In this document: one piece after another, positions 1 to 64,000 of the stretch | How the letters are laid out: every line of letters begins with the position of its first letter | Numbering within the stretch: the first letter of the stretch is position 1 | Origin: Nitrospirales bacterium | GTDB lineage: Bacteria > Nitrospirota > Nitrospiria > Nitrospirales > UBA8639 | DNA: 64,000 nucleotides | Reading direction: 5' to 3' | Assembly: GCA_031315865.1 (NCBI GenBank) | Contig: JALDRJ010000002.1 | Location: 558,001-622,000, forward strand | The notes under the pieces: model-generated | What the model saw: the letters and a program-made list of their open reading frames with translations, nothing else | What the model was told of the DNA's origin: nothing | The model's database searches: none | Position numbers and translations under genes: made by a program

Positions 1-276
1 GAGTGAAAACCATCGGACAGCAATACGCGAATGTAACGCGTCGTACATACGCTCGCGAGGAGAGGGAGCCAGCATTTCCTCATCTATCAAGGTTATAGCG
101 AAACCAAAGACAGATCTCACGTTCCCATGCCGTAACCTCCGCGACAGTTTCCAACAGTCCTCACGAATACCCCAGAAGAGGAATTGTGATTTTCTATTGG
201 GGTACCTAGGCTTACCTCCAGTATTCCAATCAAAGCTACCTCGTTAGCTCTATTAATTCCAACCGGGAGGTTTTAC
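1..276. other. Upstream non-coding stretch
   Basis: No reading frame with a credible start and ribosome site is visible here. The only notable structure is a pair of short arms (ACCCCA near 169 and TGGGGT near 199) that could form a weak hairpin, and the strong GGGAGG at 265-270 that serves the next gene. It may contain that gene's promoter, but I cannot point to convincing -35 and -10 hexamers. Confidence 0.4.
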
Positions 277-582
277 ATGAAAGTTCTTTCCACACTATCG
301 CGGGCATTGGCGGTGTCTATTTTTTGCACGTCACTCCTTTTCGGAGCAACCTTGGGGTTCGCGGCAGATAACAAGCTGAACATCAACACGGCGACGATGG
401 CCCAACTCGAAGGCCTGAAAGGCATCGGGCCTGAACTCGCCGAGCGTATCTTGGATTACAAGAAGAAAAATGGGGACTTTAAGAATATCCAAGACTTGAC
501 GAAAATCAAAGGTATTGGCGAGAAAAAACTGGCGATGCTCAAAGATTCAATCATGATAAAGCAATCTTCAAAACGGTATTAA
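277..582 (+). CDS. ComEA-like helix-hairpin-helix exported protein
   Basis: A 101-residue protein with a signal peptide (hydrophobic core about residues 9-28, cleavage near Ala29/Ala30) followed by two helix-hairpin-helix motifs between about residues 43 and 88 (GLKGIGPELAERI and IKGIGEKKL). This layout is the ComEA DNA-binding family, which binds double-stranded DNA in the periplasm during natural transformation. A GGGAGG site six bases before the ATG supports the start. No membrane anchor beyond the signal peptide is seen, as in short Gram-negative ComEA proteins. A role in DNA uptake is inferred from the family; type IV pilus genes lie 28 kb away in the same window. Confidence 0.85.
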   Translation: MKVLSTLSRALAVSIFCTSLLFGATLGFAADNKLNINTATMAQLEGLKGIGPELAERILDYKKKNGDFKNIQDLTKIKGIGEKKLAMLKDSIMIKQSSKRY

Positions 583-590
583 CGGCAACC

Positions 591-623
591 CGCCCCTCTC
601 AACTTCTCTATAAGAGAGGGGCG
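591..623 (+). terminator. Hairpin after comEA-like gene
   Basis: Perfect 10-bp inverted repeat CGCCCCTCTC / GAGAGGGGCG with a 13-base loop, nine bases after the stop codon. There is no U-tract after it, so it may be a weak intrinsic terminator or an mRNA-stabilising hairpin. It lies between convergent genes and could act in both directions. Confidence 0.6.
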
Positions 624-655
624 GTCAGCTTCCCTTCGGCCGAAGGCCTTCATCT

Positions 656-1216
656 TCAAATTCCAAGCACCGCATTAAATCGCGCAATCTGAGACGACGT
701 CAAAGTAAATTCTCCAGTACATTCAATACGAGAAGGCACGAGCATCACCGTGTGAAAAGAGATATCGCGTATCGCAATTTTTTGTTGCAACGAATCCGCT
801 GCACCGATTTCAACGGCTTCGACTGATTCCATGACTTGACCATTGTCCTGCGGTCCATAGGTAGCCACCACTTCCTGTAAGATTTCCATGATTTGTTCAT
901 GGACTTCAGAGTCCTTGACCGTCTGGTCGACCAAATCAATGATTGGCTCGGCCTGACGGCTTAAACTAAAATTTTCCAACCGCTCTTTCCGCCTCAAGAT
1001 TAGCAGATCGTTATCCACATCCTTGCTAAATGCCCCGTAGGCAAACCGCATAAACTCAAAGTGGAAGCCTTTCAGGCCTTTCCCCAACATTTGCAATTCA
1101 CTGAGAAAAAGAAGTTGTTGGAATTTCACATCGCTCATAAACCCATGTGGCTCCGCCAAATGAAGCAAATAGAGTAACAAGGCCCGATCGACGGTAATCT
1201 CTGAAGGTTTTCGCAT
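656..1216 (-). CDS. Panacea (DUF4065)-like protein, function unknown
   Basis: A soluble protein of 186 residues from the chosen start. Its first 80 residues (ALLLYLLHLAE, KFQQLLFLSELQ, GFHFEFMRFAYGAFS) resemble the Panacea/DUF4065 domain of SocA-type antitoxins and phage-associated proteins; the remainder is not recognised. A GTG at 1285 would extend the frame by 23 residues, but no ribosome site precedes it, whereas the ATG at 1216 has GAAGGA about 12 bases upstream. No toxin-like partner gene is adjacent: the neighbours are the convergent ComEA-like gene and the divergent fur gene. The domain assignment is by eye and is only moderately secure. Confidence 0.6.
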   Translation of the reverse strand: MRKPSEITVDRALLLYLLHLAEPHGFMSDVKFQQLLFLSELQMLGKGLKGFHFEFMRFAYGAFSKDVDNDLLILRRKERLENFSLSRQAEPIIDLVDQTVKDSEVHEQIMEILQEVVATYGPQDNGQVMESVEAVEIGAADSLQQKIAIRDISFHTVMLVPSRIECTGEFTLTSSQIARFNAVLGI

Positions 1217-1370
1217 AGGTGTGGGGTATCCTTCTATCTTTGATGCTTGGCCGGGTATAATGGAAAGCGTTAGTGTATCCAGCACTTTGACGGAGGGTCA
1301 AGAATCATGAGCGGCATCAACGAGTCAAAGGAATTCGGGTAGTTTTCAGGTCCAAAATCCAGGAACCAGC

Positions 1371-1399
1371 TTGACCATGCAGGGATTTTGAGTTTTAAT
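1371..1399 (+). promoter_or_regulatory. Sigma-70 promoter of fur
   Basis: TTGACC at 1371-1376 and TTTAAT at 1394-1399 with a 17-bp spacer, about 28 bases before the fur start codon. The next genes (fbpA, fbpB) follow with short gaps, so this promoter may also serve them. I see no clear Fur box over it. Confidence 0.6.
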
Positions 1400-1427
1400 A
1401 GGCTTCCGTTTGCAAAGGTCTCCTCGC

Positions 1428-1931
1428 ATGGCAAAAAACGCTAAAGAACTGCAACTGCTCAAGGATCATCTAACCAAGAACAACCTGAAGCTCACGCGAC
1501 AACGCGAGAACATCCTGAATCATTTCCTGAAAATGGAACATGTGACGGCGGAGCAAATGTACCGGCTTCTATCCAAAAAAGATCCGCATATCGGCTTGGC
1601 CACGGTCTATCGAACACTCAAGCTCTTTTGCGACATGGGCATTGCCCAAGAACAACATTTTGGCTCCCAAACCCAGTTCGACAATGTCGCCCACAAAGGG
1701 CATCACGACCACTTGATTTGTACAACGTGCGAGAAAATCGTCGAGTTTGAGAATTGCCAGATCGAAGAACTTCAGGAAGAAGTCGCCGCGAAGAATGGGT
1801 TTTCGATCAAAACGCATCGATTGGAACTGTATTGCGACCCGATACGTCTGTCTGATGGAAACTGTAAGAACTGCCATCGCCAATTAACCGCTCAAGCGCC
1901 CTACCAATTAAATGTAAATGTAGCAACTTAA
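1428..1931 (+). CDS. fur: Ferric uptake regulator family repressor Fur
   Basis: A 167-residue metalloregulator. It has an N-terminal winged helix (about residues 10-85, with the recognition-helix stretch GLATVYRTL at 56-64) and a C-terminal metal/dimer domain. The domain carries an HHDH cluster (92-95), Cys98-x2-Cys101 and Cys146-x2-Cys149, typical of zinc-structured Fur proteins. The ATG at 1428 is preferred over the upstream TTG at 1410 because AAAGG sits ten bases before it. Fur with Fe(II) normally represses iron uptake genes. Here it sits directly upstream of a ferric ABC transporter, and several Fur-box-like operators occur in the next 18 kb, so iron rather than zinc or peroxide is the likely signal. 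Confidence 0.92.
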   Translation: MAKNAKELQLLKDHLTKNNLKLTRQRENILNHFLKMEHVTAEQMYRLLSKKDPHIGLATVYRTLKLFCDMGIAQEQHFGSQTQFDNVAHKGHHDHLICTTCEKIVEFENCQIEELQEEVAAKNGFSIKTHRLELYCDPIRLSDGNCKNCHRQLTAQAPYQLNVNVAT

Positions 1932-1963
1932 GATTAACCACCCTCAACATTAAAGATACACAC

Positions 1964-2992
1964 ATGCACATTCTTTTTCCTTTCATCTCTTTTCGTCTCT
2001 GTGTTTGCTTCATGCTCATACTTACTTTGGCTCCGTCTTCTCTTCTCGCAGCCGAACCGCTGGTTGTCTATTCGGGGCGAGCCGAACGGTTGATTAAACC
2101 CGTGCTGGATGTCTTCACGAAAGAGACGAATATTCCAGTGCAATTGTTGACTGGCAGTAGCACACAACTCGTCAATCGATTGGAGGCTGAAGGTCCCCAT
2201 ACCCCTGCTGATGTATATCTCACGAACGATGCCGGGACGCTTGAACGCGCGCATGAGCTTCGGCTATTGAAACCGCTTCAGATCGAAGGCATTGAACAGA
2301 TGGTTCCCCAAGCTTTTCGGGCAGCCGATAATAGCTGGATCGGTTTATCCGGGAGGGTCTGGATCATCGTGTACAATACCTCGATGATCAACCCGGAACA
2401 AATCACCTCGATCCTCGACCTTGCCAACCCTAAATGGAAAGGAAAATTGGCGATCCCCAATGCCGGGAGCGAATACCTGCAAGCAGGCGTTTCCGTCATC
2501 AGCGCCGTACAGGGAGAAACCATTACCGAGGCATTTTTGAAAGGCATTCGAGACAATGCGGAAAATTCCGTGTACGGGCAAAGCAGTCAGATCGTCGATG
2601 CCGTCGCGAAAGGAAAAGTCGGATTGGGGTTAGTCAATCATTACTACATTTACCGGTACCTTGCCGATCACCCCAAAGCGCCGATCGCGCCTCTATTGAC
2701 CGACCAAAAGAAAGGCGAAATGGGCCTGATCATGAATGCGACAGGCATTGGGGTTCTCACCCACACCAAGCGTCTCAAGGAAGCCAAATCCCTTGTTCAA
2801 TTCCTCATTTCTCGAACCGGACAGCAAATGTTTTCGGAACGCAATAAAGAATACCCCATTCGTCCGACCGTCAAAGCCGATCCGGCGCTTCCTCCTCGCA
2901 AGAGTTTTCGCGTCGCTCAAGTTCCCCTGGCCAGATTGGCCGAACTCCGGGAGCCAACGATGTTATTGATCGAGCGATCAGGCCTCCGCTAA
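1964..2992 (+). CDS. fbpA: Ferric iron ABC transporter, periplasmic binding protein (FbpA/FutA type)
   Basis: A 342-residue exported solute-binding protein with signal peptide (about 1-29), then the mature start EPLVVYSGRAERLIKPV typical of class ferric-binding proteins (VYSxR). The consecutive tyrosines Tyr227-Tyr228 in NHYYIYRYL match the tyrosine pair that coordinates Fe(III) in FbpA/FutA transferrin-like proteins. It begins 32 bases after fur and is followed after 10 bases by the permease gene, so the three form a likely operon. It would bind ferric ion in the periplasm and deliver it to FbpB. Ligand identity rests on the tyrosine pair and context. Confidence 0.9.
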   Translation: MHILFPFISFRLCVCFMLILTLAPSSLLAAEPLVVYSGRAERLIKPVLDVFTKETNIPVQLLTGSSTQLVNRLEAEGPHTPADVYLTNDAGTLERAHELRLLKPLQIEGIEQMVPQAFRAADNSWIGLSGRVWIIVYNTSMINPEQITSILDLANPKWKGKLAIPNAGSEYLQAGVSVISAVQGETITEAFLKGIRDNAENSVYGQSSQIVDAVAKGKVGLGLVNHYYIYRYLADHPKAPIAPLLTDQKKGEMGLIMNATGIGVLTHTKRLKEAKSLVQFLISRTGQQMFSERNKEYPIRPTVKADPALPPRKSFRVAQVPLARLAELREPTMLLIERSGLR

Positions 2993-3002
2993 TCCCATTG
3001 TC

Positions 3003-4592
3003 ATGACAGCGCGTTCTTGGAGACAGGGTTTTTTTTCTCCCCTGTCTTTATTCGCGCTGACTATCGCCTGCACGTTGGCGTTCCCCCTGTTTTACGTGGG
3101 CTATTCGGCATTCTCTGCCAAGGGGGCCGTGTGGCAACGCCTCTGGTCCACCCGCATCCCGGAATTACTGTTCAATACGGTCACCCTGGCGATTGGCGTC
3201 GGGGCCACCACACTGATTATCGGTGTGGCCCTTGCGTGGTTCGTCACGCGATATGATTTTTGGGGACGGAGGGTATGGGAATGGGCAATCGTCCTTCCGC
3301 TCGCGATTCCCTCCTACGTCTTAGCCTATATCTATACCTATTTATTAGAAACCGGAGGATTTATCGAACAGGGCTGGCAGTGGATGATGGGGGCAGAGGC
3401 GCGCATTTTCTCCCCGTATAGTTTTGGAGGGGCCTGGCTCGTCATGACCTTAAATACATTTCCATATATTTACCTGCTCGCGCGAGCTGCGCTACAAAAT
3501 GTCAATCTTTCGTTCGAAGAAGCCGCACAGGCCTTGGGAGCCACCAGATGGCAAACGTTGACTCGGGTCTCACTCCCCCTCATTCGTCCATCGTTAGTCG
3601 CCGGCCTTTTTCTCGTCACCCTCTACGTCGTCTCTGATTTTGGCGCAGTCTCTCTTTTGCGTTTCCAAACTTTCACCTATGCCATTTATCAGCAAATGAC
3701 GAGTCGCTATGATTATGCCGCGGCATCCATCCTGAGCCTCCTGCTTGTGGTCTTTGCTTTTCTCTTTCTCATTGCTGAACGCTGGTTTCGACAACGAAGT
3801 CGATTCTTCCAAACAGGGGGACATATTCGCATGAAATCGCCGAAGCCCTGCGGAATGCTCCCCACCCTGTTACTCACGGCATTCATGCTCATGGTGTTTG
3901 GAGCGGCGTTCGGTATTCCGGTGTTCTTGCTCATTCATTGGACCTGGGCCGCTTGGAATGTTGGTGAGATGGGAAGCGGCTTCCTGTCGTACATCTGGAA
4001 CAGCGCCATGCTTTCAGGTACCGCCGCCAGCATCGCCATCGTAGTTGGAACACCACTGGCTTTCCTGGCAAGTCGCTACCCGACGCGATTCAATCTCCTG
4101 TACCTTCAAGGAGCCTATACAGGTTATGTCTTGCCTGGACCGGTCGCGGCCTTAGCGTTACTCACACTCTTCACGCAAAACCTGCCGTTTTTATACGGAA
4201 CGGCGTTAGTCTTAATCCTCGCGTATCTCATCCATTTTCTCCCTGCTGGCCTACAAGCGATGGAATCGGCTATTCAGCAAGTCAACCCCAACATCGAAGA
4301 AGCCGCAAGGAGCCTCGGCCGACATGCGTTGAGTTCGTTCTGGCAGGTCACGTTTCCACTGGTCCGTGGAGGTTTTATCGTCGCCTGGATACTCATGTTT
4401 CTCCAAGCCATGAAAGAACTCCCGGCCACGCTGCTCCTGAGACCTGTGGGATTCGATACGCTCTCGGTGAGAATCTGGCTTGAAGCGAGCGAAGAGTTGT
4501 ATCAGCTCGCGGCGCCACCGGCTCTTTTAATTATTCTGATCACCCTTCCCGTCGTCTTACTCCTCACGAAGAAGAATTGGCAGACGACGTAA
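3003..4592 (+). CDS. fbpB: Ferric iron ABC transporter permease, fused double domain
   Basis: A 529-residue inner-membrane protein with about 12 hydrophobic helices. Two EAA loops are visible, EEAAQALGATRW near residue 174 and EEAARSLGRH near residue 432, each with the G four residues after the AA pair. The protein is therefore a fused tandem permease, as usual for FbpB/AfuB/SfuB. The EAA loops dock to the ATPase FbpC. The length matches the family. It follows fbpA closely, and the ATPase gene comes 111 bases later. The sequence of that gap suggests nothing but a spacer, possibly with weak promoter activity. Confidence 0.92.
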   Translation: MTARSWRQGFFSPLSLFALTIACTLAFPLFYVGYSAFSAKGAVWQRLWSTRIPELLFNTVTLAIGVGATTLIIGVALAWFVTRYDFWGRRVWEWAIVLPLAIPSYVLAYIYTYLLETGGFIEQGWQWMMGAEARIFSPYSFGGAWLVMTLNTFPYIYLLARAALQNVNLSFEEAAQALGATRWQTLTRVSLPLIRPSLVAGLFLVTLYVVSDFGAVSLLRFQTFTYAIYQQMTSRYDYAAASILSLLLVVFAFLFLIAERWFRQRSRFFQTGGHIRMKSPKPCGMLPTLLLTAFMLMVFGAAFGIPVFLLIHWTWAAWNVGEMGSGFLSYIWNSAMLSGTAASIAIVVGTPLAFLASRYPTRFNLLYLQGAYTGYVLPGPVAALALLTLFTQNLPFLYGTALVLILAYLIHFLPAGLQAMESAIQQVNPNIEEAARSLGRHALSSFWQVTFPLVRGGFIVAWILMFLQAMKELPATLLLRPVGFDTLSVRIWLEASEELYQLAAPPALLIILITLPVVLLLTKKNWQTT

Positions 4593-4703
4593 CGGCTCTT
4601 GAACATCGAAAGATCTGAATCGTTATAATGTGCCATGTAGTCAAATCAGGTATCAGCTTACGCAAGCGCTACAACATAACATGATGCTATTTCCCATTTT
4701 TTC

Positions 4704-5792
4704 ATGACGACATCCCAGAAACCACCACTCAACAAACACACAAACATCCTCGACATCCGGCATGTGACGTGTCAATATCTGGCTGACCAACCAGCCGTTC
4801 AAGACATTTCTCTGGCTGCTCAGGAAGGTGAAATCATCTGCATCTTGGGCCCATCGGGATGCGGGAAAACCACCACCTTACGGGCCATCGCGGGATTTGA
4901 AAAAGTCACAGGTGGTGAGATTTATTTAGACGGGCATCTTGTTTCTTCTGCAACGACGCATGTTCCCACAGAACGGCGGCGAGTCGGCATGGTCTTTCAA
5001 GACTATGCGCTGTTCCCTCATTTGACGGTCAAAGATAATGTGGCCTTTGGATTACAGCGGTTATCAGGTGCAGAGCGACATAACTGCACCACGACGATGT
5101 TGCAGCTCGTCGGACTGATCGGATTCGAAAGTCGGTATCCACATGAACTCTCGGGAGGGCAACAACAGCGGGTCGCTCTTGCCAGAGCCCTGGCCCCCAA
5201 TCCCGTCATCTTGCTCCTGGATGAACCGTTCAGCAATTTGGACCCGGACATGACCATCAAGATGCGGAATGAACTGCATCGCGTGCTGAGACAAACCAAT
5301 ACCACCGCCGTGCTGGTCACCCACGATCACCAAGAAGCCTTTGCCATGGCCGATCGGGTCGCCGTGCTTCAAGACGGGCTTCTCGTCCAGTATGAGACTC
5401 CCGAAACAATTTACCATTTACCCGCTTGTCGATTTGTCGCGGAATTCGTCGGCAAAGCGGATTTTATTCCCGGGTTTATTCAAAACGGGATCGTGAAGAC
5501 TGAAATTGGCCAATTTCCAAATCACAGTCACTACCAAGGTGTCCCGAACGTCTTGGTCATGGTTCGCCCTGACGACATTAAGATCGCCCGCATCTCATCA
5601 GGCACTGCTCGTATCGTGAGCCGCCAATTCCGTGGTTCCCAACACCTCTACAGCATCGAGCTGGCGTCTGGACATATCGTCCATTGTGTGGAACCATCAG
5701 ATCATGCCTATACGATCGACTCCAAAGTGACATTGGAAGTTATCGCCACGCATACGGTATTATTTGAAGATACGACTGCATCAACATGCTAA
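4704..5792 (+). CDS. fbpC: Ferric iron ABC transporter ATP-binding protein
   Basis: A 362-residue ABC ATPase: Walker A GPSGCGKT at 49-56, Q-loop VFQDYALFPH, signature LSGGQQQR near 147, Walker B LLLDEP near 170, switch His in VTHDHQEA. Residues after about 245 form the TOBE-like regulatory domain found in FbpC/PotA/MalK ATPases. It couples ATP hydrolysis to Fe(III) transport by FbpAB. The start has no strong ribosome site. The stop codon is 14 bases before the next gene, whose ribosome site lies across the stop, so the His-rich protein that follows is probably co-translated. Confidence 0.93.
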   Translation: MTTSQKPPLNKHTNILDIRHVTCQYLADQPAVQDISLAAQEGEIICILGPSGCGKTTTLRAIAGFEKVTGGEIYLDGHLVSSATTHVPTERRRVGMVFQDYALFPHLTVKDNVAFGLQRLSGAERHNCTTTMLQLVGLIGFESRYPHELSGGQQQRVALARALAPNPVILLLDEPFSNLDPDMTIKMRNELHRVLRQTNTTAVLVTHDHQEAFAMADRVAVLQDGLLVQYETPETIYHLPACRFVAEFVGKADFIPGFIQNGIVKTEIGQFPNHSHYQGVPNVLVMVRPDDIKIARISSGTARIVSRQFRGSQHLYSIELASGHIVHCVEPSDHAYTIDSKVTLEVIATHTVLFEDTTASTC

Positions 5793-5806
5793 AGGAGGAC
5801 AACCCG

Positions 5807-6508
5807 ATGCAATACCTGACCATGAAACGCGCAATGCTCTTATCCCTGATCTGGCCTAGTTGTTTGACGCTCATCCTGCTTGCCATCCCACTCCTCGCCG
5901 GCGCAGAAGGCTATGGAAGTAGTTATCACAAGATGGGTATGGGAGGGCATGACTCGCCGCACCACAAGATGAACTACTCCGGACATGGAGGAAGTCATCA
6001 TGGGACGATGGGAGGAGCCCACCATGGCAGCGGTTATGAGAAAGGTCATGGCAGCAGTCTCAATTACGGAACACACATGGGGCCCCACCAAAGCGCGAGC
6101 GAATTTATTGAACATGTCTTGAAATTCAAAGATGGCATGGCCATCACCGATGAGCAAGCCGCGAAGCTTCGAAGCGTGGAAACCGAATTTAAAAAAGAGA
6201 AAATCAAGATGAAGGCTGAGGTGGAACTCGCAAATCTTGATCTACACGAGCTACTCAAGAATGAGGAATCCAGCCTGTCTGACATTGAAGCCAAACTTAA
6301 AAACGTGCACAACTTAGAAGCCGATTTGCTTATGGCGTCCATTAAAGCAAAACGTGAAGCCAGGGCCGTGTTGACCGATGAACAACGAAGCCGTATGAAG
6401 GCCGTCCATGACCGAATCAAGGCCTACTCTTCAGGCGGAATGTCAGCAAAGGGCCATCCTGGTGGGTATAAACACCATGGCAAAGATCAAAAGAAGGGCG
6501 ACTATTGA
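5807..6508 (+). CDS. His/Gly-rich periplasmic CpxP/Spy-like protein
   Basis: 233 residues from the ATG at 5807, which follows AAAGGAGG with eight bases between; an upstream ATG at 5786 inside fbpC is less likely. It has a signal peptide, then a low-complexity stretch of about 70 residues rich in His, Gly, Met and Ser. A charged helical part follows (about 95-210) ending in LTDEQRSRM, which matches the LTxxQ motif of the Spy/CpxP/ZraP family. ZraP binds zinc and Spy/CpxP are periplasmic chaperones or stress sensors. The His-rich tract and its place as last gene of the fbp operon suggest binding of iron or another metal in the periplasm, which is inference. Confidence 0.75.
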   Translation: MQYLTMKRAMLLSLIWPSCLTLILLAIPLLAGAEGYGSSYHKMGMGGHDSPHHKMNYSGHGGSHHGTMGGAHHGSGYEKGHGSSLNYGTHMGPHQSASEFIEHVLKFKDGMAITDEQAAKLRSVETEFKKEKIKMKAEVELANLDLHELLKNEESSLSDIEAKLKNVHNLEADLLMASIKAKREARAVLTDEQRSRMKAVHDRIKAYSSGGMSAKGHPGGYKHHGKDQKKGDY

Positions 6509-6536
6509 ACCACGTTGTAGCGTAAAGATGCTTCAT

Positions 6537-6564
6537 AAAAAGGGCCTCAAATGAGGCCCTTTTT
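6537..6564. terminator. Bidirectional intrinsic terminator
   Basis: AAAAAGGGCCTCA-AA-TGAGGCCCTTTTT: a perfect inverted repeat flanked by an A-run and a T-run, about 30 bases after the fbp operon and 36 bases after (on the other strand) the apbE stop. It can end both convergent transcripts. Confidence 0.92.
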
Positions 6565-6600
6565 ACTACCTTCCGTTTCTTCCAAATCCTTGGGCCTTGT

Positions 6601-7623
6601 TCAGTTCAAAACATGATCCTGAAAATGCAACCGGCCTTTCAGCCCGGATGAAACAGACACGTTCCCTTCTGCATCCACGATCACTCCTTCGACATCAGGA
6701 AGCCGCTCGATCAAGGCCATGCCCCTTTGCGGGCCCATGACAAAGATTCCGGTATCGAGCCCATCAGCCATGACACCCTGTGACGCGATGACCGTCACGC
6801 TTTGAGTCAACCGCGCAGGATGCAGCGTCTTGGGATCAAGGATATGATGATACCGGATGCCGTCTTTCTCGAAGTAGCGTTGATAGTCTCCGGCTGTGGA
6901 CACCGCTTCATCTTCCAACTCGATCGTCGCCAAAACATGACCTTGCTCTTTGCGGGGATGTTGAATTCCAAAGACAAATTGCTGTCCGTCAGGCATACGG
7001 CCGAACGTCTTGATGTCACCTGAAATCGCCACGACTCCGGCCGTTGCGCCGGCTGCCTTCATCACTTTTTCCGCCAGATCAGCCGCATAGCCTTTACCGA
7101 TTCCTCCCACGTCGATTTGCATCCCTGGACGAACGAGGTACGCCGTTCCTGATCGAGCATTCAATGTCAGATGAGACATCTGCACAAGCGGCCGCACCGC
7201 TTGGAGTTCTTGTTGTGTCGGAATTCTGCCTTGTTCACTCACATTCCAAAGTGCTACTGCAGGACCGATGGCAATAGTGAACCCACCTTCGGTGAGTACA
7301 TCCATCGTAAACGAATGCTGAAGAAGCTCCATGGATTCGTGACTGATGGCTATAGCATGTTCACCCGCAGCCGCGTTGACGTTCGACAGTTCACTGTCTG
7401 GAATCCAGGTGCTCCACAGCTCCTCCAGACGATGAATCTCTTTCAATCCCGCATCCACAGCCCGCCGGGCGATGACGTTATCCGGTGCGACTCCGGTCAC
7501 GAACACGATTGTCCCCATCAAATATTGACTGCGTTTAACCAGCGCCGGGAACGCAAGACCAACATCCAATAGCGACACAAAAAAACACGCGAGTAAACAC
7601 TGACAGAGTTTCGTTTTACACAT
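6601..7623 (-). CDS. apbE: FAD:protein FMN transferase (ApbE)
   Basis: A 340-residue exported protein with an N-terminal hydrophobic signal (about 6-25). ApbE family hallmarks are visible: YLMGTIVFVT, a GPAVALWN segment, QIDVGGIGKGYAAD, AISGDIKTFG, VSTAGDYQRYF, HHILDPKT and the ADGLDTGIFVMG motif with the metal-binding Asp/Thr. ApbE splits FAD and attaches FMN by a phosphoester bond to Ser/Thr in [ST]GA[ST] motifs of extracytoplasmic flavoproteins. A candidate substrate is encoded 3.4 kb away: the FMN-binding protein at 10993-11679 with an SGAT motif. It lies convergent to the fbp operon and has no obvious ribosome site. Confidence 0.93.
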   Translation of the reverse strand: MCKTKLCQCLLACFFVSLLDVGLAFPALVKRSQYLMGTIVFVTGVAPDNVIARRAVDAGLKEIHRLEELWSTWIPDSELSNVNAAAGEHAIAISHESMELLQHSFTMDVLTEGGFTIAIGPAVALWNVSEQGRIPTQQELQAVRPLVQMSHLTLNARSGTAYLVRPGMQIDVGGIGKGYAADLAEKVMKAAGATAGVVAISGDIKTFGRMPDGQQFVFGIQHPRKEQGHVLATIELEDEAVSTAGDYQRYFEKDGIRYHHILDPKTLHPARLTQSVTVIASQGVMADGLDTGIFVMGPQRGMALIERLPDVEGVIVDAEGNVSVSSGLKGRLHFQDHVLN

Positions 7624-7711
7624 AAGATTGATTAGGGTAAGTCAGGGTTGAGAATACTTGCCCATGGGATACTGACGAACGGTTGAGACTCTTGTTGTCG
7701 TCAGCCTATCA

Positions 7712-8332
7712 TCATCGTCGTTTAAAATACCTCACGTTTGGATAGGGATTCACGGAAAATAGCCTGGACTGTTCGCTGACAGGCTGAGGCAAGGCAATCT
7801 TCAGAGGAAGCCCGCGAAGCTCGGGGATTTTTTCCTGAAACGTTTCCCAGTCTGGCTGATCGGACTCTATGTTCAACTTCACCATTCTCTGCGTCCGAGG
7901 TGAATCGATCGCAAAATTCCACGTCCCGAGGTAATTCACACTCTCCGCATGCACGGTGAAGGTCGCATCAAGATACGATTCAGCTCTATACGGACCATCG
8001 CTGACTTGAATCCTCACAAGCCTGTAAGTGCCTGGGAGCAATCGCAAGACAAACGCGTCCTCACTCGCATCGACATACTCACGAATTTCATGATCAGTTT
8101 GAACATTCACGAAATCCAAAAACCGCACATGGGTCCAGTCCCACCGAAAATAGGGACCCGCTTGCTCGACCTTGATCACACCAAATGCCAACACCTTCCC
8201 GTCTGTGCCAGGCAGCACGTCTTCAGTTTGCGTGAATGCACAAGCCATAGAGAGGATGGCCATCGTCACGACAAGACAACCCTGAATGATGGCGGTCCAT
8301 CTGATCGTCATTCGATTCAAGTCAAGAGGCAT
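7712..8332 (-). CDS. Putative lipoprotein, function unknown
   Basis: A 206-residue protein with a hydrophobic N-terminus ending in a lipobox-like LSMAC (Cys31), so it is probably lipidated and envelope-bound. The mature part is beta-rich, with a segment LPGTYRLVRIQVSDGPY and later SVNYLGTWNF. This resembles the GTYxL...YLG pattern of carboxypeptidase-regulatory or DUF2846-like lipoproteins. I do not recognise a specific family. It lies upstream of apbE in the same direction with an 88-base gap, and the shared upstream region holds a Fur box about 150 bases from its start, so iron control is possible. Confidence 0.6.
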   Translation of the reverse strand: MPLDLNRMTIRWTAIIQGCLVVTMAILSMACAFTQTEDVLPGTDGKVLAFGVIKVEQAGPYFRWDWTHVRFLDFVNVQTDHEIREYVDASEDAFVLRLLPGTYRLVRIQVSDGPYRAESYLDATFTVHAESVNYLGTWNFAIDSPRTQRMVKLNIESDQPDWETFQEKIPELRGLPLKIALPQPVSEQSRLFSVNPYPNVRYFKRR

Positions 8333-8450
8333 ACGGTGTACTTCTCCTTCATATCAAGCATTTAGCTCCACTTTCCTCAGATCTCACAGGCCTATGGATA
8401 TTGTATAGCAAGAAATTCTGTAGAGAGAAAAACAGATACGTGCCAAAAGC

Positions 8451-8480
8451 TTGACAAAGTTCGGCTCAATTGCTTATTAA
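8451..8480 (+). promoter_or_regulatory. Sigma-70 promoter for the zinc-ribbon/porin unit
   Basis: TTGACA at 8451-8456 and TATTAA at 8475-8480 (18-bp spacer). A Fur-box-like sequence begins right at the -10, an arrangement typical of Fur-repressed promoters. Confidence 0.65.
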
Positions 8481-8501
8481 TAATGGTTATCAATATCATT
8501 A
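8480..8501 (+). promoter_or_regulatory. Fur box 1
   Basis: TAATGGTTATCAATATCATT (8481-8500) resembles the Fur consensus GATAATGATAATCATTATC and overlaps the -10/start region of the promoter at 8451-8480. It lies between divergent genes (lipoprotein at 7712 and zinc ribbon at 8572) and could act on both. Confidence 0.7.
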
Positions 8502-8571
8502 TATATATTACTTAAAACTATTCTCAAATTCATCAATCACGCGTTCCTTTATCGGGTAGAAAGCGAGTCAA

Positions 8572-8814
8572 ATGCAATCATATGAGGACAAGTCCAATGA
8601 GGATTTATCTGAAGCCCGGTGTCAGTGCGGGCAATTAGTGGCGAAATTTTGTTCGAATGGAGTTGAGCTTAAGTGCAAACGGTGTAAACGTCTAGTCTTA
8701 ATTCCTTTCTCTTCCCTTGCCCACTCTGAAATCAGCGTCCAGCTCTGCTCTACCCCACGCACGCTCGGGCCTTCTTCAAAGGGAACACGCCAGAAACTGA
8801 TACCAACAACCTGA
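8572..8814 (+). CDS. Com-like small zinc-ribbon protein
   Basis: An 80-residue cytoplasmic protein. Residues 15-45 carry Cys17-x-Cys19-Gly and Cys35-x2-Cys38 in the pattern ARCQCGQLVAKF...ELKCKRCKRLVLIPF. This resembles the Com translational regulators of Mu-like phages and related Com-like zinc ribbons, which bind RNA or DNA. The C-terminal 30 residues look disordered. There is no strong Shine-Dalgarno site (GTAGAAAGCGAG upstream is weak). It is the first gene after Fur box 1 and precedes the porin by 71 bases. No other phage genes are nearby. A regulatory role is inference. Confidence 0.6.
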   Translation: MQSYEDKSNEDLSEARCQCGQLVAKFCSNGVELKCKRCKRLVLIPFSSLAHSEISVQLCSTPRTLGPSSKGTRQKLIPTT

Positions 8815-8885
8815 GGGCCGTCGAGTCCCTTTATTTATCTGCTGAGGACCATAGAGTCCCCTTTGCCATTAGAGAGGTGCGCTTT

Positions 8886-10325
8886 ATGAAACAGTGGGTA
8901 ACACGGGGAACTCTCGTGCCATCAGCAATCCTAATGTTCTGCTCAATTACTGCAGGCGGATTAGGAGCGGAAGAACTCACCACCAGTCAACAGGAAGCTG
9001 TCCGAAAAGAGGTCCAACGCATCCTTCAGGAGCAAGGATATTCAGACCCCTCTGGACCGCCCCCGACGGGAGCTCCAGCTTCCAAAGACAAAGTGAGGCA
9101 CTTGGATGACTTGTACAAACAATCCAGGACCGGGGACTCGGACTCAGGGTCAACGAAGGAAGGGTCTGGTGCCCTCATTTACGCCAGGCCGTTTGTGGCG
9201 TCGCCCAAGGCCATCCTCGGTGGATATATGGACTTTGAATACATCAACCGGAAGGGCTCTTCTCCAAATTTCGACCAACATCGTTTAGTGCCCTTTATCT
9301 ACGGCGATGTCAGCGACAACGTGAAATTCGCCGCGGAGATTGAGTTTGAACATGGCGGAGTCGGAGACGAACTGAAGATAGAATTTGCGGTGATCGACTA
9401 CCTCGTGAATGAACCCTTCAACCTTCGAGCCGGAATCATTCTTCTCCCCGTCGGGAAATTCAATCTGTTGCATGATTCTCCACTACGCGACCTGACCGAT
9501 CGTCCGTTGGTCGACCAACGAATTATTCCCACCACCCTTCACCAACCGGGAGCGGGAATCTATGGCACCTTTTATCCAACCAGCCTCTCACAGATCAACT
9601 ATGAAATTTATGTCACCTCCGGCTTTACTGGCGCATTCGGCGGAGACGGCAACCCCAACTATGCCGCTGGAGGTTCAGGGACATCTACCATTACACAAAC
9701 GGCGGGACTGCGAGGTGCGAGAGACAACCTGACCGAATTTGACAGTAACGCCGGAAAGGCCGTGGTCGGTCGAATCGCGATCAGCCCATTCCTCGGAGCC
9801 GAAGTCGGCCTGTCGGGTTACTATGAAATGTATGACCCTCAAAGCGACCGGGAACTCATCATCGGCGCCGTGGACTGGACGTTTCAGAGAGGGCCGTTTG
9901 AATTCATTGGAGAAAGCGCTTGGACTTATATCCAGGACAATGACAGAAACGTCATCACCAACGTCAAGATTCCTACGGGAACGGACATTACCAGCACCCT
10001 CTTTCCCACCAGAATGCAGGGCTATTATTTACAGCTCAACTATCACTTCCTTCCTTCCTTTTTAGTAAGACTGGCACCGAGGCATTTCCGGGAGGAAGTG
10101 TCCACATTTACCGCTGTCGCTCGATGGGAGGAAATCAATCTCGCGTCCAATTTATCCGGAACAGAGGCGGCGGCTAGAGGCAAAGCACAACGCGTGACGT
10201 TTGGCTTAAACTTTCGACCAACAGAAGACACCGTCTTCAAATTCGACCTTCAATACGACCCGGAAGTATTGGGGACTAGGAAACATGGCAAAGCGTTCCT
10301 AGCCTCGGCGGCTACGTATTTCTAA
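8886..10325 (+). CDS. OprP/OprO-like outer-membrane porin
   Basis: 479 residues from the ATG at 8886 (AGAGAGG eight bases upstream); an in-frame GTG at 8877 lies within that ribosome site and is rejected. It has a signal peptide ending near LGAEE, a short coiled stretch (TSQQEAVRKEVQRILQEQG, about 30-50), then a beta-barrel of alternating aromatic strands ending in a terminal Phe (ASAATYF), as required for BAM-dependent assembly. The pattern matches the Porin_O_P family. Classical members carry phosphate or polyphosphate, but behind a Fur box the likely cargo is an iron chelate or other anion; that is inference. Confidence 0.82.
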   Translation: MKQWVTRGTLVPSAILMFCSITAGGLGAEELTTSQQEAVRKEVQRILQEQGYSDPSGPPPTGAPASKDKVRHLDDLYKQSRTGDSDSGSTKEGSGALIYARPFVASPKAILGGYMDFEYINRKGSSPNFDQHRLVPFIYGDVSDNVKFAAEIEFEHGGVGDELKIEFAVIDYLVNEPFNLRAGIILLPVGKFNLLHDSPLRDLTDRPLVDQRIIPTTLHQPGAGIYGTFYPTSLSQINYEIYVTSGFTGAFGGDGNPNYAAGGSGTSTITQTAGLRGARDNLTEFDSNAGKAVVGRIAISPFLGAEVGLSGYYEMYDPQSDRELIIGAVDWTFQRGPFEFIGESAWTYIQDNDRNVITNVKIPTGTDITSTLFPTRMQGYYLQLNYHFLPSFLVRLAPRHFREEVSTFTAVARWEEINLASNLSGTEAAARGKAQRVTFGLNFRPTEDTVFKFDLQYDPEVLGTRKHGKAFLASAATYF

Positions 10326-10342
10326 AGGCTCAGAAAAGAATG

Positions 10343-10373
10343 ACACGAAGGGTGGATTGTCCGTCCTTCGTGT
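10343..10373 (+). terminator. Hairpin after porin gene
   Basis: ACACGAAGG / CCTTCGTGT inverted repeat with a 13-base loop followed by TGTTC, 17 bases after the porin stop codon. The short U-poor tail makes it a moderate intrinsic terminator. Confidence 0.65.
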
Positions 10374-10424
10374 TGTTCAGCATCTCCTTACAAGAAGATT
10401 CTTTCACAGCCTCTCATAATTCCA

Positions 10425-10454
10425 TTGACTCTCTGAGTCGAATGTTTGTATGAT
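10425..10454 (+). promoter_or_regulatory. Sigma-70 promoter of the lipoprotein/flavoprotein operon
   Basis: TTGACT at 10425-10430 and TATGAT at 10449-10454, spacer 18 bp. Transcription would start near 10461, inside the adjacent Fur box. Confidence 0.75.
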
Positions 10455-10460
10455 CGCAAA

Positions 10461-10485
10461 TCATAATGAGAATCAACATCATTTA
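10461..10485 (+). promoter_or_regulatory. Fur box 2
   Basis: ATAATGAGAATCAACATCAT (10463-10482) closely follows the Fur consensus and covers the predicted transcription start just downstream of the -10. Repression by Fe-Fur of the three genes that follow is the simple reading. Confidence 0.78.
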
Positions 10486-10513
10486 GAATATATTTAATTA
10501 TCATTTTCATTTC

Positions 10514-10996
10514 ATGCCTCACTTTCTCTATTCCCCCTTTTGTGCTTTCATTTTAGGCCTGACATTCCTCGCCGGATGCTCTACCTTGGAAGGCCCTTCC
10601 TTGAAGACTGAGCGATATATGGCCTGCCCTCAAGACTCGGTATGGAAGGGAGCTCTCCAGGCCCTGGAACATTACCCCATCACGCTCAAAGATAGACCTC
10701 AAGGCATCATCAAGACTGACTGGCGCGTCCAACCGGTTCAAGGTCGTGCCTTTGGCCTGTTTGGTCGTGAAAACATGGGGGATAAGGAACGTGCACGGCT
10801 TACCTTTTCCATGAAGTCCCTTCAGGCTGGAGTCGTGGCTATCACGTTGACCGAACGTCGTCAACATTGGGGGTTTGTTGGCGGCGCACGGCTCTACAAA
10901 TGGTACCCGGTTGAACCGTCTCAACAAGAAATTCAGGAATTTATGAAACGATTGACTGCCGTACTTGACAAGGAGGATTGCATCATCGAATCATGA
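10514..10996 (+). CDS. Lipoprotein of unknown function, first gene of the flavoprotein operon
   Basis: A 160-residue protein with a signal sequence and lipobox LAGC (Cys22), so it is a predicted lipoprotein. The mature part (about 35-155) has an alpha/beta character with ALQALEHYPITLKDRPQGIIKTDW, reminiscent of the helix-grip fold of BamC/NlpB-like lipoproteins, but I would not name it on that basis. Its stop overlaps the start of the FMN-binding protein by four bases (ATGA), a sign of translational coupling. It is the first gene downstream of promoter 10425-10454 and Fur box 2. Confidence 0.7.
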   Translation: MPHFLYSPFCAFILGLTFLAGCSTLEGPSLKTERYMACPQDSVWKGALQALEHYPITLKDRPQGIIKTDWRVQPVQGRAFGLFGRENMGDKERARLTFSMKSLQAGVVAITLTERRQHWGFVGGARLYKWYPVEPSQQEIQEFMKRLTAVLDKEDCIIES

Positions 10997-11679
10997 AAAA
11001 TCTCTCACCTGCACTATTGCTCGTAGCCTTAACCGTCACGATTGCTGGATGGTCTTTTCCCGCTTTCGCCGAACGCGTATGGGACCAAGAATTAAACAGA
11101 TACCTCACGCCGGAAGAATTAGGTCAAGAGGATGTCTATCTTACTCCCGATGAGGCAGCAGCCCTCATGTTCCCAGACTCCACCACTATTCGAAAAGAAT
11201 TGCTGACGCTCACGCCGGAACAAAAACGCCAGATTGAAGACATTATTGGTTGGAAATTCCCTGAATCTTCGTTTGAGTGCTATGTCGGCGAAACCGACGG
11301 CGACATCGACGGATGGGCGCTTATCCAAAACACCGTCGGCAAACACAAACCCATGACCTACATGGTCGGGGTCAATCCTGATGGGGAAGCGACGAATGTT
11401 GAAGTCCTGGTGTACCGCGAATCCCGGGGAAGCGAAGTACGAACCAAACGGTTTAATTATCAATACGAGGGAAAAGACGTCTTTGATCCAATCCGCATCA
11501 ATCGGGATATCATTAATATTTCCGGCGCAACCATGTCCGTACGTTCCATGAGTGCTGGGGTCAAACGAGCCCTCGTGTTGGTGAATGAATTTTACCTGAA
11601 ACCTCAAGGACTCGGGACCGAAACCCTCGTCGCGGGGAATAAGGAAAAAGGGTTTTTTGAATCACTCTTGGGATTTTGA
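10993..11679 (+). CDS. Extracytoplasmic FMN-binding flavoprotein
   Basis: 228 residues starting at the ATG that overlaps the previous stop (ATGA). AAGGAGG lies 16 bases upstream, and the TTG at 10978 is too close to it to serve as the start. It has a signal peptide (about 1-27, cleavage after AFA), then an FMN_bind domain ending in NISGATMSVRS. The SGAT motif puts the ApbE-attached FMN on Thr180. The GVNPDGEATNVEVLVYRESRG segment matches the family's GxxxDGxIxxVxxLxHxETPG pattern, with ESRG in place of ETPG. Such proteins pass electrons in NqrC/RnfG and in envelope redox chains. Between a lipoprotein and a membrane protein under a Fur box, an electron carrier for ferric reduction is a plausible role (inference). 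Confidence 0.88.
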   Translation: MKNLSPALLLVALTVTIAGWSFPAFAERVWDQELNRYLTPEELGQEDVYLTPDEAAALMFPDSTTIRKELLTLTPEQKRQIEDIIGWKFPESSFECYVGETDGDIDGWALIQNTVGKHKPMTYMVGVNPDGEATNVEVLVYRESRGSEVRTKRFNYQYEGKDVFDPIRINRDIINISGATMSVRSMSAGVKRALVLVNEFYLKPQGLGTETLVAGNKEKGFFESLLGF

Positions 11680-11696
11680 ATGACGTGTGGCGCTGA

Positions 11697-12224
11697 ATGC
11701 GGAATTTTAATACACGGTTTCGCCTTCGCGACACCGACCGGCAGATTCGACTGGTCTACACCTGGTTTCTTCTTCTCATGTTAACCGGCTTCATCTTTAC
11801 TTTTGTCTGGGCACACAGCATGACCGATCTTACCCCTAAAGGCATTGCCCAACATTACCGCGGATCCGATGCCAACTTTGGCGAACCCATGTCCTTCGGA
11901 CAGTTGGCGGAGACCACGCATTTTCATCTTTTTACCATGCCCGTTGTGTTCTTAATCATGGTGCATGTCCTGTACCTCACCATGGCCAGTCCTTTCCTGA
12001 AAGTCGCAACGACATGGCTGTCGTTTCTTGGCGTCACCTTGGACCTGCTTTCACCCTGGTTGATCACGTACGTGTCTCCTGTCTACGTTCTTACGTTATT
12101 GGCTGGAGACATCATGATGACCCTGGCATTTTTAGTGATGTTTATCATTCCAATGAGGGAAATGTGGTTTAACAAACAACCGTTGGTGTACATAAAATCC
12201 GACGACTATCGCGAATCCAAATAA
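11697..12224 (+). CDS. Four-helix membrane protein with paired histidines, unknown family
   Basis: A 175-residue inner-membrane protein with helices at roughly 19-39, 78-97, 103-125 and 128-151 and a soluble loop of about 40 residues between helices 1 and 2. Histidines lie at 40 (end of helix 1), 53, 75, 77 and 90 (start and middle of helix 2), spacing that would suit b-type haem ligation (His77/His90, or His40 with one of them). No CxxCH motif or known domain name comes to mind. It starts 17 bases after the FMN-binding protein. I infer that it is the membrane electron donor to that flavoprotein. Confidence 0.7.
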   Translation: MRNFNTRFRLRDTDRQIRLVYTWFLLLMLTGFIFTFVWAHSMTDLTPKGIAQHYRGSDANFGEPMSFGQLAETTHFHLFTMPVVFLIMVHVLYLTMASPFLKVATTWLSFLGVTLDLLSPWLITYVSPVYVLTLLAGDIMMTLAFLVMFIIPMREMWFNKQPLVYIKSDDYRESK

Positions 12225-12544
12225 GTTCCAATTAATAAATACGATAAACCCCGCGCGGTACGACGTTGAACCATACGGAAGTTATTTGAAACGGCTATAG
12301 TCATCCATTCAAAGGCAACCAAATAAAGTAGGCCAGAGACTGTAAGTCCAGAGCCCATGAGAATCAGGAATGATCTCATGGGCTCTTTTTTTTTGGAGAT
12401 TGAGGGGCGAATCCCATCATTCGCTTCATCAAGCGGGGGACTTCCTCCTGGGTCCCCCGCCCCTCTACCTTGTCGATTGATGAGATAACTCATCACTTTT
12501 ATATTTTTTCTATCCCGATTCTAGAATCTTGGAGATCGACTCAC
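12225..12544. other. Intergenic region with strong terminator
   Basis: It holds no supported gene. A 44-base terminator lies at 12351-12394. The stretch 12240-12350 is moderately structured but matches no riboswitch class I can recognise. The last 60 bases provide GGAG at 12531-12534, the ribosome site of the di-haem gene, and an AT-rich stretch (12496-12515) that may contain its promoter. Confidence 0.5.
12351..12394 (+). terminator. Strong intrinsic terminator of the flavoprotein operon
   Basis: GAGCCCATGAGA / TCTCATGGGCTC perfect 12-bp stem followed by nine or more T. It closes the Fur-controlled lipoprotein/flavoprotein/membrane protein unit 130 bases after the last stop codon. Confidence 0.95.
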
Positions 12545-14326
12545 ATGAGCATCATCGAACAATTCCGCTCCTCACGATCACGAATAATCGTCACATGGGT
12601 CCTCGCATTAGGACTATGCGTGCCCCTTGTTGTATCCCACGCACAGGCACAAGAAATTGAAGAAGAAACCGATCCTCCAGAAATCGCCAATGGAGAGCGC
12701 CTGTTCCTGGAGACTCGCTTCGCGCAATTCTTTAAAACCTTCCTCGACAACGGTGGCGATACCAACGCACTGCTGCCTTCGGGCGATCCCTCGCTCGATA
12801 AAACCGTGAATTGGCAGAATCTCCCCGAGCAGTTTGTCGACGGCCCGTTCGCAGGTCTCTCCATGAACTGTCGAAGCTGTCATCTTGTTGATGAGATCGG
12901 TGTGGAAGCGGACGGCACCATAAACTATGGCATGCGCACCTATACGGACTTCGCCCGACGAAGCCCGATTCCTCAACGTGAAGATGGAAAAACCGTGACG
13001 GCTCGAAACTCCCCGCCTCTGGTCAACGCCGCACTCCCCAGAAGCAATTTCTTTCTTCACTTCGATGCGGAATTTCCCACGATGGTCGACCTGGTTAAGG
13101 GAACGCTGACCGGGCGCAACTATGGTTGGGTGCCGGGCGAACTCGCCGAAGCCATCGCCCACGTCGCCCGTATCATTCGGGAGGACGATGGAAAGGGCGA
13201 GCTGGCAGGGGAATTTGGATACCTCTCCTACACAACCCTTCTTACAGGCACCGATCCGAATATTCCAGGAGACTTTGTCCTGCCTGAAGAATTCCGGGTG
13301 GACGTCGTGAATGCGTCAGATCAAGAACTTTTTCAAGCCGTCGCACGACTCATCGCAGCGTATACGGAAGATCTCGTCTTCTCTCAGGATGATGACGGCA
13401 ATTTCAATCTTTCACCTTATGACGCCTTCTTACAGACGAACGGACTCCCCCAACAACCCCGGAAATGGGAATCCGACATTGCCTACAGCAAACGACTGCT
13501 TCGAAAGATTGAAAAACTGGAATATCGAGGACACCTACAGTTTATCTCGCAAAACCCGAATACCGAGGACGGGGCATTCGAATTTCACCCGACTCAAGCC
13601 TTTGTATTCGGCGAGCAAGAATTACGAGGGCTGAAAATCTTTTTCACCAGCAAGTCCCATCGCCTGCAGCCGGGCAAGTTAGCGCAAGGCGGGATCGGCA
13701 ACTGCATTGCCTGTCATGCCGCCCCGAATTTTACTGACTTTAAGTTTCATAACACGGGAATCGCACAGGCGGAATATGATGGCATTCATGGCGACGGGGC
13801 CTTCGTCCGACTTGATATCCCCAGGCTCATTCGACGGAACAGCCATCCGAACGAGTACTTACCGGCCACCGAACAGCACCCACACTCCCGAGAACCCTAC
13901 AGGGCGATCCCCACACCCGAAAATCCACAATTGACGGACTTGGGGGTCTGGAATATTTTCTTGAATCCCGATTATCCAAAATCTCAGGGGCGAATCTGGC
14001 GCACGCTGTGCGAAGAAGTATTGCGAGACCACTTCCGTCCATTTAGCTTCATTCGATTCTGCCGGCCGAATCAACTTCTTTCGACCGCCATCGCCCGATT
14101 TAAAACCCCTGGCCTTCGCGACTTGGAGCATTCAGCGCCTTATACCCATACGGGCCAGATCGACACGCTTGAAGACATGATTCGGAGCTACATCAAGAAT
14201 GCGAGTCTGACTAGAAGCGGCGACCTCAGGAATGGCGATTCGAGATTGTCACGAATCGGGTTAACCGATGAAGACATTACGCCCCTGGTTTTGTTCCTCA
14301 AATCGTTGAATGAAGACTACAGCTAA
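12545..14326 (+). CDS. Large di-haem cytochrome c peroxidase/MauG-like protein
   Basis: 593 residues from the ATG at 12545, with GGAG ten bases upstream. It has a signal peptide (about 12-36, ending AQAQ), then haem motifs CRSCH at 109-113 and CIACH at 387-391. The second is followed by APNFTDFKFHNTGI, and later FKTPGLRDLEHSAPYTHTG, both hallmarks of the bacterial di-haem peroxidase/MauG family. Classical members have about 330-380 residues; here about 270 residues separate the haem sites, so a large insertion is present. It would reduce peroxide or oxidise a partner in the periplasm; the substrate is unknown. The AraC-type gene follows after 152 bases. Confidence 0.85.
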   Translation: MSIIEQFRSSRSRIIVTWVLALGLCVPLVVSHAQAQEIEEETDPPEIANGERLFLETRFAQFFKTFLDNGGDTNALLPSGDPSLDKTVNWQNLPEQFVDGPFAGLSMNCRSCHLVDEIGVEADGTINYGMRTYTDFARRSPIPQREDGKTVTARNSPPLVNAALPRSNFFLHFDAEFPTMVDLVKGTLTGRNYGWVPGELAEAIAHVARIIREDDGKGELAGEFGYLSYTTLLTGTDPNIPGDFVLPEEFRVDVVNASDQELFQAVARLIAAYTEDLVFSQDDDGNFNLSPYDAFLQTNGLPQQPRKWESDIAYSKRLLRKIEKLEYRGHLQFISQNPNTEDGAFEFHPTQAFVFGEQELRGLKIFFTSKSHRLQPGKLAQGGIGNCIACHAAPNFTDFKFHNTGIAQAEYDGIHGDGAFVRLDIPRLIRRNSHPNEYLPATEQHPHSREPYRAIPTPENPQLTDLGVWNIFLNPDYPKSQGRIWRTLCEEVLRDHFRPFSFIRFCRPNQLLSTAIARFKTPGLRDLEHSAPYTHTGQIDTLEDMIRSYIKNASLTRSGDLRNGDSRLSRIGLTDEDITPLVLFLKSLNEDYS

Positions 14327-14478
14327 GATAGATGAGCGAATACCATGGCTCCGGCTCTCTGGAGTCTCTACGATACCGACTGAACGATTGAGCATCGCTC
14401 ACCCATACAACTGGCAGGAATGATCATTGTGAGTCATACGCGCGGCAATCGGGGATGAAAACGATTAGGAGGACTGTT

Positions 14479-15072
14479 ATGACTGGTTCTCGGCTCACCA
14501 TCACTCGCCCAACGATTGAGAAGCCTGGAGAAAAAGACCTGATACAAGAGCTCCAGGAATACACGGAAAATTGGGTAAACCGCATGAGACTTTTGCGGCC
14601 CACGCATGAACCACAAACCATCGCCCAAGCCATCTTCGATGAATTGTATCGGCATATCATTCACTCTGCACCTCCCACGCCACCCATCCCACAGCAGATC
14701 CACGAGTTCATCATGTCACATCTTCGGCAAGGTATCACCCTCAAAGGTCTCTCGAAATTCCTTGGCTATTCGGAAAAATATTGCTCGGAACTCTTTCAAA
14801 CACAAATGGGTGAGTCCTTCACTCTCTATCTCCGTCGGGTGAGGATTGAAAAGGCCAAACACCTCTTAGAAGATGACAGCATCGGACACACGTACATCGC
14901 GGAGACACTGGGCTTTGGAGACCAATTTGCGTTCAGCCACTTTTTCAAAAAGGCGACAGGACGATCGCCCAGACATTATCGTGCACACATCCGAAACACA
15001 CGCAAAGAACACACGCCCATCGATCCACTTGAAGATAGCCTCAGCGGGCGACACTCAGCTACGCCACAGTGA
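14479..15072 (+). CDS. AraC-family transcriptional regulator
   Basis: 197 residues from the ATG at 14479 (AGGAGG six bases upstream; the ATG at 14455 precedes the ribosome site). The N-terminal 80 residues match no known sensory domain. The C-terminal 100 residues are a clear AraC double helix-turn-helix: GITLKGLSKFLGYSEKYCSELF and HTYIAETLGFGDQFAFSHFFKK followed by ATGRSPRHYRA. Many siderophore and iron-uptake loci use AraC-type activators that are themselves under Fur. The neighbouring di-haem gene or the small secreted protein downstream could be a target, but that is a guess. Confidence 0.88.
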   Translation: MTGSRLTITRPTIEKPGEKDLIQELQEYTENWVNRMRLLRPTHEPQTIAQAIFDELYRHIIHSAPPTPPIPQQIHEFIMSHLRQGITLKGLSKFLGYSEKYCSELFQTQMGESFTLYLRRVRIEKAKHLLEDDSIGHTYIAETLGFGDQFAFSHFFKKATGRSPRHYRAHIRNTRKEHTPIDPLEDSLSGRHSATPQ

Positions 15073-15376
15073 ATAAGAATTCACCTGACGGCCTTCTGAC
15101 GTTCCTCATCCTGATAACGAAATATCCCAAGCCCGTTCGATATAATGCGTTCCCGCGATCCTGATTTTCGACATGCCTGGACGGTAAATTACCATCCGAT
15201 CACAAATCTCCGTATTTTCTGGTTTTTCCGCATCGAATCCGGAATTTGAACATCTTTTTCCGTTCAACCAACATGGTCTATCATCGTGCATTCACCTATA
15301 TTGAAAATGATAATCATAATTCATATCAATTAAGGAGGAAGGCTTTCTCCTTTCACTCAGGAGGCGATTTCAGCAC
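15073..15376. other. Intergenic region with Fur box 3
   Basis: No gene is supported. The 3' part contains a TATATT (15297-15302) that could be a -10, then a very good Fur box, then TAAGGAGGAAGG (15330-15341) and the AGGAGG that serves the gene at 15377. The 5' part shows nothing notable. Confidence 0.5.
15305..15327 (+). promoter_or_regulatory. Fur box 3
   Basis: AATGATAATCATAATTCAT (15306-15324) is one of the best matches to the Fur consensus in the window. It lies directly after a possible -10 and 50 bases before the next start codon. Confidence 0.8.
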
Positions 15377-15745
15377 ATGCTTTTTCACATTCTCGCAAAC
15401 GCTACCCTATTCCTTGCTCTGGGAACCACGAACATGACCTGGGCTTTCCCACCAATAGACCCGGATGAAACCCTGCTGATTCATGAAGATGTGAACATCA
15501 TAGCCGGTCTGTATTTTCGAGAGTATTCACTCAAAGGCAACGGCCTCATCGACTACAAGACGGCGCGGCAAATTATTATTTCTGAGCACAGCGCCTATGG
15601 CAATACCGTCGTGTATACCAAGGAACATCCCTTGTTTTACTGGCATGACCGAAACGGCGATGGCCGGATGGAAATGTGGGTTGATCAAAAAGTTGAAGGA
15701 TGCGCCTGCGATATCGTGCCGTATGAGACCACATATCCTGAATAA
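15377..15745 (+). CDS. Small secreted protein with EF-hand-like loop, Fur-box gene
   Basis: A 122-residue protein with a short signal peptide (about 1-23) and AGGAGG 12 bases before the ATG. Residues 91-103 (DRNGDGRMEMWVD) form a calcium-loop-like sequence with Asp91, Asn93, Asp95 and Glu99. This pattern is common in EF-hand and dockerin-like repeats and in proteins annotated only as hypothetical. Two cysteines close together (Cys109, Cys111) follow. No family name is recognised. Its position behind Fur box 3 puts it in the likely iron-starvation set; a metal-binding or surface role is inference. Confidence 0.7.
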   Translation: MLFHILANATLFLALGTTNMTWAFPPIDPDETLLIHEDVNIIAGLYFREYSLKGNGLIDYKTARQIIISEHSAYGNTVVYTKEHPLFYWHDRNGDGRMEMWVDQKVEGCACDIVPYETTYPE

Positions 15746-15912
15746 CTCATGTCTATGCCCACGAATCTTACGCGCCGCCGATGGCCACGACGTCTCTCAA
15801 CCACCATTACTGAGAAAGTGAGATACTCATGCGAAGCTTCATAGTGCAAGAACTACCCATGCCTGGCAGGAAAGATGAATGCCTGTACATCAGCATTCAT
15901 TTTGCCTGTGAC

Positions 15913-15929
15913 CTGCCACACTGTGGCAG
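15913..15929. repeat. Perfect 8-bp palindrome upstream of the STAS gene
   Basis: CTGCCACA-C-TGTGGCAG, 58 bases before the STAS start codon. It could be a dimeric regulator operator or a hairpin. A second, longer imperfect hairpin (arms ATGAATGC near 15872 and GCATTCAT near 15892) precedes it. Confidence 0.6.
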
Positions 15930-15986
15930 ACGCATAGCAATCCGACATCGATGCCGGCACAATGGCACGACCCAAAGGAGGTCCCC

Positions 15987-16406
15987 ATGATTTCTGAACG
16001 CCTCGAGAACACCACGATTACGATCAATATCCACGGAGCGTTTCACGCTGAGTCAGCCATGGAGTTTTCGACCACAGTGCAACGAGCCTACCAGATGGGG
16101 TTTCGAGAATTCTCGATCAGCCTCAAAGCGGTCAGTATGATAGACGCATCTGGACTGGAACTTCTTTCTCAGATCATGCACGAGCTAGAGCAGAAAAACT
16201 GCCTCTGCACGATCCTCCATTCGTCCGCAACAGGACAGCCGGACCGACGTTCGTTTCCGTGCCCCATCACACATCGAGTAACCCGGAATGGATCATTCAA
16301 GGCCCCTTCAAACCCCAAGGACCTGCATATGACACGCAGAAACCTTCCTACGATCAACCATCACATTCCAGAAACCACTCCTCGCTCAAAAAGGCACAAA
16401 ACATGA
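15987..16406 (+). CDS. STAS-domain protein with unusual low-complexity tail
   Basis: 139 residues from the ATG at 15987, five bases after AAAGGAGG. Residues 1-75 are a STAS domain (anti-sigma-factor antagonist fold): TITINIHGAFHAESAMEF, FREFSISLKAVSMIDASGLELLSQIM, with Ser55 in DASG as the phosphorylation site of SpoIIAA-like proteins. The last third of a normal STAS domain is not recognisable; instead a basic, Pro/Asn/His-rich tail runs to the stop. The stop overlaps the next start as ATGA, so the reading frame to this point is probably used. No anti-sigma factor kinase is adjacent. Confidence 0.7.
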   Translation: MISERLENTTITINIHGAFHAESAMEFSTTVQRAYQMGFREFSISLKAVSMIDASGLELLSQIMHELEQKNCLCTILHSSATGQPDRRSFPCPITHRVTRNGSFKAPSNPKDLHMTRRNLPTINHHIPETTPRSKRHKT

Positions 16407-17524
16407 ACGAAACCCTTACCTCAAACATTTCCCATAGCCGCCAATCGGTACTGGCGACGCCCGGAAAGACCAATGGGACGACCTCTGTTTCCATGTCGCT
16501 ACTCAAGTCCGGACAGGCGGACAGAACCGCAAAAAATCCAACAGGCGGACATGAACTGATTTTTCCTCTCGTCTGCCTCACTATCGGGACGGGATTCAGT
16601 CTCTTCACATGGGATTGGCATTGGCAGGCCGGAGTATGGGGTGGCGCCATCGGCCTTGCCGTAGGCTCTTGCACCACGTGGGTCGTGCGAATGCTTCAGC
16701 GACGTTCCGCGTTCGTTTCTAACCAGGCCTTACAAAGATGGACTCTCGCGGTGATCATGGTATTGGCCTTCTCGTGCACGCTCTCTCTTATCTTCCCCGG
16801 TTCCGAGCGCTTGGTCCCGGCTCTCTGCTTAACGAGCATGCTCATCTTTCCCTATCTGTTCCACTCGCTCAGCACCCCAAAAGGACGCATTGACACCCCG
16901 ACGCCATCCGTCCCGTCATCTGAAACAGTTCCACATGGCCTTAAAATCCTCGACACCAGCACGATCATCGATGGACGTGTGTATGATCTATGCGAAACCG
17001 AGTTTTTCGAAGGACCATTACTCGTTCCCACCTTTGTCTTGGGAGAGCTGCAACATATTGCCGACTCATCGCAAGCCTGGAAACGAGCCCGCGGCAAAAG
17101 GGGACTGGAGGTGTTAGCCAAACTGCAACAACTACCCCACCTTCACGTCTCTATCGGGGAAGAAGACTTTCCGGAGATCTCAATGGTAGATGAAAAACTG
17201 ATCAGACTCGCCAAGATCAAGCATGCAAAAATTGTCACCAATGATTGGAATTTGGCGAAAGTCGCCTCGTTTCAACACATTCAAACCTTGAACGTCAATC
17301 AATTGTCCTACCAACTGAAGCCTCCGGTCTTACCGGGAGAAGTGATTCGCGTGTACATCAATAAAGAAGGAGATCTCGCGGGGCAGGGCGTCGCACATCT
17401 GGATGATGGAACCATGGTTGTCGTCGACCAGGCCCGTGAGCACGTGAAAGAAACCATCGACGTCATGATTCAGAAATTCATGCAGACGCAATCGGGACGA
17501 ATTTTATTTGGTTCTCGCGTGTAA
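16403..17524 (+). CDS. Membrane PIN-TRAM protein (YacL-like)
   Basis: 373 residues from ATG 16403, which overlaps the STAS stop (ATGA) and has AAAAAGG about ten bases upstream; earlier in-frame starts are inside the STAS gene. After a disordered 50 residues come about four membrane helices (roughly 52-70, 76-92, 109-128, 134-150). A PIN nuclease domain follows, beginning ILDTSTIIDGRVYDL with acidic residues at LGELQHIAD and VTNDWNLAKVA. Last is a TRAM domain (LPGEVIRVYINKEGDLAGQGVAHLDDGTMVVV split across about 310-345). This is the YacL architecture; these proteins are thought to be membrane-bound ribonucleases. The coupling to a STAS gene is unusual. Confidence 0.87.
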   Translation: MNETLTSNISHSRQSVLATPGKTNGTTSVSMSLLKSGQADRTAKNPTGGHELIFPLVCLTIGTGFSLFTWDWHWQAGVWGGAIGLAVGSCTTWVVRMLQRRSAFVSNQALQRWTLAVIMVLAFSCTLSLIFPGSERLVPALCLTSMLIFPYLFHSLSTPKGRIDTPTPSVPSSETVPHGLKILDTSTIIDGRVYDLCETEFFEGPLLVPTFVLGELQHIADSSQAWKRARGKRGLEVLAKLQQLPHLHVSIGEEDFPEISMVDEKLIRLAKIKHAKIVTNDWNLAKVASFQHIQTLNVNQLSYQLKPPVLPGEVIRVYINKEGDLAGQGVAHLDDGTMVVVDQAREHVKETIDVMIQKFMQTQSGRILFGSRV

Positions 17525-17602
17525 ATGGTACACGACATCTATGCCTCTCATAATCAGAAAGACATTTTCACGCATTCTCACGCAAACGAAAGGAGTTCTA
17601 TC

Positions 17603-17764
17603 ATGAAAATCCAACTCTGTCCTCAGTGCGGAAAAGAAAGCCTGGCCTCGACAGGCGCGTTTTGGGTCTGCAACGCCTGTCGAGTCGCCATCACGTCGCA
17701 AGCCTTAATACAAGACCGCACACCCCAATCCTTTTCACATCGTTTCCGGAAAAGCATGGCATAA
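17603..17764 (+). CDS. Small zinc-ribbon protein, 53 residues
   Basis: The ATG at 17603 follows AAAGGAG by eight bases, far better than the upstream start at 17525. The protein has Cys-x2-Cys (CPQCG, residues 6-9) and a second Cys-x2-Cys (CNACR), a rubredoxin/zinc-ribbon knuckle pair, and nothing else recognisable. It ends inside the A-run of the terminator shared with the bacterioferritin genes on the other strand. A zinc- or iron-binding role is plausible from the cysteines; the function is unknown. Confidence 0.65.
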   Translation: MKIQLCPQCGKESLASTGAFWVCNACRVAITSQALIQDRTPQSFSHRFRKSMA

Positions 17765-17798
17765 AAAAACCGAGGGAGGCCTCAAAGACCTCCCTCGG
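17763..17798 (-). terminator. Terminator of the bacterioferritin operon
   Basis: CCGAGGGAGG / CCTCCCTCGG 10-bp perfect stem, followed on the minus strand by seven U. It lies 43 bases after the second bfr stop. On the + strand the hairpin has no T-run but may still slow transcription from the zinc-ribbon gene. Confidence 0.93.
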
Positions 17799-17840
17799 CT
17801 ACGTTCGGTTAAATCTCTCAAGTAGTCCTGGCCAATAGAC

Positions 17841-18317
17841 TCAACTCTTGTCCTTGATCTGTTCACTGAGATAGTTCTCGAGACCGACTTGCTTCACGGT
17901 TTCCTGTTGGGTCTCGATCCAATCGATGTGCTCCTCCTCACTTTTAGCGATGACTTCCAATTTTTGTCGGGTCGTATAATCACCCACTGACGCACAGTGG
18001 GTAATGGCATCTCGCAGAAGGGAAAGATTTTCTATTTCCAGCTTCAAATCGACTTTCAATTGTTCCGGCACTGTCTCGCCAATACTAATCTTCCCTAATC
18101 GCTGCATATTGGGAACACCTTCAAGATACAAGATGTGTTCAATCATTTCCTCTGCATGCTTCATTTCGTCAATCGCATGTCCTTTGATGGCGTGATGAAG
18201 ACGTTCATACCCCCAGTTTTCACACATTTCGCCATGAACAAAATACTGATTAATCGCCGTCAGCTCATTGGTGAGCACTTTGTTCAAATAATCAATAACG
18301 CCTTTTTTGGCTTTCAT
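17841..18317 (-). CDS. bfr: Bacterioferritin subunit, complete ferroxidase centre
   Basis: 158 residues, the normal bacterioferritin length. All ferroxidase ligands are present by alignment with E. coli Bfr: Glu18, Glu51, His54, Glu94, Glu127, His130; Met52, the haem ligand, is also there. Bacterioferritin oxidises Fe(II) and stores it as a mineral core in a 24-subunit shell. It follows the other bfr gene by 15 bases and shares its promoter, with a terminator after it. Because the partner subunit lacks His54, this one is likely to carry most of the iron oxidation in mixed shells. The start ATG has GGGAGGGCG six to ten bases upstream. Confidence 0.95.
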   Translation of the reverse strand: MKAKKGVIDYLNKVLTNELTAINQYFVHGEMCENWGYERLHHAIKGHAIDEMKHAEEMIEHILYLEGVPNMQRLGKISIGETVPEQLKVDLKLEIENLSLLRDAITHCASVGDYTTRQKLEVIAKSEEEHIDWIETQQETVKQVGLENYLSEQIKDKS

Positions 18318-18332
18318 GATTCGCCCTCCCAG

Positions 18333-18809
18333 TTAGCCTTCCTTCTTAATTTGCTCGCTCAAATAGTTTTCGAGACCAATTTGCTTAATAGTCTCTTGTT
18401 GAGTCTCGATCCAATCGATATGCTCCTCTTCGTCCGTCACCATCTCTTCGAGCATATGACGCGTGGTGTAATCCCCGACCTTGACGCAATGCTCAATGCC
18501 TTCGGTCATGAGCTTTACCATTTCTTTTTCCTTGATAAGATCGAGTTTCAACTGTTCTGGTACCGTTTCGCCAATCGTGACCCTCCCCAATTTTTGTACA
18601 TTGGGAAAACCTTCCAGGTACAGGATGTGCCGAATGACCCGATCAGCGTCCTTCATCTCACCAAAGCTTCGCTCCCTTACCTTTTCTTCGAGTCGCTCAA
18701 ACCCCCAGTTTTCACACATCCGTGCGTGTAAAAAATACTGATTAATGACCGTGAGTTCTTCCGTCAAAATCTTGTTCAATAAATCGACGACTCCCTTTTT
18801 CCCCTTCAT
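18333..18809 (-). CDS. bfr: Bacterioferritin subunit with altered ferroxidase ligand
   Basis: 158 residues and clearly paralogous to the downstream subunit. Glu18, Glu51, Met52 (haem ligand), Glu94, Glu127 and His130 are present, but the position of His54 is Asp (GEMKDADR instead of DEMKHAEE). That residue bridges to one iron of the di-iron site, so the ferroxidase centre may be weakened or altered. Two-gene bfr pairs that form mixed shells with unequal centres are known in Pseudomonas, Neisseria and Magnetospirillum. AAAGGAGG lies seven bases before the ATG. The promoter at 18902-18930 serves both genes. Confidence 0.94.
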   Translation of the reverse strand: MKGKKGVVDLLNKILTEELTVINQYFLHARMCENWGFERLEEKVRERSFGEMKDADRVIRHILYLEGFPNVQKLGRVTIGETVPEQLKLDLIKEKEMVKLMTEGIEHCVKVGDYTTRHMLEEMVTDEEEHIDWIETQQETIKQIGLENYLSEQIKKEG

Positions 18810-18901
18810 AACCGGCCTCCTTTCCCGAAGCGCATAAACATAGACCTCATGAATTTAACCAAATTTCTTGTGATTTTCACCTCAAAAACTACCCTTCCAT
18901 C

Positions 18902-18930
18902 ATTATCAGGGAAACGCACAAGAAAGTCAA
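18902..18930 (-). promoter_or_regulatory. Sigma-70 promoter of the bfr pair
   Basis: On the minus strand TTGACT (18930-18925), 17-bp spacer, GATAAT (18907-18902). The start would be near 18895, about 85 bases before the first bfr start codon. The -10 region contains GATAATGAT, a Fur half-site. Confidence 0.8.
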
Positions 18931-18981
18931 TACAAAATACTAGGTATTAATAACTAACATTGATACTCAATTTCAACTTTA

Positions 18982-19009
18982 TTGAAATAACTTATCATAA
19001 TCATTTCAA
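18982..19009. promoter_or_regulatory. Fur-like palindrome upstream of the bfr promoter
   Basis: Outer arms TTGAAAT / ATTTCAA enclose TTATCATAATCA, a Fur-box-like core. The site lies about 50-80 bases upstream of the bfr -35, a position better suited to activation or anti-silencing than to blocking polymerase. Confidence 0.55.
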
Positions 19010-19072
19010 CAACTTTTATCCAGAAACTCAGTTGATCATCATTTCACATCAAGTCTTGTCACTGAAACGCTA

Positions 19073-19101
19073 TTGACAAGTTAAATATCCTATATTATGA
19101 T
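19073..19101 (+). promoter_or_regulatory. Sigma-70 promoter of the peroxiredoxin-like gene
   Basis: TTGACA at 19073-19078, spacer 17 bp, TATGAT at 19096-19101: close to consensus. The Fur box begins inside the -10. Confidence 0.8.
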
Positions 19102-19119
19102 AATGATAATTGATATCAT
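19098..19119 (+). promoter_or_regulatory. Fur box 4
   Basis: GATAATGATAATTGATATCA (19099-19118) matches GATAATGATAAT of the consensus exactly over 12 bases, with an imperfect second half. It overlaps the -10 of the promoter at 19073-19101, as expected for direct repression. Confidence 0.85.
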
Positions 19120-19402
19120 ATTCATAATACGAAAGGTATATAAAAGCGCCCATTTCTCCCTGATCTTCCTCTTCTGGGGACAGGAAAAATCTTTTCCTTG
19201 GCCAGGTGGCTCCTCTTCATCCCCCGCCTCTCCATGCCTCCTGGCCATCCCCGCATTGTGAAGATTCTCCTAGAAAAAACCCCAGGAAAACGTGACAGGC
19301 TTTCACTGTCCGCAACCTGACAAAGGACCTCAATGATCGCTTTCTTGAACGAAGCATTATCAGTCCACATAACCCCTTGTTGATAGCAGGAGGATGTTTA
19401 TC

Positions 19403-19897
19403 ATGAAAATCGGAACACACATTCCACTCTGGCGCGTGCCAATCTTGCAGGACGGTACATTGTCCTTTTCCTCTCTCACGAGTTTCGAAGGCGAATATTT
19501 CGTTCTTTGTTGCATTCAGTCGCTCACAGTTACTCAAACCAGGTTACTCAAGTCGCAGAGCGACGATTTTCTCAACACCCACGCTCGCCTGATTGCACTC
19601 TTGAACCACGATAGGAATCACGAATTCCCATGGCCTCCCCCTGAATTCAGCCTTCGCCTCCCTTTGCTCACCGATCCATTACAACGACTAAGTCGCCCCC
19701 TTGGCCTTTCTCAGCATCTTTCCATCGAGCGATGTGAAACACTCATTTTCAATCAAGACAGTCGGCTTGAATTTCGCCTGATTCATGACTTCAACCAAAG
19801 TGGATTCACCAGAGTGCTCGAAATGACAAAGCAACTCATCGAGCAAAATCATCACACAAACTTGCTTCAAGATGCACTCGTGGGGAGCGGAACCTAA
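19403..19897 (+). CDS. Peroxiredoxin-fold protein lacking the peroxidatic cysteine
   Basis: 164 residues from the ATG at 19403, nine bases after AGGAGG (the ATG at 19394 directly abuts the ribosome site). The order of elements follows the AhpC/TSA thioredoxin fold: an N-terminal strand with IPLWRVPILQDG, EYFVLCCIQSLTVTQ at the active-site position, and LPLLTDPLQRLSRPLGL, like the family's LLxDPxxxxxxxYGV. A C-terminal helix ends the protein. The peroxidatic cysteine (TxxC) is replaced by TxxQ (Gln45); Cys36, Cys37 and one later Cys remain. It is thus unlikely to be a normal peroxidase. Its promoter is covered by Fur box 4. The function is unknown. Confidence 0.6.
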   Translation: MKIGTHIPLWRVPILQDGTLSFSSLTSFEGEYFVLCCIQSLTVTQTRLLKSQSDDFLNTHARLIALLNHDRNHEFPWPPPEFSLRLPLLTDPLQRLSRPLGLSQHLSIERCETLIFNQDSRLEFRLIHDFNQSGFTRVLEMTKQLIEQNHHTNLLQDALVGSGT

Positions 19898-19946
19898 AAA
19901 CTTCTCACAAAGAAGAGAGAGAGAGATTGATGGAGGCAGTCGCCTA

Positions 19947-22652
19947 TCACCCTTGTTGGTCAAGAAATAGGTCAACCTCTTTCAGGATTGCTTGTTGAAT
20001 CTTGGTGCAAGCATCAGGGTCTTGAATCTTTTCACTTTCGGCCGTGACGTAAAAGATATCGGCAACCTGATCAAGCCGCGTGCTAATCCGCGCGGAATGA
20101 ATAGATAAGCCCAAACCCGCCAACGTTCGAGCAATCACAAAGAGCAATCCTTGCTTGTCGTCGGCGAACACTTCAATGATGGTATGTCGATCAGAGCTGT
20201 CATTATCCAGCTTCACCTCAGTTTTGTTTCGACCTGTTGGATATTGACGACCAAACGTGACCCGCTTCCCACGTTCGAATATTTGATCGACTGTCGCGTC
20301 ACCTTTCAACACAGCGATGATCGCTTGACTGACTCGCTCCAGTCTTCTTGGGGGTGGCGGTCCCTCGTAATCAGGATCTTTCACCGAAAACGAATCCACG
20401 ACCACACCATCTTTTCTCGTGACAATTTGTGCATCGAGCACTTCCAGGCCCAGCGCCGCCAGCACACCTGTCATATTCATGAAAATTCCAGGTTTATTGC
20501 CCCCGTGAGCGATGAGCGTATATTCCGTGATATTTAATTCTTGGTGAAAAGTGGTTTCAACGAGAGGAACATCGCTCGACAATCGTTTAATCGCAGCAAG
20601 ATGTACCGCCATTCGGTCTGTAGATGTGCTCGAGCGATATCGAGTCGGAAAGAGAGACAATTGCTCTCGCACCCACGTATCTTCAATAGTTTTGTGAGGA
20701 TTCCCCTCAAGATTTTCTTGGCCTCGCTCCCTCATCAGCCTGGTAATTTCGTGATAAGGCAGTTCTTCCTGGCTGTCATGAGAAGGCTCCCCTTCTTGGC
20801 AAAGCATGGTATGAGTGTGAGAAAACAGGTCCACTAAAAGGGTTTCTTTCCATTTATTCATCACATCGGGTCCGACGGCTGCGATATCTGCCACCGTCAA
20901 GATCAAAAATTGACGTAAGACTTCCGGAGTCTTAACTTCCCGGGCAAACCGTTTGATGACTTTTTCGTCATGGATATCTCGCCGAAACGCCGTATGAGCC
21001 ATCAAGAGATGTTTGTGAACGAGAAACTCGAGGAGTAGACGTTCGTCTTGCTTCAATCCAAGACGGTCTGACGTCTTCTGTGCGATGACCTTTCCGACTT
21101 CGCTGTGATCCTCTGGCTTTCCTTTTCCTAAGTCATGAAGTAAAAGCGCCAGATGCAGAAGATCTTTTTGTTGAATTTGGCCATAGACTTCCCCTAACGT
21201 CCCTTCGTTACCGTCTAACAACTCAGCCTCTCGTACGGCAATCAAACTATGTTCATCAACGGTGTATTTATGATACTGATTGAATTGCATCAGTCCTCGA
21301 ACGCGAGCAAACGCCGGCACGAGCTTCTCGAGAAGTTTGGCGCGATGCATGGCCGTCAAGGTATCGGCCACTCGCCCCGTATTCGCAAGAATTTCACGAA
21401 ATATTTTACTGACGACCGGTGTGTGAAAGGCTTCATTGGGGATGTCTTCTAAATATTCATGGAGTTCGTCGATCGTCTGACTATGAATGGGCATTCTTCG
21501 CTCTTGGCTAAGGAGAAACAGACGAATGAGGAGCTCCGGACTTCCCAAAACTTCTGTCAATTTCTCGGGAACGACCGTTAAACGGCCTTCAAATTCACGA
21601 AAATATCCCTCGATCAATGGGCCGGGAAACACGTTGTTCAATCGTTTCCACCAAGAAATCTTTCTCGTCCTGTCCACGAATCGCAGACATCGCTCATGAA
21701 GACCGATTGTATGACGATAGTACTGCTGCATAAACTGCTCGACCGCGAGCAAATGCGTTTGATCGCTCATGCCAAAACTCGCGGCTAAACGTTCTTGATC
21801 CTCAAAGGACAAAATATCCTGTGCACGTCCAGCCTCAAAATGCATCAGACATCGAATACGCCACAACAGTTCTCGAGCCTCATGTAGCGCCACCATATCT
21901 TTTCTAGCCAAGACACCATGATTCGTCAAATCTTGAATCGTTCCCATCTGGTACCTGGCCAGGCCGACCCATTGAAGGAGATGAAGATCTCGAAGCCCGC
22001 CTTTGCTTTTTTTGATATTCGGTTCGAGTAAAAAGACGGTTTCTCCAAACTTCGCGTAATCACGCTCTCGCTCTTCCACTTTGTGCTGTATGAACTGGTG
22101 CACATTTTTCCCTAAATTTCGACGTATGAAACGGTGCTGAAAGTCTTGAAACACCCTTGCACTCCCTGCCAGGAAGCGTGACTCCATCAAGGATGTTTTA
22201 GCCGATAGATCCGTGTCAGCCAAAGCCAAGGCTTCACCGGAAGACCGAACACTATGCCCGACTTGAAAGCCAAGATCCCATAAATGGTGAAATAAACCTT
22301 TCGATAATTCGTCCAAGACTTCAAGCCCGCTGACCTCTGACAAGATCATGACATCGATATCTGAATATGGCGCCAACTCTCCTCGTCCATAACCACCAAC
22401 CGCCACAAGGCAACAACGCTGCAACTCCGCTCCCCTGTCCGCATTCGCTCGCTGAACGATGTGTCGGTATCGACCGATTAACTGATCGTCAACAAAATCC
22501 GTAAAGCGCTGAACAACTTCAGCACCTGAAGCGCCCCCCATGAGTAGAGAGCGTAAGATGTCGCGTTGATCTTGAATCAGGATTTGGCCAGACGATAGTT
22601 TCCCACCGGAAACGGAGGTAGCAAGATTCTTGGCGTCAATTCGATCATCCAT
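19947..22652 (-). CDS. glnD: Bifunctional uridylyltransferase/uridylyl-removing enzyme GlnD
   Basis: 901 residues, the usual GlnD length. In order: nucleotidyltransferase domain with GGYGRGELAPYSDIDVMIL (about 86-104), a GlnD PII-uridylyltransferase middle, HD domain with LLLHDLGKGKPEDHSE (about 505), and two C-terminal ACT domains (starting near TEYTLIAHGGNKPGIF and IIEVFADDKQGLLFVIA). It uridylylates and deuridylylates PII signal proteins in answer to glutamine, the core nitrogen sensor. It lies 33 bases after nadE in the same direction, so the two may be cotranscribed. Its substrate PII gene is not in the window. Confidence 0.95.
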   Translation of the reverse strand: MDDRIDAKNLATSVSGGKLSSGQILIQDQRDILRSLLMGGASGAEVVQRFTDFVDDQLIGRYRHIVQRANADRGAELQRCCLVAVGGYGRGELAPYSDIDVMILSEVSGLEVLDELSKGLFHHLWDLGFQVGHSVRSSGEALALADTDLSAKTSLMESRFLAGSARVFQDFQHRFIRRNLGKNVHQFIQHKVEERERDYAKFGETVFLLEPNIKKSKGGLRDLHLLQWVGLARYQMGTIQDLTNHGVLARKDMVALHEARELLWRIRCLMHFEAGRAQDILSFEDQERLAASFGMSDQTHLLAVEQFMQQYYRHTIGLHERCLRFVDRTRKISWWKRLNNVFPGPLIEGYFREFEGRLTVVPEKLTEVLGSPELLIRLFLLSQERRMPIHSQTIDELHEYLEDIPNEAFHTPVVSKIFREILANTGRVADTLTAMHRAKLLEKLVPAFARVRGLMQFNQYHKYTVDEHSLIAVREAELLDGNEGTLGEVYGQIQQKDLLHLALLLHDLGKGKPEDHSEVGKVIAQKTSDRLGLKQDERLLLEFLVHKHLLMAHTAFRRDIHDEKVIKRFAREVKTPEVLRQFLILTVADIAAVGPDVMNKWKETLLVDLFSHTHTMLCQEGEPSHDSQEELPYHEITRLMRERGQENLEGNPHKTIEDTWVREQLSLFPTRYRSSTSTDRMAVHLAAIKRLSSDVPLVETTFHQELNITEYTLIAHGGNKPGIFMNMTGVLAALGLEVLDAQIVTRKDGVVVDSFSVKDPDYEGPPPPRRLERVSQAIIAVLKGDATVDQIFERGKRVTFGRQYPTGRNKTEVKLDNDSSDRHTIIEVFADDKQGLLFVIARTLAGLGLSIHSARISTRLDQVADIFYVTAESEKIQDPDACTKIQQAILKEVDLFLDQQG

Positions 22653-22685
22653 CGGCTAGCCTATACCGTTTCTTCATCAGGGCTT

Positions 22686-24473
22686 TTAAGAATGGGGGTA
22701 CTGGTTCGTGATGGGCATCCGCCGGTCTTTTCCCAGAGCACGTGGCGTAATTTTAATCCCGACAGGCGCTTGACGTCGCTTGTATTCACTTCGATCGACC
22801 ATGGCGATGACGTGTTTCACTGTCGATAGGGGAAATCCCCGTTCGGAAATTTCTGCTGGAGCGCAGTCATCTTCAATGTACGCTTTCAGAATTTCGTCTA
22901 AGACCGGATAAGGCGGTAACGTATCCTGGTCAAGTTGGTTATCCTTAAGTTCGGCCGATGGAGGCCGATCTTGAATACGTTGGGGAATCGTGAGTGTCTC
23001 AAACCGGCTGCCTTGATACTGACTCCTCCACCGCGCCAAGTCAAAGACCACGGTCTTAGGAACATCTTTGATCACGGCGAACCCCCCCGCCATATCCCCA
23101 TACAAGGTGGCATACCCCACGCTCATTTCACTTTTGTTGCCGGTCGTCAAGACCAGGTGACCGAATTTATTTGAAAGGGCCATGAGCAGGTTCCCACGAA
23201 TCCTTGCTTGAAGATTTTCTTCTGTCGTATCAGAGGGTCGATCATGAAAAGTCTTTTTCAGTGCTCGAAGGTATGCTCGAAAGAGTTGCCCAATGGGCAT
23301 GGTGTGAAGTTGAATGGCCAGTTCTTTGGCTAAAGCCCGCGCATCTTCCTTACTGGCGCGTGATGTATAAGGTGAAGGCATCATGACACCGATCACATTC
23401 TCAGCCCCAAGAGCATCTCGCGCGATCACCGCCGTCAAGGCCGAATCAATCCCGCCACTGACTCCGATCAGCACCTTCGTAAACCGGTTCTTCCTCACAT
23501 AGTCTCCCACGCCGAGTACCAGCGCTCGATAGATTTCTTCCAGCGTATTCAATTCTTCCGCTGATTCATACGCCAACGGTTTCTTCGATCGAGTTCGAGA
23601 GACTGTCGACACCACAACCCGCTGAAGATACTTTCCAAACTTTCGGCTTGCTCGATCTTTCGCTTTCACGGATATTTGACGAGGCTTTGTCTGACCAAAC
23701 GAAAGATCGGAGACCAGAAAATCCTCTTCAAACGCCTTTCCACGCTTGATCACTTCTCCTTTTTCGTTTACCAACATACTATCCCCGTCGAACACCAGCT
23801 CATCTTGCCCACCCACCATATTGGTGTAGCTCAACCACACCCCATTCTGACGAGCGCGGGCCGACAACATTCTCTCTCGATCTTGTCTTTTTCCCGACTG
23901 AAAGGGCGAAGCATTAATGTTGAAAATCAGCTCCGCTCCTCCCACGAGAGTTTGCGCCCGGGTGGGACCATCGGGGTACCAAATATCCTCACAGATATTG
24001 ACGCCAACCTTGACACCTCCGATCACGAATACCGGGATTTTATGACCAGCATGAAAATATCGGCGCTCATCAAACACTCCATAATTCGGCAAATAGCGTT
24101 TGGCATACGTGCCAAAGACTTGCTGTTCTGAGATCACCGCTGCCGCGTTATAAAGATGGTTCAGCGCCGACGGCATCGTACGCGTCGATAAGAGATCCTT
24201 TCTAAAATGGCCCGCGAGACAGCCGACCACAACACAGAGATCCGCACTCTGCCGAACGATACGTTCGACCATCCGATGCGCATCGTACAAAAATCGTGGT
24301 TTCAGCAACAGATCTTCCGGGGGATACCCGGTGATCGCCAGTTCGGGAAACACGACGACATCAGCTTTAACTCGACGAGCCTCTTTCATCCACCCGCAGA
24401 TCTTCTGAGTATTGCCGTCCAGGTCCCCTAGTGTGGGATTCATCTGAACCATCGCGATACGTAATGTCTTCAT
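22686..24473 (-). CDS. nadE: Glutamine-dependent NAD+ synthetase
   Basis: 595 residues from the start MKTLRIAMVQMNP. It has an N-terminal nitrilase-type glutaminase domain (catalytic Glu in VVFPELAITGYPPED, Lys near KRYLPNYGVFDE, Cys in GVNICEDIWYPDG) and a C-terminal ammonia-dependent synthetase with the P-loop VSGGIDSAL. It converts deamido-NAD to NAD with glutamine nitrogen. An in-frame ATG at 24512 would add 13 residues that run through a terminator hairpin; the shorter start fits the family and has GAGGG nine bases upstream. A 7-T run stands directly before the ATG. Confidence 0.93.
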   Translation of the reverse strand: MKTLRIAMVQMNPTLGDLDGNTQKICGWMKEARRVKADVVVFPELAITGYPPEDLLLKPRFLYDAHRMVERIVRQSADLCVVVGCLAGHFRKDLLSTRTMPSALNHLYNAAAVISEQQVFGTYAKRYLPNYGVFDERRYFHAGHKIPVFVIGGVKVGVNICEDIWYPDGPTRAQTLVGGAELIFNINASPFQSGKRQDRERMLSARARQNGVWLSYTNMVGGQDELVFDGDSMLVNEKGEVIKRGKAFEEDFLVSDLSFGQTKPRQISVKAKDRASRKFGKYLQRVVVSTVSRTRSKKPLAYESAEELNTLEEIYRALVLGVGDYVRKNRFTKVLIGVSGGIDSALTAVIARDALGAENVIGVMMPSPYTSRASKEDARALAKELAIQLHTMPIGQLFRAYLRALKKTFHDRPSDTTEENLQARIRGNLLMALSNKFGHLVLTTGNKSEMSVGYATLYGDMAGGFAVIKDVPKTVVFDLARWRSQYQGSRFETLTIPQRIQDRPPSAELKDNQLDQDTLPPYPVLDEILKAYIEDDCAPAEISERGFPLSTVKHVIAMVDRSEYKRRQAPVGIKITPRALGKDRRMPITNQYPHS

Positions 24474-24553
24474 AAAAAAACGCCCTCTACTCCACTGGAG
24501 TGAGGACGCCATTGTCCTACGATGACATGCGTGCGTACTGACAAGTACGCCAT
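24470..24553 (-). other. Possible 27-residue leader ORF before nadE
   Basis: An ATG at 24553 opens a frame (MAYLSVRTHVIVGQW...) that passes through the terminator hairpin and stops on the TGA overlapping the nadE start (ATGA). Its ribosome site (GAGACA) is weak. The same bases GACAATGGCGT recur at its start and again at 24516-24506, where the second ATG is in frame with nadE. It may be chance; a translated leader would control the hairpin. Confidence 0.3.
24474..24508 (-). terminator. Intrinsic terminator abutting the nadE start codon
   Basis: On the minus strand CGTCCTCACTCC-AGT-GGAGTAGAGGGCG forms a 12-bp stem (one bulge, one G-U pair) and is followed by seven U that end at the A of the nadE ATG. 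It can end transcripts of the upstream ANTAR gene. Its 3' arm also holds the nadE ribosome site, so the same hairpin could limit nadE translation. A second hairpin (GCGTACT-TGTC-AGTACGC, 24535-24552) precedes it. Confidence 0.8.
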
Positions 24554-24652
24554 TGTCTCACACACAATCAAGATAAACGATAGCACAATCCATCTTTTCA
24601 CGCATCACAAACCCCGATGATTGAAACAAAAAATCTTCGACCTCCTCGTTTT

Positions 24653-25909
24653 TTAAGACCGTGTGGCCGATTGCAATTCCTCTGAAAGGATAATGGCCTC
24701 AGCCACCTCACGCATCGACTTCCGAAGATTCATGCTTTGTCGTTGAATGAGTTGAAAGGCCTCCGGCTCGGATAATTTTCTTGAATTCATGATATAGCCT
24801 TTGGCGCGTTCGACAAGTTTACGAACCTCTAACGCTTCCTGCATTTCGAATGACTTTTCCACAACGTTGGTGTGCGCGATCGCCACTGCCGCTTGATGGG
24901 CGATGGCCTGCAAGGCCTTGATATCCTCGGAAGTAAACTCGTACGTTGACGACGTATAACTATTGATCACACCGATGGCCTTGTCCTTCATCATCATCGG
25001 GACGGAGACCAGCGAACACAATCCTTCCTGCCTTGCGAGATCTTTGTAAAAATATCCCCCCTCGGTTCGGACATCTGGCACATACACAGGTTGTTTTTCC
25101 TTGATGGCCCGTCCGCTGATGCTCTGTCCGATTTTCAGCGCGGGTTTTCGCCGGTACCGTTCACTCAGGCTTTGCGTGGCCTCGATCCGCAATTCGCCTT
25201 TCTGTTCATCCAAGAGCATGATGGAGCAAATTTTGGAATTCGTCATATGCGCTGTCGACGTCACGATCAATTGCAGGACTTCATCGATCAGCCGGTTCGA
25301 CACGACCGTCTCGGATACATGGGAAATCGTATCGAGTTGTAGAGCCCGAGCACGCATTTCTTCGTACAGCCTCGCATTGTCGATCGCCCCACCCACTTGA
25401 TTGGCGATGGTTGATAACAACGCGAGCGTTTCTTCGCTGTAGCGTTTTGCACGCTTGTGCTGAACGTTAATAACCCCAACCACGACCCCTTTATTCACGA
25501 TTGGCACAGATACGAATGCCTGATACCGATCTTCAGGCAAACGATTAAACAATTTAAACCGTGGATCTTCACTCGCGTTCTTAGGAATCACCACACGAGT
25601 GTTTTCTCGTGCGACCCATCCTGTTATACCTTCTCCGATTCCGATTGACACACGCCCAATGAGTTTCGGATGAGGGTTCTTTGAAGCTCGTAAAATCAGT
25701 TCGTCTCGTCGATCTGAGAACAGATACAGTAGGCAAGCATCGGATTTCGTCACCTCGACGACCACTTCCACGATTTGCTTTAAGACGGCTTCCAATTCAA
25801 GCGTGCTACTGATCGATTCGCTGATACGATGAAGGACTTCAACTTCTCGCGTACGTTCGCGCAAGGCCTGCTTCAAGGAGTCGATTGTTTGAGGACGTTT
25901 ATGCGGCAT
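24653..25909 (-). CDS. GAF-GAF-ANTAR RNA-binding regulator
   Basis: 418 residues. A short coiled start leads into two GAF sensor domains (about 25-185, with GIGEGITGWVARENTRVVIP; and about 195-350, with KIGQSISGRAIKEKQPVYVPDV). A C-terminal ANTAR helical domain follows (about 358-410: EVRKLVERAKGYIMNSRKLSEPEAFQLIQ...REVAEAII). ANTAR proteins bind paired RNA hairpins and stop terminator formation. The nearest downstream terminator is the one at the nadE start, 145-180 bases after this gene. GAF domains bind small molecules, haem or cyclic nucleotides; the ligand cannot be told. No histidine kinase is adjacent. Confidence 0.9.
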   Translation of the reverse strand: MPHKRPQTIDSLKQALRERTREVEVLHRISESISSTLELEAVLKQIVEVVVEVTKSDACLLYLFSDRRDELILRASKNPHPKLIGRVSIGIGEGITGWVARENTRVVIPKNASEDPRFKLFNRLPEDRYQAFVSVPIVNKGVVVGVINVQHKRAKRYSEETLALLSTIANQVGGAIDNARLYEEMRARALQLDTISHVSETVVSNRLIDEVLQLIVTSTAHMTNSKICSIMLLDEQKGELRIEATQSLSERYRRKPALKIGQSISGRAIKEKQPVYVPDVRTEGGYFYKDLARQEGLCSLVSVPMMMKDKAIGVINSYTSSTYEFTSEDIKALQAIAHQAAVAIAHTNVVEKSFEMQEALEVRKLVERAKGYIMNSRKLSEPEAFQLIQRQSMNLRKSMREVAEAIILSEELQSATRS

Positions 25910-25927
25910 AAGCAGTTTACTCGTTGA

Positions 25928-27097
25928 TCATGTCCGTGCTCGTTCACGAACAAACCATCGTTTGACTTCCTGACGATCCAATTGCCTCACGTCGACTCGC
26001 CCAATCGCCCTCGGCAAGACGCAATGAATGTTCCCTTTCACCACTTTCTTGTCATATTGCATGGCTGTCCATAAATCAGAAAACCGCACATCTGGAAGCC
26101 GATCGGACAATCCCACTCTCCGCACGAGGTCTCGTTGCCGTCGCACAACTGTGGATGAACAGAGCCCCAGACTATTGGACAATTCCGCCTCTTGCACCAT
26201 CCCAATCCCTACAGCTTCCCCATGGATCAACTGTCGATAGCCGCCTAACGATTCAAGTGCATGCCCGATCGTATGGCCATAATTCAAGATACGACGCAAA
26301 CCTGACTCTCGTTCATCCTTCGCCACCACTTCGGCCTTGATTTCACAGCAGCGTCTGATCATGTATTGAACGGAACACGTGTCCAACCGAAGCACCTCCT
26401 CGAGATGGTCCTCCAGGTACTGAAAAAATTCACGATCATAGATGATCCCATACTTCACCACTTCGGCTAATCCAGCGATCCACTCTCGTTTGGGCAAGGT
26501 ACGCAGCGTGTCGGTATCCATCAACACTAACTTCGGCTGGTAAAATGCTCCAATCAAATTTTTACCCAAGCGATGGTTGACCCCGGTCTTTCCTCCAACA
26601 CTCGAGTCCACTTGCGCGACCAAAGTCGTTGCGACTTGCACGAACGACATACCACGTAAATACATCGAGGCAGCGAAGCCCGCGATATCTCCGATCACCC
26701 CACCGCCCAAGGCCAATAGAACATCGGATCGCTCAAAACGTTGGGTGACCAGTTGGTCCATGATCTTTGAGGCCCAGCTCAAGGTTTTGGCACGCTCACC
26801 ATCAGGGATTTCGATGACCAACGGACGATATCCCGCCCGTTTGAGTGATCGTTCTACGCGGCTCCCATACAGGCGGCGAACGGTAGCGTTCGTGACGACT
26901 GCGACTCGTCCCGACAGATCGGCCTCTCGTAAACGCAAGCCAATATCTTGGAGCAAGGCTTCTTGGATATAGATAGGATAGCTCCGACTCCCCAATTCCA
27001 CATGAACGGTCGAGAGAGCATGATGCTGACGTGATCGCGCTTTCATGAAAGATGACTGGTTATGGTTGTCTGAAGTCCCCATTGGACATTCGTACAT
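25928..27097 (-). CDS. aroB: 3-dehydroquinate synthase
   Basis: 389 residues with the AroB pattern: NAD-binding GGGVIGDIAGFAASMYLRG (about 130), TTLVAQVDSSVGGKTGVNH, LAEVVKYGIIYD, and the zinc-ligand stretch ILNYGHTIGHALE. It makes dehydroquinate from DAHP, the second step of the shikimate pathway. About 30 N-terminal residues before VHVELGSRSYPIYI are extra compared with the usual 360 residues; internal Met starts exist (27082, 27046), but none has a ribosome site, so the start is uncertain. It follows aroC by 72 bases and probably shares its transcript. Confidence 0.93.
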   Translation of the reverse strand: MYECPMGTSDNHNQSSFMKARSRQHHALSTVHVELGSRSYPIYIQEALLQDIGLRLREADLSGRVAVVTNATVRRLYGSRVERSLKRAGYRPLVIEIPDGERAKTLSWASKIMDQLVTQRFERSDVLLALGGGVIGDIAGFAASMYLRGMSFVQVATTLVAQVDSSVGGKTGVNHRLGKNLIGAFYQPKLVLMDTDTLRTLPKREWIAGLAEVVKYGIIYDREFFQYLEDHLEEVLRLDTCSVQYMIRRCCEIKAEVVAKDERESGLRRILNYGHTIGHALESLGGYRQLIHGEAVGIGMVQEAELSNSLGLCSSTVVRRQRDLVRRVGLSDRLPDVRFSDLWTAMQYDKKVVKGNIHCVLPRAIGRVDVRQLDRQEVKRWFVRERART

Positions 27098-27169
27098 ATT
27101 GACGAATCATTAAATACTGAACCATGGATAAGGGTTCGGCAATCCGCAAGAGGAGTGGACTAGACAGCA

Positions 27170-28339
27170 TTAAAATGATTGGACATATTCCTGGTACGCA
27201 TCAAAATTTCGCTTCATCTCGTCAAGGCTGTCGCCACCGAACTTTTCAACCATCACATTCGCCATCTCAAAAGCAATCACAGCCTCGCCGACCACTCCAG
27301 CAGCCGGTACAGTACAAATATCTGAACGCTCGACGGTCGCCTCAAAAGGCTTCTTGGTTTCAATATCGACACTGTTCTTTGGGCTATAAAGAGTCGCGAT
27401 GGGCTTCATGGCAACTCGGAGCACGATTGGTTGACCATTCGTAATACCGCCTTCCAGCCCTCCGGCGTTATTGGTTTTACGCAGAAATGTTTGACCGTCT
27501 TCGCCAGGATAGATATCATCATGAACTTCTGACCCAAAACTTCTGGCGGCTTGAAACCCCATCCCAATCTCCACTCCCTTCATGGCCTGAATACTCATCG
27601 CCGCCATGGCTAACCGGGCTGTCAGCCTGCGATCCCATTGGGCATAGGTGCCTAGACCGATAGGTGGATTCGTCACCACTACCTCAAACACGCCCCCCAA
27701 AGAATCCCCCTTGTGTTTGGCCGACCGAATCAGTTCAATCATTTTCTCACCGGATTGGGAGTCATGACAACGTACCTGCGATTGTTCGGCCTGCTCATAG
27801 GCCATCAAGGGATCCGTCGCCTCAGGTGCCCGCACACTCCCAATTTCCGTGGTATAGCTGACGACTCTCATCCCAAATTGCGCCAACAAGGCTTTTGCGA
27901 CTCCCCCGATCGCCACTCGAATGGCTGTTTCACGGGCACTAGCCTTTTCCAGGACATTACGAATATCTCGATGGCCATATTTAATGGCTCCGACCAAATC
28001 GGCATGCCCCGGTCGTGGACGAGTCACGACTCGTTCGGTCACGGGCGGACCTGGCTCCGCCGCCATGATATCTTTCCAATTTTCCCAATCTTTATTTCGA
28101 ATGGTCAGACCCAACGGATTTCCCAGAGTTTTCCCTTTGCGAACACCACAGGAAAACTCAATACGATCTTTCTCGATACGCATACGCCCGCCGCGCCCGT
28201 ATCCGCCCTGCCTCCGCACAAGGTCTGCATCAATTTCTTCCGCCGTTAACGGCAACCCGGCAGGAACCCCCTCCAGGACAGCCATTAAACATTTCCCATG
28301 AGATTCACCTGCATTTAAATACCGCAACATAGTCGCCAC
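27170..28339 (-). CDS. aroC: Chorismate synthase
   Basis: 389 residues, typical length. Signatures seen: LNAGESHGKCLMAVLEGVPAG at the N-terminus, RPGHADLVGAIKYGHRDIRNVLEKASARETA, and AAGVVGEAVIAFEMANVMVEKFGGD at the C-terminus. It forms chorismate from EPSP with reduced FMN as catalyst, ending the common aromatic pathway. It starts 35 bases after the AMIN-domain gene of the pil block, in the position taken by aroK in many pilMNOPQ-aroK-aroB clusters. Confidence 0.95.
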   Translation of the reverse strand: MATMLRYLNAGESHGKCLMAVLEGVPAGLPLTAEEIDADLVRRQGGYGRGGRMRIEKDRIEFSCGVRKGKTLGNPLGLTIRNKDWENWKDIMAAEPGPPVTERVVTRPRPGHADLVGAIKYGHRDIRNVLEKASARETAIRVAIGGVAKALLAQFGMRVVSYTTEIGSVRAPEATDPLMAYEQAEQSQVRCHDSQSGEKMIELIRSAKHKGDSLGGVFEVVVTNPPIGLGTYAQWDRRLTARLAMAAMSIQAMKGVEIGMGFQAARSFGSEVHDDIYPGEDGQTFLRKTNNAGGLEGGITNGQPIVLRVAMKPIATLYSPKNSVDIETKKPFEATVERSDICTVPAAGVVGEAVIAFEMANVMVEKFGGDSLDEMKRNFDAYQEYVQSF

Positions 28340-28374
28340 CTTGCTACATTACATAAAATATTCGTAACGGCTCT

Positions 28375-28695
28375 TCAGGCTGCAAAACGGACCGCCAGGA
28401 AGGTTTCCGTCGTTTTGATCGCATATCGTACACGTGCTGTCAAGGAAAAAGCGAGGCGAAGTTTTTGAGGATATTGTTCAATCCGAACTTCCTCGAGTAA
28501 CCGATGGCCAACCTGTAGGGTTTGAAAACTTAAGGATGATGATCCATTCGGGAAGTCTACGGCCAAGAGCTGTGGACTGACGACATGTGGGTGAAATCGA
28601 ATGTTTCCACGACCTCGTATGAAGACGGTAATATGATTCGTTCGACGCTGTACAGTCACCGCTGTCAGGATCAGTCCAGAGGCTCTGGTGTTCAC
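28375..28695 (-). CDS. AMIN-domain protein, apparent remnant of PilQ
   Basis: About 106 residues from a GTG start, though the frame is open for some 24 residues further upstream without ATG. The sequence LTAVTVQRRTNHITVFIRGRG...AVDFPNGSSS...RIEQYPQKLRLAFSLTA is one AMIN domain, the peptidoglycan-binding module at the N-terminus of PilQ secretins. The following secretin/STN parts are absent: the frame stops and aroC begins 35 bases on. It occupies the pilQ place after pilMNOP. The true secretin must be elsewhere if pili are made. No ribosome site is clear. Confidence 0.65.
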   Translation of the reverse strand: MNTRASGLILTAVTVQRRTNHITVFIRGRGNIRFHPHVVSPQLLAVDFPNGSSSLSFQTLQVGHRLLEEVRIEQYPQKLRLAFSLTARVRYAIKTTETFLAVRFAA

Positions 28696-28795
28696 GAATA
28701 GCTGCCGGGTGTCAAGAGAAAATAATTCGTTCGGACTTGAGCGAATCCTACACGATTTTTCTCGTATTCAAGATAAATCTCTGATAAAGGGGTGT

Positions 28796-29341
28796 TCATC
28801 GCTGAACAGACGGTGTGAACGTCAGTTCAAGAGATGGTGAATTCAAACCGCCATCAACACGATGATGCGTCGCTAGAGGCGCTAGCTTGACCCTCGATGA
28901 GGTTATGCGTGCAACACGCATGTTTTTTGAAAACAGCTCATCCCCGGTCGATACGATATACCGCCGTCCCTCTGCAGATTGAATCATCGCGTGAAATCCC
29001 TTCGATCCTGCCATAATTCCGAGAAGAGTCCAACCAGCCTCACTTAATTTGGCCGTGCTGTCTTCGACGATTGAACTCGTCTTGTCTGTTGCCAGATTCG
29101 AATGCGTGACGACGTGAAATGGGTCCCGCCGATCTGATGAAGTGTACTGATAATCGTGAATCGTGTCACCTGCTTTCAAGAGATCGCTGGCCTCAGCTTG
29201 GAACAGGGAAAATAGCAGAAGCATGATGACAATCATCCCTGTTCTTAGCGTTCGCGCTCTTAGAGCATGATCTTGCGTCAAGGCTTCTCTACTCCGGGTT
29301 AGCGAACGAAATTTTTTCATCATCACACTATGTGCCATCAT
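28796..29341 (-). CDS. pilP: Type IV pilus assembly lipoprotein-like PilP
   Basis: 181 residues with one hydrophobic N-terminal helix (about 34-50, MIVIMLLLFSLFQAEA). The soluble domain contains SSDRRDPFHVV, AGWTLLGIMAGSKGFHAMIQSAEGRRYIVSTGDEL and VKLAPL, the PilP beta-sandwich pattern (RDPF, LxGxxxxxxxxxAxVxxxxGxxYxVxxGDxL). No lipobox Cys is seen, unlike classical PilP. PilP links the PilN/PilO dimer to the secretin PilQ. It starts 23 bases after pilO; several Met codons lie near the start. Confidence 0.85.
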   Translation of the reverse strand: MMAHSVMMKKFRSLTRSREALTQDHALRARTLRTGMIVIMLLLFSLFQAEASDLLKAGDTIHDYQYTSSDRRDPFHVVTHSNLATDKTSSIVEDSTAKLSEAGWTLLGIMAGSKGFHAMIQSAEGRRYIVSTGDELFSKNMRVARITSSRVKLAPLATHHRVDGGLNSPSLELTFTPSVQR

Positions 29342-29363
29342 TCGACGGTTGGAGCCGTCTGAT

Positions 29364-29951
29364 TTAATACGTTAGAGTCTTTTGAAGGCTCTCCGGAGGA
29401 GTTGACACGAGCCCCACCAACTGAAAATCAGTTGACAAAATTCCCCTGTCATTCGTGATGGAGAGACGTAATTGATCAACTTCGAGCACCCATGGCATCT
29501 TGAGAATGGCCTCGAAACCCTTCGCGATCTCATGATAATGCCCCTCTATTCGGCCTTGTACCCGTACCGTGTGATTCATGGAATTCGAGAGGTCTGTGAA
29601 CGTTGGCTGCCACATAGCCAACAACAGACCATGTTGTCGCAAAATCGTCTGCACTTCTCTTCTGAGAAGACCGGGGTCAAGACCAGTGACAGCCATAGCC
29701 TCCTGAACAGTCGGAGACGGAATACGCTCATGTGGGGCCTTTTCCTCAAAGGAGACAAGGTCAGCGCGACGCTCTTTCTGACGTTCGATCTCTTGGGCTA
29801 GATAGGCGTTGCTCACCAGCAGCGCTTCCATTTCTTGTGACGTCGGGTCCCACACCATGGCATAAAAGCCTGAAAAAATCAGCCCGATCATGACAAGAAG
29901 CAATGTGATCCGTTGACGAAGCGGAATCGTCGTGAGCCATTGCGTGATCAT
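29364..29951 (-). CDS. pilO: Type IV pilus inner-membrane alignment protein PilO
   Basis: 195 residues with a single N-terminal helix (about 14-32), a coiled segment (about 35-60), and a ferredoxin-like domain. PilO pairs with PilN and with PilP to connect the motor to the outer-membrane secretin. The ATG overlaps the pilN stop by four bases (ATGA). Primary sequence is poorly conserved in this family, so the call depends on gene order and topology. Confidence 0.85.
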   Translation of the reverse strand: MITQWLTTIPLRQRITLLLVMIGLIFSGFYAMVWDPTSQEMEALLVSNAYLAQEIERQKERRADLVSFEEKAPHERIPSPTVQEAMAVTGLDPGLLRREVQTILRQHGLLLAMWQPTFTDLSNSMNHTVRVQGRIEGHYHEIAKGFEAILKMPWVLEVDQLRLSITNDRGILSTDFQLVGLVSTPPESLQKTLTY

Positions 29952-30502
29952 ATGATGACGTCGTGAGCCTGAAAGTGAAAAATAAATTGATGCATATTCT
30001 CAGCATCGGCGCTCGGCAGAGGCTGAATCTGCATTTTGATCAATGATTCAAAAACACTCGACTGCTCAAGATTGTCTACGAATGTATCAATGCCCTCTCT
30101 TGAAAACGCTTTCCCTTCGATGACCACTTCTTTTTGATCGACAGAAAGTGCCGTTAACCAGATATCTAATGAGTCGATACCTCGGCTAACCTCGTCCAAT
30201 GCAATCACGGGAAACAGTTTCTGTTGCCACTTCTCGCTCAGGAAACTGGCACGAGCCGGATGGCGATTCAAGCTGTTTCCTATCTCTTCCCTTTTGGCCA
30301 TCATCGTGGCCAACGTCTGCTCTTGTGATTTTTTTATTTGGCGCAAATGGTCACGTTCACTCATTAAGGTATCGCGCCAAGCCCAACACAGAATCAAGGT
30401 TAATAATATGACTCCTATTCCCCAAACAAGCTGAACATGAATGTTCTCCGGCATCGGCGACTCAAGAGAACTTCGGCGTGGCGACAAATTGATTCTAATC
30501 AT
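29948..30502 (-). CDS. pilN: Type IV pilus assembly protein PilN
   Basis: 184 residues from MIRINLSPRR, the conserved PilN start (I-NLLP motif, here INLSPRR) that binds a groove of PilM. An upstream ATG at 30514 would add MVKA. One membrane helix (about 27-45), coiled region, then a periplasmic ferredoxin-like domain with GIDSLDIWLTALSVDQKEVVIEGKAFSREG typical of the PilN family. The start lies within pilM, overlapping its end by 8 bases. Confidence 0.88.
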   Translation of the reverse strand: MIRINLSPRRSSLESPMPENIHVQLVWGIGVILLTLILCWAWRDTLMSERDHLRQIKKSQEQTLATMMAKREEIGNSLNRHPARASFLSEKWQQKLFPVIALDEVSRGIDSLDIWLTALSVDQKEVVIEGKAFSREGIDTFVDNLEQSSVFESLIKMQIQPLPSADAENMHQFIFHFQAHDVII

Positions 30503-31640
30503 AGCCTTCACCATCTCGGAGGCCTAGTCCCACAGCCACGCCAACGAGGGTAGAGAGGGAAGCAACATCCTTCGTCTCCATACTCGAGAAACCTGTCAAT
30601 TGCTGACAGGGATCAGCGATTTGTACGGGCAAAGCTAATTGCTCCGACAACCTTTCCACTAAACCTGGAACCGTCGCATGCCCCCCACATAGCCAGATTC
30701 GTCGGACAGCCTGATCATGTTCGTACCCTTGATAGTCATCGATGACTCGTCGAATGTCATGAGCAATATCTCGGAAAACTTCTTCAACGGGAACTGAGAA
30801 GGATATTTCATCCATCGAGTCCGGGCTCATAAATTTCTGATGATCATGTCCTGCCTGAAATGCCTGGTTGAGGATCTCGTAAGACCATTCTCCCAAAAGG
30901 TCGATGTCTCTCATCACCGTATAGCCAGAGCCTCCAACCGTAATCATGTTTAGGCCACTAGCCCCCACATTCACGAGGAGAGCCGTCTCCTGGTCTGCCT
31001 CAGGATAATTCATCTCAAACATATTGGCTAAAGCTAGACCATCCACATCAACGACGACTGGCCGCAGCCCACATTGCTTAACCAAGGCAACCCGTTGATC
31101 TACCACGGGTTTTTTCGCCGCCACCAGGTTCACAAACATGGATGAAGCCTCATTCAGCTTAGATCGGTGAGAAACATGATAATCCCAGTAGATATCATTT
31201 CGCTCATACGGGAGGTATCGCTCAACCTCTAATCTTAGATGACCCTGCAGTTCTTCGTCAGACATCCATGGCATTTCGATTGATTTCAGTATGACGGAAG
31301 GACCTGAGATGGATACTGCGACGTTGCAACCTTCAAGATGTGCTTCCTTCACAAGACGCATCAAAGCCGTCACGATCTCCTGTTCTCGAATCGAGTCCTC
31401 ACGATCCGACATTCGGGTTTCCACTTCTAGGGTTCGGAGATCATCCAGATACCATTCTTTTGATTCAACTTGAGTCAATTTGACCATCTTGATCAAACGA
31501 GAGCCGATATCCAACCCTACAGGCAGGGCCCTTCCTTTCGAACGACCGAATCGTATTCCAAGCGGTGAATATATTTTTTGTAAGGCTTTAAACATCCTGG
31601 AATCTCTGACACGACAGAGAGCCATCGTGTGCTCAAACAC
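30495..31640 (-). CDS. pilM: Type IV pilus assembly ATPase-like PilM
   Basis: An actin-like protein; the frame gives 381 residues from GTG 31640, and a later ATG at 31595 (MFKALQKIYSPLG) would give 366. Family motifs: GLDIGSRLIKMVKL (phosphate 1), ALLVNVGASGLNMITV (phosphate 2), IWLCGGHATVPGL (adenosine). PilM binds ATP and the PilN tail on the cytoplasmic face of the pilus machine; a similar role applies in twitching and DNA uptake. Neither start has a strong ribosome site. A short uORF precedes it. Confidence 0.92.
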   Translation of the reverse strand: MFEHTMALCRVRDSRMFKALQKIYSPLGIRFGRSKGRALPVGLDIGSRLIKMVKLTQVESKEWYLDDLRTLEVETRMSDREDSIREQEIVTALMRLVKEAHLEGCNVAVSISGPSVILKSIEMPWMSDEELQGHLRLEVERYLPYERNDIYWDYHVSHRSKLNEASSMFVNLVAAKKPVVDQRVALVKQCGLRPVVVDVDGLALANMFEMNYPEADQETALLVNVGASGLNMITVGGSGYTVMRDIDLLGEWSYEILNQAFQAGHDHQKFMSPDSMDEISFSVPVEEVFRDIAHDIRRVIDDYQGYEHDQAVRRIWLCGGHATVPGLVERLSEQLALPVQIADPCQQLTGFSSMETKDVASLSTLVGVAVGLGLRDGEGYD

Positions 31641-31695
31641 GACGGCTCACTTCTAGCACATTCTTTCTATTTCTGATGATTTTCTGCTGGCTCAT
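31633..31695 (-). CDS. Possible 20-residue upstream ORF before pilM
   Basis: ATG at 31695 follows GGGAG by about seven bases and encodes MSQQKIIRNRKNVLEVSRRV before TGA. It overlaps the GTG start of pilM by a few bases. Its ribosome site is better than that of pilM, so it could feed ribosomes into pilM by reinitiation. There is no homology evidence. Confidence 0.3.
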   Translation of the reverse strand: MSQQKIIRNRKNVLEVSRRV

Positions 31696-31761
31696 GTCTG
31701 ATCTCCCAATACCACATCCAGAGAGTACGAGATCCTTGTCGACTCCTCTCCGATGAATTCA

Positions 31762-31791
31762 GTGATAGCCAGAAATGCGTCTGGGAGTCAA
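31762..31791 (-). promoter_or_regulatory. Candidate promoter of the pil operon
   Basis: On the minus strand TTGACT (31791-31786), 18-bp spacer, TATCAC (31767-31762), about 110 bases before pilM. The -10 is weak. The region 31641-31936 otherwise contains only a short hairpin (GCTGAT-TGTTCG-ATCAGC near 31880) downstream of rapZ. Confidence 0.4.
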
Positions 31792-31936
31792 GCTAAAGAG
31801 AAAGGCCTATGGCTCGAATCCGGTAGAACAGAAGGGAGGATGTTCTGAAAAAAGAATTTGAAGTTACCACGCTGATCGAACAATCAGCCAGAACGGGTAA
31901 GAAATTCTCAATATATACACCGTCAACGACGGTGCG

Positions 31937-32902
31937 TCATATTCTTGCTGGGCTGTCCTCTGCCCCAACAATCTCTCGGTGACGCAAAAGAGCCGTGTAG
32001 CCAAGTTTTTCCAGCATCACTTGCAACTGACCTGCAATCACAACTGAACGATGTCTCCCACCAGTACAGCCAATGGCAATCGTCAAATAACTTCGTTGCT
32101 CTCGTTCATAGAGGGGGAGCAGAAACGTCATCAACCCCTGGAGATGCTGGAGAAACAATTGAGCTTCTTTCGTCTCTAAGACATACGCTTTGACTTCTTC
32201 ATCTTCACCTGTGAGCGCTTGAAGGCTCGGAACAAAATAGGGATTTTTTAAGAATCGCACGTCAAATACCATGTCAACATCATACGGCACTCCATGCTTG
32301 TACCCGAATGTCTGTATGATCACTTTCATGTGCTCGGCAGATTGACGTTCTTGGTACTGACGACTTATCCATTGTTTCAAATCATGAATTGTCAATTCTG
32401 AGGTGTCGACGATCCGGTCTGCCTGTTGGCGAAGCGCTTCCAATCGTTCGCGCTCGAGAAGAATGCCTTCGATGACGGGTTGTTGAGGGAGAAGGGGATG
32501 GGGCCTTCGGGACTCGGAAAAACGACGAACAAGAATTTCGTCTTGAGCCTCCAAGAATAGCAGTTCTATCTGATAGCCTTGAGCTTTCAAATGGTGAAGA
32601 TTACTCGAGAAGTCTGAAAAAAACCCTCGTTCACGAATATCAATGCCCAATCCGATGTTCTTGACCTCTCCTCTTCGCTCGGAACACAATTCGATAAATT
32701 TTTGAAATAATGCAGGAGGAAGGTTGTCAACACAGAAAAAGCCGATGTCTTCTAGACACTTCAACGCTTGGGTCTTCCCAGATCCAGACGACCCCGTCAC
32801 GATGACTAGACGAAGGGCGCCAAGACCTTGGGACTCGAGTGAGTGTGGACTGTCGATCTTCATGGCCGCAACATCACGGTTCCTACAAGAACGAATCGAC
32901 AC
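31937..32902 (-). CDS. rapZ: RNase adapter / nucleotide-binding protein RapZ
   Basis: Up to 321 residues from GTG 32902, directly after the rpoN stop; ATG 32863 would give 308. Walker A GSSGSGKT at 37-44, Walker B-like CVDNLPPAL, and the C-terminal RapZ domain with FGYKHGVPYDVDMVFDVRFLKNPY and CTGGRHRSVVIA. RapZ (YvcJ/YhbJ) binds amino-sugar metabolites and guides RNA decay in enterobacteria; in other phyla its target RNAs are unknown. Its place after rpoN mirrors the lptAB-rpoN-hpf-ptsN-rapZ order of proteobacteria, minus hpf and ptsN. Confidence 0.92.
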   Translation of the reverse strand: MSIRSCRNRDVAAMKIDSPHSLESQGLGALRLVIVTGSSGSGKTQALKCLEDIGFFCVDNLPPALFQKFIELCSERRGEVKNIGLGIDIRERGFFSDFSSNLHHLKAQGYQIELLFLEAQDEILVRRFSESRRPHPLLPQQPVIEGILLERERLEALRQQADRIVDTSELTIHDLKQWISRQYQERQSAEHMKVIIQTFGYKHGVPYDVDMVFDVRFLKNPYFVPSLQALTGEDEEVKAYVLETKEAQLFLQHLQGLMTFLLPLYEREQRSYLTIAIGCTGGRHRSVVIAGQLQVMLEKLGYTALLRHREIVGAEDSPARI

Positions 32903-34417
32903 CTATAGAGGGATGCGCTTTCGTTGACTGGCTGAGGCAATATGCAATTCGGCTCGATACTTCGCCACCGTCCTTCGTGCGATCACGATATCTTTTGTCC
33001 GTAACCGCGCGACGATTTCCTGATCTTTGAGAGGACGAGAGGCATCCTCTTGACCAACCATTTCACGGATCATTTCTCGAACCGTCACCGAGGACATTTC
33101 TTCTCCATGCGCATCTGTACGTTGAATACCGGCGTTGAAGAAAAATTTCAGTTCGAGGATACCTTGCGGGCAATGCATGTATTTATTCGTCGTCACGCGA
33201 CTGATTGTCGATTCGTGCATCCCCACATCTTCAGCGACTTGTTTCAAGACGAGGGGACGCAGATGCTGAATCCCTTTCTCTAAAAAGTCCTCTTGAAACT
33301 TCACCAGACTTGTCACGACTTTCACGATGGTTTTATTGCGTTGGTCAATACTTCGAATGATCCATTGCGCGCCCCGTAATTTTTCTTCCAGGTAGGTTTT
33401 GGTGGATTCTTGTCCTTCCGATTGATTCGTCATCAATCGACGATAGTATGGACTGACGCGCAAACGAGGAAGGCCGTCTTCATTGAGCAGGACCACCCAT
33501 TCTCCCTCATGTTTCATCACATACACATCGGGAATAATCGTAGAATTACTATCTGAAGAATACGGACGTCCCGGTTTGGGTTCTAAACATTCGATGACTC
33601 GAACGGCTTCATAAATCTCCTCAATTGACACACCTAAGGATTTGGAAATCTGGGCATATCGCTTCTTCTGTAGATCGGGTAAATGTTCGGAGACAACTGC
33701 GGCCACCAAGTCTGCCTTACTGTGAGAATGCAAATACCCACCAATGCCGATTGGATCACAGGATAGATACCCTAACTGCGTCAGTAGACATTCCCGAAGA
33801 TCGCGTGCGGCAACCCCGGGAGGATCGAATGCCTGTACCTGACGAAGAACTGTTTCCACCTCCTCAGTCGTTGCCTGAGTATCCTCCTCGATTTCTTCGA
33901 GGGATACACTCAAATATCCATTTTCATCGAGATTGCCAATGATCGTTCTTCCGATAAATCGATCTTTTCCTTCAAGTGACGAAAGCCGGAGCTGCCATTC
34001 CAAATGTTCTTCTAGTGAAGTCGGTTTTGTCAGTGTCTGTTCATAGGAGGGAAAATCGTCATCTGAAGAGGAAGATTGCTCCATCGGCCCTGCCCGCCAA
34101 TCACCGTCCAGTACACTGTCCCATTCTTCAGGGGTCAATGGTTCGGCGTCTTTTTCCGGCTCAGCCTCACTTCCCGTCGAGCTGTCGGCTTCCTGGTTGG
34201 TGGCATCTTTCGCTTCGAGGTTTCCTTCCTCACCCTGTGATAATTCTTCGTCTTGAATGTCATTCGTTAGATCTTCAAGTAATGGATTCTCCACCAGATG
34301 CTGGGATAACGTTTGCTGCAATTCCAATCGAGAAAGCTGAAGAAGTTTGATCGCCTGTTGAAGCTGGGGTGTCATCACCAGCTTTTGGCTTAATCGAAGA
34401 TCTAACCGAAGGTCCAT
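32903..34417 (-). CDS. rpoN: RNA polymerase sigma-54 factor
   Basis: 504 residues. Region I is Gln/Leu-rich (LSQKLVMTPQLQQAIKLLQLSRLELQQTL), which meets the enhancer-binding ATPase. An acidic region II follows (about 50-120), then the core-binding part and the DNA-binding helix-turn-helix (HESTISRVTTNKYMHCPQG). The RpoN box ARRTVAKYRAEL is near the end. It directs polymerase to -24/-12 promoters that need an activator. No sigma-54 activator is encoded in this window. It follows lptB by 35 bases. Confidence 0.95.
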   Translation of the reverse strand: MDLRLDLRLSQKLVMTPQLQQAIKLLQLSRLELQQTLSQHLVENPLLEDLTNDIQDEELSQGEEGNLEAKDATNQEADSSTGSEAEPEKDAEPLTPEEWDSVLDGDWRAGPMEQSSSSDDDFPSYEQTLTKPTSLEEHLEWQLRLSSLEGKDRFIGRTIIGNLDENGYLSVSLEEIEEDTQATTEEVETVLRQVQAFDPPGVAARDLRECLLTQLGYLSCDPIGIGGYLHSHSKADLVAAVVSEHLPDLQKKRYAQISKSLGVSIEEIYEAVRVIECLEPKPGRPYSSDSNSTIIPDVYVMKHEGEWVVLLNEDGLPRLRVSPYYRRLMTNQSEGQESTKTYLEEKLRGAQWIIRSIDQRNKTIVKVVTSLVKFQEDFLEKGIQHLRPLVLKQVAEDVGMHESTISRVTTNKYMHCPQGILELKFFFNAGIQRTDAHGEEMSSVTVREMIREMVGQEDASRPLKDQEIVARLRTKDIVIARRTVAKYRAELHIASASQRKRIPL

Positions 34418-34452
34418 GAAGATAGTCCTAGTGGATTAACTCACCTGTTCTA

Positions 34453-35208
34453 TCACAATCGAAACCGTTCTCCAAGATAGACAGCTCTCGCCCTCTCGCT
34501 CGAAACGATCGTTTCGGGAGGCCCAGCTTCCAGGATACTCCCTTCGTTTATGATATAAGCCCGATCGGTAATAGACAATGTTTCTTGTACATTATGATCA
34601 GTAATCAATATCCCGATATTCTTGGTCTTGAGCGAGGTAATAATATCCTGAATATCCCCGACGGCAATAGGATCAATGCCTGCAAACGGCTCATCCAAGA
34701 GTAAGAACCGAGGTTGGAGGGCCAATGCACGAGTAATTTCCAGACGTCGCCTCTCTCCTCCTGAAAGGGCATAAGCTCCACTTTTCCTCAAGGGAGTCAG
34801 TGAGAGTTCGTTGAGCAGTTCTTCTAACCGCCGGAAACGTTCGGGTTTTGTCAGGTTTAATGTCTCTAAGACCGCGAGAATATTTTCTTCAACTGACAAA
34901 CGCCGAAAAATCGAAGCTTCTTGTGGAAGATAGCCAATCCCACGTCGAGCCCGCTGGTACATCGGCAGATGGGTGATCACATGTTGGTTAAGGAGAATTT
35001 TTCCCTTGTCTGGCTGGCATAACCCGACAACCATGTCAAAAATGGTTGTCTTTCCCGCTCCATTCGGCCCCAATAATCCAACGATTTCCCCCGCCTCCAA
35101 CTCGAGAGTGACCCCTTGCACCACCTCTCGACCTTTAAAGCTTTTTCGGAGCCCATCCGCCAGAATTCGATGTGGCCGTTTTCCTCCTCCATTGCCCATT
35201 AGGGCCAA
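34453..35208 (-). CDS. lptB: LPS export ABC transporter ATPase LptB
   Basis: 251 residues: Walker [10 protein letters not shown] (about 46), Q-loop [18 protein letters not shown], signature [10 protein letters not shown], Walker [13 protein letters not shown], switch [23 protein letters not shown] and the VxETL ending are specific to LptB. It powers extraction of LPS from the inner membrane with LptFG (not in the window) and hands it to LptC and LptA, encoded just upstream. Gap to lptA is 20 bases. Confidence 0.95.
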
Positions 35209-35228
35209 CCATCATTTCTCGTGTTCAC

Positions 35229-35783
35229 TCAGGAACCTGCCTCATCTTGAATGATCACGCGAGTCTCTCCTTCAACTTCAGTTCGATCTTCTTTGAGATA
35301 CATCGTCATTTTGTCTCCACTGACTCGAGTGCCATCTTGCCACGCAACCGGCGATCCGGTTAACACGATTTTTTCTCTATCCTTGTAGTATACAGCCTGA
35401 CGGCTCGTCGCTTTCCCAGATGGTTTGGTAATCACGACTTTCCCCTTCGCGACCATTTTCTCGATTTTATTCCCGCCTTGACCCTCTTGAGAACTGCCAG
35501 ACTGCGTAGAGGGCTCAGGCTTTGGCTTCCACCACACAATCATGACATCTGAATGAACGGTCAAATCCCCTTGCGTCAAGACCACAGAGCCCTTAAAGAT
35601 TGCCCGCCGTTCCTTGCTCTGAGCCGTCATCGTGTTGGATTCAATATGAGTCTCCTCTTTCTCCTGTCCAAATGAGAGCCCTGGAATCAACAGGCCGGCA
35701 CAGATCAAAACCCGTACACACCCACAGCCTTTTCGTAAGGCATGCTTCCACCAATCACTATCACCTCCACCAACCCAGCGCAT
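35229..35783 (-). CDS. lptA: LPS transport periplasmic bridge protein LptA
   Basis: 184 residues from the ATG at 35783, which has GAGG eight to nine bases upstream; the frame extends to 35822. It has a signal peptide (ending near GLSFGQ), then the OstA/LptA beta-jellyroll repeats: IESNTMTAQSKERRAIFKGSVVLTQGDLTVHSDVM and KMVAKGKVVITKPSGKATSRQAVYY. A Ser/Gly/Gln-rich insert (about residues 96-110) breaks the repeats. It carries LPS across the periplasm as a filament between LptC and LptD. It lies between lptC and lptB. Confidence 0.88.
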   Translation of the reverse strand: MRWVGGGDSDWWKHALRKGCGCVRVLICAGLLIPGLSFGQEKEETHIESNTMTAQSKERRAIFKGSVVLTQGDLTVHSDVMIVWWKPKPEPSTQSGSSQEGQGGNKIEKMVAKGKVVITKPSGKATSRQAVYYKDREKIVLTGSPVAWQDGTRVSGDKMTMYLKEDRTEVEGETRVIIQDEAGS

Positions 35784-35941
35784 CACTATTGCCTCAGATG
35801 TGTTTGTCACACATTGCGACATTCGCTGTTGTGTGGCTTCACTATACGAATTATCGTGATGGGTATTCCCTTCACCGGAACCTATGAAAGTGTATCACTA
35901 ATACTGTCCTCAATGATCCTACTCATGCCATGTCAACATCA

Positions 35942-36514
35942 TTATGATGAGAGTTCCACTTGGACATCTTGCAGGACTTGAAATTCTTCATTATCAATCG
36001 TCCCTATCAAGCCTTTCCCGGTAATGGTCAGGCCATGGCCTCGAATCACCACAGGCCTTTGAGTCGTAATTTTTCGAGAGGCCTCTGTCCATGTCAAATG
36101 GGTTGAGAAAATGGTATACCCGCTCGCCAATTTTACCGCCATCATGTCTTTTTCATTGTCGAGGTCAAAATTATTCGTAGCCGTATCAATCGTCCCTTTT
36201 TCCGCTTGCACAGTCATCTCTGTCGTCCCGGTCTTTTCGCCCAACAGTTGGACTTCGACATCCTCCAAATTGGCTCGATGTTGCGACTCAAACACCTGCG
36301 CGCGCTCAGCGATCACTTTCCATTTGGTCTTGCCTGCCTGGGTCTGTCTATAGGTAAACCCGTTAATCCATGCGTCAGCCGGTTTCTCATCGGAAGATTC
36401 GATGGATGCCTGGCTCGCACGGTCTTCCATGTGGAGAACGACGCGATAAATGATAAACACACTCATCGCTACTACCACACTCGTCAGAACCCATCGCCCC
36501 CAAGAACGTTTCAT
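35942..36514 (-). CDS. lptC: LPS export protein LptC
   Basis: 190 residues with one N-terminal membrane helix (about 9-26) and a periplasmic jellyroll: TYRQTQAGKTKWKVIAERAQVFESQHRANLEDVEVQLLG, then GTIDTATNNFDLDNEKDMMAVKLASGYTIFSTHLTW. This is the LptC/DUF1239 repeat arrangement. LptC receives LPS from LptBFG and passes it to LptA. It is the first gene of lptCAB-rpoN-rapZ. A gap of 119 bases (158 if the upstream lptA start is rejected) separates it from lptA. Confidence 0.88.
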   Translation of the reverse strand: MKRSWGRWVLTSVVVAMSVFIIYRVVLHMEDRASQASIESSDEKPADAWINGFTYRQTQAGKTKWKVIAERAQVFESQHRANLEDVEVQLLGEKTGTTEMTVQAEKGTIDTATNNFDLDNEKDMMAVKLASGYTIFSTHLTWTEASRKITTQRPVVIRGHGLTITGKGLIGTIDNEEFQVLQDVQVELSS

Positions 36515-36909
36515 CGGGCACTATCGTTGATGATTTGATCTATCTCTGCGAAAATCAGAAAGGAACCGCATTTGAATGATTCAACTTGCTCGACCTGGTA
36601 GACACAGGCATTTTTCATCTAAATCAAAAACGAAAAAAGCCTTTAAAAATAATATCATAGGCCCCATAGCAAGTAAATAAACTCATCGACTTTCCGCACA
36701 CCTCTTCGAATTCAGTCTTCAACACCCCGATCACGTATCTACATTCTGACAACATCACGATTACCGTTGAGGAATCAAACTCGTTCCAAGGCAGAGTTTT
36801 TGAGATTCTGGCCTCAACATAAACGAACATGGCCCATGTCACTATTGCCTGATGATCAGAAAATTGAAAGGAAGGACGACTAAGGCAGGCGAATTACAGT
36901 AATACCATG
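36515..36909. other. Intergenic region between rplQ and lptC
   Basis: A region of about 395 bases with no supported gene. An open minus-strand frame (36624-36842, 72 codons) has no ribosome site and no recognisable protein. The AT-rich stretch 36618-36660 could hold the lptC promoter (TATGAT on the minus strand near 36654) but lacks a clear -35. Confidence 0.45.
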
Positions 36910-36937
36910 AACCACCCATTTAAGAAAATGGGTGGTT
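36910..36937 (-). terminator. Hairpin ending the ribosomal protein transcript
   Basis: AACCACCCAT / ATGGGTGGTT inverted repeat begins three bases after the rplQ stop on the minus strand. There is no U-run, so termination may be partial, but the stem is perfect and its position fits the end of the alpha operon. Confidence 0.7.
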
Positions 36938-36940
36938 GGC

Positions 36941-37351
36941 TTACTTGTCATTGTCAGCGGAAGAAGATGAGGCAGAAGCTGAAGCTGTATTACGTTGCTT
37001 TTCAACGAGCTCTATCGCGACAAGCCCCGCGGCATCACCGGGTCTTCTCCTTGTACGAATGATACGTGTGTACCCGCCTGACCTGTCCTGGAATCTTCCT
37101 GCCACATCACCAAACAACTTTTCAACGGCTTCTTTCGTTCTGAGAACCTGAAGCGCCCGGCGCCGATCATGCAACGTTCCGCGCTTTCCCAAGGTTATCA
37201 TCCTATCAGTAATGCCACGCAATTCCTTAGCCTTGGCTTCAGTGGTCTCGATTCGTTCATGTTCCAGTAACGATGTAACCAAATTCCGGTACAACGCTCT
37301 GCGATGTTTGGTATTTCGCCCTAATTGCCTGCCTTTTTTTCTGTGACGCAC
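36941..37351 (-). CDS. rplQ: Ribosomal protein bL17
   Basis: 136 residues starting at GTG 37351 ([25 protein letters not shown]), with AGAGGA six bases upstream. A longer frame reaching to 37432 overlaps rpoA and does not fit the family. The L17 core ends near EKQRNTA and is followed by a short Ala/Ser-rich tail. It is the last gene of the alpha operon, 46 bases after rpoA. Confidence 0.95.
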
Positions 37352-37397
37352 GCGAGTTCCTCTTCTTGACTTTCTTGAATGAGTAAACCGGGAATAC

Positions 37398-38393
37398 CTA
37401 TTGAGAATCGACTCCCGCTCCAGCCATGTCATTCACTTTGATACCGAGTTCTAATCCCATGTCTGCCAAGACTTCTTTAATCTCATTGAGAGACTTTTTC
37501 CCAAAATTCTTGGTCTTGAGCATCTCATTTTCTGTTTTTTGAACGAGGTCTGCGATCGTCTTAATATTGGCATTTTTTAAGCAATTCGCAGCCCTCACTG
37601 ACAATTCGAGCTCATTGACACTTCTGAAAAGATTCATATTGACTTCATCACTACTTTCATCTGATGCGACTTCCCGTTTCGCATCTAACCCCTCTTCATT
37701 GGGAATACAAATATCAAGGTGCTCCCGTAAGATTAACGCCGCCGAGGCCACGCTATCCTGTGGAGTGACACTACCATCTGTCCAGACCTCAAGGTTGAGC
37801 TTATCATAATCGGTAACACGCCCGACTCTCGCACTTTCCACGTGAAAATTGACACGCTTAATCGGTGAGAAAATTGAATCAACAGGGATCACGCCAATCG
37901 GAAGTCCTTCTTCCTTATTTCGATCGGCCGGAACATACCCTCGGCCTGGCTTCACGATCATTTCCATATCCAAGATGCCATCTTTGTCAAGGGTGGCAAT
38001 GTGTAGATCAGGGTTGAGAATCGTCACATCAGGATCTTCGGTGATATCAGAAGCCTTAACTTCACCTGGGCCCTCTTTCTTTAATCGAATAGCTTTCGCC
38101 CGGTCAGAATGTAGGTTGACACGCAGGGCCTTGACATTCAGAATGATGATCGTCACGTCTTCCGTTACACCTGGAATTGTTGAAAATTCATGGAACACGC
38201 CTTCGATTTTCACCGAGGTGACGGCCGAACCTGGCAGCGACGAGAGTAAGACCCGACGCAGTGAATTACCTACCGTCGTTCCAAATCCTCTTTCAAATGG
38301 CTCGGCAGTAAACCGGCCATACGTGGGAGAGGCGGTTTCTTTTTCCAGTTCAAGCCTCATTGGCAACTGGAAATCTTTCATCCCTTTGATCAT
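37398..38393 (-). CDS. rpoA: RNA polymerase alpha subunit
   Basis: 331 residues with both domains: N-terminal dimerisation domain ([28 protein letters not shown], about 25-52) and C-terminal domain (about 250-320; [27 protein letters not shown]). The latter contacts UP elements and activators; the [14 protein letters not shown] turn is intact. The linker around residue 240 is acidic (DESSDEV). Gene order rpsM-rpsK-rpsD-rpoA-rplQ is the classical alpha operon. Confidence 0.97.
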
Positions 38394-38467
38394 ACCTTCC
38401 CCTTCCGTTGCTCTCGTTTAATTAAATGATTAGGATTACAGGAGTGCAGGGCGATGGCCATATATTC

Positions 38468-39097
38468 CTACCGAGAATAGAGCTCAACCACAACTTGCTC
38501 ATTGACAAGAACATCAATATCTTGTTTTGATGGCAGGGCCCGAATACTACCCTTGAACACTTCACTCTCAAGATCCAGCCAGTTCGGGACTCCACGTCCT
38601 TCAACTGCCTCTAAGGCTGCTTGAATCGTTGGAATTTTACGGCTCTTTTCTCGAACCTCGATGACGTCGTCCATTTTTACGCGAAAAGATGCGATGGTTG
38701 TTTTGCGTCCATTGACCAAGATATGCCCATGATTCACTAATTGCCTAGCCTGGCTTCGTGATGTCGCAAACCCTAGTCGATATACAACATTGTCGAGTCG
38801 ACGTTCAAGAAGACTGAGGAGTTGTTCACCAGTAATGCCCTCTTGACGTTCGGCTGAACGAAAGGTTCCAAGAAATTGCCGTTCCTGCATACCATAGACA
38901 CGCCGGAGCTTCTGTTTTTCCCTTAACTGCAGACCGTACTCTGTCACCCGTGCACGTCGTGATTGTCCGTGTTGACCTGGCGCATAACTGCGACGTTCGA
39001 TAGCGCATTTCTCGGTCATGCACCTCGTGCCCTTCAAGAATAACTTCACACCTTCACGTCGACATAAGCGGCAAACTGGCCCTGAATACTTTGCCAC
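38468..39097 (-). CDS. rpsD: Ribosomal protein uS4, zinc-binding form
   Basis: 209 residues. The N-terminus keeps the cysteine set of the C+ form, CRLCRREG...[11 protein letters not shown] (four Cys at about 9, 12, 26 and 31), which binds zinc. It then has the S4 RNA-binding fold with [15 protein letters not shown] and [13 protein letters not shown]. uS4 starts 30S assembly at the 16S 5' domain and can act as a repressor of the alpha operon. A shared pattern of zinc-type proteins is also seen in uS14 and bL36 here. Confidence 0.96.
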
Positions 39098-39174
39098 ACG
39101 CTACCTCCCTTCAATAACTGCTACAACCTGAACATTGTTCATTCTCAGGAATCATACTCGTTTCACGATATGGA

Positions 39175-39558
39175 TCAAACTCGTCTGCGCTTGGGAGGCC
39201 GGCAACCATTGTGAGGAATAGGCGTCACATCACGTATTAAGGTGACTCGTAACCCAGCTGATTGCAAGGCGCGAACAGCCGACTCACGCCCAGAACCTGG
39301 GCCATTCACATAGACATCGACTTGCCTCATACCATGTTCCATAGCTTTTCTTGCTGCGGCTTCTCCTGCCCGCGTCGCCGCAAAGGGCGTGCTTTTCCTT
39401 GACCCCTTAAATCCTTGACTCCCTGAACTCGCCCAAGAGACAGCTCCACCAGTCATGTCAGTAATCGTCACGATTGTATTATTAAATGATGCCTGAATAT
39501 GAACGATCCCTGCCTGGACGACTTTCTTCTCTTTTTTTCTTCCCTTTTTGACGCTCAT
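39175..39558 (-). CDS. rpsK: Ribosomal protein uS11
   Basis: 127 residues; the core [30 protein letters not shown] and the C-terminal [18 protein letters not shown] are typical. It forms part of the 30S platform with bS18 and bS21 near the Shine-Dalgarno helix. The N-terminus has a Lys-rich run (KKGRKKEKK). It lies 53 bases after rpsM, and rpsD follows at 77 bases. Confidence 0.97.
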
Positions 39559-39611
39559 AAACTATCCCCTTATTTCCATCTGTCAATCGATCAATGACCG
39601 GCATGTATTTT

Positions 39612-39983
39612 CTATTTACGACCCTTCCCTCCAATGGCTGCACGCTTTCCCTTACGGGTCCTCGCGTTGGTCTTACTTCGTTGCCCTCGCACAGGAAGTC
39701 CCCTCCTGTGCCGTAACCCTCGGTATGCCCCTGCATCCATGAGTCGCTTGATACTCATGGTGATCTCTTTTCGAAGGTCCCCCTCGACGTTATAGTCTTG
39801 ATCGATCACTTCACGAAGTTTGACAATATCCTCTTCTTGCAGATCTTTCACACGAGTCTCGCCTGAAACTCCAGTTTTCCTTAATATATCTCGTGCACGG
39901 ACAGGACCAATGCCATAGATATAGCGCAACCCTATATCAATTCGTTTCCCAACCGGAAGATCTACTCCTGCGATTCTTGCCAT
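39612..39983 (-). CDS. rpsM: Ribosomal protein uS13
   Basis: 123 residues with the start [26 protein letters not shown] and the basic tail [21 protein letters not shown]. uS13 sits in the 30S head and contacts the 50S subunit and P-site tRNA. AAAGGAG precedes the ATG by about five bases. It is the first full-length gene of the alpha group after rpmJ. Confidence 0.97.
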
Positions 39984-40091
39984 ACGAACTCCTTTGGTTA
40001 GCTCTCCAAGTACTGATGAGCTAACAACACATGTTCATCTTTCCCAACCAACATATATTCCACTGAAACCATCTTCACTAATGCTCAGTTA

Positions 40092-40205
40092 TCATCCCTG
40101 ACGCTGCTTATGACGAGGATTCGAACACAGAACACGGACTATGCCCTTTCGTCGAATAACCTGACATTTAACACAGATGGGTTTCACTGATGACTTAACT
40201 TTCAC
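40092..40205 (-). CDS. rpmJ: Ribosomal protein bL36, zinc-binding form
   Basis: 37 residues read directly from the minus strand: GTG start at 40205, [21 protein letters not shown]..., ending RHKQRQG. The zinc ligands Cys11, Cys14, Cys27 and His32 are all present (C+ form). AAGGA lies eight bases upstream. It fits between infA and rpsM, its usual place in bacteria. Confidence 0.95.
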
Positions 40206-40216
40206 AGTACCATTCC

Positions 40217-40435
40217 TTATTTAAATCGATAGGTAATACGGCCCCTCGTAAGATCATAGGGCGAGAGCTCAACCGTTACTTTATCTCCTGGCAAAATACG
40301 AATAAAATGCATTCGCATTTTCCCTGAAATATGGGCAAGTATGACATGGCCATTGTCCAATTTAACACGAAACATGGCATTGGGTAAGGTCTCCTGAACT
40401 GCCCCTTGAACCTCTATGACATCTTCTTTCGCCAC
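40217..40435 (-). CDS. infA: Translation initiation factor IF-1
   Basis: 72 residues, the standard length: [72 protein letters not shown]-type OB fold. IF-1 binds the ribosomal A site during initiation. It lies between map and rpmJ as in many phyla. The ATG is preceded by a modest GAGGT nine bases upstream. Confidence 0.97.
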
Positions 40436-40561
40436 TCGCGTACCTCTGATTCCATCCAGTTATGTTACGGACTTAATGCCAAGACACAGACTCAATTAGC
40501 CATGATCCCCTCGGCAAACGTACGAGAGGATACCTTTGTATCATATTCTTAACAGCCATCG

Positions 40562-41314
40562 TCACTCTATTGTCGTCAAAACTTTGGCTGGACCATCTGG
40601 CTGAATGGCAATCGTATGCTCAAAGTGCGCTGAAAGCGACCCGTCTGCCGTCACGGCAGTCCATCCATCATCTAGGACGCGAACAGCCGCTTTACCCATA
40701 TTCACCATCGGTTCGATAGCTAACACCATCCCCGATTTTAGTCGTGGCCCTTGACCAGGTCGTCCATAGTTCGGGACCTGTGGCTCCTCATGTAACTGGC
40801 GGCCAATACCATGCCCGACAAAGTCACGCACGACTGAAAAGCCATGCGCTTCCACGTAAGACTGCACTGCGTGGGAAATATCAGATAGACGATTGCCCAC
40901 AACAGCTTTTTCAATTCCTCGCTTCAAAGACTCATTGGTCACGGTTAAGAGTTTCTCTATTTCCTCAGGGATGTTCCCCACTGCGATAGTAATAGCACCA
41001 TCACCATAAAAACCTTCAACGATCGCCCCGAGATCAAGACCTACTATATCACCATCATGCAGTTCTCTATTTCCTGGTATGCCATGGACAACCTGATCGT
41101 TCACTGCGACACAGAGTGTTTTAGGGTAACCTCGGTATCCTTTAAAAGCCGGCGTGGCTCCATACCCTCGTATACAATCCTCCGCTATTCGATCCAGCTC
41201 AATGGTCGTTATCCCAGGTTTCAGTTCCTGAAGAAGCGTACGCTGTGATTTTGCGACCACGGCCGACGCTGAAGCAATCAATGCAACTTCCTCAGGCGTT
41301 TTTAAGACAATCAT
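40562..41314 (-). CDS. map: Methionine aminopeptidase type I
   Basis: 250 residues with the five metal ligands in their motifs: GLDLGAIVEGFYGDGAI (two Asp), GHGIGRQLHEEP (His), LAIEPMVN (Glu) and HFEHTIAI (Glu). It removes the initiator Met from new proteins. It begins four bases after adk and is followed by infA, the common secY-adk-map-infA order. Confidence 0.96.
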   Translation of the reverse strand: MIVLKTPEEVALIASASAVVAKSQRTLLQELKPGITTIELDRIAEDCIRGYGATPAFKGYRGYPKTLCVAVNDQVVHGIPGNRELHDGDIVGLDLGAIVEGFYGDGAITIAVGNIPEEIEKLLTVTNESLKRGIEKAVVGNRLSDISHAVQSYVEAHGFSVVRDFVGHGIGRQLHEEPQVPNYGRPGQGPRLKSGMVLAIEPMVNMGKAAVRVLDDGWTAVTADGSLSAHFEHTIAIQPDGPAKVLTTIE

Positions 41315-41318
41315 TCGT

Positions 41319-41966
41319 TCAGGAATCAGATAATGCCGCCAATAACCGTTCCTGCACCTCGAGCACTGTTCCTGAACCGTCTAACTCATAGAGTTTCTTT
41401 TTGTTTCGATAATATTCGATCAGTGGGGCCGTTTGCTCATCATATACCGAAAGCCTCGATTGAATCGTTTCTGGTTTATCATCATTTCGTTGAACCAAAC
41501 CCGAAGAACAAAAGTCACAAATGTCAGGGGTTTGCGGAGGAATGGACTCCACATGAAAGACTGCCTGACAATTGGGACAACTTCGACGTCCACTCAATCG
41601 ACGAACGATTTCTTCTCTCTGGAGAACAAAGTACACGACTTTATCGATGGATTGGGTCTTGGCGTCGAGAATTTCTGTCAGCTTATTCGCTTGGGCAACG
41701 GTCCGAGGAAACCCATCCAATAAGAATCCCTTCGCGCTTTCAGGCGCCCCAATCTTTTCCTCGATGAGATTAATCACGACTTCATCGGGCACTAAGGCCC
41801 CCCGATCCATGTACTGCTTAGCTTGCAGTCCTAATTGCGTTCCGTTCGCGACTCCCTCACGCAAGAGATCTCCGGTCGAAACTTTAGCGAGCCCAAATCG
41901 AGTGGCGATTGAATCTGCTTGTGTGCCCTTTCCAACTCCAGGCGGACCGAGAAAAATGACACGCAT
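41319..41966 (-). CDS. adk: Adenylate kinase, zinc-LID form
   Basis: 215 residues. P-loop GPPGVGKGTQ at 7-16, NMP-binding VSTGDLLRE, GFPRTVAQA and the long LID domain. The LID carries four cysteines (CPNC...CDFC, about 130-153), the zinc-binding version common in Gram-positives and some Gram-negatives. It interconverts ATP+AMP and 2 ADP. It starts six bases after secY. Confidence 0.96.
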   Translation of the reverse strand: MRVIFLGPPGVGKGTQADSIATRFGLAKVSTGDLLREGVANGTQLGLQAKQYMDRGALVPDEVVINLIEEKIGAPESAKGFLLDGFPRTVAQANKLTEILDAKTQSIDKVVYFVLQREEIVRRLSGRRSCPNCQAVFHVESIPPQTPDICDFCSSGLVQRNDDKPETIQSRLSVYDEQTAPLIEYYRNKKKLYELDGSGTVLEVQERLLAALSDS

Positions 41967-41972
41967 AAAAGA

Positions 41973-43286
41973 TCAGGTATTTCTTCCTCTCAATGGCCCT
42001 TTTGATAAAAAGCCATCATAATTTCTCATTAACATGTGCGACTCTATCTGTTGAGCAGTATCCAACCCCACACCGATGACGATTAAGAGTGATGTCCCAC
42101 CAAAATAAAACGGCATATTCAATTTATAGATCAAGAGTTCTGGAATGACACAGACAATGGCCAGGTAGATGGCCCCGGCAAACGTGATCCTCGTTAGAAC
42201 CTTGTAAATGTAATCCGCTGTGCGTTGGCCTGGTCGAATACCTGGAATAAAGCCACCATGTTTTTTCATGTTATCGGCCATATCTACAGGGTTGAGAACG
42301 ACAGCCGTATAAAAGAAACAAAAGAATAAAATTAACCCCACGTACAACAATGTGTAGAGCAGTGAACCTGGCGCCAACTGAGCACCGATGGATTGCACCC
42401 ATGGCACTTGAATAAACCCTGCAATCGTAGCAGGGAATGCAATAATTGATGATGCAAAAATAGGAGGAATCACGCCTGCTGTGTTAATTTTTAACGGGAT
42501 ATGCGTACTCTGCCCGCCGTAGATCTTTCGTCCTACCACACGTTTTGCGTATTGAACCGCAATCTTTCTTCTCCCACTTTCCAAAAATACGATGGCCGCC
42601 ACAACCCCAAGCATCACGACTACAAGCAAGAGTAACAGCGGTAGACTTATCTGACCGATCTGATATAAATCAAAAGTTTGCACGACAGCACTCGGAAGAC
42701 GTGCAACAATGCCTGCGAAAATAATGAGAGAAATGCCGTTTCCTACACCTCTCTCTGTAATTTGTTCCCCTAGCCACATCAAAAAAGCCGTGCCAGCGGT
42801 TAGGGTAATGACGGTCATAAAACGGAACGACCACCCAGGCTCCAAAACGAAGGCCCCTTGATTCATCCCTTCAAGACCAAGCGAAATGCCGAATCCTTGA
42901 ATCAGGGCAATGCCAATCGTGCCATATCTCGTATATTGAATGATCGCTTTTCGTCCTCGTTCACCTTCCTTTGCAAGTTTGGAGAGATGCGGAACAACAA
43001 CTGTCAGAAGCTGTAAGATAATCGATGCGCTGATATAGGGCATAATGCCCAGCGCAAAGATAGTTAACCTCGATAGGGCTCCTCCTGAAAAGATATCGAG
43101 AAAGCCCATAAGGGCTCCCCCTCTATCTTGCAAGAAATTAAACAGCTCCTCATTATTAATTCCAGGGGTGGGAATATGAGCCCCCATTCTGTAAACTGCC
43201 AGCATAGCTAGCGTAAACAGAACTCGGCTTCGCAGCTCTGGAATTTTAAAAATGTTTTGGAGGCTCGTGATGAGCCGTTCAAGCAC
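41973..43286 (-). CDS. secY: Protein translocase channel SecY
   Basis: 437 residues with ten membrane helices, the plug/TM2 region [28 protein letters not shown] and cytoplasmic loop C5 ([17 protein letters not shown], here [17 protein letters not shown]). It forms the SecYEG pore for export and membrane insertion. Its GTG/ATG region overlaps the end of rplO by eight bases. Confidence 0.97.
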
Positions 43287-43728
43287 GGCCGATCACCTTT
43301 ACTTGCCCACCGGCATTCTCGATTTTTTGTCTAGCCGATTCACTAAATTTATGGGCCTCAACGATCAACGGATGCTCTACCTCACCGTTACCGAGTACTT
43401 TAATCAAAGATACTCGACCTTTGAGTAAACCCGCTTTCCGCATCGACTCAGGGGATACTGTCGACCCCTTTTCAAAACCCGCCAGACTCTTGAGGTTCAC
43501 AATCATGTAGGGAACTCGAAAGATATTCGTGAATCCACGCTTGGGAAGACGACGAGCGAGAGGAGTCTGTCCACCTTCAAATCCCGATTGGTTTTTCAAC
43601 CCTGACCTTGCGAGCAATCCCTTATGACCTTTTCCTGAAGTTTTGCCTAGGCCTGAACCTGGACCTCGACCTAATCGCTTTCGTTTCTTTTTGGCTCCCG
43701 GTTTTGGTGCCAGTTCGTGAAGCTTCAT
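43279..43728 (-). CDS. rplO: Ribosomal protein uL15
   Basis: 149 residues: [43 protein letters not shown] is the typical glycine-rich N-terminal tail, followed by the globular part ending GGQVKVIG. A late-assembly 50S protein. The ATG overlaps the rpmD stop (ATGA), and its own end overlaps the secY start, so spc genes are tightly coupled here. Confidence 0.97.
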
Positions 43729-43937
43729 GGGTGAGTCACCTCAACAAGATGCTTCACTTTATCGACCAATCCCTGCACCTGCTTGGTATCGGGTCTTTGA
43801 ACAACTTGTTGCATTCGACGTAACCCCAAACCTTTCAATATGAGACGAATATTCTTGTTTGAGCCTATCGGGCTTCGCTTTAACTTGATTACAAGACAAG
43901 AGACTTCATTTTTTTTGGCACTACTCATTTCTCTCAA
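43725..43937 (-). CDS. rpmD: Ribosomal protein uL30
   Basis: About 70 residues from a TTG overlapping the rpsE stop (TTGA) with AAAGG four bases upstream; ATG 43928 is the alternative (67 residues). The family core is [31 protein letters not shown]...[10 protein letters not shown]. The N-terminus is about ten residues longer than in E. coli. Confidence 0.92.
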
Positions 43938-44467
43938 CCAGCCTTTATAAGTGCTTCTTCTTGTTCATGTGATTGTTGGCGTATTTGCCTGACCTGCTGT
44001 GGGTCACGTAATTGCATAAGACCCTCCAGCGCCGCGCGAACTGCGTTGAACGGATTACCTCTCCCCAACGTTTTTGCGACGATATTGTGAGTTCCAGCTA
44101 CTTCAAGTAACGCACGGACGGCTCCACCGGCAATGATTCCAGTCCCCTTCTTGGCCGGCTTGAGCAAGACATGTTCAGCACCAAAACGTCCATGCACTTC
44201 ATGAGTGATCGTCTCATTTTTTAGGGGAATGCGAATTAAATGCTTTTTGGCATGTTCAACAGCTTTAGCGATCGCAGAAGGCACCTCGGTTGCTTTTCCC
44301 TTACCAACCCCAACCCAACCTTCTCCGTCACCAACTACGACCAAGGCGGAAAAGGAAAACCTTTTTCCACCCTTTACAACCTTGGCTACTCGATTGATCA
44401 CCACCGGCTTATCACGAAGGTTTAATTCTTCGACATTGACACGCACTCGTTGAACTCCTCTCACCAA
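43934..44467 (-). CDS. rpsE: Ribosomal protein uS5
   Basis: 177 residues. N-terminal double-stranded RNA-binding fold ([37 protein letters not shown]) and C-terminal domain with [29 protein letters not shown]. It lies at the mRNA entry site and influences decoding accuracy. The loop [10 protein letters not shown] holds the usual spectinomycin-contact residues. It sits seven bases after rplR. Confidence 0.97.
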
Positions 44468-44474
44468 AAAGCGA

Positions 44475-44843
44475 TTAAAATTCTAGACCACCCGAGCGGA
44501 CGGCATCTGCTAAAGCTTTCACTCGTCCGTGGTACAACCTTCCAGCACGGTCGAAGACGACTTTCTGTATCGGAATGGCTTTTGCTCGATCGACCAATAA
44601 ATTCCCTACCATTTGGGCTGCTTGAACATTACCGCCCGACTGAAGATCTTTACGTAATTTGGGATCGCAACTTGAAGCCGACACTAAGGTTTTTCCAGAT
44701 TCATCATCAATAATCTGAGCGTAAATGTGATTATTGCTCCGATAAACGCTCAAACGTGGCCGGGATGGCGAACCTGTAACTCGTTGACGGACTCTAGCCT
44801 TTCGCCTGGCTAGTCCTCGTTGTTTAACCAATGGATTCATCAT
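44475..44843 (-). CDS. rplR: Ribosomal protein uL18
   Basis: 122 residues: [29 protein letters not shown] and the end [19 protein letters not shown] are typical. It binds 5S rRNA with uL5 and bL25. It lies five bases after rplF. Confidence 0.97.
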
Positions 44844-44848
44844 TTCCC

Positions 44849-45388
44849 CTACTTTTTCCCAGCCTTTCCGGCTTTCTTTCTCAATACTTCCCCGGCATAC
44901 TTGATACCTTTTTGTTTATAGACATCAGGCGATTTCACTCGACGAATTTCTGCCGCCACCTGTGTCACCAAGCGCTTATCGATACCCTTCAGTGAAACAA
45001 CCGTCTGCTTGTCGACCGTAGCCCTTATTCCCTCCGGCAAGTTTAAGAGAACAGGGTGCGAATATCCCACGTTAAACGTTAGCGCCTGCCCTTGGATTTG
45101 CGCACGATATCCGACACCTGTAAGCTCGAGCGTCCGCTCATACCCATTCACGACACCTTCAATTTGATTGGAAATTTCAGCTCGAGTCAATCCATGCAGT
45201 GCGCGAAGTTGCGCCCCTCCCCCGACACGGGAAACATGCACATGACCATCTTCAACCTTTGCCTGCACCCCATGGGGCAACCCCCAGATCAATCGGCCCA
45301 ACGGCCCTTTGACCGCGACTTCTTTTTGAGAAACCTGTACTTCGACTTGTGAAGGTATCGGAATGGGCTTTCGACCTACCCTAGACAT
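44849..45388 (-). CDS. rplF: Ribosomal protein uL6
   Basis: 179 residues: [31 protein letters not shown] at the start, repeat fold, and [23 protein letters not shown] at the C-terminus. It binds 23S rRNA near the factor-binding site. The gene follows rpsH after 67 bases. Confidence 0.97.
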
Positions 45389-45455
45389 GATTTCACACCT
45401 TTTCAGATACGTCAGTATACGTTTTCTTTAATAAACAACGCCATCAAGGAATATT

Positions 45456-45860
45456 TCACCAAACATGACAAAGAACCTCACCACCCACACCTTGACGTCG
45501 TGACTCTTCGTCGCTGAGCACGCCTTTAGGCGTAGTAAGAATAGCAACTCCCAGCCCATTCATGACTCGAGGAATTTCATGCTTTCCGACGTAGATTCGT
45601 CGACCTGGCTTACTGATTCGTTTAATGCCTGTAATAAAAGATTTCTTTTGCCGAGTGGGGAAATACCTGAGTTCAACCTCTAATGCAGGATGTCCATTCT
45701 CTTCAGTTGACTGAAATTGCTTAATGAACCCCTCAGCTTGAAAAATTTTAAGGATTTCAGCTTTGAGCCTCGATGCGGGCAGACGAACTCTCTCATGCCC
45801 GCGAGCCCCGGCATTCAAAAGACGGACAAAAAGATCTGAAATTGGATCAGTCATCGACAT
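45456..45860 (-). CDS. rpsH: Ribosomal protein uS8
   Basis: 134 residues from ATG 45860, which has GGAG six bases upstream (the frame starts at 45872). MSMTDPISDLFVRLLNAGARGHERV and the C-terminal GLGVAILTTPKGVLSDEESRRQGVGGEVLCHVW are family signatures. uS8 binds helix 21 of 16S rRNA and in E. coli represses the spc operon; an analogous RNA site cannot be seen by eye. Confidence 0.96.
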   Translation of the reverse strand: MSMTDPISDLFVRLLNAGARGHERVRLPASRLKAEILKIFQAEGFIKQFQSTEENGHPALEVELRYFPTRQKKSFITGIKRISKPGRRIYVGKHEIPRVMNGLGVAILTTPKGVLSDEESRRQGVGGEVLCHVW

Positions 45861-45932
45861 GAGAAACTCCAAAAACCGTTAGTGACGATTATTCTAAACG
45901 TATTAATCAAAACACTATCAGAAACGCTCCCA

Positions 45933-46118
45933 TTACCAACTCGACTTGGTGACCCCTGGAATGTCTCCTCGCAGACTTAAAAGACGGAAACATATGCGAC
46001 ACATTCGAAACCGACGAAGAAATCCACGAACGCGTCCACACAAGGGGCAACGATTATAACATCTAACGGGAAATTTCGGTGTTTTTACTGCCTTATTTTT
46101 AAGTGCAAGTCGCGACAT
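45933..46118 (-). CDS. rpsN: Ribosomal protein uS14, zinc type (type Z)
   Basis: 61 residues, the short zinc form with Cys-x2-Cys at CPLC (25-28) and CRIC (40-43). It joins the 30S head. The short C+ type stands in the usual spc position between rplE and rpsH. Confidence 0.97.
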
Positions 46119-46142
46119 GAACAGTAATCCTTATTTCAGCAA

Positions 46143-46751
46143 TCAAGTAGTCCGAAATGGCATCCCCAGATGCGCTAACAATGACTTGGCTTCGTCATTA
46201 CGTGTGGCCGTGGTCACGATCGTAATATCCATTCCATGTATTGATGCAACATCATCGTATTTAATTTCTGGGAATGTGAGCTGCTCTTTCAATCCTAACG
46301 TATAGTTCCCATTCCCATCGAATGCCTTGGACGATACACCTTTAAAGTCTCGAATTCTTGGCAGAGCGATATTCATTAATCGATCCAAAAACTCATGCAT
46401 GCGAGCCCCACGCAGAGTGACCTTCGCCCCAATAGGCATCCCCTCTCGAAGCTTAAAACCCGCGATAGCTTTTTTCGCTCTGGTCATAACTGGCTGCTGA
46501 CCGGTGATCTGCTTGAGTTCCACCATAGCCGCCTCAAGAAGCTTGACATTCTGAACTGCCGCTCCCATTCCAACATTTAAGACCACGCGATCCAAACGGG
46601 GAACCTGCATGGTGTTCTTATAGGAGTAATCTTTCAGCATCGCTGGAACGACGCGCTCATGATAAACGGTTTTCAGTCGAGGAATGTAACCCTTCCCCGA
46701 AGCACCAGAACTCACCTCTCTCGCCTGATTAGATTGACTTTTCATCATCAT
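46143..46751 (-). CDS. rplE: Ribosomal protein uL5 with N-terminal extension
   Basis: 202 residues. The family core starts at about residue 24 ([38 protein letters not shown]); about 22 residues before it ([21 protein letters not shown]) are extra and look disordered. No alternative start exists inside that stretch. uL5 holds 5S rRNA and contacts P-site tRNA. The start overlaps the rplX stop (ATGA). Confidence 0.95.
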
Positions 46752-47089
46752 TTATCCAAAGGCTCATCAGGAGCTTTCTGATAAACCCGAACCTTTCGAC
46801 CATCTTCGAATAACTTTATTTTCATCCGAGATGGCTTTTGAATTGCCTCGCAATACGGCATGACGTTAGAGATGGCCAACGGAGATTCTTTTTCAAGGAT
46901 ACCGCCCTGCTTATTTTTTTGCGTCGGCTTCGTATGCCGTTTAACGATATTGACCTTTTCAACCCGGACTCGACCAGTACGAGAATGAACTGACAGAATT
47001 TTTCCCGTCTTTCCTCTGTCCTTACCGGCAACAACCATGACCATATCGCCTTTTTTTAGTCGACACTTTCCTTGAACCGCACTTCTCAC
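46748..47089 (-). CDS. rplX: Ribosomal protein uL24
   Basis: 113 residues: [40 protein letters not shown] is the KOW motif of uL24, an assembly-starting 50S protein. AGGAGG(ATATGTT) lies before the start. It lies 19 bases after rplN. Confidence 0.96.
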
Positions 47090-47108
47090 AACATATCCTC
47101 CAATAACC

Positions 47109-47477
47109 CTAGATCACTTCCGGAGCTAAAGAAATAATTTTCATATATTTTTTGGTCCTAAGCTCCCGTGCAACTGGACCAAAGATACGCGTTCCAATAG
47201 GATCACCTTGGGCATTGACTAATACACATGCATTACGATCAAACTTGATATGAGAACCGTCTACCCTACGACGGCCCTTTTTTGTTCTCACGATCACGGC
47301 CTTAACGACATCACCCTTTTTTACCGAGGCCTTAGGGATAGCCTCTCTCACAGACACAACGATTAAATCTCCCAATGACCCGTACCGACGCTTTGTACCA
47401 CCAAGCACATGAAAACACCTGACGCTTTTAGCCCCAGAATTATCGGCAACATCTAGATACGTATAGTTTTGAATCAT
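47109..47477 (-). CDS. rplN: Ribosomal protein uL14
   Basis: 122 residues: [46 protein letters not shown] and the C-terminal [27 protein letters not shown] match the family closely. It bridges to 16S rRNA and binds silencing factor RsfS. It follows rpsQ after 33 bases. Confidence 0.97.
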
Positions 47478-47510
47478 AAGTAAATCCCAATAGGCAAACT
47501 ACAGTATTGC

Positions 47511-47780
47511 TTAAGCTTCTCCAGCCTTTTGAAGAATCTCCTCCACTCTCCAATGCTTATCCTTACTTAACGGCCTAGAGGGAGTTAATCGAACGCGATC
47601 TCCGACTTGACAGCGGTTCTGCTCATCATGTGCCATGAGCTTGGTCACTCGCCTAACAATCTTGCCGTAAAGAGGGTGAGCCACCTGCCTCGTAACAGCG
47701 ACGACGACGGTCTTGGCCATCTTGTTACTGACTACTTTTCCGTAAAAATATCTGGGCTTCTTTCTTATCGCAGTTGTCAT
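47511..47780 (-). CDS. rpsQ: Ribosomal protein uS17
   Basis: 89 residues: [47 protein letters not shown] fold of uS17, an early 30S protein. Start [10 protein letters not shown] has no strong ribosome site but the frame has no better one. The gene is 29 bases after rpmC. Confidence 0.96.
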
Positions 47781-47809
47781 AATAATTTTAGCCTACCTTA
47801 GACATACCC

Positions 47810-48022
47810 TTAAGATTCATTCGGGCGTTGCCCATCCAGAGCACGCTGACGCAAGACTGTCTTAACTCGAGCTACATCATGCCTGGTCTGCCTGATACGC
47901 ATAGGATTTTCAATTCTTCCCATCGCCAACTGGCAACGAAAGTGGAACAGCTCTTCCTTCAAACGCTTGACATGTTCGAGCAATTCCGATTCTTCTAAAT
48001 CCTTTAATTCCGTCATATTCAC
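47810..48022 (-). CDS. rpmC: Ribosomal protein uL29
   Basis: 70 residues from GTG 48022 (GGGAG nine bases upstream) or 68 from ATG 48016. The longer frame to 48148 overlaps rplP out of register. MTELKDLEESELLEHVKRLKEELFHFRCQLAMGRIENPMRIRQTRHDVARV is typical uL29, which sits at the peptide exit and helps trigger factor and SRP bind. The gene is 16 bases after rplP. Confidence 0.94.
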   Translation of the reverse strand: MNMTELKDLEESELLEHVKRLKEELFHFRCQLAMGRIENPMRIRQTRHDVARVKTVLRQRALDGQRPNES

Positions 48023-48038
48023 GAGAGGGCACTCCCAT

Positions 48039-48458
48039 TTATAAATTGATTTCCCCACGCACAACAAATTTGGTTGCAATTGGAAGCTTATGCCCGGCCA
48101 ACCGCAGCGCTTCCTCCGCGACAGGCCTATCCACATCATCCATCTCATAGAGGATACGTCCAGGCTTCACTACGGCCACCCAGAACTCCGGGTTGCCCTT
48201 ACCTTTTCCCATCCTGACTTCGGCAGGTTTTTTTGTAATTGGCTTGTCAGGAAAGACTCGTGTCCAAATACGACCACCCCTCTTTACATGACGCGTCATG
48301 GCGATTCGAGCAGCTTCGAGTTGCCTGGCTGTGATACGACCAGGCTCCAACGCCTTTAAGCCAAATTGCCCCAGGGTGATATTGCCTCCCTTATAGGCCT
48401 TGCCACGCATTCGACCCTTTTGAACCTTGCGAAACTTAATTCGTTTCGGTGCTAACAT
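48039..48458 (-). CDS. rplP: Ribosomal protein uL16
   Basis: 139 residues: [97 protein letters not shown]-type sequence, split here only in description. It helps position the A-site tRNA. The Arg at position 82 region ([12 protein letters not shown]) that is hydroxylated in some bacteria is present. Confidence 0.97.
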
Positions 48459-48509
48459 TCCCTAGTTCCTTATACCCGCATCCAGTGTTCGACATATTGC
48501 TCACACGGC

Positions 48510-49175
48510 TTAAAGAAAGCCAAGAGTGGCATCAGATTTTTCAACTGATGGGATAGAGGCGTCTCCTTTGAATATCCAAGCCTTCACCCCTATTTGCCCC
48601 ATAGCCGTCTTAGCTTCTGCAAAACCATATTCCACATCGGCTCTGAGTGTATGAAGTGGAACACGCCCCTCTCGATACCATTCCGTTCTCGCAATTTCGT
48701 TCCCACCTAATCGTCCAGCGCAATACACACGCACCCCTAATGCTCCAAGCCGCAATGCCGAAGCCACGCTACGTTTCAATGCGCGACGGAACGAAACTCT
48801 CTTTTCAAGTTGCGTGGCGATATTCTCGGCAACCAGCTGAGCATCTAGCTCTGGCTTCTTAATCTCTTTAACAGTGACGTAGACTTCGTTTCCATACTGT
48901 TGTTCGAGAGAAGCTTTGAGCTTGTCAACCTCCGCACCTTTTCGACCGATAATAATGCCAGGCCGAGCCGTATGAATAATCACTTTAACTTGATTGCCAG
49001 ATCGTTCAATTTCTACACGTGATATCCCGGCATGATACAAACGCTTTTTCACAAGACTACGAATCGCTAAATCCTGATGCAAAAGCTTTGTGAAATCCTT
49101 CTTCGCATACCAACGAGAATTCCACGTCCGCGTATACCCGAGTCGAAATCCAAATGGGTGGGTTTTTTGACCCAT
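48510..49175 (-). CDS. rpsC: Ribosomal protein uS3
   Basis: 221 residues. [24 protein letters not shown] start, KH domain with [13 protein letters not shown] (about 78-92), and C-terminal [28 protein letters not shown] (here [13 protein letters not shown]). Part of the mRNA entry helicase site. It follows rplV after 52 bases. Confidence 0.97.
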
Positions 49176-49227
49176 CTTTACCTCTCAACCTCTATTTCCA
49201 ACATGAACATGAATATAAATCCAGATA

Positions 49228-49566
49228 TTATGATACGGGACCTACAACCACTGTGATATGGCTGGTTCGTTTCACGATAGGGTTGGCCCTCCCCATGGAA
49301 CGAGCCCGAAACCGCTTGAACACGGGACCACCATCAACATAGGCCCGAATGATCTTCAAAGTATCTGGATCACCTAATTCTTTTTGACCGGCATTCGCAA
49401 CCGCCGACTGCAACACCTGCTCAACGACCCGCGCCGCTGACCTGGGTGTATACCTCAATAACGTCAGAGCTTCTTGAGCTTGACGACCACGCACCATGTC
49501 GACAACTTCCCTTGCCTTCCTTGGAGTAATTCTCACATGACGCAATAACGCACGAGCTTCAGCCAT
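49228..49566 (-). CDS. rplV: Ribosomal protein uL22
   Basis: 112 residues: ALLRHVRITPRKAREVVDMVRGRQAQEALTLLRY and the hairpin KRFRARSMGRANPIVKRTSHITVVV that lines the exit tunnel (macrolide-resistance loop intact). It follows rpsS after 59 bases. Confidence 0.97.
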   Translation of the reverse strand: MAEARALLRHVRITPRKAREVVDMVRGRQAQEALTLLRYTPRSAARVVEQVLQSAVANAGQKELGDPDTLKIIRAYVDGGPVFKRFRARSMGRANPIVKRTSHITVVVGPVS

Positions 49567-49625
49567 AACTCCAACCCCAAATGATCAATTCAATAAATAT
49601 TAAACAGGGAACACCAATACCTTGA

Positions 49626-49913
49626 CTATTTTAAGGCCATGCCCTTTTCCGTCTTTGCTGCACCATGTCCTTTAAAAAATCTCGTAGGGGAAAATTCACC
49701 CAATTTATGCCCAACCATATTCTCAGTAACGTACACCGGAATAAACTTTTTACCATTGTGGACACCAAAGGTATGTCCGATCATTTCCGGCACGATGGTC
49801 GAGCGACGAGACCACGTCTTAATAAGTTTGGTCTCTCTTGAATCATTCATTCTCTCAACCTTCTCCATGAGATGCGCGTCCACAAATGGACCTTTCCGGA
49901 CAGATCTTGGCAT
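49626..49913 (-). CDS. rpsS: Ribosomal protein uS19
   Basis: 95 residues: [72 protein letters not shown] motifs. Forms a head complex with uS13. The gene is eight bases after rplB. Confidence 0.97.
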
Positions 49914-49921
49914 TTAATTCC

Positions 49922-50764
49922 TCACGAACCTTTTTTAGACTTTCTGCGAGAGATGATAAACTTAGATGATGGGTTCTTTCGTTTTCGAGTTTTATAGCCC
50001 TTCGTTGGGGTACCCCAAGGGGAGACTGGATGAGGATTACCCTGACCCGCCTTCCCTTCCCCACCACCATGAGGATGGTCAACCGGATTCATCACCACAC
50101 CTCGAACATGTGGACGCTTCCCCTTCCACCGAGAACGCCCAGCTTTTCCTATCGTAATATTTCCATGATCACTATTCCCAACTTGACCAACTGTCGCCAT
50201 GCACGCCCCTAATATCCTACGCATTTCCCCTGATACTAATCGGACCTGAACATAGGCACCATCACGACCCATAACCTGAGCGAAGGTCCCAGCACTTCTG
50301 ACCAATTGAGCACCCTTGCCCGGACGCATTTCTATGTTGTGAACGATGGAGCCTAGCGGCATGGACCTCAAAGGCAGGGCGTTTCCAACTCTCACATCAG
50401 AATCGACTCCAGCTCTAACACGAGCACCAACGACAAGTCCATCAGGGGCCAAAATGTACCGCTTTTCACCATCCTGATAATGCAACAGTGCTATCCTTGC
50501 TGATCGATTTGGATCATACTCTATAGCGGCAACCGTCGCCTCAATCCCGACCTTATCCCTCTTAAAATCTACCTTTCGGTACAAACGTTTATGTCCACCG
50601 CCTCGGAATCGAGAAGTCACTCGTCCGCGATTATTCCGACCACCGGACTTCGACAGCTTTTCAGTGAGCTTTTTGTCAGGCCGCTTCGCGCTTAGCCCCT
50701 CACTCGTCAGGGACGACATACCACGGCGGCCAGGTGATGTTGGCTTATATTCTTTTATTGACAT
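49922..50764 (-). CDS. rplB: Ribosomal protein uL2
   Basis: 280 residues with [42 protein letters not shown] and the peptidyl-transferase loop [19 protein letters not shown] containing the conserved His. It is needed for subunit joining and catalysis. It lies 47 bases after rplW. Confidence 0.97.
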
Positions 50765-50811
50765 GATAATGACTCAAGACTAATCCAGGAACCGTAATAT
50801 TAACCTTAGCG

Positions 50812-51111
50812 CTAAGCACTCTCGTACAATTCGACTTTTTCACCATCTTTTAACGTAACGATAGCCTTTTTCCAATCAGGTCGTTTCCCTACAAATCGTC
50901 CTTGCCGTTTCGGTTTACCCTTCACATTCATGACATTAACAGACTCAACTTTGACTTTTAAGACAGACTGAACGGCATTTCCTATATCAATCCTGGAAGC
51001 CCGACGATCAACAATAAATGAAACACAATTTTTCTGATCCCGAATATTGGTGATCTTCTCTGTCAGAAGAGGGCGGATTAAAATATCATGATGATTCAAT
51101 TTCACGACCAA
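50812..51111 (-). CDS. rplW: Ribosomal protein uL23
   Basis: 99 residues: HHDILIRPLLTEKITNIRDQKNCVSFIVDRRASRIDIGNAVQSVLKVKVESVNVMNVKGKPKRQGRF, typical uL23, the docking site of trigger factor and SRP at the tunnel exit. The start overlaps the rplD end by ten bases. Confidence 0.97.
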   Translation of the reverse strand: MVVKLNHHDILIRPLLTEKITNIRDQKNCVSFIVDRRASRIDIGNAVQSVLKVKVESVNVMNVKGKPKRQGRFVGKRPDWKKAIVTLKDGEKVELYESA

Positions 51112-51725
51112 TACTCCTGAATATTTTCAAGCTCAGCCTGGAGAATGACCAACGTCTGACAACGAAGAATATCGTAGACATTCAAATGCTCGACTCTCGC
51201 CAATTTAACATTGGGAATATTTCGAGCAACTCGCTCGAGACCGTCAAATCCATCACCTGCCACGACTAGCAAGTTACCTGAAAAACCAAAATCTGATAAA
51301 AGCTTCGCGAAATGACGCGTCTTTTGCTCAGGCATCGAGAGATCCTCAATAAGGACCACATCACCCGAATGCGCCTTTGCACTTAATGCCGACCTGAGAG
51401 CCGAACGATACATTTTTTTCGGTAAGCGAAACTCATAACTTCTTGGCTTTGGACCAAACACAATACCACCATGACGCCAGATAGGTGAGCGAACGGATCC
51501 CGCTCGTGCTCGCCCGGTATGCTTTTGCTTCCAAGGCTTTCTCCCAGAGCCCTTCACCTCACCACGACCAAGAGTAGAAGATGTCCCCTGTCGTCGAGAA
51601 GCTCGCTGCATCACCACCGCGCTATGAAGAAGAGAACGATCGACTTCAACTCCAAAGACCTTCTCGCTCAAATCGACATTTCCCCTCGGATTTCCTGAAA
51701 TATCTCTAATTTGCGCTGTTGGCAT
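51102..51725 (-). CDS. rplD: Ribosomal protein uL4
   Basis: 207 residues. The tunnel loop RQGTSSTLGRGEVKGSGRKPWKQKHTGRARAGSVRSPIWRHGG is intact. In E. coli uL4 also represses the S10 operon through a leader RNA; no such leader is evident here since tuf ends just 20 bases before rpsJ. It lies seven bases after rplC. Confidence 0.97.
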   Translation of the reverse strand: MPTAQIRDISGNPRGNVDLSEKVFGVEVDRSLLHSAVVMQRASRRQGTSSTLGRGEVKGSGRKPWKQKHTGRARAGSVRSPIWRHGGIVFGPKPRSYEFRLPKKMYRSALRSALSAKAHSGDVVLIEDLSMPEQKTRHFAKLLSDFGFSGNLLVVAGDGFDGLERVARNIPNVKLARVEHLNVYDILRCQTLVILQAELENIQEYWS

Positions 51726-51732
51726 GATCCTA

Positions 51733-52359
51733 CTATGCGTCCTTTTTCGACTTGGTGATCTCTAGCAACGATCCTATACTGCCCGGAACTGAACCTGAAA
51801 CAAACAGCAAGTTTTCCTCAGGCCTCACTTCAATAACCTTCAACCCCTGAATCGTTATGTTCTTGTTACCCATTTGACCTGGCAAAGCCTTATTTTTCCA
51901 CACTCGCGAGGGAAATGAACTATTACCAATAGACCCAGGAGCTCGATGAAACATTGAACCATGCGATGCGGGACCACCCGCATAATTGTGGCGCTTGATG
52001 ACTCCCTGAAAACCCTTTCCCTTGGACACACCTCGAACCACGACTCCATCTCCCAAAGAAAACATCTCAACAGTCAACATGTCACCAACTTTACATGATC
52101 CCTCAGACGAAAATTCACGTAAATATCGCCAAAAACGTGAACCCTTCGAACGAAAATGACCCGCAAGAGGCTTGGAAATTTTCTTTTCGGCAATTTCCTC
52201 AAAACCAACTTGAACAGCATCATACCCGTCTCGATCACGCGTTTTAACCTGAGCCACACCACACGGACCAGCCTCAATGACCGTGACCGGAATTAAACGG
52301 CGATGCGAATCATACACTTGAATCATTCCTAATTTTTTGCCCAGCATTCCCGAACTCAT
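51733..52359 (-). CDS. rplC: Ribosomal protein uL3
   Basis: 208 residues: [29 protein letters not shown] and the central [59 protein letters not shown] loop near the peptidyl-transferase centre, where the methylated Gln is preserved (GQMGN). An early assembly protein. It follows rpsJ after 65 bases. Confidence 0.97.
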
Positions 52360-52424
52360 AGAATGTCCAAATCTCTTCTACAGATGATTAACCCGATCAC
52401 ACAAGAAAAAACGAACAGCCACAA

Positions 52425-52745
52425 TCACAACTTTATCTCGACATCCACCCCAGCAGCTAGATTCAGCTTCATCAACGCATCCATCGTCTCAGGCGTTGGC
52501 TCCATAATATCCAAGAGACGCTTGTGCGTTCTTACCTCAAATTGCTCACGAGATTTTTTATCACAATGAGTAGAGCGCTGAATGGTGAATTTTTCAATGC
52601 GTGTCGGCAAAGGGACAGGACCGGCTATTCTAGCACCACTTCGCATGACCGTGTCCACAATTTCACGAACAGATTGATCCAAAATGCGGTAATCAAAACC
52701 CTTTAACCGTATCCGTATCCTTCGATCCCCATTCACCGTATACAC
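52425..52745 (-). CDS. rpsJ: Ribosomal protein uS10
   Basis: 106 residues: [72 protein letters not shown]. It doubles as NusE in antitermination. It starts 20 bases after tuf, so the str and S10 groups are continuous here. Confidence 0.97.
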
Positions 52746-52765
52746 TCTCCTATTTCTTCCTAACT

Positions 52766-53971
52766 TTACGCCAAAATTTCCGTGACTACGCCAGCCCCCA
52801 CCGTACGGCCCCCTTCTCGCACCGCAAACCGTAAGCCCTGCTCCATCGCGATCGGCGCGATCAATTCCCCCGTAAACGAGACATTATCCCCCGGCATCAC
52901 CATCTCCACCCCGGGCTCCAACTCCACAATCCCCGTCACATCCGTCGTCCGGAAATAAAACTGCGGCCGATACCCCTTGAAAAACGGCGTATGCCGCCCC
53001 CCTTCTTCCTTCGTCAACACATACACTTCGGCCTTGAACTTCGTATGCGGTGTGATACTCTTGGGCTTCGCCAACACCATCCCCCGCTCCACCTCTTCCT
53101 TCTTCGTCCCCCGCAGCAAGGCCCCGATGTTATCCCCCGCCTGCCCTTCGTCCAACACCTTCCGGAACATCTCCACACCCGTCACCACCGTCGTCTGCGT
53201 CGGCTTTAACCCCACAATCTCAATCTCATCGCCCACCTTCACTTGCCCACGCTCCACGCGCCCCGTCACCACCGTCCCGCGCCCACTGATCGTAAACACA
53301 TCTTCTATCGGCATCAAAAACGGCTTATCAATCGCCCGCTCCGGCGTCGGCACATAACTATCGATCGCCTCCAGCAACTTCATGATCGACGGCACCCCAA
53401 TCTCACTTTGATCCCCCTCGATTGCCTTAATCGCCGAGCCCGTCACAATCGGCACGTCATCCCCGGGAAATCCATACTTACTCAACAACTCCCGCACTTC
53501 CAGCTCCACCAACTCCAACAACTCTTTATCCTCAACCTTATCCGCTTTATTCAAAAACACCACAATATACGGAACCCCTACCTGCCGCGCCAGTAGAATA
53601 TGCTCCCGCGTTTGCGGCATCGGCCCATCCGCCGCCGATACGACCAAGATGGCTCCATCCATCTGCGCCGCCCCCGTGATCATGTTCTTGACATAGTCCG
53701 CATGCCCCGGACAGTCCACGTGCGCATAATGACGGTTCGGCGACTCATACTCCACATGCGAAATGGCAATCGTCAAAATCTTCGTCGGATCGCGCCGCCC
53801 CTGCGACTCACTCGCCTTCGCCACATCGTCATAGGCGACATACTGCGCCATCCCCTGATCCCCCATCACCTTCGTCAACGCCGAGGTCAGCGTCGTCTTC
53901 CCATGGTCCACGTGCCCCACGGTTCCCACATTCAAATGCGGCTTCTTCCGCTCAAATTTCGCCTTCCCCAT
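52766..53971 (-). CDS. tuf: Elongation factor Tu with divergent switch I
   Basis: 401 residues, three domains. P-loop GHVDHGKT at 19-26, G3 [13 protein letters not shown]4 NKAD, G5 GSAIK are normal. The effector loop (switch I) is not: where nearly all EF-Tu have ...EERARGITI..., this protein reads [18 protein letters not shown] (54-71), about five residues longer, with only Thr67 of the RGIT motif matching. Domains 2 and 3 ([46 protein letters not shown]) are ordinary. Codons are much richer in G and C than in the flanking genes. GGAGG lies about eight bases before the ATG. It delivers aminoacyl-tRNA to the ribosome. Confidence 0.95.
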
Positions 53972-54062
53972 GCCCCGCCTCCTTCATCAGTTCTTAGACA
54001 TCAAGCCATTATTCACAAATCAAATAGGCCATCATGCCAGACGCCAAAAATCGGATAGAACC

Positions 54063-56144
54063 TTATTCGCCTCGCTGCTTCTTTATGATCTGTTGCGCCA
54101 ACTGCTTTGGCACAGCTTCATACTCTTCAAATTCCATACTGTACGTTGCACGCCCTTGAGTTTTTGACCTCAAGTCCGTCGCATACCCAAACATCTCACT
54201 AAGAGGAACCGCCGCGTCAACGGCTTGCGACGAAGCGCGCGCCTTTATACCATGAACCTTCCCTCGACGACTATTCAAATCTCCGATCACATCCCCCATA
54301 AAGTCCTGAGGAACCAAAACCTCAACCTTCATGATCGGCTCCAAAAGAGTCGGATCTGCCTTCTGACAAGCACTTTCAAATGCCATAGAAGCCGCGATCT
54401 TAAATGCCATTTCGTTAGAATCTACATCATGATAAGATCCATCAAAAAGCGTGACCCTTAAATCCCTCATCGGATATCCCGCCAAAACCCCAGTCTCCAA
54501 ACGCTCCTTCACACCCTTTTCAACCGCCGGAATATACTCCCTGGGTATAACCCCACCCACTATCTTATTGACAAACTCAAGCCCAACACCCGCCTCACCA
54601 GGCTCAACTCTCAAAAAAACATGTCCATACTGCCCTCGCCCGCCAGTCTGCTTGACATATTTCCCTTCAGCTTCAGCAATTCCCCTGATCGTCTCACGGT
54701 AGGCAACCTCCGGCTTTCCAACATTTGCCTGAACCTTGAATTCCCTGAGAAGACGATCCACGATAATCTCCAAATGAAGCTCTCCCATACCAGAGATGAG
54801 CGTTTGCCCCGTCTCTTCATCTGTCTTCACATGGAACGAAGGATCTTCCTGAGCGAGCTTCCCAAGGGAAAACCCAAGCCTTTCCAAGTCCTGCTTTGTC
54901 TTTGGCTCCACAGCCAAAGAGATAACAGGCTCAGGGAATTTGATCACCTCCAACAATATCTGATGTTTTTCATCACATAAGGTATCACCAGTCCGTGACT
55001 CCTTTAGCCCCACTGCCGCAGCGATATCACCGGCATACACATCGTCAATATCCTCGCGTTTATTGGCATGCATTTTCAAAAGCCGACCAACCCGCTCCTT
55101 CTTGCCCTGAGTCACGTTATAAATATACGAACCAGTCGACAACTTCCCCGAGTACACCCGGAAATAGGTCAGCTGCCCAGCGAACGGATCACTCATAATT
55201 TTGAAAGCTAGAGCCGAGAATGGCTCAGCAATATCAGCACGCCTTGTGATTTCATGACCATCACCAGGATCCACCCCAACCACGGGGGGCAAATCCACCG
55301 GAGAAGGAAGAAAATCCACGACTGCATCAAGAAGAGGCTGAACCCCCTTATTTTTGAACGCAGAACCACAGAATACCGGAGTCAGTTTTAGGCTTAGCGT
55401 GCCGGCCCTTATCGCACGCTTTATCTCTTCACTCGTCAACTCCTCTCCGTTCAAATACCGCTCCATAACAGAGTCGTCATACTCCGCAACAGCATCAATC
55501 ATTTTCTCACGATACTCTTGGGCTATACCCAATGAATCAGATGGAATATCCTCTACCGTATAAGCAGCCCCAAGACTCTCGTCATCATAGACGTACGCCT
55601 TCATTTCTATTAAGTCGAAGACCCCTCGCAAGGCCTCTTCCTTGCCATACGGAAGCTGAATCGGAATAGGATTCGCGCCAAGACGGTCCACCATGGAACG
55701 AATGCCCGCAAAGTAGTCAGCCCCCACACGATCCATCTTATTCATAAACGCAATTCTTGGAACTCGATACTTATCAGCTTGACGCCAAACAGTCTCCGAC
55801 TGAGGCTCAACACCCTGAACCGAATCAAACACCGCCACCGCGCCATCCAACACCCGAAGAGAGCGCTCCACCTCAATCGTAAAATCAACATGACCCGGAG
55901 TATCAATGATATTAATCCGATAATCTCCCCAAAAACAGGTCGTCGCCGCCGATGTAATCGTAATACCCCGCTCACGCTCCTGCTCCATCCAATCCATCTG
56001 AGCAGCACCCTCATGAACCTCACCAATTCGATGAGACACGCCGGTATAGAACAGCACTCGCTCAGTCGTCGTCGTTTTTCCAGCATCAATATGAGCCATG
56101 ATGCCAATATTTCTCGTCCGACTTAATGGGAGATCAGCACTCAC
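54063..56144 (-). CDS. fusA: Elongation factor G
   Basis: 693 residues from GTG 56144 ([26 protein letters not shown]), with GAGGG four bases upstream; the frame reaches to 56237, but those 31 residues do not fit EF-G. The G domain has AHIDAGKT, the classical RGITI switch I ([12 protein letters not shown]), DTPGHVDF and NKMDR. Domains II-V follow, with GRGQYGHV and a normal end. It drives translocation and, with RRF, ribosome recycling. It lies between rpsG (112 bases) and tuf (91 bases). Confidence 0.97.
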
Positions 56145-56256
56145 ATATCCCTCACAACAATACAAAGCCGCAGGACTATAAACGCCTACCAACCTAAGCA
56201 GCCAAACACCAAGGACCCGCCCACTCAGGACAGGCACACCTGCAGCACATCAACAC

Positions 56257-56727
56257 TCACCAACGATAGTGAGCAAAGGCTCGATTCGCCTCAGCCATAC
56301 GGTGAACTTCGTCGCGCTTCTTCACAGAAGCCCCAGCATTATTCGCAGCATCCAACAATTCACCCGCCAATTTCTCCTGCATACTCCGACCAGCGCGCGC
56401 CTTCGCACTTTGAGAAATCCAACGCAACGCCAAAGCAATTTGTCGAACCGAGCGAATCTCAACCGGAACCTGATAGGAAGCCCCACCAACCCTGCGAGAC
56501 TTAACCTCCACAACGGGCTTCACATTACCAAGTGCCGCATGAAATACTTTCAGCGGATCATTTCCCGTCTTCTCTTGAACCAAATCAAAGGCGCCATAAC
56601 ACACCCGCTCTACGGTGCTCCGCTTCCCATCCTTCATTAAAATGCTTAAAAACTTTCCCACCACCGGGTCGTTAAACCGAGGGTCATATGAAACTTTTTT
56701 ACGAAGAACAATCGGCCGTCTTGGCAT
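56257..56727 (-). CDS. rpsG: Ribosomal protein uS7
   Basis: 156 residues: MPRRPIVLRKKVSYDPRFNDPVVGKFLSILMKDGKRSTVERVCYGAFD, and GGASYQVPVEIRSVRQIALALRWI, HRMAEANRAFAHYRW. It initiates 30S head assembly. It follows rpsL after 60 bases. Confidence 0.97.
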   Translation of the reverse strand: MPRRPIVLRKKVSYDPRFNDPVVGKFLSILMKDGKRSTVERVCYGAFDLVQEKTGNDPLKVFHAALGNVKPVVEVKSRRVGGASYQVPVEIRSVRQIALALRWISQSAKARAGRSMQEKLAGELLDAANNAGASVKKRDEVHRMAEANRAFAHYRW

Positions 56728-56787
56728 AACTACAACACTTTCAGGTTGAAAGAAGAAAAAGTAAATGAGAACAGGACTACATCAGCC

Positions 56788-57159
56788 CTACTTTGGCTTC
56801 TTAGCCCCGTACTTGGAACGCCCCTGCCTTCGGTTGGCAACCCCTACGGCATCTAAGGCTCCGCGAACCATATGATAACGTACGCCAGGCAAGTCCTTGA
56901 CACGTCCACCACGGATCAACACGATCGAGTGCTCCTGGAGATTGTGCCCCATACCTGGAATGTAGGTCGTCACCTCTACACCGGTAGTCAGTCGCACCCT
57001 TGCGACCTTACGCAAGGCAGAGTTTGGCTTTTTAGGCGTTGTCGTATACACCCTCAGACACACACCGCGTCTTTGGGGACAACGATTTAAGGCAGGACTT
57101 TTACTCTTGACTTGAGCGCTTTTTCGACCAACACGGACTAATTGGTTAACGGTAGGCAT
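56788..57159 (-). CDS. rpsL: Ribosomal protein uS12
   Basis: 123 residues. The decoding-site loops [13 protein letters not shown] and [17 protein letters not shown] carry the normal lysines (Lys43 and Lys88 positions) seen in streptomycin-sensitive proteins. It controls accuracy at the A site. It is the first gene of the str group, behind the promoter at 57221-57249. Confidence 0.97.
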
Positions 57160-57220
57160 TTATGGGCCCCTACATCATTCCTATTGATTGACATTGATAA
57201 ATTTCGCGCAAAACCAGCGG

Positions 57221-57249
57221 ATTATATAGACCAACTTCTATGCTGTCAA
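57221..57249 (-). promoter_or_regulatory. Consensus sigma-70 promoter of rpsL-rpsG-fusA-tuf
   Basis: On the minus strand TTGACA (57249-57244), exactly 17 bases, TATAAT (57226-57221): a perfect consensus promoter between rpoC and rpsL. A GC-rich stretch (CCGCTGG) follows the -10, as in growth-rate-controlled promoters with a discriminator. Confidence 0.92.
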
Positions 57250-57286
57250 GCTACGAAATCAACTTTTTCTTATTGCTTCAATTAAA

Positions 57287-60200
57287 TTAGTTTGACGACA
57301 CAACCTCAACAGAATTCGAGCTCCCTTCCCCGTTTTCTAGCAATTCTGGTTCAGACTTTGGCCCAGGGACATAGGTTTCCCGATACTCGGTGTACCCTGT
57401 TCCAGCTGGGATAAGGCGTCCCACGATCACATTTTCCTTAAGACCCCTCAAATCATCGACACGCCCATTTATCGCGGCTTCCGTCAGAACTCTTGTGGTT
57501 TCCTGGAATGAAGCCCCGGATATAAAGCTGTCCGTGCTCAATGAGGCCTTGGTAATACCGAGCAGAACCGGCTTTCCAATGGCTGGCGACCCACCTTCCG
57601 CCAACACACGCTCATTTTCATCCTCAAAGTCAAAGCGATTCACCTGCGTCCCTGGTAAAAACGTCGTATCGCCAGCTTCCTCGATACGAATCTTTCTCAA
57701 CATCTGGCGGGTAATGACCTCTATGTGCTTGTCATTAATCACCACCCCCTGCAGTCGATACACTTCTTGCACTTCATTGACCAGGAATTTTTGTAACTCT
57801 CTGGGACCTAACACCGCCAAGATATCATGAGGATTCGCAGAGCCATCCATAAGAGGCTCGCCGGCACGAACCCAGTCTCCTTCATGGACGTTGACGTGCC
57901 GCCCACGTGGGATCGAATACTCCTTGATATCGCCGATTTTATTATCGACGGTGACCTTTCTCATTCCTTTCACGAATCCACCAAACGACACCTCTCCGTC
58001 AATCTCACTCACCACGGCTTGCTCTTTTGGCTTTCTCGCTTCGAACAATTCCGCGACTCTTGGCAATCCGCCCGTAATATCCTTTGTCTTCGTCGTCTCT
58101 CTTGGGATCTTCGCCAATACATCTCCAGGGTGAACAATGCTACCCTTTTCAACAAAAATATGCGCGCCGACGGGCATCAAATACCGAGCTTGCGCGCCCG
58201 AGCTTAACTTGGCTGTTTTTCCGCTATCATCTTTAATCGAGAGCCTCGGACGAAGGTTTGTCCCTGCCTGCTCAATGACAACTTTTCTTGAAAGCCCGGT
58301 CACTTCGTCAACTTCCTCTTTCATCGTGACGCCTTCAGAGATATCCCCAAAAGCGATTTTCCCCCCAACTTCGGTCAAAATCGTGAGAGAGTAAGGATCC
58401 CACTCCACGATTTTCTCACCGACTTCAACCTTCCCTCCATCTTTCACTTTTATTTTCGCGCCGTAGACGACTGGGTACTTTTCCCGCTCACGCCCACTCT
58501 CGTCATACACTGCAACTTTTGCGTTTCGACTCATAACCACCCAATCACCCCGTTGAGTCTTCACAGCCATTGCTGGATTGTGAAAGTCAGCGTTCTTTTT
58601 GGCATCAAAACTCAGATACTTAATTTCTCCGCCGTGCTTCACATCCAAGACGGTCTGCTCGACAACCTTACTGGCTGTACCACCGATATGGAAGGTTCTC
58701 ATCGTTAACTGCGTCCCAGGCTCTCCGATTGATTGCGCAGCAATCACTCCGACAGGCTCTCCCTTTTCGACAAGTCGCCCTTTGGCCAGGTCACGTCCAT
58801 AACACATGGCACAGACCCCCCATCGCGCCTGACAAGTCAACACGGACCGAATCCGAACCTGATCGATTCCTGCCTCCACCACCGCGCGTACCCGAACCTC
58901 ATCGAGCTCTTCATTGGCGTTCACGATCACTTCTTGCGTGACAGGATCATGGACATCTTCTGCAACAAGCCGACCCAAAATACGTTCCTCAAGAGGTTGA
59001 ATCACCTCCCCACCCTCAACTAGCGCCGTCACAATGATACCGTCGTTGGTCATGCAATCAATTCCGCTGACGATCACGTCTTGAGCAATATCAACCAGTC
59101 GACGCGTGAGATACCCTGAGTTAGCTGTCTTTAACGCCGTATCGGCCAACCCCTTCCGCGCACCGTGTGTTGAGATGAAATACTGAAGAACGGTCAATCC
59201 CTCCCTAAAGTTTGCGGTGATAGGCGTTTCAATGATTTCGCCGGATGGCTTTGCCATTAAGCCCCGCATTCCACCAAGCTGCCTGATCTGCTGAGAACTC
59301 CCACGAGCTCCGGAGTCTGCCATCATATAGATGGGATTCAACGAACCCGTCTCCCCTTTTCCACCATCAGCACTAATCTCATTCATCATCTCATTGGCCA
59401 CTTGCTCACTCACATGCGCCCAAATATCGATGACCTTATTGTAACGTTCACCATTCGTGATCAGTCCTTCGCTATACTGTTGCTGCACATCATGCACTTC
59501 GACCTCGGCCTTTTTGATGAGCGCTTCTTTCTTGGTCGGGATATGCATGTTGTCGATGCAAATGGAAACCCCGGCCTTGGTCGCATACGAAAAACCGACA
59601 TCTTTGAGCCTATCGAGCATCACAACAACTTCATGAAGACCGGCCTGTCGATAGACAGCATCGATAAGTTTGGTCATTTCCTTCTTGGTCATGAGCTGAT
59701 TAACATTCGAGAATGGAATATTAGAAGGAAGAATTTCAGACAGCAGTACACGCCCGACTGTTGTCTCTATCAATTCACCCCCTATCCGAACCTTAATGCT
59801 CGCCTGCTCTTCAACTTCTCCCGCATCATAGGCAATTCGCACTTCTTCTGTAGATGAAAAAATGCCCCCCTCCCCTTTCGACCCCTTTGATTCCTTGGTC
59901 AACCAATAGCAGCCCAACACCATGTCCTGAGAGGGAATGGCCAGAGGCCTGCCGTTTGCCGGAGAGAGAACATTATTGATGGACATCATCAACACTCGCG
60001 CCTCAATTTGCGCCTCGATGGAAAGCGGCACATGTACAGCCATTTGATCACCGTCAAAGTCAGCATTAAATGCCGCACAAACGAGTGGATGGAGCCGTAT
60101 CGCTTTCCCTTCAACCAGCACGGGATCAAACGCCTGAATGCCCAAGCGATGGAGGGTAGGCGCGCGATTGAGCATGACAGGATGCTCACGAATCACTTCA

Positions 60201-61441
60201 TCCAATACGTCCCAGACTTCCGGGCGCTCCTTTTCCACCAGCCGCTTCGCGCTTTTGATCGTGGTCGCAGCGCCGCGCTCTTCGAGTTTGTGAAAGATGA
60301 ATGGCTTAAAAAGTTCCAGGGCCATTTTTTTGGGGATTCCACATTGATTTAAGCGAAGCTCAGGCCCAACCACGATCACCGAACGGCCTGAATAGTCCAC
60401 CCGTTTTCCCAAAAGATTTTGCCGAAACCGTCCCTGCTTACCCTTTAACATATCGCTCAACGACTTTAACGGTCGCTTATTGGCGCCTCGAATCACTCGC
60501 CCCCGCCGGCCATTGTCAAACAGCGCATCTACAGCCTCTTGCAACATTCGCATTTCATTCCGAATGATCACGCCGGGAGCCTTCAGCTCCACCAATCGCT
60601 TGAGACGGTTATTTCGATTAATAACCCGTCGGTACAGATCATTCAGATCCGACGTGGCGAATCGTCCCCCATCCAAGGGAACCAAGGGGCGAAGCTCTGG
60701 CGGCAACACTGGAATAGCATCCATGATCATCCACTCTGGATTATTGCCAGATTTATAGAAGGCTTCGATCACCTTGAGTCGTTTCGTTAACTTTTTATTG
60801 ACAGCTGAAGACACCGACCCCTTCATTTTGGTATCGCGCTCATTCCACAGCGCTTCAACGTCAACTTTGCGCAACAATTCTCGGATGGCTTCGGCACCAA
60901 TACCAACCTTGAATGACTGATGCCCATACTCATCAAGGCACTCGCGGTATTTCTCTTCCGTCAAGAGCTCGTTCTCCTTGAGAGGCGTATTGCCGGGATC
61001 AAGCACCACATAAGCCTCAAAGTAGAGAATTTTCTCCAATTGTTTGAGACTCATATCCAACAAAATACCGATTCGACTTGGCACACCTTTGAGAAACCAA
61101 ATATGGGCTACCGGCGCGGCCAATTCGATATGCCCCATCCGTTCTCGACGAACCTTGGATTGAATGACTTCGACGCCACACTTATCGCACACAATACCCC
61201 GATGCTTCATCCTCTTATATTTTCCGCAATTGCACTCCCAGTCTTTCGTGGGACCGAATATTTTCGCGCAGAACAGACCGTCACGTTCTGGCTTGAAAGA
61301 ACGGTAGTTGATGGTTTCCGGTTTTTTCACCTCACCATAGGACCAGGACCGGATTTTTTCCGGCGACGCAATTCGGATTCGCATCGCGTCAAAAGACACG
61401 GCGTCACGCGGTTTTTCAAATAGGGAATAGATGCTTTCCAA
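57287..61441 (-). CDS. rpoC: RNA polymerase beta' subunit
   Basis: 1384 residues. N-terminal zinc site Cys70, Cys72, Cys85, Cys88 (CNC...CDKC). Catalytic magnesium loop [12 protein letters not shown] at 459-470. Bridge helix region [31 protein letters not shown], second zinc site [13 protein letters not shown], trigger loop [25 protein letters not shown]. With beta it forms the active centre. It follows rpoB by 50 bases; the sequence after the stop carries the str promoter. Confidence 0.98.
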
Positions 61442-61491
61442 GGAATTTCCCTCCGGTTAAAAGGATAACAGCTGATAGCATTGGACCCGAA

Positions 61492-64000
61492 TCAATCGGC
61501 CGACTTGATGAGCTCAACATCAAGCCCTAAACTTTGAAGTTCTTTTACTAAAACGTTGAACGATTCGGGAAGACCAGGCTCCAGGAAATTTTCACCTTTG
61601 ACGATCGCTTCATACATGCGAGACCGACCAGGCACATCATCAGACTTTACGGTTAAAAATTCCTGAAGAGTTGAGGCCGCACCATAGGCCTGAAGGGCCC
61701 ACACTTCCATTTCACCGAGTCGCTGACCTCCAAATTGAGCCTTTCCTCCCAAGGGTTGTTGCGTCACCAAAGAATAGGGACCAATCGATCGAGCATGAAT
61801 TTTATCGTCAACTAAATGATGCAGCTTCAGCATATAGACGTACCCTACTGTCACAGGGCTTTTAAACGGCTCACCAAACCGCCCATCGTAGACGACGGAT
61901 TGACCGCTTTCAGGGAGATTCGCCTTACGAAGAACCTCTTTAATTTCGTTCTCCGAGGCACCGTCAAATACCGGGCTCTCCATGTGCATCCCTAACGCCT
62001 TGGCTGCCCACCCGAGATGAGTTTCGAGAATCTGACCGACGTTCATACGGGAAGGAACACCGAGAGGGTTCAAGACGATTTCAATCGGAGTACCATCCGG
62101 CAGATAGGGCATGTCTTCCTCTGGAAGAATTCTCGAGACGACACCTTTATTCCCATGACGTCCAGCCATTTTATCGCCAACGGCAATTTTTCGTTTGATG
62201 GCGAGATATACCTTGACCAACTTGATGACCCCGGGCGGGAGCTCATCTCCCCTTCTCAATCTTCCCACTTTCTCATCATACATGGTCTGAAGAATTTCAA
62301 TCTGATCTTTTGCCGCACGCTCGATTTCTTCAAGCTTCTTCTGTTCCTCTCCATCTCCCAGAATGACTCGACGCGCGTCATCATTTGAGAGTTTCCTTAA
62401 GACTTCTGACGTAATTCGCCCTTTTTTCTTGAGGATAACCTCTCCACTATCAGGATCCATAAGATCCCGGCCAACAAACTGCCCAAGAAGAAGTTTTCGG
62501 ATTTTTTTGTTCCGCTCTTCTTCAATAATGCGCAGTTCGTCTTGGTAGTTTCTTTCGATCTTGACCCGATCGTCCGACTCAATGGTCTTAGACCGATCGT
62601 CCTTATCGACACCTTTACGCGAGAAGATTTTGACATCCACGACGATCCCCTCGATGCCTGGCGGCACCTGAAGAGATGTGTCCTTGACATCCCCAGCCTT
62701 TTCGCCAAAAATCGCGCGTAGCAATTTTTCTTCAGGGGTCAACTGCGTTTCGCCTTTCGGCGTGACCTTTCCTACCAGAATGTCTCCGGCCTTGACCTCA
62801 GCCCCAATGCGAACAATCCCGCTCTCATCAAGATTCTTGAGCGCCTCTTCTCCTAAATTGGGAATATCCCTCGTAATCTCTTCTTTGCCCAGCTTTGTAT
62901 CGCGAGCTTCCACTTCGAACTCTTCGATATGGATGGACGTAAAGGTGTCATCCTTGACGAGCTTCTCGCTCAATAAAATGGCGTCCTCAAAGTTGTATCC
63001 TCCCCACGGCATAAATGCCACCAAGACATTCTTACCTAGAGCCAATTCCCCTCGATCCATCGCAGGCCCGTCAACAAGCACCTGCCCCTTTTTCACAGGC
63101 TGACCAACGCGAACGATCGGAGTTTGAGTGATACAGGTATTCTGGTTCGTTCTCTGAAATTTAATGAGGTCAAACGTTTCCAACATTCGGCTGTTGGCCT
63201 TTTTCCCGTCCTCCTTCTTTTTCAGATCAGACCTCACGACGATTCGCCTGGCATCAACACTTTCGACAACACCATCGCTACCTGCACGTTCCAGATAGCC
63301 AGAATCCCGAGCCACAATGGCTTCCATCCCGGTCCCAACTAACGGAGCTTCACACTGAATGAGCGGAACGGCTTGTCGTTGCATGTTTGAACCCATGAGG
63401 GCACGATTGGCGTCATCATGCTCCAAAAATGGAACAAGCGCGGTAGCGACACTCACGACCTGCTTAGGGGATACATCAAGGTAGTCAACCTCTTCGGGTG
63501 TCGTAATGACAAATTCTCCACCTGCACGCGCGGTGATCGTATCGGACACAAAATTTCCGGACTCATCGACCTGCGTGTTGGCCTGAGCAATGACGAATTT
63601 TTCGCCCTCGAGCGGGGACAGGAATTCAACTTCCTCGACTAAACGCCCTTTACGCACCTTCCGAAACGGCGCTTCTATGAACCCAAATTGATTAATTCTC
63701 GCATAGGTGGCTAGCGATGTAATCAAGCCGATGTTTGGCCCTTCAGGCGTTTCAATAGGACAAATTCGACTATAATGCGAAGGGTGCACGTCGCGAACCT
63801 CGAATCCAGCGCGTTCACGAGTCAATCCCCCTGGCCCCAATGCCGACAGTCGGCGCTTGTGCGTGATTTCGGCCAGCGGATTTGTCTGATCCATGAATTG
63901 AGAGAGTTGGCTTCCGGCGAAAAACTCTTTAATCGCCGCGACAATGGGCTTGGCATTGATTAAATCGTGAGGCAGCACCGTCTCCATATCCAAAAGGTTC
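61492..64000 (-). CDS. rpoB: RNA polymerase beta subunit, N-terminal part missing (cut by window end)
   Basis: The frame is open to base 64000, so only the C-terminal 835 or so residues are present; roughly the first 480 lie outside. The rifampicin region is visible at the start ([37 protein letters not shown]) and is wild type in the usual resistance positions. Later [15 protein letters not shown] and the C-terminal [23 protein letters not shown] are normal. Upstream rplL/rplJ would be expected beyond the window. Confidence 0.97.

Follow-up and report, generated by a model that had tools for sequence, protein, structure and literature searches.

A candidate Fur-controlled, flavin-based iron reductase module linked to iron uptake in Nitrospirales

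Three adjacent genes of a Nitrospirales bacterium, here named p1, p2 and p3, are read with moderate confidence as encoding a Fur-regulated, flavinylated and quinol-fed periplasmic iron reductase, which would serve uptake as the redox part of an iron-uptake island. They lie in a window of 64,000 nucleotides, the whole stretch of DNA analysed here, taken from a genome assembly of 3.8 Mb in two contigs. A first-pass annotation had confined the unit to positions 10425-12394, i.e., a lipoprotein, an FMN-bound flavoprotein and a four-helix membrane protein. Its description of the trio is accurate, but the functional unit reaches further left and takes in the porin, the Fur box at 8479-8497, c6 and ApbE, FbpABC and Fur. 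The features are as follows:

1410-1931, + strand: Fur regulator (PF01475, 123 bits)
1964-2992, + strand: FbpA/FutA-type periplasmic iron-binding protein
3003-4592, + strand: FbpB-type permease
4704-5792, + strand: FbpC-type ATPase with TOBE domain
6601-7623, - strand: ApbE FMN transferase (PF02424, 262 bits)
7712-8332, - strand: c6, lipoprotein-like, between apbE and the divergent promoter region
8479-8497, no strand assigned: Fur box between the divergent sets c6-apbE and c13-porin (15/19)
8572-8814, + strand: c13, small conserved ORF before the porin
8877-10325, + strand: outer-membrane porin (Porin_O_P), conserved neighbour upstream of the trio
10425-10454, + strand: sigma-70-type promoter, TTGACT-18-TATGAT (10/12 matches)
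10462-10480, no strand assigned: Fur box before p1, CATAATGAGAATCAACATC (15/19 consensus matches)
10514-10996, + strand: p1, lipoprotein of 160 aa, lipobox LAGC
10993-11679, + strand: p2, exported FMN_bind protein with SGAT flavinylation site, 228 aa counted from ATG
11697-12224, + strand: p3, four-helix membrane protein of 175 aa, E72/H75/H77 invariant, H90 nearly so
12350-12394, + strand: intrinsic terminator, 16-pair hairpin and U-run

The trio is organized as a compact operon, as had been proposed: p1 and p2 share an ATGA overlap, p2 and p3 are separated by 17 bases, and the terminator is strong, a 61-nt stretch folding at -28.3 kcal/mol (z -5.3) with no shuffled sequence equally good. The Fur box said to cover the promoter was recovered as well; it begins 8 bases beyond the -10 hexamer, where transcription is expected to start, and a site of this quality would arise by chance in the 188-bp gap with a probability of about 0.001. 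Fur-like sites with at least 15 matches occur at four separate places of the window (8479, 10462, 15303 and 19099), all of them between 8.4 and 19.2 kb, for an expectation of 0.175 per 64 kb. At 15297-15327, three overlapping Fur-like sites (14-16/19) lie just 5' of a 122-aa ORF (15377-15745) with no Pfam match. Overlapping sites of up to 16/19 (19093-19117) are also found upstream of two bacterioferritin-like genes (17841-18809, - strand), and bacterioferritin-related genes recur 3' of the module in relatives. Directly 3' of the trio, a MauG/di-haem peroxidase-like protein is encoded at 12470-14326, with such a gene nearby in 14 loci.

Conservation of Fur sites was then assessed per locus, counting any site of at least 14 matches that lay before p1 or in the promoter region of porin and ApbE. 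Under this definition, the module promoters carry a Fur site in 25 of 37 order loci, compared with 0.36 expected from shuffled sequence. The box at 8479-8497 is kept in many members of the order, and sites like that at 10462 also precede p1 in L036, L037 and L043-L047. A promoter Fur box conserved in relatives, as for members of a Fur regulon, is therefore found. In the same scan of 37 loci, some promoters, e.g., those of L062, L067, L069 and L070, had no Fur-like site, L064 and L068 being exceptions inside otherwise Fur-site-free families.

When the neighbour genes of about 60 loci were clustered, almost all order loci had the trio behind the porin and ApbE in divergent orientation to the latter; many of them also had Fur, FbpA, FbpB and FbpC further upstream. 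The linked transporter has all the components of an FbpABC/Fut iron ABC transporter, i.e., an iron-binding substrate-binding protein, a double permease and an ATPase, and the solved structures nearest to its substrate-binding protein are those of iron-binding proteins. Other Nitrospiria (the L091-L097 set) likewise have fur, FbpBC, porin, ApbE-FMN and p3 linked. This is illustrated by L091-L094, where fur, fbpB and fbpC lie beside p3, and by the Manganitrophus and Troglogloeales loci, where the gene order is fbpB-fbpC-fur-porin-ApbE/FMN-p3. FbpABC is replaced in L101 (identical in location to L071), where the interval from Fur to the porin holds a cupredoxin and an FTR1 iron permease instead. 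The transporter changes between loci while the redox pair stays. Because the Fur boxes are conserved, as is the linkage to Fur, to FbpABC or FTR1 and to the porin, the proposed Fur control and iron-uptake role of the module are strongly supported. Besides, ExbB-, ExbD- and TonB-like genes were recognized by eye between fbpC and apbE, beside the porin, in many relatives (L051-L060), and a second copy of the porin-p1 type, without p3, lies near the main module in L056 and L059 (L059:2219-3342, this copy with p2).

The two redox genes are also inherited jointly. Among the relatives, p3 is present in 55 of 59 and p2 in 54 of 59; in the order loci that were read, p2 and p3 occur together in 40/40 and p1 in 38/40. 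Failure to find the trio elsewhere had been set beforehand as an argument against the proposal; instead, it recurs throughout the order. In a wider draw, the 14 near-complete order genomes without p3 all lacked p2, and a close FbpB was kept in most of them (11 full-length and one at a contig end). FeoB was considered as the compensating transporter in these genomes and rejected, being absent from every order genome searched while the control genomes gave a signal. From this co-occurrence, the joint absence and the retention of FbpB without the pair, p2 and p3 most likely work together as an optional addition to the transporter, for which the redox part is not essential. A collection scan, run with a narrow alignment since a mixed one was too diverse, showed that the p3 family reaches Methylomirabilota and Planctomycetota, including Brocadia. 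ApbE/FMN-p3 pairs are found in the planctomycetotal loci L106, L107 and L108, the latter belonging to the anammox Candidatus Brocadia.

The match of p2 to FMN_bind (PF04205) reaches 38.9 bits for a cut-off of 22, and its N-terminus has a signal-like stretch as judged by eye. The SGAT motif and the ApbE gene 3.4 kb away, both pointed out in the first-pass annotation, agree with the PF04205 and PF02424 matches. The motif corresponds to residues 177-180, and an [S/T]GA[S/T] acceptor site is present in 51 of 52 p2 homologues; ApbE is encoded twice in the genome, once by the neighbouring gene. In other orders of the class, the flavin protein and ApbE form one chain, PF02424 followed by PF04205, with p3 next, a fusion that ties the acceptor directly to its modifying enzyme. 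By the known chemistry of ApbE, FMN would be bound covalently to Thr180 of p2 (PMC8238504). Concerning p1, two further conserved cysteines accompany the lipobox, the similarity to DUF3576 is weak and below cut-off, and the single-sequence structural model was useless (pLDDT 34).

The five histidines earlier counted in p3 were confirmed at positions 40, 53, 75, 77 and 90. In the alignment, M1, F24, G56, E72, H75, H77, K102 and P120 are invariant, and Y54 and W121 nearly so. The homologues thus keep conserved histidines, the lack of which had been named as evidence against the proposal, and the invariant pair is His75-x-His77. Haem had been placed at His40, His77 and His90. This holds for His77 and largely for His90, which is kept in the aligned Nitrospirota and Methylomirabilota and is Arg in the Planctomycetota L107 and L108. 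His40 was rejected as a haem ligand because it is not conserved (0.93 in the order, replaced outside it). Using 18 sequences, AlphaFold2 predicted a confident four-helix bundle (pLDDT 89) with helices at 15-42, 67-93, 99-125 and 128-158, and a short helix at 47-55. On helix 2, H75 and H77 would point to opposite faces, and H75 and H90 would lie on roughly one face, about 22 Å apart. Such an arrangement may bind haem; two bis-His haems would need an oligomer, since each chain has too few histidines.

The positive N-terminus of p3 suggests that both termini are inside. This topology is supported by paralogues of about 250 residues, which carry a CxxCH motif in the helix 1-2 loop and have lost His90. 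Attachment of c-type haem takes place in the periplasm, so this loop would be periplasmic. In the operon L086:4576-8089, one such paralogue has a cytochrome c gene on one side and a Rieske/cytochrome b pair on the other, and it may be a so far undescribed component of a bc-type complex; another, in L083, lies beside a distant p2-like protein. No relative of p3 was found in Pfam, NCBIfam or PDB sequences, none of the 18 p3 members matched the DUF4405, FezC, PepSY or MsrQ families at E up to 1, and no sequence or convincing fold match to a known cytochrome family was obtained. The four long helices of p3 also depart from the DUF4405 layout of six TM helices and four central histidines. Haem-copper oxidase ancestry was considered, p3 having a similar H-x-H helix and structural matches to ba3 and cbb3 enzymes (Z 5-6), and was not adopted, as the hhalign probability was below 1% and the structure scores were tied with those of unrelated helical bundles.

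In the mechanism that we propose, Fe(III) or small ferric chelates would enter via the dedicated outer-membrane porin. In the inner membrane p3, perhaps a homo-oligomer, would take electrons from menaquinol through a haem probably held by His75/His77, near the outward-facing end of helix 2, and by His90 deeper in the membrane. Electrons would then pass to p2, carrying on Thr180 the FMN attached by the neighbouring ApbE, and p2 would reduce ferric iron in the periplasm, releasing it from its ligands. FbpA would then capture the released iron for import by FbpBC; in relatives, FTR1 would take it up together with the cupredoxin. The p1 lipoprotein probably holds the flavoprotein close to a membrane or to the porin.

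Against this mechanism stand the missing family or convincing fold match of p3, the loss of His90 in the c-type paralogues and its replacement by Arg in L107 and L108, the retention of FbpB in most p2-p3-free genomes and the loci without a Fur-like promoter site. Nor is a need for Fe(II) obvious, as Fe(III) is often the form bound by FbpA-type proteins and no order genome searched has FeoB. Fur control would fit iron sparing equally well. Following the flavodoxin-for-ferredoxin logic, the flavoprotein and p3 would then replace iron-rich periplasmic carriers under limitation and feed another acceptor, reducing iron not being their task. Flavin-based transfer has been proposed as an advantage under iron scarcity (PMC8238504), and the MauG-like dihaem protein just 3' of the module in 14 loci is in line with this explanation. 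Nevertheless, we regard it as clearly unlikely, given that the module is linked to iron transporters and a porin and not to respiratory genes, and that FTR1 is present where FbpABC is missing from the locus. It is very improbable that the module reduces another substrate, such as phosphate-porin cargo, Cu, Mn or peroxide, and is merely co-regulated with iron genes: the O/P family is indeed the only Pfam match of the porin and the Mn-oxidizing Manganitrophus has the module, but Fur boxes and iron transporters are its constant partners across orders.

A further alternative is about how p3 works and does not conflict with a role in iron reduction. Instead of being a cytochrome, p3 could be an anchor or a quinol-binding subunit, with E72/H75/H77 binding quinol or a metal and electrons going straight to FMN. 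The lack of a cytochrome family match, an invariant cluster limited to E-x2-H-x-H and the loss of H90 in some members are consistent with this possibility. We nevertheless find it somewhat unlikely, since the helical wheel puts H75 and H90 on roughly one face of helix 2 at about 22 Å, which resembles haem-b helices, and a paralogue with a c-type haem motif is found in a bc-type operon.

The iron-reductase reading has a precedent, as flavinylation has already been linked to iron assimilation (PMC8238504). The clusters described there (PepSY-like, MsrQ-like, and P19/FTR1 with FMN_bind) share with the Nitrospirota module ApbE, a covalent-FMN protein, an iron transporter and, in some members, Fur control. 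However, p3 belongs to none of their five membrane-partner classes, the transporter here is FbpABC or cupredoxin-FTR1, and the module also has a lipoprotein and its dedicated porin. DUF4405/FezC cytochromes are likewise conserved-histidine membrane proteins near flavinylation or iron genes, and FezC was modelled to form haem sites by homodimerization (PMC10979944); p3 falls outside this family too, as it does not match DUF4405, has four helices and carries its H-x-H pair at the outward-facing end of helix 2. With RnfG/NqrC, p2 has in common the FMN_bind domain and the S/TGAT site, and it matches rnfG models as well as RnfG structures weakly, whereas it scores far below the family cut-offs and the island has no other Rnf/Nqr subunits. 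Cyanobacterial reductive iron uptake presumably combines the Fut ABC transporter, the porin Slr1908 and a separate reduction step. By analogy, a porin and a FutA/FbpA-type ABC transporter occur in both systems, but the cyanobacterial one as described includes no flavinylated reductase or p3-like protein (for FutA, see PMC8786288).

No published description of the module was found in the literature on Nitrospira with FMN-binding or Fbp, nor in the Manganitrophus genome paper, and the literature searched contained no report of flavinylation combined with a porin and FbpABC. Tentatively, and just short of an even chance, p3 may represent a new class of four-helix haem protein with an E-x2-H-x-H signature that powers reductive iron uptake in Nitrospirota together with the porin, its c-haem paralogues working in bc-type quinol-oxidizing complexes. 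The respiratory enzymes of nitrite oxidizers, Mn oxidizers and anammox relatives create a high demand for iron. If the proposal is true, a conserved redox module under Fur control and equipped with a porin of its own would account for the iron supply in the order genomes searched, all of them FeoB-free, and an undescribed membrane partner, of a family as yet unnamed, would be added to the electron routes that reach extracytoplasmic flavinylated proteins.
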